Of a stretch of DNA of 64,000 bases, positions 1 to 64,000 are shown piece after piece. The notes beneath the pieces were generated by a model. That model saw only the letters and a list, made by a program, of their open reading frames with translations. It made no database searches and was not told where the DNA came from. The DNA comes from Maylandia zebra (taxonomy: Eukaryota; Chordata; Actinopteri; Cichliformes; Cichlidae), in assembly GCF_041146795.1 (NCBI RefSeq), contig NC_135175.1, positions 37,835,169 to 37,899,168 on the forward strand. Direction: 5' to 3'. Positions within the stretch are counted from its first letter, which is position 1, and each line of letters opens with the position of its first letter. The translations under genes and the position numbers were made by a program.

Positions 1-1682
1 GTCTTTCCGAGTTTTATTCCTGCACCCGTTTCCTCCCAAACATCAGTTTCGACCTTTTATCTGGACTGGAGTCTGTTCTGGTCCAACAGAGTCCTGCCTG
101 AAACCAGTTTGTTTTTGTGTCTGTGCCACTAGTCGTCAGGCAACAAACTGACACAAGAGGAAAAACAGCAAAGATCCCCCAAAGGAAAGGAGATGGGGAG
201 ATGCCTAATGAGGCACCGTTAGAGACCTTAGAGGGGAGGCAGGTGGGAGAGAGCTGCTCAGGTGTGTCACTACTCAGAGAAGAGCACACCCGAGCAGCAG
301 CAATCTGCTCCGTCTGCCTGAACTGGACTGAAACTGGACCTGGGCCAACAACTCTGTATTCTTCTTCTTCGTGGACTTTGATGGCCGGACTGATCCTGAG
401 CTGCTGAGACATCACGGGTCGGTACCTTTCAGACTTTTAAACTGGATCAGTGCTAGGGTCCTGTACCCAGCTCATTTACAGTTTAGAATGTAGTTTATCT
501 CAGAGCAATCAGTTTATTATAAGAGTGAAAACTGTTTATTTACATTTTTAAGATTTCGTTTTCCATTCAAACCCATTTCCATTTTTCCTCTATGGTTTGT
601 TTTTGTTATTGCTTGTTATAAATCTACGTGAGTGTGACAGAGAGACCTGTCAGGCATGAACCAGGCTGTGAAGACCAGAAAGTATTTGTGAAGAAGGGTA
701 AAAGCACAAATACACAAATCCTTTGCTGTCTGTGATCCACCATGTAGGATGTTTCCAGGAGGAAAAAGCAAATCCAGTGTAGGAAACGTTGTTTGGCTCC
801 GTGTCCCCACACGACTGCAAGGATTTTAAATCTGGTTTGTGTTAAACAACTTCTACAATTTAAACTCAGCATTTCAATTAAAAAATAAACTACCTGTAGC
901 ATTTAAAGTAAAAGTACTCGGAACAATTATACACATTCTTCAAATGCTCTTCACAGTAACACTTTCATCTACTGATATCAGATTTCTATTTTAAAAAAAC
1001 TCCAATACTGAAAACCAAGATCTAGCGTAGCATAGATCTGCTTTTTTAGTACAAGTGTACTTAAGTAAAGCACTTGAGCAGCGGCAAAATACATGCAGAC
1101 CCATACACACCAAAAACATTCCTTTTAGGAATGAAGCTAGCTAGCTAACACTGAAGAAACTGCTTGAGCTTCCTACACTACGAGTTTCATTAGTCTGTCT
1201 ATCCCAGGCTTCACGTTTTAATGGAGCCATCCAACCGTCTTACTGCTCGGCATCAGCTGGGGGGCGTGCTCCTGGACCAAATCATGAAATGAGGTGGGGT
1301 GAGGCGGGGCCAGAAGCTAACTGGATTTATTCCTCCTTGCCAAAAAGAAAACACAACTAATGTTGGTAAACAAATGTTATTTCTGTCAACGATCCTTAAA
1401 GTGGACTTTTCTCCCCCTTACGCCGTCCCTGCTACGATGTGCCAAGCTGTCAGCCAACAGTCAAAAACATGAATGAAAAAGCAGCCAAAGAAGAAGTTTA
1501 AAGGAGCTTCCTCAAAGCCTGAAAAACAACTGCTCAAGACCACTTTAAAAGTCACCAGGAAGTTGAGCTATAAAAAAAACCTGAGGGATGGCTCAAGAAT
1601 TTACACACATTAAAAAAAACAAAGATGCGCTGTGTGGTGGGTCTTTGTCCGGTTCTTACTGGTTTCTATGGTTCCAGTTGAG
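1..1682. other. Upstream flank of gnal; no gene recognised
   Basis: I see no supported coding exon, RNA gene or complete transposon here. The short open frames have no recognisable protein content. The stretch presumably holds the 5' flank, promoter or 5' UTR of the gnal-like gene that starts at 1683, but no clear CpG island or TATA box decides where transcription begins. An upstream non-coding or alternative first exon, as known for GNAL in mammals, cannot be excluded. Confidence 0.5.
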
Positions 1683-13659
<11,977 letters not shown>

Positions 13660-15930
13660 CTGCTGGGCGCCGCCTGGCCCCGGCCACTCTGAAGAAGCCG
13701 ATAAGTAATGGAAGCAGATAGCCGATCAATGCTCATAGCGTTTGTGATATTTATTAGTGATTATAGATTAGGACAGACTCTTATTAGCTGTGTGTTCCAT
13801 GTTCTTTATGTCCTGCAGGGCATTGTGGTCAGAATTATTGGCATGGCAGCAATGTGTCATGTGGGAGGAGGTGGAGTCTGGAAATCTATTTTTACATGTT
13901 ATTTGTGTTATCTTTGCTCTGATTGGCTGATCCATTTGAATAATTAAACACCTTTGTTTACCTGTGAACTTGGGGTCAAAGGTCAGTCTTTATTCAGAAG
14001 CTGTTCAAATGTTTTTATTTGTTATTCAGAGAGCTAAGTGTTTACCTGCAGGTTGCCAGGTGTGTCCTGGCTCTGCTACGCCACGGTAACCTATAGACTC
14101 AAGATTCATGTCCACAGCAGATAGAATATAACGTGACAGGAAACGACTCTGTCTTCTAATCTGAAGACTGTCTTTCCAATTAATTTCCAAATTAAAATTC
14201 AGGGATCTTTCCCTTTTTAAAAAAAACAAACAAAAAAAAAAAAAAAACCTCTTCACATTTTAAGAGCTTCACGTTGTTGATTTTGAACACTTTCTCAGAA
14301 ACACAAGCTGTGACGATGTTTTCACTCTTTGAGAAGCAACAGCACACAGAGAAACTGGGGACTTTGAAGTGAGACCAGATTGTTCAGCTTTCTGCTCCTG
14401 AACAACTATAACATATCTTTATGGTTTGATCCAAATGAAACATACAAATAAAATTTTTATTTTTTATTTTTGTTGCTGATCTTCAGATGACAGTGCATCT
14501 AAATAAAGGGCACAGAGACACAGAACTACTACTCTGTCATTAAAAGAGTTAGGAGAGAGTAATGTAGCTTACTGCCAACATGTAGATGAAAATGAGCTGA
14601 TGGTAACTAACCTCAGGCTGGCAGTATTATACCTGCTGGCTTTAATGCCACAAACTAGCCAGGTGAGCAGGTGCAGATGACTCTGCCGGCTTGAGGACTC
14701 TGATCACCAGAGCAGGTACGAAGCACTAAAGTGATCTCGTTTATCCTCAGTCTTTACTAAAAACATCTAAAAACAATAAACTGTGAGAGGATGAGATAAC
14801 TGAGCTATGCTGCAGAATCATGTACGTGTGTCTGGATTCTGACTGCCACCAGGTGAGAGGCATGTGTACCTGAGTGTGTCACCTGCTCATCACCAGGCAC
14901 ACCTTTACTATCCCATAGTTTGGGCTGTGGGAGAACAGAGATATCTTTGAACCTTCTTCCTGTAACAGCGCCACTTGAACTTAGGACAGGTACTTTATCA
15001 GCTGGTTTATACCTGCACAACTAAGCACGCAACACTGCCCCCTGATGGTGAAGCTTCTCTTAAATTCTCTGATTAAACATTCTCACATTAAACATTTCCT
15101 GTGATCCGAGTCAGCTGATGGCTTTGTAAAGTTTCACATAGGATAAGGTCAGATCATGTGAACGCCATAAATGAATGCAGTGATGGGAAAACAAATGCGA
15201 GTCTGACTTAAATGGGCTAAACACCATAGGTGTGAAAACACCCTAAGACTGTAATTGGAGTATTCTCAGTAATCTGAGTAATCTTCATGTAAACAGTTGG
15301 TTTTTATGCTGTGTTGTGGACTGAATATTTTTAAGTATCGGAGTACCTGTAACAGCTGTTACCATGGTTACTGCTCATCATGTACTAATGTTCAATCGAC
15401 TTGAAATAATCCACTTCCTGTACAGATGTTTCTAACATGGTCGGCAGGTCAGAAGGGTCTGTGGCCACATTTTCTACAGGTGCACCAGATCTTCTGAACT
15501 AGTCAAAAGTAAGTGGACAGACCGACATGATCTGTCACTCTGTCCTCCAGTGAGTCAGAGAATGACTCATGACCTGTATGTGATGCCAGTGATGTTTAAA
15601 AATAAAAGAAAAAGCTTTTATTCTGAAGAGTATTACATTTTTATTTCGCCTGTAAAGTCAGACAGGTACAGACAGGTGGGACATTCGGGCTCTGTGCCTC
15701 CTTCACCAACTCCAGTAACAGGTGAGCACATCTGTCAAGATTTCTTCTTCTCTGTTATTATTAACTGCAGGTGACCTCACGGTGTGTTCAAAGCTCTCTG
15801 TGTAAAAACTGCTTTTCTGGAACCACTCCTCTGTCCGTCCACTGTTCTGGTCACAGAGATCCATGCAGTTCTCTGAGATCCTGACTGCGTGTCGCTCGGA
15901 TGGTGCGCCTGCTGAATTTGGACTAGTTGC
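13660..15930 (+). other. gnal 3' UTR and downstream intergenic DNA
   Basis: After the gnal stop there is no further gene. Possible polyadenylation signals are attaaa near 13943 and aataaa near 14448; neither is decisive. A mixed A/C-rich run (14219-14247) and ordinary AT-rich DNA follow. No complete mobile element was recognised. Confidence 0.5.
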
Positions 15931-16157
15931 AGCTGGATAGTGTAGTGGTAAAACTACACACCTCTGGAGTGCAGGTCACAAATTCAGTTCCCACCCAGTA
16001 TCCAGTAACGGTTCTGGCTAGATCCCTCATTCTAAAAACCAGCCCTGGAGTGACGCGGCTATGTCTGCAGCCTGTCCGCAGTTCAGGACACAAGCATTTC
16101 ACCACATGTTCACTATATGTTGTACTGTGTATGTGACAAATAAAATCTGTGTCTGAT
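15931..16157 (+). repeat. tRNA-derived SINE, degenerate B box
   Basis: A tRNA-like head (agctggatagtgtagtggta, then aaattcagttccc in the B-box position) is followed by a SINE body and an aataaaatctgtgtctgata tail. The A-box region gtgtagtggtaa resembles tRNAs for Glu/Gly/Asp. No functional tRNA is implied. Confidence 0.65.
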
Positions 16158-17437
16158 AAAAGGGTGGAAATAGAACGATAGTGGCGTTCACGAGAATGGG
16201 ACATAAAAAAAAAAGTTTAACGTTTGCAGCCTGTCTGTGTTTTTCCAACACTGGCTTTCACCTCCAGTCTCTGATGTTAGAGGGCGCTCTCCTGCGCGCC
16301 TGGTGGAGGCAGTGTTGCCAACTAAGCGAGTTTGTCGCTATATTTAGCGAGTTTTCAGACCCCCTTAGCGACTTTTTTTCTAAAAAGCGACTAGCGATAA
16401 ATCTAGCGGCTTTTTCTGGTATTATTGGAGACTTATTTATGACGACTTTTTGATGTGAAAGTGCGTATCGCTCTTAGTCTCAATAAGCAGCGGTGCTGCC
16501 GTGGGCACCTCGCCCGTTCCAAAGCGCTCACGGGCGGAGGTAGTCCTCCCCCAGCTGCTATCAGGGCAGAAGATGTTCACACCTATGCGTCCAAACTGCA
16601 AATGAATTGCGCATGAGCGAAGCCGCTGCTCCTGCACTGACTGTAACGCAGTCAATTCTTTTACTCTTATGCTGTTTTATGGATCACAAGGTTTAAAACT
16701 ACTTATAAACCAGAGGCGGAGCCAGACATTTGAAACACCCGGGGCTTAGCCCTAAAGGGTAGTATGCATGTGGGATTTTATTTTATTTATTTATTTTTTT
16801 TTTTTTTTGGGGGGGGGTTTAGAAATGACTGAAAGATTAATTGGCTCTGTTTTGAGTTTTGTTCAAAAAAGTGACTTCATATGGGGAAAAATATATATCA
16901 CATATGCAGGACACCTTAAACTATTTTTTTAATTAAGCAGCAAGGCAGAACAAAGTCGGGGCTGTATCAAGACACGAGGACTAAACCCCAATTCAACCAG
17001 ACCCAGAACTGATCCGGAATTAAAACAGGACTACAACAGTTCAAAATCAGGACTACTGAGGACTTAACCAAGACAGAACCAGAATCAGAACTAGATGATA
17101 GCAGCACTAAAAATCATCATAGACCTGCACTACACTTATTTTTTAATTCTACCAAAGTACAATATTTAGATTGAGAAAAGTTTATATAATTATTTAGCCT
17201 TGTTGTGCAAACAAGCCTGCATAACTTAATAAATACAGAATTTGAAAAATAACAAACCTAAAAAGAAACACTAGGTACGAGATACATGAGTACCTATGAT
17301 ACGGTGATACTTTTGGTAAACAACCATTTGACTAACATGTCTGTCTCACCTGCTCTTGTTCATCTCTGTTCTGTCCTCATTCTCCATCTCCCTCTCTGTT
17401 CCTCTCTCCCTCTTTGTGCTGACAATCATCAAATATA

Positions 17438-18012
17438 CAGTTGAAACCAGATATTTACATGCTCTTCAGATAAAAACACAAACACTTATTTAAGGTAAAA
17501 CCTCAAATTAGACTAAATGTTTAATTTATATTTGTTAAATTTAAGAGTAAAGAGAGAAACTATCTGTATTTCTTAATTGCAAATGACACCCAAATTGTAT
17601 TCAAAATTGAGCCACACTTATGGAGCTCCACAATTCTTTTCCTGGTGTTTTGGTTGACATCTCTTGATTTTCCCATGTTAAAGAAACAGGCTCTGTGTTT
17701 TGCCTTATATGCATCCACAGCTGTGCCACCAATTTACTCACATGGACTCTACTAACCTATCAGAAGCTTCTTCAGCTCAGAATGGAATCGTCTGGAGTTT
17801 TCTTATTAATTAACAAACTTAGTGTATATGTACTCCTAAATTTGATGAAAGTGATAAAAAATAGAAGCTCTGTCTCTCTTTATTCTGACATTTAACTAAT
17901 TCAAAATATATTTCAATATTTATCTAAAACAAAAGTTTACTCTAAATTGATGTTGTACAGTAAAAATGTTTTATGTTTTCTCCCTAAAGAGTATGTAAAT
18001 ATCTGGTTACAA
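17438..18012. mobile_element. Internally deleted Tc1-like relic
   Basis: The left end cagttgaaaccagatattta after a TA has an inverted counterpart gtatgtaaatatctggttac near 17990-18010. The interior has short transposase-like stretches in the usual Tc1 position (gagctccacaattcttttcc, 17624 on) but no open frame. The right terminus is eroded. Confidence 0.6.
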
Positions 18013-18645
18013 ATGTGAATATCCTGCTGTGTACTGAAATTCCTCTTGTTTTGCATAGAAATATACTGAACAACATACAAAGCATAATATATAAAATAAC
18101 ATTTACCTGAGTTTTTTCTTTGAAAGAACCCTCTAATGTCCATTCTTATATTTCAGTACATTACTGAAACCGATTTAGTCGGGGAGGGTAAGAACTGAAA
18201 ATATGAAATAAACACACGTAAGCTAAGACTCTCTAAAAAAATATCATTTGTTCGGCTTTTCATTTCGCCATTTGTTGATTCACTTGAAGAGCAAGTAACG
18301 TAATATTGGTCAAGTGATCAGTTTGATATCAATCTTTCATGATACACCGTTATATTTACATTATTTGTATGGTACGAATGATTTGCTTTGGTACCTGGTC
18401 AATCTTAAGGTCTCCTTAGTATGGCTGACTCCGTTTCTCCAACAGCGCACTCACAGGCAGCAGCTGCCCCGCCCTCTCGCTCAGTCGCTTAGTGCCTGAG
18501 CTCGGATCATACCAATAGAGATTGAAAATGTGACGTCACTCAGGGGTAAAACCGCAAAGAATTCTGGGAACTCGTGGCAAGAGGTACTAGCGCACGCAGG
18601 CTTTCAATTGAAATCAGTTATACAGCGGTAAAAAGAAACACAAAA

Positions 18646-18897
18646 ATGGCAAGAAGCCGTTGTATTATTAACTGCAATAGCCGGTCGCATGACAGCCACG
18701 GAAAGCCGACGGGTAAAGAGATCGGTTGTTATCGGATTACGTCGTTGAAGAGAAATTGTTCGAGCCATGTTTCCGAGGTAACAAAGACGCGACTGGATTG
18801 CAGCCATTCAAAGAGCAAATATAACGTCCCAGAACACTCCAGCTCACAGGTTAGTCTGCTCCAAGCATTTCCACAAAGGTCAGTCTTCTGTTGTAGT
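18646..18897 (+). pseudogene. THAP-domain (C2CH zinc-dependent DNA-binding) fragment, frameshifted
   Basis: From ATG 18646 the frame reads MARSRCIINCNSRSHD, then GKEIGCYRI, the N-terminal half of a THAP domain with its first cysteine pair. Near 18775-18785 the homology moves to another frame, which reads RRDWIAAIQRANI and then LVCSKHFHKG, giving the invariant Trp and the final Cys-x-x-His pair (C-S-K-H). One frameshift therefore splits an otherwise recognisable THAP domain of about 85 residues. THAP domains occur in P-element-type transposases and in host proteins derived from them. The sequence is inside a TSD-flanked transposon, so a transposase remnant is more likely than a host gene. Confidence 0.7.
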
Positions 18898-19024
18898 TAA
18901 TACGTCATTTTTCTTAACATAATTAGTGATATAGGTTACAAGCAAGTCTGGCGCTGAACAGAAATTGTCGCGCTATGCTCCTTTATTTATTGTGCATAAA
19001 TAGTGAATTTTCCTGACACAATGG

Positions 19025-20327
19025 TCGTGTCCAAATTCATGGGCTACATTCTCCCGAGGACCCGGCCTTCGCGGTCTACGTGGGCCGGGTCCTCAGAAGA
19101 TCGGGTAGGCCGGAAGTAAACGGCCGTGAAATTGGACGGTCTAGCCTTCTGATTAGCGTCACCGCTGTCTCGGTGGAGTTTAATAAACTCAGCCGTCTGC
19201 TCCTTGCTGTCTAAAATATAACAGGACACTGGAGTAAACTCTCGGCCATCTCACACTTCTGTTTAATCAGTTTTCTGTTTGACGTTTAGTCAGCTGTGTA
19301 AAAACCAAGGGAGGAACCCACCCGGGGGATTAATAAAGTTTTATTTTATCTAATCTAATAACTTTAATCTCAGCCAAACCGATTTACTCACGAACAAACA
19401 AAACACTGAAAAAAAGCCCAACAATAACATTTTTAGGTTGTCTAAGTGACTTATATATTACGTTTGTCACGGCCGGGCGGGTTACACACAGTAATTCGGC
19501 GTGCCCGTGTGGCGTGTTGGCTAGACCCAAGCGTGGCGAAGGCTAGCGGTGGGTTTGGAGCAGGCACGCAGTTATTCTAGTAACGATCAGTGCACGAAGC
19601 GTGGCTTCGGAACGGTCGTTACCGACAGAGAGCGAGCGGAGCCGGGAAGAGAAAAAGGATTGAAGGGATAATCACTCACGGTTGCTGAATCAGGCGGAGA
19701 CTGACGTCGGCAGAGTTTCGGAGCTCCTGACACGAAGAGAATGATGTCTGGCGTCTCTCTTTTAACCCCGGCCCCGTGATCAGCTGATCACAGCTGATCA
19801 CCGGCTGACAACGTTTAACCCGAGCAGCGAAAGTCCGCGGTGATCTGAAAATGATGTGCCGGGAGTTGTGCCATTCTCGGCCGCATCAGTAACCCTCGAG
19901 CTCCCGGCTAGCTATCGAGCTGGTGGGAAGCAGACGTCTCCGAAAACGTCGAAGCACTTTAGCAAAGATGCGATATCTTGATAAACCGAGCAGATATTTG
20001 ATGTTTACACAGCTACTTTCTCGCCTGGAAATATGTTAAAAGTTTATTTTGTGACCCAGAAAGATTAATAAGAGTAATTTTAAAACTTAGTAGCGGCCGC
20101 CATTAGCCGGAAACTGGAGCTTGGCTGGGCCGCGCTATGAATTCTGGGATATGGTGGGCCACGAAGGACACACCCGACCCATCCTTCAAATTCGGAAAAA
20201 GGAGCACGCATTTGTCGGCTGCATTCGGAGGGGTCTACGAATTTGGACAGCCTTCGGCGCGTCGCTGTGACGTAATCGGTCTACAAATGCGGCCTCAGGA
20301 GAATGCAGCCCATGAATTTGGACACGA
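19025..20327. mobile_element. Nested inverted-repeat element (about 1.3 kb)
   Basis: The left sequence tcgtgtccaaattcatgggc (19025) is repeated inverted as gcccatgaatttggacacga (to 20327), and the homology continues inward for about 8 bp. No target duplication was found and no transposase frame is visible. The interior is GC-rich, with gatcagctgatcac palindromes near 19780-19800. The superfamily is unknown to me. Confidence 0.6.
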
Positions 20328-21100
20328 TAAATATTGTGTTTCGCTTCTGTTATTACCATGGTACATTGACAAAAACATATACTTTTATTCACAGGATAAA
20401 ACAGTTGTTTTGTATCACTAATTGCCCAGTGCGATTACAGCATACAATATTATTGTCACTGCTACATTTCTGTGATGCTACCAGAAATTATTTCCACTAC
20501 TAATTAATTACCATTGAGCTCAAAGGTTATATTAATAAACGGTTAACGAATGTGTATTTATGAAGAAGATTTGTGAGACTGGTAAACTTATGATACGTAC
20601 GATGGTCTTTACTTTCTACACAGTGCATTTCAAGGTCCTGCACCCATCCGTCGGTAAACTGTACCTGGGCTTGTTGCAGTGACCTGAAGTTACTAAACTT
20701 CACAAGTGTATGCACTCACTCCAAGAACCGTATAATTATAAATATGAGCGTGGTGAAAGTTGGGCAGCACGCTAACGTATTTTGTCCCTCTGTGTGCTGT
20801 AAGGATCTAACACTTTCACTGGTTTGATTTTTTTCCTCGTATCTTTTCTTTGACTTTTCATCAAGTCTGTCTTTGTACAGACTGGCATTGTTCTCCTTCG
20901 TTTTGTACAGAACCTTTTTGGGGGGCAAAGAAAAAGCAAGAAGGTATTGGAACCGAAGAATGAACGTTTTGCGGTGCTGCAAATGCTTGCATTTGATGCG
21001 GTACTTGGATTGTTTTGCCACGAGTTCACGGCATGCAATGAGCGAAAGTCACGTGGTCTGTCAATCTCTATATCAGGGGGGATTCACGCACAGTCGTAAA
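20328..21100. other. Non-coding remainder of the 16.7-21.3 kb transposon
   Basis: Open minus-strand frames of about 60-100 codons (for example 20716-21021, Lys/Arg-rich) are present but show no domain I can name. They may be eroded transposase. No gene is called. Confidence 0.35.
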
Positions 21101-22303
21101 TTCCCACAGTGTGCACTATGTGCTTCGAATATTGTGTGTACTTTTTGTTTTATACAGTTGTCAGCCAGGCATCTAACTATGGAAAAAATTACACTCCAAA
21201 AGACCCCGGGCTTCTGACAAAACAACCCGGGCTGAAGCCCAGTAAGCCACCCCCACGCTCCGCCCCTGTTATAAACACACACTCACACAGAGTAACTCCA
21301 CCAGGGTGCTAATTTCGGGTCACTGTTGCCGGTCCAGGCCCGGATAAAGGATCAGGGTTGGAATTGTGACATTAAAAAAACAATAATTGCTAAAAGAAAT
21401 GTAATTTTTAGTTCTAAATAAATTCTAAATGCATTTACAACGTTTTCTAATCACTTTATGTCTCTTCAACGATGTTATTTCTCTCTCCAACAACGTGGGT
21501 TACAATTACATTAGCATGACCAATTATGCAAATTAGGCAATTACGTCATTTAGCGACTTCTAGCGACTTTTAGGGCAGCCAGTAGCGATTTTCCTTACTG
21601 AGGAGTTGGCAACACTGGGCAGAGCCCCCCTTCATGTAAACGCAACATTGCTCCGTCAGCACGAGCCGTTCAGAAGCAGAGTGAAGCTGACCCCCCACCC
21701 ACTTGAAACGTAAAGGCAAATAGGCGGAGCGGTTAGTGCTACGTTTGTGCAGATTTGTGCAGGTAAAATTAGCGTTTGTGCTGCTATCATTTTAAAGATA
21801 TTAATAACAATTTCTAGAGGTCATCAGAGGTCAACCAGCCCCCCCACATTAATTAAATCAAACAAAATGGGTGTCAATCAACTGTGCTACGTTTGTGCTG
21901 GTTTGTGCTGCTAAAATTTTCGTTTGTGCTGCTTCTGTTTTAAAGATATTAATGAAAATGTAAAGGTCAAAAGGTCAACCAGCCCCCCCACATTACCCAA
22001 ATCCAACAAAAGTGGTATCAAACGTTTGTGCTACGTTTGTGCTGCAGAAATTTTTGTTTGTGCCGTTATTATTTTAAAGATATTAACAAAAATTTCTAGA
22101 GGTCAACCAGCCTCCCCATATTAATGGAATCAAACAAAATGGATGTCAAACGTTTGTGCTGGTTTGTGCTGCAAAAATGTTTGTTTGTGCTGCTAACATT
22201 TTAAAATGTTTAATAAAATAACGTCTTGATGCGTGCTTAATCATCCAGGTAAGTAAATCCCAAAAGGTTGATTCTGTTCATCTGGACATTTTCAGTTGGA
22301 GAA

Positions 22304-22336
22304 ACGTTTCGTCACTCATCCAAGTGACTTCTTCAG
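22304..22336 (-). ncRNA. Hammerhead-ribozyme-like motif (left arm of foldback element)
   Basis: Minus strand: core CUGAAGA, an extra A, stem II GUCAC/GUGAC with an 8-nt loop, then GAAA and ACGU. Flanking stem I pairs GAGA with UCUC and, after an internal loop, CAGU with ACUG. The inverted copy lies at 23579-23611. It differs from the canonical hammerhead by the additional A before stem II and by having only a 4-nt self-complementary ACGU for stem III. Confidence 0.55.
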
Positions 22337-22699
22337 TCTCAGCTGACTGTAGGTTTCCCCAACCATATAAACAGTACATTTGCATAGTGAAGGAAACTAG
22401 CGCCACTGAATGAACAATGTGCCGGGGGGTTAATTCCATGATTGTTAGTATGCAAATTCTTATGACCATTGATCAATGACAACTAATCAAAGCCTATTGA
22501 TCAATGGCCATGAGTACCATTCACAGAAAGTGGGGAATGGCTACAATCACAGCATTGTAGGATGGCGAAAGATGTACCCTTGGGCCCCCCTTCTCGATCC
22601 AGAGATGGTCAGCATCCTGACAGCCCGATGGACGAAGCTGTCTCTCAGTCTGCTGGTTCTGCCCCGGAGGCTCTTCAGTATCCAGCCCTCACACATCTG

Positions 22700-23040
22700 A
22701 ACACTAGAGACTCATATGTCAGAGTGCTGTTCATAGACTTCAGTTCAGCATTCAACACCATCATTCCCCAGCAACTCATTCACAAACTGGATCTGCTGGG
22801 GATCAGCACCTTGCTGTATAACGGGCTGCTAGATTTCTTGACAGGAAGACAGCAGACAGTACGGGTCAACAGCAACACCTCCAGCCCAAGAACACGATAT
22901 ACGGGGGCTACCCAAGGATGTGTGTTGAGCTCCCTTCTCTTCACTCTGCTGACCCACGACGAGATCTACTACAGGGGTGAAGTTAACCATCTGCCAGAGT
23001 GGTACAGCAACAACAACCTGTCCCTGAATGTCATCATCGA
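22700..23040 (+). pseudogene. LINE reverse transcriptase fragment lacking the catalytic FADD box
   Basis: The plus-strand frame reads [20 protein letters not shown], then [12 protein letters not shown] and [15 protein letters not shown], and jumps from LLTHD to [11 protein letters not shown] and NNNLSLNV. The expected segment with the catalytic (Y/F)ADD is deleted while the frame is kept. The sequence is Rex1/L2-like and lies in the centre of the foldback element. It is dead as a polymerase. Confidence 0.75.
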
Positions 23041-23578
23041 TGCATTTTGGGATGTAGGCAGTGACAGTTTCTGTATATTCCTGAAAGTCTGTGGTGTTGT
23101 CGTGTGTGGCGGCCTGTGGTGGAAAAGCAGTGCCTCTGAGGACCCTTCTGGCCACACCTGTACCTGCTTACGAACTGGTTTGGTGACTTTGACCAGGGGC
23201 CTGTGGGAACCCATGGCACACCTAGATTTCTGCCTGTACTGACCCTTATGCAAAATAGGTGGAATTAAGACAGTTCCAAAAGCAAACACAACTGATCAGT
23301 GCTGAGAGTGGTCCTGTTGCTGAGGTTGGGATGATCCTGTAATCTCTTATGAACGACCTCCAACGCTTCTATGACTGGGATGCAAGTGAAGACAGATGTA
23401 ACATCTCTCTCTCACTGTACATGTACTGTTTATAAAATTAGGGAAACATAACCTGCACAAACAAAATAATTTGCAGGACAAATGTTTGACATCAATTTTG
23501 TTCGATTTGAAGAAGGTAGGGGGGGCAACTTCACTCACGGGTGTTTATATGGTTGGGGAAACCTGCAGTCAGCTGAGA

Positions 23579-23611
23579 CTGAAGAAGTCACTTGGATGAG
23601 TGACGAAACGT
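23579..23611 (+). ncRNA. Hammerhead-ribozyme-like motif (right arm of foldback element)
   Basis: This is the inverted copy of 22304-22336, with the same core CUGAAGA-A, stem II GUCAC/GUGAC and GAAACGU. Both arms therefore carry the motif, on opposite strands, so transcripts of either strand could contain one. Confidence 0.55.
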
Positions 23612-24282
23612 TTCTCCAACTGAAAATGTCCAGATGAACAGAATCAACCTTTTGGGATTTACTTACCTGGATGATTAAGCACGCATCAAGACGTTATTTT
23701 ATTAAACATTTTAAAATGCTAGCAGCACAAACAAACATTTTTGCAGCACAAACCAGCACAAACGTTTGACATCCATTTTGTTTGATTCCATTAATATGGG
23801 GGGGCTGGTTGACCTCTAGAAATTTTTGTTAATATCTTTAAAATAATAACGGCACAAACAAAAATTTCTGCAGCACAAACCAGCACAAACGTAGCACAAA
23901 CGTTTGATACCACTTTTGTTGGATTTGGGTAATGTGGGGGGGCTGGTTGACCTTTTGACCTTTACATTTTCATTAATATCTTTAAAACAGAAGCAGCACA
24001 AACGAAAATTTTAGCAGCACAAACCAGCACAAACGTAGCACAGTTGATTGACACCCATTTTGTTTGATTTAATTAATGTGGGGGGGCTGGTTGACCTCTG
24101 ATGACCTCTAGAAATTGTTATTAATATCTTTAAAATGATAGCAGCACAAACGAAAATCTTTGCAGCACAAACCAGCACAAACCAGCACAAACGTAGCACA
24201 AACGTTTGATACCACTTTTGTTGGATTTGGGTAATGTGGGGGGGCTGGTTGACCTTTACATTTTCATTAATATCTTTAAAAC

Positions 24283-24935
24283 AGAAGCAGCACAAACGCT
24301 AATTTTACCTGCACAAATCAGCACAAACGTAGCACTAAAAAAGTAGACCATTTTGGCCCGTTTTGGAGCAGTCTGGGGGGATGGTGACCTTTGAATGACC
24401 TATAAAATAAAGTTTAATATCTCGGAAACCGTAGCAGCACAAACGCTAATTTTACTTGCACAAATCTGCACAAACGTAGCACTAAAAAAGTAGACCATTT
24501 TGGTTTGTTTTGGAGCAGTCTGGGGGGATGGTGACCTTTGAATGACATATAAAATAAAGTTTAATATCTCGGAAACCGTAGCAGCACAAACGCTAATTTT
24601 ACCTGCACAAATCTGCACAAACGTAGCACTAAAAAAGTAGACCATTTTGGTTTGTTTTGGAGCAGTCTGGGGGGATGGTGATGTCATCAGCAAAAAATAT
24701 AACTTTTAATATCTCAGATACTGTAGCAGCACAAACGCTAATTTTACCTGCACAAATCAGCACAAACGTAGCACTAAAAAAGTAGACCATTTTGGCCCGT
24801 TTTGGAGCAGTCTGGGGGGATGGTGACCTTTGAATGACCTATAAAATAAAGTTTAATATCTCGGAAACCGTAGCAGCACAAACGCTAATTTTACCTGCAC
24901 AAATCTGCACAAACGTAGCACTAACCGCTCCGCCT
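24283..24935. repeat. Tandem subrepeats (about 147 bp) in the right arm of the foldback element
   Basis: Four successive units each contain gcactaaaaaagtagaccat, at about 24331, 24480, 24626 and 24773 (spacing 146-149 bp), with gcagcacaaacgctaatttt between them. The left arm has no such expansion, which explains the unequal arm lengths. Confidence 0.85.
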
Positions 24936-25014
24936 ATTTGCCTTTACGTTTCAAGTGGGTGGGGGGGTCAGCTTCACTCTGCTCCGTTCAGAGGCTCTGC
25001 TGTGGTCACGTGAC

Positions 25015-25800
25015 TGCACTGCTTCCAACGCGCGCAAACACATTCGGGGGGACCAAACGGGCGCGTTCGGAGCCCTGTCCACAACAACTGCACTGCGCAT
25101 GCGCGTCTCCCACAGGGGTTTGGCGCGCTGCCTGCGTGCCTCCGCAGAGTGAGCGTGCTGGCGCAAAGCTCGTCACCGTCACAACAACAACAACAGGAGG
25201 ATAAAGTGTCGCGACCTCCCCCCCCTCCCCGCCGGAACCGACCCCCTCCCCCGACGGACGCCCCCGGTCTCGTGTCACGGTAAGACTCGCTCGCGGACCC
25301 GCGCGCCCCTGGTCCCGCCGCGGTCGCCGTTTCCGCGGGGATGCTGCGCGCTCTCGAGCCGTTCATGGCCGCTCGAGCTCCGTGTGGCCGAGGCCGCGGC
25401 GCCGTGGCTGCTCGCGTGCCTGCGTGTCCGTCCCGGGGACGGCGGAGCGGTGGCCCACGAGCCGGTGAGCGCGCGGGTTAGCGAGAAACTCCATCTTCTC
25501 TCCGTCCTGCCCGCCATTTCACGCGCACTGACCGGGGCCCGCTCACGCACCGGTACCAAGTACAGATGGCGGAAGTACCGGTGATCCGACTAACGGCAAC
25601 GCGACTTTCCCCGATCCTCACCAAGCGCCGTTCAGACCGGAATTGGCTGGCTTTATCCCGGGTTGGACCGGTACCGGGACAGGCTATCCCGGGCCGGGCT
25701 GTACCGGAACGCTCCGATCAACGATCGATATTAACGGCTACATGCTAACAGCTAGCCTGCTCTCGTCTCCTCAGCTCTACTCGCAGCGTGCACGCGTTCC
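25015..25800 (+). promoter_or_regulatory. CpG island, likely zbtb14 promoter and non-coding exon 1
   Basis: Dense CpG and GC-rich DNA (for example gcgcatgcgcgtctcc and ccgcgcgcccctggtcccgc) stands out from the AT-rich surroundings. A good splice donor, cacg|gtaagac, lies at 25279/25280. The next + strand gene is zbtb14, whose first coding exon begins directly after a splice acceptor at 31585, so an upstream non-coding exon is required. I infer this island supplies it. The foldback element ends only about 30 bp before the island. gcgcatgcgc (25095 on) resembles an NRF-1 site. Confidence 0.65.
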
Positions 25801-26141
25801 ATGCGCGTGTCCGCTGTATAGAAGCTGCATGTACTGCGCGCGCGTGTACCCGAGTCTGGTATTACAGCAGCACGTGACAGCTGGATCAACGACAGCATTG
25901 ATGATTATCAGCGAATTGATCTGCTGATTGAACATTGATCACGTGTTGTTTGTTAAGCCAATTGGCTGCAGTTCTGCTCAGAGTTCCTGGATTACAGCAG
26001 TTGGAAATAAAGCTGTTGAAAAGTGTTTCACCTTTGACCTCAGCCTTACCACTTCCTATGTCCTAGCCTTGTTTCCTTTCCTTAGAGCAAGTGTGGAATC
26101 GTCCCAAGAAAAACCTCCGTCCTCAGACTGTTCGTCAGTAG

Positions 26142-26268
26142 GTCAGAATCAGATATCAGAATACTTTATTAATCCCTGGAGAAATTATTTTGATTACAGT
26201 GCTCCAGTACAAACAGTAACAAAGACAGACATTACAAGAAGTAACTAATAGACACTATATACTATATA
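26142..26268 (-). repeat. LINE 3'-tail fragment
   Basis: The stretch gaatcagatatcagaatact followed by ttattaatccctgg is the reverse of the tail at 36450-36486 (ccagggatcaataaagtatt, then ctgattctgatt). It is a short 3' remnant of the Rex1-type LINE on the minus strand. Confidence 0.65.
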
Positions 26269-26269
26269 C

Positions 26270-27709
26270 TAGAGCAGGGCGATATGGCCAAAAATATTTA
26301 TCACGATATATATTTGAAAATTTGCGATAACGATATAACTGACGATATAATTGATGCGAGACAAAATACAACTCCACAACATTACTAGCGCAAAAAGACA
26401 ACCTCCCATTTATTTTCACTTAAACAAGAAGCTGGTTTTTATGTAAATTAAAGCTTTATAAAAATGTAACAGTGCAAATGTAAATTCCTTGCTTAAAGTA
26501 TAACCAAAAGGCATTTCCAGTAGAAATGGGCTGACATATCCTGAGCATAACCATGTATAATATCCACTGAAGTTAAAAAGAGGTGCTTTGCAACATTAAA
26601 CTGCAGTGTGCAGTACGTATTTTTTGGACCATAAGGTGCACGGGATTATAAGGCACATTAAGCGAAACAAAGCAGTCAGATAAATCAAACTTTATTAAAC
26701 TCATTCTTCTTGCTTCCTCCACTTCTGTACCATTGATTCATTAATGTTGAATTCTCTGGCAGCTGCTCTATACCCATGTTGTTGCAGTATATTAATGACT
26801 AACCTCGGATGGATGGATCATCTCAGTTGTTCTCCTGACTGAAGTTTGGTCCGTTTACAGCATCCTGCCATGCGATTGCATTTGTCTCTAACTATCAGGA
26901 ACCTTAACGTTAACTTTTATAAGTGGAAAAGTGTTAGTATTCGTCCTCCAGCTTCACTGTTTATGTTATGCTAACATAGCTGTGTCGCTAGCGATCACGT
27001 AGCACATCATTATATACCAGCTAGCCCAACTTCAGTAACTCTACAAACGTCACTGCTGTTTAGTTTCCTGTCTTCATTTATGTTGGACGTGATAGCAGAG
27101 CTGTACGTTTGAATTTTTTCAGAAATCTCTCAGTCAGAACATGCTATATCATGCTTAGGTAACTAGCGAAACTAGCGAGCAAACTTCCGCTAGCTTCCTG
27201 CTAACTTCTAACTCCGTTAAATGTAATAAATTTTGTTTTCATGGATGCCTGGAAGTTAAACTTCATAGTTACACCTGGTAAAGCAGCAACACTGGTCATT
27301 TTATTAAAGATGAAAGAATTGAGACAGTTTTTAACTATCAGTGATGCTGCAGTGTTCGTTTGAACTGAAGCATACAGAGTTTAGGACACAGATTACTCCC
27401 AGATTTAAGAGCATCTTAGTCTGACAAATACGACAATAACGACGGCCGCTTGCATGTTCTGCAAAAAATTGTGCTTTGTCGTGTATCTGACGGACAAACA
27501 CCAAACCAGTTCCACATCACTGAAGTTGCACCATTTTTACAAACCAATTCTGGTTCATCTATTTCACTCAGCAATCGGCCATGTGCGTATGAAAACAAAG
27601 GCACTGCATGCGCGTTTTACTCATATTCTATCGCGATATTTCATTTTCCTATCTTTGCCTAACATTATACCGGTACAATATATGAACGGTACAATATGGC
27701 CCAGCCCTA
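26270..27709 (-). mobile_element. TAG(G)GC..-ended element, copy A (1.44 kb)
   Basis: It starts tagagcagggcgatatggcc and ends ggcccagcccta, which are imperfect inverted ends. It is flanked by ctatatac on both sides (26262-26269, 27710-27717), although the region is TA-rich, so chance is possible. It is the inverted counterpart of copy B at 29017-30255. The minus strand contains a short HTH-like peptide, RAAAREFNINESMVQKWRKQ, near 26702-26770, followed by a stop. A typical ggaccataaggtgcacgg/attataaggcac block lies beside it. Confidence 0.7.
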
Positions 27710-27720
27710 CTATATACTAC

Positions 27721-27764
27721 ACTATATATATATATATATACGTGTGTGTGTGTGTGTGTGTAGA
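27721..27764 (+). repeat. (TA)n(GT)n compound microsatellite
   Basis: A TA run passes into a GT run directly after copy A. Confidence 0.9.
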
Positions 27765-27856
27765 AGTCACTTATTGATAAATGTCTGAATAAGAAAGAAG
27801 AGCATGTGCAAAAAGGGTGTAGCTGTTGCAGTATACAGTGTGTTAAGAGGATGACT

Positions 27857-28613
27857 AAAGCTGGGCAGACACTGCGATTTTTTTTTCAGTCGCGTTATTC
27901 AGCTTCTGCTCAAACTGTACGATTGACTCGCAGGGGTTAGAAGGTCGTAGGTCACAATGCAGGGTCTCACACTATACGGCCCGATGCTCTGATGCGCCCC
28001 GAGTGCTCACACTGTGCGTCCATAGCATGAAGGTTATAACAGAAATTCTGTCGCTCGCTCCCTCTGTCTTTCACTCACACAGACACACACCACCATCAAC
28101 TTTGCTAAATTGCTAATGAAAAATCAGGCAGCTGTTATTGAGCAGCAATGTAAATCCAACTATTTTCATGGTTGTTGTGGTCGTGATAATTTTGTGAGGC
28201 CACATCGAAAAGGCTCGGATGAGCTTTCCAAAGTTCTACAAGTGCCTCCATCGCTTGTTTCCAGATCACACACTGCACTGCTGCTCCGTCTTTTTCACCA
28301 ACGTTTATGTGTTTGCGTGTGCGCAGTGTGAGCAGCTGCGGTGACACTCACGACGGTCATGTGGATTTCAAACCGGGAGCTGGTCGTGAGGTGTTAATCG
28401 CTTGCCATCACCAGTGTGTGAATGGGTGGATGACTGGATATGTAAAGTGCTTTGGGGTCCTTAGGGACTAGTAAAGCGCTATATAAATACAGGCCATTTA
28501 CCATTTACACGACACACGATGAAGGCCAAAATCGGGCCGATCAACAAAACGTTCGCACGACTCAAAAATCGGCTCAAAATGGGCCAAAAATCGCACAGTG
28601 TAAACCCAGCATT
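27857..28613. mobile_element. Non-autonomous inverted-repeat element with nested SINE tail
   Basis: The left aaagctgggcagacactgcg and right cgcacagtgtaaacccagca, continued by tt, are imperfect inverted ends of the aatgctgggyttacactg type. No coding capacity and no clear target duplication. At 28395-28505 it is interrupted by a SINE/LINE-type tail (tggggtccttagggactagt, then aaagcgctatataaatacag). Confidence 0.6.
28395..28505 (+). repeat. SINE 3' tail (L2-type tail)
   Basis: It contains the shared tail words gtgtgtgaatgggtggatga, ctttggggtccttagggact and gcgctatataaatacaggcc. The same tail in the opposite orientation ends the complete SINEs at 34475-34788 and 43111-43440. Confidence 0.75.
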
Positions 28614-29016
28614 GTACAGGGATGGTGTACATCAGCTGTTCACACAGGTGGAACGACTGCGTCCTGACCCTCAGAGCTCTCTCATATATCCAAAGCACAC
28701 TGAGCCTCAGCTCATGTGTCTGAACTGCCGGAAATATTGAGCCACTAATTTGCTCTGCTAAAAACATAGCTGGCTGCTTTTTCTTTGTAAGGAAGTGACT
28801 GTTAGGAGATTAGAATAAGTTACCTTACATAGCACAAGATGAAATCTCACATTTTTATATTTTCCTGCTGTGGAACTCCTTTCCTCCACCCTGTTTGGGA
28901 TTTGCAGTAACAGTCCTCCATCATCACTGATCCCAGCTGACATGAAGCATGAGTCCTGAAGACTGTTAAGTCCTCTAAGCACACGCTGGTCAGTTCATGT
29001 AGATCACAGTGTTGAG

Positions 29017-30255
29017 TAGGGCTGGGGCATATTATACCGTTCACGGTAATACTGGTACAATGCTAGGCAACGATAAGAAAATGAAATACTGCGATAGAAT
29101 ATGGGTAAAACGCGCAAGCGCAGTGCCGAAAAAGCGCGGCGGTAACGGAGAATGAGAATGGGGAAAGCAGATTGAGTGAAACGGATGAACCAGAATTAGT
29201 TTGTAAAAATGGTGCAACTTAACTGGTTTGGTGTTTGTCCATCAGATACACAACAAAGCACTTTTTTTTTGTAGAACATGCAAGTGGCCATCGTTATTGC
29301 CGTATTTGTTGGCCTAAGGTGCTCGTTAATCTGGGAGTAATCTGGGTCCTAAACGCCGTCCTTTAAGGTCCCGAAGTCAAACGAACATCACTGAGAGTTA
29401 AAAACTGTCTAAATTCTTCCATCTTTAATAAAATGACCAGTGTTGCTGCTTTACCAGGTATAACTATGATGTTTAACATCCAGGCATCCATGAAAACAGA
29501 ATTCATTACATTTAACGGAGTTAGAAGTTAGCGGAAGTTAGCTCGCTAGTTTCGCTAGTTACCTAAGCATGATATAGCATGTTCTGACTGAGAGATTTCT
29601 GAAAAAAAAAATCAAACGTACAGCTCTGCTATCACTTCCAATATAAATGAAGACAATGACGTTTGTAGCGTTACTGAAGTTGGGCTAGCTGGTGTTTAAT
29701 GCTGTGCTACGTGATCGCTAGCGACACAGCTATGTTAGCATAACATAAACAGTGAAGCTGGAGGACGAACACTAACACTTTTCCACTTATAAAAGTTAAC
29801 GTTAAGGTTCCTGATAGTTAGAGACAAATGCAATCGCATGGCAGGATGCTGTAAACGGACCAAACTTCAGTCAGGAGAACAACTGAGATAATCCATCCAC
29901 AATACGAGGTTAGTCATTAATATACTGCAACAACATGGGAATAGAGCTGCTGCCAGAGAATACAACATTAATGAATCAATGGTACAGAAGTGGAGGAAGC
30001 AAGAAGAATGAGTTCAATAAAGTTTGATTTATCTGACTGCTTTGTTTCGCTTGATGTGCCTTATAATCCTGTGCACCTTATGGTCCGAAAAATACATATT
30101 TGACTTTTTTATTTGGCACACTGCAGTTTAATGTTGCAAAGCACCTCTTTTTAACTTCAGTGGATATTATACATGGTTATCATCAGTTATATCGTTATCG
30201 CAAATTTTCAAATATATATCGTGATATATATTTTTGGCCATATCGCCCTGCCCTA
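29017..30255 (+). mobile_element. TAGGGC..-ended element, copy B (1.24 kb), inverted relative to copy A
   Basis: It starts tagggctggggcatattata and ends ggccatatcgccctgcccta. Flanks gtgttgag (29009-29016) and gtgttgtg (30256-30263) match at 7 of 8 positions, consistent with an 8-bp duplication. The plus strand at 29943-30008 encodes RAAAREYNINESMVQKWRKQ then EE and a stop, a helix-turn-helix segment like the N terminus of Pogo/Tigger-type (CENP-B-like) transposases. No full transposase is present. With copy A it forms a 1.2-1.4 kb inverted pair around a 1.3-kb spacer. Confidence 0.75.
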
Positions 30256-30262
30256 GTGTTGT

Positions 30263-31585
30263 GCTCATACAGCGTTCTTCACATAGCGACGACTCAACGG
30301 GAAGTAGTTTTATTCTAGCTGTGTGATGTTCAGTTGTGAGTTTAACAGCTGCTGATAAAAACTGTAAATATGTCAGCAGGTTACCGATGAAATAGAAAAT
30401 GCAGTTATGACGAACACATGATATTACGTCGATGTTTTCATGAAAGATTAGGACTGTGGACAGCTATCTAAAGGATGCTCCGGCGTCTCCTCTGCTTAAG
30501 GACGCACTGAAGCTCCTTTCCTTAGTATGTGGGACAGCTCTGATTATGGCCGCCACACAGATACTTTCGGGTCACGTCTCTCAGTGAAGAACTTTCACTA
30601 GCAAAATGGACTCAGTGGGTTCAGTGAGCTGACAGGAAGTGACATCATTAACAGTTAGTGGTGGTTGATGTGACAGAAAGTTCAAAGATGAATCATCATT
30701 ACGCTGATGGTGCGATCTCAAACATCGACTGTTTTTAAGAATCCAAACACTCTGAAGGGAAATCTTTAAAACCGCACCGTGAGTCGGAGGAGGCCTGTGA
30801 ACATGTGACACATGGATCACATGACCTGACAATAAAAGCCTGCTCACACGTTTGCAGTGAAAGACTTTTAATTTGAAATAATACAGGAAGTTTATGTATA
30901 AGGGTTGGAGCAGGTCAGGTCTGCTGATTGGAAGGTCGGCGGTCCGATCTCTGGCCGCTGCAGTCTGTGTACCCTTGTTTCTCCATTAGAGTGTGAATGA
31001 GTGTGATTGGGAGACAGAGGCGCGTTGTATATAGCGCTCAAAGAGAAGTGCTACATAAGAACCAGTCCATTTACCACAAACAGCATGATGCAGTAACAGG
31101 TGACCAGGTTGCTATGGTAACAGACACCATCCAGCTGTGTACTGCAACTCCATTTACGCTGTTGTAATGTCAGAGCTGATGTCATCTGTGTTCAGTATCA
31201 TGTGACGTATCACGTGATCAGCTGTGACCTCATGCAAACAGCTACAGATGTTCTTCCTGGCTAGTGTCGTTAGCTAACCATCAACACCTGGTTGTTGCTG
31301 GAGCCGGGGCATCGCCTCGGTCATAGCTGAAGGGAGAAATGGTGTCCTGGACCTCTGACATAGAACGCTGATCATTCATGCCTGAGGCCTTAGGATGGGG
31401 AAGGTATAGATCAGAGACACGAGGAGAACCTCACATGATTGTAATGTAAAAACGGGTGTTGATGATGTCACACATTTTGATTGGTCAGGTGGTTTCAGTC
31501 CTGGGGGATAATACTAGCTGTAAGTATCATTACCCCCAGACCAGGGTGCTTTGAACCTGATCACGTGATCTGTACCTGTTCTCAG
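30263..31585. other. Intergenic/5' intron DNA of zbtb14; contains a SINE-like piece
   Basis: No coding exon is recognised. A degenerate SINE-like repeat lies at 30903-31078 (B-box-like ggtcggcggtccgatctc and a tail with gttgtatatagcgctcaaag). The rest shows nothing I can name. Confidence 0.45.
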
Positions 31586-39669
<8,084 letters not shown>

Positions 39670-39958
39670 CATCTGGACAGCCCTTTAACCTTTTGTTTTC
39701 TCACAAACTTTGAACTGACTTTGGCTGTGTTTGCTAGGAGCCTTTTTTCCTGCATCGAGTTGATGCACGTGAACCCAAGTGTAAGATAAACCGAGCGGTC
39801 ATGTGATTCACATGTTGTCATGTGACCTCCCTCTGGCTACATGTGTGATTTGTAACCTGGCGTGTTTGTCTTTTCAGTTTGAAGCATAAATTTATAAACT
39901 GTGTAAATTATAAACACTTCTGCTCAGTTTCATGAGCAATGACAGAGAGAACAGTTTC

Positions 39959-39964
39959 AATAAA
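39959..39964 (+). terminator. zbtb14 polyadenylation signal AATAAA
   Basis: Canonical AATAAA about 290 nt after the zbtb14 stop codon, within an AT-rich 3' UTR. Confidence 0.7.
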
Positions 39965-39969
39965 GATTC

Positions 39970-42250
39970 AACCTTATCGACATGTTCTCCTAAGGTTATT
40001 AGCCCAAAAAGGTTGTTCATCATTGGTCACATGACCAATTTAAGACAACACAACAACAAGATGCAGCGACCCAGAGTCTCCATTTCCACTTAGGTCGAAA
40101 GTGCAGACTTCAAACTATATACCAGTTTTTAAATTGTGTCGATGGGCCACAAAACCAGAGTTATGATTAAAAAATACACGCAATGGTTTTTCTGAACAAA
40201 AGAGCGGTGTTTACAGCGGGACGAAACGGCGTTTTCTAAGGACAACGCTAGCAAACACTCTCCGTTTGCAATTGAAAAAAGAAAAAGAAAAAACACCCCT
40301 AATTTTTGTTAAAGTTTTCCATGTCAACCAATCAACTTGTTCTGTAAATAGATTTAAATGGTTATATAAAACACGCCTGAAGCCTTGGCTGCATTTTTTG
40401 GTGAATAGTACCATATAACTTTGTAGTTTGCAAATCTTGTACATACTTTTTTAGAAATATACAATTTCTAATTGCATTTCAAGTTATGAAAATGATTCAT
40501 TAAACATGTTTGAGGTTTTTACACAAAACATAACTTTTTTCTACTCGGATTTTACATTTTTTGTCTGAATTTAGATTAATTGTGCAAATACAGTATGTCA
40601 AAATGAAAAAATAACTCCAATTTCAGATATTTGAGGTTGTGCTGAAAATAATGATACCAAACAAGGCAAGATAAACCGTTTTTAAAGTTGAAATATAGAA
40701 GTAAAATCAAAAGTAGTCAAAAACGGCCGGTTAAACTCACAGCTGGACTGCTACTTCCTGTTGAACGGTTGCTGCATGAGCTCCACATTAAGGCTCAGTG
40801 AATAGTAATGCCTTTTGCGGTATTGCAGTCTTTAGAATTAGTTTTTCCCTTCAGTACAAATCTGCTGGGATAACTGATGATGGAGAAATGCTTTCAGCTG
40901 CTGCAGACATCAGTAAATCTGACCTTTGTAAAGAAGGAGACTGATCTTGTTTCTATGACCACCATAAAACAATGGGGTCAGAACACCTAGCGAAATCAGA
41001 TGTGTGCTTTGTAGTCCATCAACTGGTTTCAACATGGCAGACATCCAGCGTGGCACTGGATGCCACAAAGGTAAGGGCTTTTCTCTTTTCCTAAGACCTT
41101 CTCCTACCCACTTTTCCTTGATCTCGATGATGCAGGATCAGGAGACCGGAGGAACTTTTGCAGCTTTGTCTCTTTGTCGAGGGCATGTCTGTCTTCCGTT
41201 AACATTGGCTGTATCCTGGTATGCTCAGTGTTTTGCTCATGCACATTCTGGACAAACCTCTGGTCTGACGGTAAACTGATGAGAGAGCGCTGCTGCTGGT
41301 CTGCTTTCATTGTTCTGAGATCAGCTAGCAAGAAAACAAATGTCAGTGAAAAATGAGTTTTGTCATGTGGCCGACGTGATGTAAAGATGGGGCACGAATA
41401 AGTTTTTAATAACGAGTTTCATACATTAACACGTAAATGTGTGATGTTGACCATCTCTGATCAAAGATGAACCGATGCTGGCGCAGCAGCACTTTCAGCA
41501 TCTGTGAGAACGTCTGAATGTAACCGGCTGCCATGACAACACTCTAACTTCATGTGAATATTGACCATTAACCATGTCAAGACTGATCACACTTTTTTAA
41601 TTTTTGAATTAATATTTTAATATGCGTTTGTACGTAGATGTAGGCCTGTGGTTCTGTTTTTCGGGGTCCCAACAGGACTCCAAACATATGCTTTATACAG
41701 CATCATATTTGATGTATCACATCATGTACTGAAACTAGCTCAACCGCCCCTCCCTGAGCCTGACTCTGCCGGAGGGTTTTGCTCATAGGGCATATGATTG
41801 TTGCCACTATTGTTGTGATTTGGCGCTGTATAAATAAAACTGAAGCGAATTGAACTTAATTTTACAACAGAGACTCTAGAGGGACTGATCTACCATCAAC
41901 AGGTGGGACTGATAGGGTTTGACCTTCAAGGCTACTCAGGTCTGCTTATTGTCTCAGTGTTAGTGAAGAAAACAGCTGGACCATTTGGAGGTAGGATGCT
42001 CACCCACACTGGTTCCATCTGAACTCTGGGCAGATGTCATGGGACCGGAGGTTAGGACTTTCAATCAGAGAGGCAGGACAGACTTCCTGTACAGGGGTCG
42101 TGGGCCGTGCAGATCGACGAGGGTATGCAGGGAACTTGAATAAATGTTCAGTTTCTATGCTGTACGTCAGAACAAGATCCAGACTGTGATGAAAGTGGTG
42201 GCTTTTACATTTTCAGAGAAAAGTCAGCTTTGAGACTAATCATTTAAGTA
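39970..42250. other. Intergenic DNA downstream of zbtb14
   Basis: No gene recognised. An ATG-led stretch MADIQRGTGCHKG at 41034-41072, followed by a GT, could be a small exon, but nothing supports it. A short L2-type tail fragment (tttggcgctgtataaataaa) lies at 41756-41870, reversed relative to 11005. Confidence 0.45.
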
Positions 42251-42257
42251 TCTAGAT

Positions 42258-42537
42258 CAGGGGTATACACAGTGGGCCAAAATTCAAAACTGGAACAAAG
42301 TCGCGGGCTAACGTTAATATTTATTGAAATATATTTATTCCTCCAGATATAAGAATGAATCTTTTCGTATGGACTCAAACACGTTTTGCTGAAAAACTGA
42401 ATATGGAACAAGCAAAGCTTAATACTAAACAATATATACATTAGCTGTATAATATAATATTTGGTATGGCTTCGCGGGCCAAATGTAATTAGGCTGCGGG
42501 CCAAATTTGGCCCGCGGGCCAGAGTTTGACACCTATG
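42258..42537. mobile_element. 280-bp hAT-type MITE with perfect 8-bp TSD
   Basis: Starts caggggtatacacagtgggc and ends ggcccgcgggccagagtttg then acacctatg. The octamer atctagat is duplicated exactly at 42250-42257 and 42538-42545. Internal gcgggccaaat words are repeated. Non-coding. Confidence 0.85.
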
Positions 42538-43110
42538 ATCTAGATAATGAAATTGAGTAAGGTGATTGATGGATAACAACGAGTGTAGAGTAATGAGGTG
42601 GAATGGAAGATTACTACTGCTGCTCCTCCACAGGAGCAACAATGTGGCCTTGTGAGCTTCTCATTGTCTTTTATTTTGGTGCTTTGGAAGGAAACACAGT
42701 CTTTTCTCTCCCAAGAAGACCAGTGTTTCCACAGAAGGTTTCTGAATTATCCAAATTTCCGAATTAAGGACCACATCATTTTTTGGACACCACTCAGACA
42801 GACAGCGAATTATGGAGAGCATGTAGGTAAACATGTCACTCCTGGTGCGACTGGGACCAGAGAAAACAAATTAGTAACCCATTAATTCATTATTACCTTT
42901 CTAACGTCTGATTGAGAGAACTGATTTTATCTTTAATATATCTTTAAAAATGTGATTTATCCATGAATTTATGATCAGCATTTCATAAAAAACAAAAATC
43001 TTTCACTTCCATCTTTTTTAATTCAGGACATTAAACACATAAACTGTCATGTGTCCGCTTTAGTGACCAGGATATAAAGAGTCCTTTAAATAAGCTGTCC
43101 AAAACTTTCA

Positions 43111-43440
43111 GGTAAATGGCCTGCATTTGTATAGCGCTTTTATAGTCCCTAAGGACCCCAAAGCGCTTCACACTACATTCAGTCATCCACCCATTCACAC
43201 ACACATTCACACACTGGTGATGGCAGCTACATTGTAGCCACGGCTGCCCTGGGGCGCACTGACAGAGGCGAGGCTGCCGGACACAGGCGCCACCGGGCCC
43301 TCTGACCACCACCAGTAGGCAAACATGGGGTTAGTATCTTGCCCAAGGATATTTGGCATGCAGCCAGGAGGCAGCCTGGGATCGAACCACCGACCTTCTG
43401 ATTAGTGGCTGACCTGCTCTGCCACTTGAGCAGGTCAGCC
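43111..43440 (-). repeat. tRNA-derived SINE with L2-type tail
   Basis: The minus-strand head gctcaagtggcagagcaggt (A box) and ggtcggtggttcgatcccag (B box) is followed by the same body and tail as 34475-34788 (to gcgctatacaaatgcaggcc). Same family, diverged copy. Confidence 0.85.
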
Positions 43441-43522
43441 AAATGTTAATAAACAGAAGTTTACAAACAGCACAATAAACACTGCTTTGGGCTGATCTGT
43501 AAACTCTGTCCTTTTCCAAAAG

Positions 43523-44384
43523 TCCGGGCTGGTAACCTGAACCCAGAGACAAGAGGACATGAAAAGATTCAGCTTATGGAGATCCAAATAAAACATCTGC
43601 AGATGCAGAGAGTGAACTGGAACATGTTTCTGAAGATGCAGAAAATAAAAGTGAAGAAAATTAATGAAAAACAGTCAAACTACAAAAGAAAGATCAATGA
43701 AAACCTGGAGGAAAGTAAACTTGTTCTGGTAAAATGATCATTAATAATATTCAGATGTTTTCTGAGTTTATCTGTGGAGCAAATAGAATATTTAACCTGA
43801 AGGAATTGAAATTGTGTCCTGATACGAGCTGAGCAGCAGAACACACTGTGTAACTCTAAAGTAGTAGGAAAGAGAAGCAGCAGAGTTTGATTACTGACAG
43901 AGACGTTAGTGATGGACTGCAGATGTTATTTCAAATCAAATCTCTTTGTTTGTATTGGGAGTGAAGGAAAGCTTTAATGAGACAAAACAAACTAGTTGTT
44001 ATGTTTTATACAGTCTGTAATCTGACTACTGTAAAGAGTAACAAACTACAACAGGTAAAGTAATCTGTAACGTGAAATTCAATAAAAGAAAGGATTAAAA
44101 AACAGTATTGTGACAAAGTGAATCGAGCTGCTCCAGCTTCTTAGTGAGACAAAACTTAATTGATGCTGAGCAGGTTCAAGCCTGCAGGTCTGTTTCTGCA
44201 CATCAAACCAAACATCTACCTTTTATCCTTCATCACTCCTCTTCTTTTTCTTCGCAGGAAATCTAATCTGCAGCTCCATCAGGCAGACCTCCCCTCTGCT
44301 CCTCCTCTTCCTCCTCTGCTTTCTCCTGAAAATTTCAGCCTCAGTCTCGATGAGCGTCTTTCACCGAGCACGTCGAGTGACTGA
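43523..44384 (+). CDS. Tentative 3' exons of an unrecognised coiled-coil protein
   Basis: 43523-43728 is open for 68 codons between an acceptor-like ccttttccaaaag and a GT. It encodes a charged, heptad-like helix (KIQLMEIQIKHLQMQRVNW, then KKINEKQSNYKRKINENLEE) that looks like a coiled coil. 44258-44384, after the acceptor cttctttttcttcgcag, reads RKSNLQLHQADLPSAPPLPP and ends SLDERLSPSTSSD with a stop at 44382-44384. The phases of these two pieces do not join directly: a direct splice leads to a stop or to another frame. Either a small exon lies between them, an alternative donor is used, or one piece is not an exon. I do not recognise the protein and found no convincing upstream exons. Confidence 0.35.
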
Positions 44385-44452
44385 ACGGGAGCTGAACAAC
44401 AACCAATTGCACAGCTTCACATGCCACTTGGTGGTCAGGTGTTGTTACCGTG

Positions 44453-44824
44453 ATGACGGTGAGCCGTGCGTTTAGGATGACGGGAAATTCTTCAGCTCTG
44501 ACTCGTCAAAATCATGTAGTGAAGGAGATGAAAAGGGCAATCTACAGTAAACCTCCTCGAAACAGGATTGGAGCTGTGGTAAGTCTCTGTATCGAATTAC
44601 TCACTAACTAGTCAAAGGCCACTAACTTATCATTAAACACTAACAGATCAATATCAGCCAATAACCATCCAGTAATCATAAAATAGTGACACTTGTTTTT
44701 TTTCTGACAGCAAAGTTTCTTCGTCATGTCGGTGTTTGCAGCGGCCATGCTAGCTCCTGCGGCGTGGATCCTCCGTCACCTACCAGAGTACCGCCAAAGG
44801 GTGCAGCGCAGTCCCAGGACCTGA
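44453..44824 (+). CDS. Cytochrome c oxidase subunit 8-like, two exons, 79 aa
   Basis: Small nuclear-encoded subunit of mitochondrial complex IV in the inner membrane. Exons 44453-44578 and 44711-44824 join in phase 0 across a 132-bp GT-AG intron (donor gtaagt, acceptor tttctgacag). The N terminus MTVSRAFRMTGNSSALTR is basic and hydroxylated with no acidic residues, like an import presequence. The mature part has IYSKPPRNRIGAV, one membrane helix FFVMSVFAAAMLAPAAWIL, then RHLPEYRQR, matching the COX8 pattern (K-P then P-A-x-W-(I/V)-L-x-H-L-x-x-Y). ATG 44453 is the first after an in-frame stop at 44393; the second ATG at 44477 would give 71 aa. Human COX8A has 69 aa. Whether this is the 8a, 8b or 8c type is not resolved, so no symbol is given. 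Confidence 0.75.
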
Positions 44825-44936
44825 CCCTCATCTTCATCATTATTACCAGACCCTCATCTTCATCAAGCTGACTGTTCTGAAGCTGCTCTCATCTTCCTTG
44901 CCACTGTAAACCTATGATGAAGTTTTAAATATCAAT

Positions 44937-44942
44937 AATAAA
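44937..44942 (+). terminator. Polyadenylation signal AATAAA of the COX8-like gene
   Basis: AATAAA 113 nt after the stop codon, as expected for a short 3' UTR. Confidence 0.75.
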
Positions 44943-44949
44943 CTTTGAT

Positions 44950-46815
44950 CAGTCTCTGAAATCAATCGCATTTTTATACTGAAGTTTGCAGGTTTTGTTT
45001 ATTACAGTGTGAGCAGTTTCTCCTCATGGAAGCACTGGTAATTATAATGAATGTGGCAGTTGGCTTCTTTCAGAAGAACATATCTGATGTGCCCTGTCTT
45101 TTCTTCGAGGGCTGCTCCTTGTTGGATTGGACTGTTTGTCCCATTTGAGTGGCTTAATAAAAGAACAGCAACAGGAAGTGTATTTGTGCAGGAATGTTTC
45201 TGTTTATTTTGCCAGATTTACAGAGTCAATTATTTTCAATGATAGAGAACATCAGTTCCCACGGAAATGACCGGATTAAAATTGAGACAGGAAGTGTTTC
45301 TTGTTTTCACACACGTTCAGATTCTGTGACTGAGCAGAGAAAAAAGGGATTAAACCAAAGAATAGTGAATCAGCCTTGACTGGTCAATGCTCTATCAGTT
45401 GTTACATAAGTTAAAATATTGGAGTCAGATCAAAATAAAACTGCTCCCCTGATGTTTATTTTACATCAGTGTTCCCACTATTATCTCTCTCACTTCTCTG
45501 AAGACGAAGAAGAAGAGGAGGCTCTGAGGCCACAAAGTTAAGCTCTATCACAAATGTTGTTTTTGTCTGTATAGAGCAAGGGTGGGAACTGCAGGCCTGG
45601 AGGGCCGGTGTCCTGCTGGGGCCTGTGCCCTTGATCCAACACAGCTGATTTAAATGGATAAATGAAAGTTCTCCAGAGGCCTGGTAATGAACTAATCATC
45701 TGATTCAGGTGTGAAACCTGCAGGACACCATCTGTGAGAATACAGTTACAAATCACGCTTGTAGTTTCTCCCACATACTGCAGAACAACTGCTTGCTCTA
45801 GAACCCTGAATGTTGAAGTGGAGAAACCCAACCCTAGGCAGCCAATAGGTCAGTTTATTCACCCTGTTGGATAACTTATAACTTCCACAACCAGATGCCA
45901 TTTTTTATGGACCCAGATGTTTTACTGCAATTCCAAAGACCATTTCTGTTTTACTCTGCACAACCTTTCTCATATTTACAGTCAGGCTGTTTTCATCTGC
46001 ACAGCCTTTCCCTTTGTCTTTACAGCAGTCAGTGGATACTGGAAATGTAGCTGAGATATAATATACTGAGTGTGAACATTCTCAAAACTGTATTGTATAT
46101 AGTTTTTTTTTAATAAATAAAAAAATATATATACAATACATAAATAAATCCAGTTTCCAGCCAGTCTGTGTCTGTCGTCACAACGCAGTCAACCGTTTGA
46201 AATCTGCTACAGAAACACAGACCAGTGACATGTTTTGTAAGTGATCTCATATGATGCCAATCAAATCCTTTATTCAGAGCACATGTGAAAAATAGAAAAC
46301 TAAAGAGACAAGGGGCCTGTCTCAATATGCGTACTTGCGTTCTCATGTACTGGCAACACGTCATCAGTCAGAGACCAAGTACTGTTCCAATTCGAAGTAC
46401 GCATCAAGGCGAGAACGTGAAAAATTCCTGGATGTGTTCTCGCTCCGCCCGTTTTATCGAGCATGCATCGGCGGTGACTTGTGTGAACTTGGTACAGCTA
46501 AATATCCCAGAATGCATTTCGCAAGACCTTTATGAAAATGGCCGAGGAGAAAACGCATAATTGTATGTTCAATACTACTATTATTGTAATATGCAGTGCA
46601 TTTTCAATGCATTTTTATACAATAATATAGTTATTTAAACTTCGAATGCTTAGTAAATGTAACACTGCAGACCCTAATTAAAAATTTCCTATGCCCCTTT
46701 TTTGGAGGCGCCTTGCCCGCCAAATACACTGCAAAATCTCCAGTGTTAAATTGACACTAGAAAGTGTCTATATGTGTCCACTCTTTTGAGTGTTAAATTA
46801 ACACTTTTGACAATA
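44950..46815. other. Distal intergenic DNA; repeat fragments only
   Basis: No gene recognised. A fish-typical repeat fragment (gggtgggaactgcaggcctg, then gagggccggtgtcctgctgg) lies at 45578-45740. From 46310 to 46560 there is a stretch with repeated gcgtacttgcg/aagtacgcatcaa words that may be an inverted-repeat element remnant. Confidence 0.4.
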
Positions 46816-46920
46816 CCCCTGGCTATTAAAATTAGGGAAGATTCAAGTATTGTGGGTGTGAACGGAGCAGGGAGAGGACATAAATTATTTCTGTATGCAG
46901 ACGATATTTTAGAGATGTGT
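46816..46920 (+). pseudogene. L1/Tx1-type reverse transcriptase fragment with YADD
   Basis: The frame reads PLAIKIREDSSIVGVN then HKLFLYADDILEM. The PLAIxIR...YADD pattern is that of the L1/Tx1 clade RT. Only about 35 codons remain, so it is a dead fragment at the inner edge of the telomere-associated region. Confidence 0.7.
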
Positions 46921-47504
46921 CAGGACCAGTGTTGGGACTAACGCGTTATTAAGTAACGCGTTACAGTAACTACGTTATTATTGTGGTAACGAGCACGGTA
47001 ACTAGTTATTATGCCAAAATCAGGAACGCGTTAGTCGTTACTGGGATTTAGATAGGGTCGTTACTCGTTACTTCATGTGGTGCCTATCGCGGAGCTTCCC
47101 CAGATTCAGTAACAGGGTTAGGGTGGGGTTAGGATGAGTGTTTGGGCCCCTCCTCCAATTGGAGGCGGGCGGTGCACGGGCCATCCCTCGGTAAGGGGCC
47201 TGGACCTTGGATTGTCCACGGCGTCCGCCATGGGGCACCAGGGTCCAGTCAGAAGTCCATCCAACCATGGTGAGTTGGATGGAGGCGAGTGTTTTTTTAA
47301 TTGGTTTTTCTACCAAAGTTTAAATTAAATTTTTAAAGTAAATTTTTAAAGCTTTAACTGAAATATGTAATTTTTAACTTAAATTTTTAAAGAAGTAAAA
47401 TTAAAAAATGAATTGGTTTTGAAAAAAACCTTTTAGTTATTAAAGAAAAAAGAAATCAAATTATAATAGGCCAAATGAATATGAATTTGTGTGCCTATGT
47501 GGCA

Positions 47505-47533
47505 ACGTTTCGACCTGTGAAGGTCTTCTTCAG
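47505..47533 (-). ncRNA. Hammerhead-ribozyme-like motif, proximal unit 1
   Basis: Minus strand CUGAAGA-A, stem II GACCU/AGGUC, GAAACGU. Stem I: GGC with GCC next to the core, then GUGCC with GGCAC after an internal loop. Same layout as the other motifs, with different stem sequences. Confidence 0.55.
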
Positions 47534-48109
47534 GCCAGGCACACACAAAAAAAGAAATGGGAAACAGGCTTGCTCTCAGAGGTCTGCTCTGTCCGATGGT
47601 TTGGAATGAAATGAGCAGCGAGTGCCATCCCCTTCTATTTATACCCTCCCACTTTTTTTCAGTTTGAATTTAGTTTTAGAAAGCCAAATTAGTGTTTTTA
47701 CCTTTTCGCTTTTAATTTTTCGAATAGAATTTTTACAAATGTATTTTTTAATCACTCCTCACTGGCAAAAACATCTTTTTAAAAAGATTTTAATTTTTTA
47801 ACCATGTAAATAATTTATAATCGTAGAAACAATTTTTTAACCACATTTAACCATGTCTACTGTATTTTTTTATTATTGTGTATGTAGTATTTTTTTGTAA
47901 GTCATGAATTGAGTGTTTTTAATTAATTGTAAGTAATTTTTATCCAGTAATTAGGGTTAGGGCCAAATCAAAAAATATTTAATTATGAATTATGAACCCA
48001 ATTAATTAGGGTTAAGGCCAGAACATCAAGTGGTTAGGGTTTGTCACGTGGGTTGGGGCTAAAGTAATTCGAAATAGGGTTGGGGTCAGATTAAGGTTAA
48101 TAGGGTTAG

Positions 48110-48137
48110 GGTTAGGGGGTTAGGGTTAGGGGGTTAG
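48110..48137 (+). repeat. Short interstitial telomeric repeat
   Basis: Consecutive gttaggg/gggttaggg words between two diverged units; degenerate rather than perfect TTAGGG. Confidence 0.8.
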
Positions 48138-48546
48138 GGATGTGGAATTGAGTCTGGTCCCGAAAGGGTCCAGACGGTGCTCGGTCCATCCCTCCACCCC
48201 TGCCACCTGTCCCCCGCTGGACACGTCTACGGGAAGGCAGCCGCCCTCTCCCGTGACGCACCACCGTCCAGCCTACTGAGTCCATCCGGGACCCCATGGA
48301 TGTTTTTTGTATCTCTTGATGTCGCCTTTGTTATCTTTATTTAATAATTGTTTTAATGTGCTATTTATTCCAGTTAGATATGTAAATTATGTGTATATGA
48401 ATTTACAATCACAAACAAGGCGAGAAAAAAAGAAAAAGTAAAAAAAAGTAAATGAAATTTGTTTTTAAACAAAAATAGATGAAATCAATAAAATTGTTTA
48501 ATTTTTAATAAGTGAAAACCAATGAATTAACGTGCCCACTGCCGCG

Positions 48547-48576
48547 ACGTTTCGACCCAAGATAGGTCTTCCTCAG
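48547..48576 (-). ncRNA. Hammerhead-ribozyme-like motif, proximal unit 2
   Basis: Minus strand CUGAGGA-A, stem II GACC/GGUC with a longer loop, GAAACGUC. Stem I: AGC/GC(G) next to the core and GUGCCC with GGGCAC outside. The variable core position N7 is G here and A in the others, which the hammerhead consensus CUGANGA allows. Confidence 0.55.
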
Positions 48577-49129
48577 GCTGGGGCACAATGAATAAGCTGG
48601 GAATGCACAGAGAGAGAGAGATGTTGCCTCTTCAATGGTCAGCTCCCAAATGAGCTCCTCTCTACTGTGCAGCCTTTTATAGGCTTGGTTTCCAACGTGA
48701 GTTTTTTTCGAATTTTAGGTTAGGCAATGTATTTTGAAATGGCTGGGATGGTTTTAGACCAAAATGAATGTGTGTTTTTTAACCTTTGTAATAAAATTGC
48801 ATGAAATGTATTTTTATTTTGTATATTATGTGAATTTTCAAAAAACTGTATTTTTAAGTGATGTATATGAGATTTTAAATTTGCATATTTAGGTTTTAAA
48901 TCCAATCGTGTTTTTATGAATTTTTAAGTGACGTATATTAGATTTTAATTTTGCATTTTTATGTGTTAAATCCAATCGTGTTTTTATGAATTTTGGTGAG
49001 TTATATAGAGAAATGAGTTTATGATTTGAAAATTGTATTTGTGTTTTTAGCCAAATTGTGTTTTTATGCTTCTTGGAGTTGTGTATTTAATCAACCTGTA
49101 TTTTTAGGGGTTTTAATAAAGTTTAATTT

Positions 49130-49275
49130 AATAACATGGGTTAGGGTTAGGGTAAATAATTGGGTTGGGGCCACAATCATAGTGGTTAGGGTTAGGGCAA
49201 AATATGGGGGTTGGGTTAAAATTAAATCGTAGTGGTTAGGGTCAGGGGTTAGGGGTTAGGGTTAGGGTTAGGTGT
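49130..49275 (+). repeat. Interstitial TTAGGG-type tract
   Basis: Scattered ttagggttaggg and (ggggtta) words, more regular at 49236-49275, immediately before the GC-rich head of unit 3. Confidence 0.8.
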
Positions 49276-49416
49276 TAGAAAAGAATCAGGCCACCAGCAA
49301 GCTGGTAGCCTGAGGTGCACGGGCCATCGATGGGGCCGGGTGGTGATACCCCTGCCCTGTTTCAAAAAATTACCCATCTTGGGTTTATGCGCATTGTACA
49401 TCATTGGGCCCTCGCG

Positions 49417-49445
49417 ACGTTTCGGCATTTCTGTGCCTTCTTCAG
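49417..49445 (-). ncRNA. Hammerhead-ribozyme-like motif, proximal unit 3
   Basis: Minus strand CUGAAGA-A, stem II GGCA/UGCC, GAAACGUC. Stem I: GC/GC next to the core and CAUUGGGCC with GGCCCAAUG outside, a perfect 9-bp helix. Confidence 0.6.
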
Positions 49446-50177
49446 GCTGGCCCAATGTGTGTTCTCTTGTGTCTGTTTGACTTCTGTCTTGTCTGTGCCT
49501 CTCTTGGCTTTTATACTCTTTTTTAGCTCCTCCCACTTTTGGGTTTCCAACTTGTGTTTCTTAAAAATTCTTACTTGTTTTTCTTTCTGTTTTTCTCTGT
49601 ACGTGACTTTCTTGTCTTACTGTTTTTCTCTTTATGTGACTTCCTTGTCTTACTTGTTTTTCTTTGTTTTTCTCTTTACGTGACTTTCTTGTCTTACTGT
49701 TTTTCCCGTTACGTGACTTCCTTGTCTTACTTGTTTTTCTTTGTTTTTCTTTACGTGACTTTCTTGTCTTACTATGTTTCCTACTGTTTTTCCTCTTTAC
49801 GTGACTTCTTTGTCTTACTTGTTTTTCTTTCTGTTTTTTCTCTTTACGTGACTTTCTTGTCTTACTTACTGCTTTTCTTACTGTTTTTCTTTACGTGACT
49901 TTCTTGTCTTACTATACTTATGTTTTCTCTTACTTTTCATCTCTTTATCTTTGTTTCTTACTTTTCTTTCTCTGTTTGTTTTTTCGTGACTTTCTCTTTG
50001 TCTACTTTTCTTATTATTATTTTTCATGGCACCCCCTGCTGTTTTGACATCCCGTCCTTTGATCTTTATTCATGTTTATGATTTTGGCACCCCCTTCCTT
50101 TTATGTCCTTTCCTTATTTCCTACTTGGTTTTTTACGTGACTTTGTTTCTTTCTCTTTGTGTTTTAGGGGACCCCCC

Positions 50178-50650
50178 TGGTTAGGGTTAGGGTCTTGGGT
50201 TTGGGCAGGGGCATCCCCAACCCCACGAGGCACTGGCTGGTTAGGTGTTAGGGGTTAGGGTTAGGGGGTTAGGGTTAGGGGGTTAGGGGTTAGGGGAAAT
50301 CAAAGTTGGGAGCACGGTCCCCGAAGGGTTAGGGTTAGGGTTAGGGGTTAGGGGGTTAGGGGGGGTTAGGGGGTTAGGGTTAGGGGGTTAGGGGTTAGGG
50401 GTTAGGGGAGAAATAAGTTGGGAGTCCGGTCCCCGAAGGGGGCCGGGCTCCAATGCACTGGCCATGCCTGCTCCCGTCCCAGGCGGCAAGGTCCCCCACG
50501 GCTCTTTATTGTATTATCTTTTTATAGTCTCATTAATTTGATTTTAAAGGGTTAGGGGGGTTAGGGTTAGGGTTAGGGTTAGGGGGGGTTAGGGGGGTTA
50601 GGGTTAGGGGGTTAGGGGTTAGGGTTAGGGGGTTAGGGGGTTAGGGTGTG
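50178..50650 (+). repeat. Dense degenerate TTAGGG array
   Basis: Dozens of ttaggg, ttagggg and ttaggggg words in one orientation on +, interrupted by partial unit pieces (50288-50330, 50405-50545). Orientation puts the chromosome end to the right. Extra Gs between repeats suggest old or template-variant telomere sequence. Confidence 0.9.
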
Positions 50651-53600
50651 GGGAAAGAATAGGCCCGGCTATGCCGGAACCTAGGTGCACGGTCCATCCA
50701 TGGGACTGGTATTGGTGCCCCCTGATCAAAAAATTACCCTAAGCGGGTGTAGTGCACTGGGGTTGGGCCATTCGCGACGTTTCGGCTTAATTTAGCCTTC
50801 TTCAGGCTTGGCCCACCCGCTTCTTGTGTTCAATTTCGCCACTCTGGGCCTTTTATACTCTTGCTTTTCATTTCTGTTTTTCTTAACTTTTTTCGTTTCT
50901 TAATTTTTTCTTGTTCTCAGTTTTTTCTGCTTTAGCTCTCCCTTTTTCTGTTGTTCTTTGTTCTTTCTGTTTTTCTTTATCTTTCTCTTTGTATTTCTGT
51001 TTTTCTTTATTCTTGTTCTTTATTCTTTCTGTGTTTCTTTATCTTTCTCTTTATATTTCTGTTGTTCTTTATTCTCTCTGTTGTTCTTTATTATTTCACT
51101 TTATTTCTCTTGTGTTCTTTTCTTTATTCCTTCTCATATTTCTTTAAATGGCACCCCCTTCTTTTTAGACATCCCGTCCTGTTCTGTATTTTTCTTTATA
51201 TGGCACCCCCTTCCTGTAAATCCTTTCCTTTTGTACTTTGTCTTTTTTCTGACTTTTCTTGTCTTTTTTCCTTAGTTTAGGTTTTTAGGGCTCCCTTAGA
51301 GTTAGGGCTAGAAGGGGAGGGGGGAGGGGGGCAATGGGGTTAGGGTAAGGACAGGGTAGTGGGTGGGGGGCTCCCCACAATGAGGGAGAGAGGCAATGGG
51401 CAGGGGCACCACCAATCCCAGGAGGCACAGGCTGGTTAGGGTGTGGGGAAAGAATAGGCCCGGCTATGCCGGAACCTAGGTGCACGGTCCATCCATGGGA
51501 CTGGTATTGGTGCCCCCTGATCAAAAAATTACCCTAAGCGGGTGTAGTGCACTGGGGTTGGGCCATTCGCGACGTTTCGGCTTAATTTAGCCTTCTTCAG
51601 GCTTGGCCCACCCGCTTCTTGTGTTCAATTTCGCCACTCTGGGCCTTTTATACTCTTGCTTTTCATTTCTGTTTTTCTTAACTTTTTTCGTTTCTTAATT
51701 TTTTCTTGTTCTCAGTTTTTTCTGCTTTAGCTCTCCCTTTTTCTGTTGTTCTTTGTTCTTTCTGTTTTTCTTTATCTTTCTCTTTGTATTTCTGTTTTTC
51801 TTTATTCTTGTTCTTTATTCTTTCTGTGTTTCTTTATCTTTCTCTTTATATTTCTGTTGTTCTTTATTCTCTCTGTTGTTCTTTATTATTTCACTTTATT
51901 TCTCTTGTGTTCTTTTCTTTATTCCTTCTCATATTTCTTTAAATGGCACCCCCTTCTTTTTAGACATCCCGTCCTGTTCTGTATTTTTCTTTATATGGCA
52001 CCCCCTTCCTGTAAATCCTTTCCTTTTGTACTTTGTCTTTTTTCTGACTTTTCTTGTCTTTTTTCCTTAGTTTAGGTTTTTAGGGCTCCCTTAGAGTTAG
52101 GGCTAGAAGGGGAGGGGGGAGGGGGGCAATGGGGTTAGGGTAAGGACAGGGTAGTGGGTGGGGGGCTCCCCACAATGAGGGAGAGAGGCAATGGGCAGGG
52201 GCACCACCAATCCCAGGAGGCACAGGCTGGTTAGGGTGTGGGGAAAGAATAGGCCCGGCTATGCCGGAACCTAGGTGCACGGTCCATCCATGGGACTGGT
52301 ATTGGTGCCCCCTGATCAAAAAATTACCCTAAGCGGGTGTAGTGCACTGGGGTTGGGCCATTCGCGACGTTTCGGCTTAATTTAGCCTTCTTCAGGCTTG
52401 GCCCACCCGCTTCTTGTGTTCAATTTCGCCACTCTGGGCCTTTTATACTCTTGCTTTTCATTTCTGTTTTTCTTAACTTTTTTCGTTTCTTAATTTTTTC
52501 TTGTTCTCAGTTTTTTCTGCTTTAGCTCTCCCTTTTTCTGTTGTTCTTTGTTCTTTCTGTTTTTCTTTATCTTTCTCTTTGTATTTCTGTTTTTCTTTAT
52601 TCTTGTTCTTTATTCTTTCTGTGTTTCTTTATCTTTCTCTTTATATTTCTGTTGTTCTTTATTCTCTCTGTTGTTCTTTATTATTTCACTTTATTTCTCT
52701 TGTGTTCTTTTCTTTATTCCTTCTCATATTTCTTTAAATGGCACCCCCTTCTTTTTAGACATCCCGTCCTGTTCTGTATTTTTCTTTATATGGCACCCCC
52801 TTCCTGTAAATCCTTTCCTTTTGTACTTTGTCTTTTTTCTGACTTTTCTTGTCTTTTTTCCTTAGTTTAGGTTTTTAGGGCTCCCTTAGAGTTAGGGCTA
52901 GAAGGGGAGGGGGGAGGGGGGCAATGGGGTTAGGGTAAGGACAGGGTAGTGGGTGGGGGGCTCCCCACAATGAGGGAGAGAGGCAATGGGCAGGGGCACC
53001 ACCAATCCCAGGAGGCACAGGCTGGTTAGGGTGTGGGGAAAGAATAGGCCCGGCTATGCCGGAACCTAGGTGCACGGTCCATCCATGGGACTGGTATTGG
53101 TGCCCCCTGATCAAAAAATTACCCTAAGCGGGTGTAGTGCACTGGGGTTGGGCCATTCGCGACGTTTCGGCTTAATTTAGCCTTCTTCAGGCTTGGCCCA
53201 CCCGCTTCTTGTGTTCAATTTCGCCACTCTGGGCCTTTTATACTCTTGCTTTTCATTTCTGTTTTTCTTAACTTTTTTCGTTTCTTAATTTTTTCTTGTT
53301 CTCAGTTTTTTCTGCTTTAGCTCTCCCTTTTTCTGTTGTTCTTTGTTCTTTCTGTTTTTCTTTATCTTTCTCTTTGTATTTCTGTTTTTCTTTATTCTTG
53401 TTCTTTATTCTTTCTGTGTTTCTTTATCTTTCTCTTTATATTTCTGTTGTTCTTTATTCTCTCTGTTGTTCTTTATTATTTCACTTTATTTCTCTTGTGT
53501 TCTTTTCTTTATTCCTTCTCATATTTCTTTAAATGGCACCCCCTTCTTTTTAGACATCCCGTCCTGTTCTGTATTTTTCTTTATATGGCACCCCCTTCCT

Positions 53601-56600
53601 GTAAATCCTTTCCTTTTGTACTTTGTCTTTTTTCTGACTTTTCTTGTCTTTTTTCCTTAGTTTAGGTTTTTAGGGCTCCCTTAGAGTTAGGGCTAGAAGG
53701 GGAGGGGGGAGGGGGGCAATGGGGTTAGGGTAAGGACAGGGTAGTGGGTGGGGGGCTCCCCACAATGAGGGAGAGAGGCAATGGGCAGGGGCACCACCAA
53801 TCCCAGGAGGCACAGGCTGGTTAGGGTGTGGGGAAAGAATAGGCCCGGCTATGCCGGAACCTAGGTGCACGGTCCATCCATGGGACTGGTATTGGTGCCC
53901 CCTGATCAAAAAATTACCCTAAGCGGGTGTAGTGCACTGGGGTTGGGCCATTCGCGACGTTTCGGCTTAATTTAGCCTTCTTCAGGCTTGGCCCACCCGC
54001 TTCTTGTGTTCAATTTCGCCACTCTGGGCCTTTTATACTCTTGCTTTTCATTTCTGTTTTTCTTAACTTTTTTCGTTTCTTAATTTTTTCTTGTTCTCAG
54101 TTTTTTCTGCTTTAGCTCTCCCTTTTTCTGTTGTTCTTTGTTCTTTCTGTTTTTCTTTATCTTTCTCTTTGTATTTCTGTTTTTCTTTATTCTTGTTCTT
54201 TATTCTTTCTGTGTTTCTTTATCTTTCTCTTTATATTTCTGTTGTTCTTTATTCTCTCTGTTGTTCTTTATTATTTCACTTTATTTCTCTTGTGTTCTTT
54301 TCTTTATTCCTTCTCATATTTCTTTAAATGGCACCCCCTTCTTTTTAGACATCCCGTCCTGTTCTGTATTTTTCTTTATATGGCACCCCCTTCCTGTAAA
54401 TCCTTTCCTTTTGTACTTTGTCTTTTTTCTGACTTTTCTTGTCTTTTTTCCTTAGTTTAGGTTTTTAGGGCTCCCTTAGAGTTAGGGCTAGAAGGGGAGG
54501 GGGGAGGGGGGCAATGGGGTTAGGGTAAGGACAGGGTAGTGGGTGGGGGGCTCCCCACAATGAGGGAGAGAGGCAATGGGCAGGGGCACCACCAATCCCA
54601 GGAGGCACAGGCTGGTTAGGGTGTGGGGAAAGAATAGGCCCGGCTATGCCGGAACCTAGGTGCACGGTCCATCCATGGGACTGGTATTGGTGCCCCCTGA
54701 TCAAAAAATTACCCTAAGCGGGTGTAGTGCACTGGGGTTGGGCCATTCGCGACGTTTCGGCTTAATTTAGCCTTCTTCAGGCTTGGCCCACCCGCTTCTT
54801 GTGTTCAATTTCGCCACTCTGGGCCTTTTATACTCTTGCTTTTCATTTCTGTTTTTCTTAACTTTTTTCGTTTCTTAATTTTTTCTTGTTCTCAGTTTTT
54901 TCTGCTTTAGCTCTCCCTTTTTCTGTTGTTCTTTGTTCTTTCTGTTTTTCTTTATCTTTCTCTTTGTATTTCTGTTTTTCTTTATTCTTGTTCTTTATTC
55001 TTTCTGTGTTTCTTTATCTTTCTCTTTATATTTCTGTTGTTCTTTATTCTCTCTGTTGTTCTTTATTATTTCACTTTATTTCTCTTGTGTTCTTTTCTTT
55101 ATTCCTTCTCATATTTCTTTAAATGGCACCCCCTTCTTTTTAGACATCCCGTCCTGTTCTGTATTTTTCTTTATATGGCACCCCCTTCCTGTAAATCCTT
55201 TCCTTTTGTACTTTGTCTTTTTTCTGACTTTTCTTGTCTTTTTTCCTTAGTTTAGGTTTTTAGGGCTCCCTTAGAGTTAGGGCTAGAAGGGGAGGGGGGA
55301 GGGGGGCAATGGGGTTAGGGTAAGGACAGGGTAGTGGGTGGGGGGCTCCCCACAATGAGGGAGAGAGGCAATGGGCAGGGGCACCACCAATCCCAGGAGG
55401 CACAGGCTGGTTAGGGTGTGGGGAAAGAATAGGCCCGGCTATGCCGGAACCTAGGTGCACGGTCCATCCATGGGACTGGTATTGGTGCCCCCTGATCAAA
55501 AAATTACCCTAAGCGGGTGTAGTGCACTGGGGTTGGGCCATTCGCGACGTTTCGGCTTAATTTAGCCTTCTTCAGGCTTGGCCCACCCGCTTCTTGTGTT
55601 CAATTTCGCCACTCTGGGCCTTTTATACTCTTGCTTTTCATTTCTGTTTTTCTTAACTTTTTTCGTTTCTTAATTTTTTCTTGTTCTCAGTTTTTTCTGC
55701 TTTAGCTCTCCCTTTTTCTGTTGTTCTTTGTTCTTTCTGTTTTTCTTTATCTTTCTCTTTGTATTTCTGTTTTTCTTTATTCTTGTTCTTTATTCTTTCT
55801 GTGTTTCTTTATCTTTCTCTTTATATTTCTGTTGTTCTTTATTCTCTCTGTTGTTCTTTATTATTTCACTTTATTTCTCTTGTGTTCTTTTCTTTATTCC
55901 TTCTCATATTTCTTTAAATGGCACCCCCTTCTTTTTAGACATCCCGTCCTGTTCTGTATTTTTCTTTATATGGCACCCCCTTCCTGTAAATCCTTTCCTT
56001 TTGTACTTTGTCTTTTTTCTGACTTTTCTTGTCTTTTTTCCTTAGTTTAGGTTTTTAGGGCTCCCTTAGAGTTAGGGCTAGAAGGGGAGGGGGGAGGGGG
56101 GCAATGGGGTTAGGGTAAGGACAGGGTAGTGGGTGGGGGGCTCCCCACAATGAGGGAGAGAGGCAATGGGCAGGGGCACCACCAATCCCAGGAGGCACAG
56201 GCTGGTTAGGGTGTGGGGAAAGAATAGGCCCGGCTATGCCGGAACCTAGGTGCACGGTCCATCCATGGGACTGGTATTGGTGCCCCCTGATCAAAAAATT
56301 ACCCTAAGCGGGTGTAGTGCACTGGGGTTGGGCCATTCGCGACGTTTCGGCTTAATTTAGCCTTCTTCAGGCTTGGCCCACCCGCTTCTTGTGTTCAATT
56401 TCGCCACTCTGGGCCTTTTATACTCTTGCTTTTCATTTCTGTTTTTCTTAACTTTTTTCGTTTCTTAATTTTTTCTTGTTCTCAGTTTTTTCTGCTTTAG
56501 CTCTCCCTTTTTCTGTTGTTCTTTGTTCTTTCTGTTTTTCTTTATCTTTCTCTTTGTATTTCTGTTTTTCTTTATTCTTGTTCTTTATTCTTTCTGTGTT

Positions 56601-57740
56601 TCTTTATCTTTCTCTTTATATTTCTGTTGTTCTTTATTCTCTCTGTTGTTCTTTATTATTTCACTTTATTTCTCTTGTGTTCTTTTCTTTATTCCTTCTC
56701 ATATTTCTTTAAATGGCACCCCCTTCTTTTTAGACATCCCGTCCTGTTCTGTATTTTTCTTTATATGGCACCCCCTTCCTGTAAATCCTTTCCTTTTGTA
56801 CTTTGTCTTTTTTCTGACTTTTCTTGTCTTTTTTCCTTAGTTTAGGTTTTTAGGACTCCCTTAGAGTTAGGGCTAGAAGGGGAGGGGGGAGGGGGGAGGG
56901 GGGCAATGGGGTTAGGGTAAGGACAGGGTAGTGGGTGGGGGGCTCCCCACAATGAGGGAGAGAGGCAATGGGCAGGGGCACCACCAATCCCAGGAGGCAC
57001 AGGCTGGTTAGGGTGTGGGGAAAGAATAGGCCCGGCTATGCCGGAACCTAGGTGCACGGTCCATCCATGGGACTGGTATTGGTGCCCCCTGATCAAAAAA
57101 TTACCCTAAGCGGGTGTAGTGCACTGGGGTTGGGCCATTCGCGACGTTTCGGCTTAATTTAGCCTTCTTCAGGCTTGGCCCACCCGCTTCTTGTGTTCAA
57201 TTTCGCCACTCTGGGCCTTTTATACTCTTGCTTTTCATTTCTGTTTTTCTTAACTTTTTTCGTTTCTTAATTTTTTCTTGTTCTCAGTTTTTTCTGCTTT
57301 AGCTCTCCCTTTTTCTGTTGTTCTTTGTTCTTTCTGTTTTTCTTTATCTTTCTCTTTGTATTTCTGTTTTTCTTTATTCTTGTTCTTTATTCTTTCTGTG
57401 TTTCTTTATCTTTCTCTTTATATTTCTGTTGTTCTTTATTCTCTCTGTTGTTCTTTATTATTTCACTTTATTTCTCTTGTGTTCTTTTCTTTATTCCTTC
57501 TCATATTTCTTTAAATGGCACCCCCTTCTTTTTAGACATCCCGTCCTGTTCTGTATTTTTCTTTATATGGCACCCCCTTCCTGTAAATCCTTTCCTTTTG
57601 TACTTTGTCTTTTTTCTGACTTTTCTTGTCTTTTTTCCTTAGTTTAGGTTTTTAGGGCTCCCTTAGAGTTAGGGCTAGAAGGGGAGGGGGGAGGGGGGCA
57701 ATGGGGTTAGGGTAAGGACAGGGTAGTGGGTGGGGGGCTC
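50641..57740. repeat. 795-bp tandem array, about 9 nearly identical copies
   Basis: Units start at 50641, 51436, 52231, 53026, 53821, 54616, 55411, 56206 and 57008. The period is exactly 795 except for one unit of 802 (extra ggggagg-type 7 bp near 56890, with a G-to-A at 56854). The ninth is cut short in its last segment. Each unit: ttagggtgtggggaaagaat head, gcacggtccatccatggg, tgatcaaaaaattaccctaa, hammerhead-like motif, ccttttatactc, about 400 bp of T-rich (pyrimidine) DNA, tggcacccccttc and gacatcccgtcctgt, a G-rich block, and gaggcacaggctgg. Open frames of 78-109 codons in it are low-complexity Phe/Leu/Ser and are not genes. Confidence 0.97.
50777..50805 (-). ncRNA. Hammerhead-ribozyme-like motif of the 795-bp unit (9 copies)
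   Basis: Minus strand CUGAAGA-A, stem II GGCU/AGCC, GAAACGUC, then GCG. Stem I: GC/GC next to the core, small internal loop, and GGGCCA with UGGCCC. Other copies start at 51572, 52367, 53162, 53957, 54752, 55547, 56342 and 57144. Predicted cleavage would follow the C of ACGUC. Differences from the canonical fold: one unpaired A before stem II, and stem III reduced to self-complementary ACGU, which would favour a dimeric form. Confidence 0.6.
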
Positions 57741-57780
57741 AGGGTAGGGTTAGGGGGTTAGGGTTAGGGGGTTAGGTGTT
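57741..57780 (+). repeat. TTAGGG-type junction between the two arrays
   Basis: agggtagggttagggggtta then gggttagggggttaggtg separates the truncated last 795-bp unit from the first 1036-bp unit. The break in the 795 unit falls directly at this telomere-like tract. Confidence 0.9.
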
Positions 57781-60700
57781 GGGTAAAGACCAGGCCCGGC
57801 TATTGCCGGAACCTGAATGCACGGTCCATCAATGGGACTGGGAACGGTGCCCCCTGTTCAAAAAATTACCCTTAGCGGGTGTAGTGCACTGCCGTTGGGC
57901 CATCGCGACGTTTCGGCTGGGTGCAGCCTTCTTCAGGCTGGCCCAACGTCTTTCTGTTCTCTATGTTGCCACTCGGGGCCTTTTATACTGGGCTGTCTCC
58001 GCCCCTTTTGTTTCTCTTGAGATTTCTTTTTCTAAGTTTTTTCTGTTTCTCAGCTTTTACGTGATTCTCCCTTTTTCTATCTTTCTTTACGTTTTGTCTT
58101 TCAACCTCAACCCTTGTTTACTTGTTTTTTTCTATATTTTCTTCTTTCTGTTTATATGGCACCCCCTGCATTGTAGACATCCCGTCCTGTGTTCTTTATA
58201 TTTTCTTTAATGGCACCCCCTTCCTTTATATCCTTTCCATTTTTTCTGTTTGTGTCACTTATTCCTTCTTTGTTTATCTTATCTTTCTTTGTGTCTTTAA
58301 CGTGACTTTCTTATTATTAACTTGTGTCTTTTACGTGACTTCCTTATGCTCTTTCTTGAGTTTTCTTATCTTTCTTTGTGTCCTTTACGTGACTTTCTTA
58401 GTTTCTCTTTTCTTTGTTTGTGTCCCTTTTTCCCTCTTTGTTTTTCTTATCTTTCTTTGTGTCTTTTACGTGACTTTCTTCTTCCTTTTCTTAGGCTTTA
58501 TGTGTCTTTTACGTGACTTTTTCTTATCTTTCTCTGTGTCCTTTACGTGACTTTCTTAGTTTCTCTTTTCTTTGTTTGTGTCACTTTTTCCCTCTTTGTT
58601 TGTCTTATCTTTCTTTGTGTCTTTTACGTGACCTTCTTCTTCCTTTTCTTAGGTTTTATATTGTTCCCTTAGGTGAGGGATAAGAGGGGGGAGGAGGGGA
58701 GGGGGGTCAAAGGGGTTAGGGTTAGGGAAAGTTAGTGGGTGGGGGGATTCCCATTCTTAGGGAGTTATTAGGCAGGGGCACCACCAATCCCATGAGGCAC
58801 AGGCTGGTTAGGTGTTGGGTAAAGACCAGGCCCGGCTATTGCCGGAACCTGAATGCACGGTCCATCAATGGGACTGGGAACGGTGCCCCCTGTTCAAAAA
58901 ATTACCCTTAGCGGGTGTAGTGCACTGCCGTTGGGCCATCGCGACGTTTCGGCTGGGTGCAGCCTTCTTCAGGCTGGCCCAACGTCTTTCTGTTCTCTAT
59001 GTTGCCACTCGGGGCCTTTTATACTGGGCTGTCTCCGCCCCTTTTGTTTCTCTTGAGATTTCTTTTTCTAAGTTTTTTCTGTTTCTCAGCTTTTACGTGA
59101 TTCTCCCTTTTTCTATCTTTCTTTACGTTTTGTCTTTCAACCTCAACCCTTGTTTACTTGTTTTTTTCTATATTTTCTTCTTTCTGTTTATATGGCACCC
59201 CCTGCATTGTAGACATCCCGTCCTGTGTTCTTTATATTTTCTTTAATGGCACCCCCTTCCTTTATATCCTTTCCATTTTTTCTGTTTGTGTCACTTATTC
59301 CTTCTTTGTTTATCTTATCTTTCTTTGTGTCTTTAACGTGACTTTCTTATTATTATCTTGTGTCTTTTACGTGACTTCCTTATGCTCTTTCTTGAGTTTT
59401 CTTATCTTTCTTTGTGTCCTTTACGTGACTTTCTTAGTTTCTCTTTTCTTTGTTTGTGTCCCTTTTTCCCTCTTTGTTTTTCTTATCTTTCTTTGTGTCT
59501 TTTACGTGACTTTCTTCTTCCTTTTCTTAGGCTTTATGTGTCTTTTACGTGACTTTTTCTTATCTTTCTCTGTGTCCTTTACGTGACTTTCTTAGTTTCT
59601 CTTTTCTTTGTTTGTGTCACTTTTTCCCTCTTTGTTTGTCTTATCTTTCTTTGTGTCTTTTACGTGACCTTCTTCTTCCTTTTCTTAGGTTTTATATTGT
59701 TCCCTTAGGTGAGGGATAAGAGGGGGGAGGAGGGGAGGGGGGTCAAAGGGGTTAGGGTTAGGGAAAGTTAGTGGGTGGGGGGATTCCCATTCTTAGGGAG
59801 TTATTAGGCAGGGGCACCACCAATCCCATGAGGCACAGGCTGGTTAGGTGTTGGGTAAAGACCAGGCCCGGCTATTGCCGGAACCTGAATGCACGGTCCA
59901 TCAATGGGACTGGGAACGGTGCCCCCTGTTCAAAAAATTACCCTTAGCGGGTGTAGTGCACTGCCGTTGGGCCATCGCGACGTTTCGGCTGGGTGCAGCC
60001 TTCTTCAGGCTGGCCCAACGTCTTTCTGTTCTCTATGTTGCCACTCGGGGCCTTTTATACTGGGCTGTCTCCGCCCCTTTTGTTTCTCTTGAGATTTCTT
60101 TTTCTAAGTTTTTTCTGTTTCTCAGCTTTTACGTGATTCTCCCTTTTTCTATCTTTCTTTACGTTTTGTCTTTCAACCTCAACCCTTGTTTACTTGTTTT
60201 TTTCTATATTTTCTTCTTTCTGTTTATATGGCACCCCCTGCATTGTAGACATCCCGTCCTGTGTTCTTTATATTTTCTTTAATGGCACCCCCTTCCTTTA
60301 TATCCTTTCCATTTTTTCTGTTTGTGTCACTTATTCCTTCTTTGTTTATCTTATCTTTCTTTGTGTCTTTAACGTGACTTTCTTATTATTATCTTGTGTC
60401 TTTTACGTGACTTCCTTATGCTCTTTCTTGAGTTTTCTTATCTTTCTTTGTGTCCTTTACGTGACTTTCTTAGTTTCTCTTTTCTTTGTTTGTGTCCCTT
60501 TTTCCCTCTTTGTTTTTCTTATCTTTCTTTGTGTCTTTTACGTGACTTTCTTCTTCCTTTTCTTAGGCTTTATGTGTCTTTTACGTGACTTTTTCTTATC
60601 TTTCTCTGTGTCCTTTACGTGACTTTCTTAGTTTCTCTTTTCTTTGTTTGTGTCACTTTTTCCCTCTTTGTTTGTCTTATCTTTCTTTGTGTCTTTTACG

Positions 60701-63700
60701 TGACCTTCTTCTTCCTTTTCTTAGGTTTTATATTGTTCCCTTAGGTGAGGGATAAGAGGGGGGAGGAGGGGAGGGGGGTCAAAGGGGTTAGGGTTAGGGA
60801 AAGTTAGTGGGTGGGGGGATTCCCATTCTTAGGGAGTTATTAGGCAGGGGCACCACCAATCCCATGAGGCACAGGCTGGTTAGGTGTTGGGTAAAGACCA
60901 GGCCCGGCTATTGCCGGAACCTGAATGCACGGTCCATCAATGGGACTGGGAACGGTGCCCCCTGTTCAAAAAATTACCCTTAGCGGGTGTAGTGCACTGC
61001 CGTTGGGCCATCGCGACGTTTCGGCTGGGTGCAGCCTTCTTCAGGCTGGCCCAACGTCTTTCTGTTCTCTATGTTGCCACTCGGGGCCTTTTATACTGGG
61101 CTGTCTCCGCCCCTTTTGTTTCTCTTGAGATTTCTTTTTCTAAGTTTTTTCTGTTTCTCAGCTTTTACGTGATTCTCCCTTTTTCTATCTTTCTTTACGT
61201 TTTGTCTTTCAACCTCAACCCTTGTTTACTTGTTTTTTTCTATATTTTCTTCTTTCTGTTTATATGGCACCCCCTGCATTGTAGACATCCCGTCCTGTGT
61301 TCTTTATATTTTCTTTAATGGCACCCCCTTCCTTTATATCCTTTCCATTTTTTCTGTTTGTGTCACTTATTCCTTCTTTGTTTATCTTATCTTTCTTTGT
61401 GTCTTTAACGTGACTTTCTTATTATTATCTTGTGTCTTTTACGTGACTTCCTTATGCTCTTTCTTGAGTTTTCTTATCTTTCTTTGTGTCCTTTACGTGA
61501 CTTTCTTAGTTTCTCTTTTCTTTGTTTGTGTCCCTTTTTCCCTCTTTGTTTTTCTTATCTTTCTTTGTGTCTTTTACGTGACTTTCTTCTTCCTTTTCTT
61601 AGGCTTTATGTGTCTTTTACGTGACTTTTTCTTATCTTTCTCTGTGTCCTTTACGTGACTTTCTTAGTTTCTCTTTTCTTTGTTTGTGTCACTTTTTCCC
61701 TCTTTGTTTGTCTTATCTTTCTTTGTGTCTTTTACGTGACCTTCTTCTTCCTTTTCTTAGGTTTTATATTGTTCCCTTAGGTGAGGGATAAGAGGGGGGA
61801 GGAGGGGAGGGGGGTCAAAGGGGTTAGGGTTAGGGAAAGTTAGTGGGTGGGGGGATTCCCATTCTTAGGGAGTTATTAGGCAGGGGCACCACCAATCCCA
61901 TGAGGCACAGGCTGGTTAGGTGTTGGGTAAAGACCAGGCCCGGCTATTGCCGGAACCTGAATGCACGGTCCATCAATGGGACTGGGAACGGTGCCCCCTG
62001 TTCAAAAAATTACCCTTAGCGGGTGTAGTGCACTGCCGTTGGGCCATCGCGACGTTTCGGCTGGGTGCAGCCTTCTTCAGGCTGGCCCAACGTCTTTCTG
62101 TTCTCTATGTTGCCACTCGGGGCCTTTTATACTGGGCTGTCTCCGCCCCTTTTGTTTCTCTTGAGATTTCTTTTTCTAAGTTTTTTCTGTTTCTCAGCTT
62201 TTACGTGATTCTCCCTTTTTCTATCTTTCTTTACGTTTTGTCTTTCAACCTCAACCCTTGTTTACTTGTTTTTTTCTATATTTTCTTCTTTCTGTTTATA
62301 TGGCACCCCCTGCATTGTAGACATCCCGTCCTGTGTTCTTTATATTTTCTTTAATGGCACCCCCTTCCTTTATATCCTTTCCATTTTTTCTGTTTGTGTC
62401 ACTTATTCCTTCTTTGTTTATCTTATCTTTCTTTGTGTCTTTAACGTGACTTTCTTATTATTATCTTGTGTCTTTTACGTGACTTCCTTATGCTCTTTCT
62501 TGAGTTTTCTTATCTTTCTTTGTGTCCTTTACGTGACTTTCTTAGTTTCTCTTTTCTTTGTTTGTGTCCCTTTTTCCCTCTTTGTTTTTCTTATCTTTCT
62601 TTGTGTCTTTTACGTGACTTTCTTCTTCCTTTTCTTAGGCTTTATGTGTCTTTTACGTGACTTTTTCTTATCTTTCTCTGTGTCCTTTACGTGACTTTCT
62701 TAGTTTCTCTTTTCTTTGTTTGTGTCACTTTTTCCCTCTTTGTTTGTCTTATCTTTCTTTGTGTCTTTTACGTGACCTTCTTCTTCCTTTTCTTAGGTTT
62801 TATATTGTTCCCTTAGGTGAGGGATAAGAGGGGGGAGGAGGGGAGGGGGGTCAAAGGGGTTAGGGTTAGGGAAAGTTAGTGGGTGGGGGGATTCCCATTC
62901 TTAGGGAGTTATTAGGCAGGGGCACCACCAATCCCATGAGGCACAGGCTGGTTAGGTGTTGGGTAAAGACCAGGCCCGGCTATTGCCGGAACCTGAATGC
63001 ACGGTCCATCAATGGGACTGGGAACGGTGCCCCCTGTTCAAAAAATTACCCTTAGCGGGTGTAGTGCACTGCCGTTGGGCCATCGCGACGTTTCGGCTGG
63101 GTGCAGCCTTCTTCAGGCTGGCCCAACGTCTTTCTGTTCTCTATGTTGCCACTCGGGGCCTTTTATACTGGGCTGTCTCCGCCCCTTTTGTTTCTCTTGA
63201 GATTTCTTTTTCTAAGTTTTTTCTGTTTCTCAGCTTTTACGTGATTCTCCCTTTTTCTATCTTTCTTTACGTTTTGTCTTTCAACCTCAACCCTTGTTTA
63301 CTTGTTTTTTTCTATATTTTCTTCTTTCTGTTTATATGGCACCCCCTGCATTGTAGACATCCCGTCCTGTGTTCTTTATATTTTCTTTAATGGCACCCCC
63401 TTCCTTTATATCCTTTCCATTTTTTCTGTTTGTGTCACTTATTCCTTCTTTGTTTATCTTATCTTTCTTTGTGTCTTTAACGTGACTTTCTTATTATTAA
63501 CTTGTGTCTTTTACGTGACTTCCTTATGCTCTTTCTTGAGTTTTCTTATCTTTCTTTGTGTCCTTTACGTGACTTTCTTAGTTTCTCTTTTCTTTGTTTG
63601 TGTCCCTTTTTCCCTCTTTGTTTTTCTTATCTTTCTTTGTGTCTTTTACGTGACTTTCTTCTTCCTTTTCTTAGGCTTTATGTGTCTTTTACGTGACTTT

Positions 63701-64000
63701 TTCTTATCTTTCTCTGTGTCCTTTACGTGACTTTCTTAGTTTCTCTTTTCTTTGTTTGTGTCACTTTTTCCCTCTTTGTTTGTCTTATCTTTCTTTGTGT
63801 CTTTTACGTGACCTTCTTCTTCCTTTTCTTAGGTTTTATATTGTTCCCTTAGGTGAGGGATAAGAGGGGGGAGGAGGGGAGGGGGGTCAAAGGGGTTAGG
63901 GTTAGGGAAAGTTAGTGGGTGGGGGGATTCCCATTCTTAGGGAGTTATTAGGCAGGGGCACCACCAATCCCATGAGGCACAGGCTGGTTAGGTGTTGGGT
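57771..64000. repeat. 1036-bp tandem array, six copies plus start of a seventh, runs off the window
   Basis: Units start at 57771, 58807, 59843, 60879, 61915 and 62951, with a seventh beginning at 63987. Period exactly 1036. Head gttaggtgttgggtaaagac, gcacggtccatcaatgggac, ttcaaaaaattacccttagc, hammerhead-like motif, ggccttttatactg, then about 650 bp of T-rich DNA with eight acgtga words, tggcaccccctgc, gacatcccgtcctgtg, G-rich block, gaggcacaggctggtta. The head, motif and gcacccc/catcccgtcct blocks are shared with the 795-bp unit; the T-rich part is different. One site varies: A at 58320 and 63500, T at 59356, 60392, 61428 and 62464. Frames of 64-144 codons are low complexity and not called. 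Confidence 0.97.
57908..57936 (-). ncRNA. Hammerhead-ribozyme-like motif of the 1036-bp unit (6 copies)
   Basis: Minus strand CUGAAGA-A, stem II GGCUG/CAGCC closed by a CACC loop, GAAACGUC. Stem I: GC/GC next to the core, a two-base bulge, then CGUUGGGCCA with UGGCCCAACG, the longest outer helix in the window. Other copies start at 58944, 59980, 61016, 62052 and 63088. Confidence 0.62.

What the first reader, a model, noticed from the sequence alone, without database searches (positions are those of the whole stretch)
47505..63116. Recurring hammerhead-ribozyme-like motif with covarying stems in every main telomere-associated unit
Seen: 18 occurrences in this region, all on the minus strand (47505, 48547, 49417, nine in the 795-bp units, six in the 1036-bp units), and two more in the foldback element. 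Invariant: CUGA(A/G)GAA before and GAAACGU after a hairpin. Variable but always complementary: stem II is GACCU/AGGUC, GACC/GGUC, GGCA/UGCC, GGCU/AGCC, GGCUG/CAGCC or GUCAC/GUGAC. The flanks also pair (stem I) with different sequences each time. Conserved core with changing but paired stems is the signature of a selected RNA fold, and the core matches the hammerhead strands CUGANGA and GAAA. Deviations: one extra A before stem II, and stem III shortened to palindromic ACGU. Known: minimal hammerheads occur in Penelope-like elements and in newt and schistosome tandem repeats. Inference: these repeats yield self-processing RNAs.
Basis: partly seen in the sequence, partly recalled or inferred. 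Interest (0 to 1): 0.9.

Follow-up and report, generated by a model that had tools for sequence, protein, structure and literature searches.

The report
Telomere-homing fish retroelements carrying hammerhead ribozymes
The repeats at the end of this fish chromosome look like pieces of a mobile element that carries a small self-cutting RNA motif and a short RNA stretch matching the chromosome tip, and that appears to be copied onto chromosome ends from that stretch.

Summary
In detail: 18 minus-strand motifs at 47505-63116 plus two in the foldback element, with covarying stems I and II. The motif fits the minimal, helix-III-less hammerhead class reported in Penelope-like elements (PLEs), with one extra A before stem II. 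Cleavage is untested.

Window unit B (48132-49247) is a 99.7-100% identical fragment of a 5,185-bp tandem PLE at one end of contig C1, encoding an SGNH-fold ORF1 and an RT + GIY-YIG ORF2. In 18 of 18 window units the ribozyme is followed by a module: GGMCCGWGCA, a hairpin, 12-14 nt, then CCUAACC, the complement of the telomere G-strand. Seven of seven insertion events in the window have TTAGGG-like DNA at that heptamer; five have different 5' ends that run into TTAGGG. The ORF1 residue overlapping the heptamer varies only among R, Q, P, L. RT copies near contig ends are oriented as predicted, 29 of 29. I infer telomeric target-primed retrotransposition by an endonuclease-bearing PLE of a teleost. 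A second terminal PLE subfamily lacks the heptamer, so docking is not universal.

The parts
47505..47533 (-). Hammerhead core, unit A (C3 to U16.1); predicted cut after U17 at 47504
   Evidence: stem I GUGUGCCU/AGGCACAC
48547..48576 (-). Hammerhead core, unit B; predicted cut after C17 at 48546; identical to the ribozyme of the 5,185-bp PLE
49417..49445 (-). Hammerhead core, unit C; predicted cut after C17 at 49416
50777..57172 (-). Nine hammerhead cores of the 795-bp array (50777, 51572, 52367, 53162, 53957, 54752, 55547, 56342, 57144)
57908..63116 (-). Six hammerhead cores of the 1036-bp array (57908, 58944, 59980, 61016, 62052, 63088)
22304..22336 (-). Hammerhead core of the foldback element, left arm; family that also occurs at interior places of C1; no CCTAACC within 700 nt downstream
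23579..23611 (+). Hammerhead core of the foldback element, right arm; no CCTAACC within 700 nt downstream
47127..47182 (-). Telomere-docking module, unit A: GGCCCGTGCA, hairpin, 12 nt, CCTAACC (47127-47133)
48132..48187 (-). Docking module, unit B (inside ORF1 sequence; CCTAACC at 48132-48138)
49266..49325 (-). Docking module, unit C (CCTAACC at 49266-49272)
50639..50695 (-). Docking module of the innermost 795-bp unit, joined to TTAGGG repeats
57770..57827 (-). Docking module of the innermost 1036-bp unit, joined to TTAGGG repeats
50288..50326 (-). Event I4: 5'-truncated 3' end of a C7R-like unit, TTAGGG on both sides
   Evidence: 90% identity over 42 bp to L154
50400..50548 (-). Event I5: 5'-truncated 3' end of a C7R-like unit, TTAGGG on both sides
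   Evidence: 91% identity over 81 bp to L154
48132..49247 (-). Unit B: end fragment (3'UTR, TATA, ribozyme, 5'UTR, start of ORF1) of the 5,185-bp PLE
   Evidence: 100% over 445 bp and 99.7% over 671 bp
47635..47643 (-). TATA-like box, unit A (TATAAATAG), 110 nt upstream of the core
48674..48681 (-). TATA-like box, unit B (TATAAAAG), 105 nt upstream
49508..49515 (-). TATA-like box, unit C, 70 nt upstream
50850..50857 (-). TATA-like box of the first 795-bp unit, 52 nt upstream (repeated in each unit)
57980..57987 (-). TATA-like box of the first 1036-bp unit, 51 nt upstream (repeated in each unit)
50639..57740 (-). Array of nine 795-bp non-autonomous units, capped by TTAGGG on its telomere side
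57770..64000 (-). Array of 1036-bp units running to the contig end (window end = last base of contig C9)

Best explanation
The units are the ends and non-autonomous derivatives of a telomere-homing Penelope-like element of teleost fish. Shown by sequence: each window unit has, on the RNA-sense (minus, C-rich) strand, a TATA-like box, a minimal PLE-class hammerhead, and then a docking module (GGMCCGWGCA, hairpin, 12-14 nt, CCUAACC). A full element in the same genome encodes an SGNH-fold ORF1 and an RT + GIY-YIG ORF2. Window insertions join TTAGGG-like DNA at CCUAACC; five of seven end at different upstream positions that run into TTAGGG. Inferred: the PLE protein binds the stem-loop at the start of ORF1, the chromosome 3' overhang (...GGTTAGG) pairs with CCUAACC, reverse transcription starts there and extends the chromosome through the uncut ribozyme and upstream sequence, and telomerase recaps the end. 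If the cDNA reaches the docking site of an upstream tandem copy it ends in GGTTAGG again, which could prime the next copy and build head-to-tail arrays. The hammerhead is inherited from PLE biology; it probably cleaves only as a dimer or when protein-bound, and sets RNA ends rather than serving insertion itself (inferred).
Against: No RNA, cleavage or insertion data. Of 8 further RT-linked loci with a ribozyme, 5 (C5R, C47, C6R, C33L, C7L; RT about 54-55% identical) lie near contig ends, oriented the same way, but lack CCTAACC in the 1.2-1.45 kb fetched downstream. 16 of 45 RT matches are interior, including a docking-bearing tandem at C9:31.63 Mb. Four of nine terminal arrays (outer C1L, C4L, C13L, C14R) run opposite to prediction; an N gap was seen only at C1L, and for the others only 1.7-10 kb was looked at. 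The C13/C10 array family lacks the GGMCC motif and its CCTAACC is not in the docking arrangement. Two of 13 sequences have no good hairpin. Two of the 13 non-continuing sites are not telomeric. The ends are contig ends inside arrays, not sequenced telomere tips. Arrays could be amplified by recombination.
Confidence: 0.77

Rival explanations
1. Ordinary PLE-derived satellite: the elements inserted generically, and the chromosome-end arrays, junctions and orientation come from subtelomeric recombination or break-induced copying.
For: 795-bp units (7 of the first 8 identical in register) and 1036-bp units (99.9-100%) are near-identical within arrays, which recombination easily gives; PLEs generally form tandem repeats (PMC11167929); a terminal subfamily without the heptamer exists.
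Against: Fixed 3' junction at one heptamer in several families with variable 5' ends; short truncated copies capped on both sides; amino-acid pattern implying nucleotide-level conservation of the heptamer inside ORF1; 29 of 29 orientation.
Confidence: 0.12
2. Retrozyme-like self-processing: tandem transcripts are cut at each hammerhead into monomers, circularised, and these drive spread; the telomere heptamer is secondary.
For: Tandem HHR arrays with TATA-like boxes recall metazoan retrozymes, where axolotl motifs cleave better in dimeric constructs (PMC7229834 passages).
Against: Units are 795-1036 bp, not about 170-400; the docking site lies 3' of the ribozyme, so cutting would separate it from the body; five of seven window insertions carry the uncut ribozyme; 0 of the 5 telomere-side ends read lies at a predicted cut site.
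Confidence: 0.15
3. The fold is not a ribozyme but a protein-binding or packaging structure for the PLE RNP that keeps hammerhead-like letters.
For: Rfam models miss it; extra A in 100 of 100 copies; stem III reduced to ACGU.
Against: 71 of 72 matches of the covariance model in 53 fetched loci keep the full core letters (compared with the pattern counts; the exception has one added A), though the model itself was built from pattern-selected sequences; the Anolis PLE motif cleaves when protein is added and core mutants abolish it (PMC11167929).
Confidence: 0.12
4. Telomerase itself, not the PLE enzyme, copies these RNAs onto ends because CCUAACC mimics its template.
For: The heptamer equals part of the vertebrate telomerase template (recalled); the arrayed non-autonomous units have no RT domain that I found or looked for beyond the open frames.
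Against: A hairpin at fixed distance suggests a dedicated binder; the Anolis PLE enzyme starts inside a stem-loop at the ORF start; telomerase is not known to copy kilobases (recalled).
Confidence: 0.07

Closest known systems
Minimal type I hammerheads of Penelope-like elements (Cervera and De la Pena 2014; Lunse et al. 2017; neither paper held, seen only as cited in passages of PMC7761336)
   Same: Core, stems I and II, loss of helix III, PLE linkage, tandem occurrence, expected dimer action
   Different: Extra A between A9 and stem II; whether the published set shares it could not be read
Terminons / Athena telomeric PLEs of bdelloid rotifers (passages of PMC6431247, and PMC3846280)
   Same: Hammerhead followed by reverse-complement telomeric sequence; telomeric location; 5' truncation with telomeric recapping; GDSL-type esterase in the element
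   Different: Here the RT carries a GIY-YIG endonuclease; a separate hairpin 100-460 nt after the ribozyme precedes the heptamer; host is a fish
Poseidon of Anolis carolinensis, PAc (PMC11167929, main-text section read)
   Same: RT + GIY-YIG, tandem copies, ribozyme at the start, internal initiation of reverse transcription in a stem loop just inside the ORF
   Different: PAc targets AT-rich DNA with no homology at the start site; here the start site matches telomeric DNA, and there is a separate ORF1
GIY-YIG PLEs bounded by telomere-like repeats beside a sturgeon herpesvirus (PMC12031113 passages)
   Same: PLE next to TTAGGG-like repeats in a fish
   Different: The word hammerhead does not occur in that main text; in the passages seen the PLE is treated as inserting at random sites

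Membership tests
Hammerhead ribozyme | Core CUGANGA and GAAA | tested here: met
   present in 23 of 23 families, but partly by construction: the sequences were collected with a pattern fixing these letters. Less circular: 71 of 72 covariance-model matches in 53 loci keep them
Hammerhead ribozyme | Stems I and II paired with covariation | tested here: met
   fifth stem II pair fails in 10 of 23, third stem I pair in 14 of 23
Hammerhead ribozyme | NUH at the cut site | tested here: met
   GUC or GUU in the window; GUA in L185
Hammerhead ribozyme | Closed stem III in one molecule | tested here: not met
   only palindromic ACGU; PLE minimal variants are reported to lack helix III (PMC7761336 passages)
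Hammerhead ribozyme | No base between A9 and stem II | tested here: not met
   one extra A in 100 of 100 copies, with a pattern that leaves this base free
Hammerhead ribozyme | Match to Rfam hammerhead models | tested here: not met
   0 at gathering for the whole window and none at E up to 10 for 47-64 kb
Hammerhead ribozyme | Self-cleavage after H17 | not testable with these tools
   needs in vitro RNA
Penelope-like element (EN-containing) | RT and GIY-YIG in one ORF | tested here: met
   in the 5,185-bp copies at C1 that unit B matches; not encoded in the window
Penelope-like element (EN-containing) | Tandem or partial tandem with pLTR holding ribozyme | tested here: met
Penelope-like element (EN-containing) | Clade by RT phylogeny | not tested
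   no named reference set at hand
Terminon / Athena | Lacks endonuclease | tested here: not met
   GIY-YIG 28 bits vs cut-off 22.6
Terminon / Athena | Ribozyme followed by reverse-complement telomeric sequence at the 3' end | tested here: met
   but 100-460 nt and a hairpin lie between
Terminon / Athena | 5' truncation capped by telomeric repeats | tested here: met
   five of seven window events; one undefined, one runs off the contig
Retrozyme | Small non-coding unit with hammerhead made into circular RNA | not testable with these tools
   no RNA data; unit size is above the reported ~170-400 nt

The most novel reading that the evidence does not exclude
Teleost PLEs have turned their internal reverse-transcription start site, which sits inside the protein-coding ORF1, into a telomerase-like template. 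That makes an endonuclease-bearing retrotransposon that extends vertebrate chromosome ends in parallel with telomerase, and whose cDNA ends regenerate a telomeric primer so that head-to-tail ribozyme satellites grow at the tips.
Probability: 0.55. Interest if true: 0.92.

Novelty: new variant of a known kind. Interest (0 to 1): 0.8.

Why it matters
Telomere addition by PLEs is described for endonuclease-deficient elements of rotifers, fungi, protists and plants (PMC3846280 passages). A telomere-homing, endonuclease-bearing PLE in a vertebrate, with the template encoded inside an ORF, would show how a retroelement with a generic internal start site can become a telomere specialist by a small sequence change. 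It offers a testable system for how PLE and telomerase reverse transcriptases divide labour, and an explanation for a class of subtelomeric satellites in fish.

Tried and rejected
Rfam search at gathering and permissive thresholds: no hammerhead; weak Histone3 and snoZ182 hits are below their gathering scores and rejected. A pattern scan of viral contigs gave 120 places, 119 without a stem, and became a control. RT relatives in viral contigs: none. PDB by sequence: no match for ORF1 or ORF2. Papers not held: Cervera 2014, Arkhipova 2017, Lunse 2017 (one search used a DOI recalled wrongly; its PMC number), so I cannot say whether the extra A is in the published set. I tried to look genome-wide for insertions ending at the predicted cut site; that search did not complete. 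Inner junctions of the docking-less subfamily were sought: two regions held no ribozyme and the third held another family, with GGAGCGTGCA, a hairpin by eye and CCCTAACC, so the targeting of that subfamily is unresolved. I considered that ribozyme-strand orientation alone proves telomeric growth and rejected it because four terminal arrays run the other way. The 300-kb limit was set after seeing the list; at 120 kb the count by the same table is 27 of 27 (C19 and C16 drop out).

Full report
1. The observation. The two-part motif CTGARGAA...GAAACGT lies 20 times in the window, 18 on the minus strand at the given coordinates and two in the foldback element; 100 shuffles give none. As a control I used the first 120 places in viral contigs that carry the same letters: only 1 of 120 has a perfect 4-bp stem between the halves, against 20 of 20 in the window. 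The window alone holds six independent sequences, since the arrays are almost identical copies.

2. Covariation. Contig ends of the same genome and one contig from a bacterial single-cell assembly (L168, probably fish-host DNA) brought 16 distinct ribozyme sequences, later 23. Stem II plus the core-proximal stem I pairs are formed in 86.4% of cells versus 66.4% in shuffles and 24-48% in slid versions; the covariation score is 0.500 versus 0.136 (the 16-family count agrees). On the 23-family set two of the five measures are weaker: pairs with a change on both sides (11 of 500 shuffles reach it) and further pair types (28 of 500). Stem I beyond the core was tested by swapping flanks: 0 of 20,000 permutations equal the sum, but 13 of 16 families are matched by at least one swap. 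A covariance model from the 16 families found the ribozyme in 9 of 9 held-out loci that carry the letter pattern, at 39-68 bits; the best of 80 chance loci (of 120) scored 15.5. The core letters in these sets were partly fixed by the pattern used to collect them. Less circular: in 53 fetched loci the model gives 72 matches at E up to 0.1, and 71 keep the full core letters (the exception has one A too many). The base after CUGANGA was left free from then on: it is A in 100 of 100 copies in the window and fetched loci. Rfam's models do not report the motif.

4. The docking module. In 13 of 16 families (skipped: the foldback family, C5 cut by the fetch, and the C13 family where the motif is not found) the ribozyme is followed 160-510 nt later by CCTAACC, preceded by a hairpin that ends 12-14 nt upstream and by GGMCCGWGCA or a variant (GGACAGTGCA at C7R; for one C7L family I allowed GAGTGCACCA by hand) (z -1.6 to -7.3 against mononucleotide shuffles). 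Hairpin halves pair with their own partner: 0 of 20,000 permutations; two of the 13 sequences used, from pattern hits on C2, have no good hairpin. All 18 telomeric window units have the module; 120 control loci (1.07 Mb) have none.

5. Junctions. In seven events in the window (A, B, C, I4, I5, first 795, first 1036) the inner flank is TTAGGG-like from the heptamer on; A has only about two repeats. The telomere-side ends of B, C, I4, I5 and the 795 array lie at different element positions and pass into TTAGGG; the end of A was not defined and the 1036 array runs off the contig. I4 and I5 are 5'-truncated fragments of the family seen at C7R. Over all 90 ribozymes, 7 have no CCTAACC in the stretch held. 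Of the 83 first sites, 54 continue into the ORF1-like AGCC(T/A)GTGC or CGCCAGTGC, and 16 lie in two array families (C13/C10 and C14R) at other spacings. Of the 13 left, 11 turn into telomere-like C-strand DNA at the heptamer: six by the script's rule (window 57908, 50777, 49417, 48547; L132 7071; L133 4081) and five by eye (window 47505; L132 5994, which joins the telomere-like 3'UTR of an inner copy; L134 1006 and 7995; L140 6129). Two do not (L134 2020; L140 5088).

6. Conservation inside a gene. CCTAACC lies 159 nt into ORF1 and encodes Pro-Asn plus the first base of the next codon. Of 122 ORF1 proteins looked at, 92 have the motif, and the next residue is R, Q, P or L in all 92; the 30 misses include N-terminally short proteins and three P-S variants. 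In an alignment of 63 of them it is the single one of 317 variable columns with at least 97% L, P, H, Q or R, the residues of codons beginning with C (Arg can also be AGR). This is expected if the RNA heptamer is selected, not the amino acid. DNA of the autonomous families at hand reads CCT AAC C (L131, L133, L140, L168, L169, L178).

7. Position and orientation. The RT search scored only the best candidates (59 of 1,346 first-look candidates), so its 61 matches are a lower bound. Of 45 on 14 contigs of known length, 29 lie within 300 kb of an end (1.4% of that sequence), at 12 ends, all 29 with the RNA-sense strand as the model predicts; 16 are interior. Tandem copies are not independent; the 12 ends are. 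The other 16 lie on C22, C33 and C47, whose lengths came: those on C33 (9.8 Mb, seven) and C47 (0.4 Mb, seven) lie in the first 55 kb, all plus; the two on C22 are about 400 kb from its ends. Ribozyme copies were seen at 9 of 35 sampled ends including the window's (stretches of 1.7 or 10 kb; three read only N); four of the nine outermost arrays face the other way, one across an N gap.

8. Results against. Of 15 further RT-upstream stretches fetched, 8 have a ribozyme and 3 of these the docking module (L169, L175, L178); the five without it belong to a subfamily that lies near contig ends in the same orientation. A docking-bearing tandem sits 6 Mb inside C9. No RNA evidence exists here.

9. Reading. 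The Anolis PLE starts reverse transcription inside the RNA, in a stem loop just after the ORF start; ribozyme cleavage is not needed for insertion in vitro and occurs only with protein (PMC11167929, main-text section). Telomeric Terminons expose reverse-complement telomeric repeats next to a hammerhead (PMC6431247 passages), and endonuclease-deficient PLEs are recapped by telomeric repeats (PMC3846280 passages). The fish element combines these: an endonuclease-bearing PLE whose internal start site reads CCUAACC. The hammerhead class is known; the docking module and its place inside ORF1 I did not find in the listings of ten searches of the held open-access library, which lacks most subscription papers.

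Noticed in passing
L131:685-2541, P0002; model of homologue P0124: ORF1 of the telomeric PLE family has a predicted SGNH/GDSL hydrolase domain with conserved GDSN and D..H; the zebrafish ZfL2-1 ORF1 esterase is among the fold matches.
   Followed up: yes
C5R, C6R, C7L, C33L, C47 (L172, L174, L179, L176, L173): A second terminal PLE subfamily has the same ribozyme class but no CCUAACC docking site in the fetched stretches; how it reaches chromosome ends is unexplained.
   Followed up: partly
C1:1-39094, C4:1-10000, C13:1-10000, C14 right end: Terminal ribozyme arrays face away from the predicted direction; misjoined scaffolds or real inversions.
   Followed up: partly
22220-23720: Foldback element whose arms carry a ribozyme family without docking site and whose centre holds what looks by eye like a fragment of a non-LTR reverse transcriptase; flanked by AGCACAAACG-rich tandem repeats in inverted orientation.
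   Followed up: partly
L168 (LJHE01000041.1): A contig filed under the bacterium Epulopiscium carries a tandem fish-type PLE with the same ribozyme and docking module; probable host DNA in a bacterial assembly.
   Followed up: partly
window 3171-4076 and 34983-36016: Tc1/mariner-like transposase reading frames (by eye, not searched).
   Followed up: no
window 46900-47100: Sequence resembling the end of a fish hAT element lies just inside the innermost telomeric insertion (recalled resemblance).
   Followed up: no
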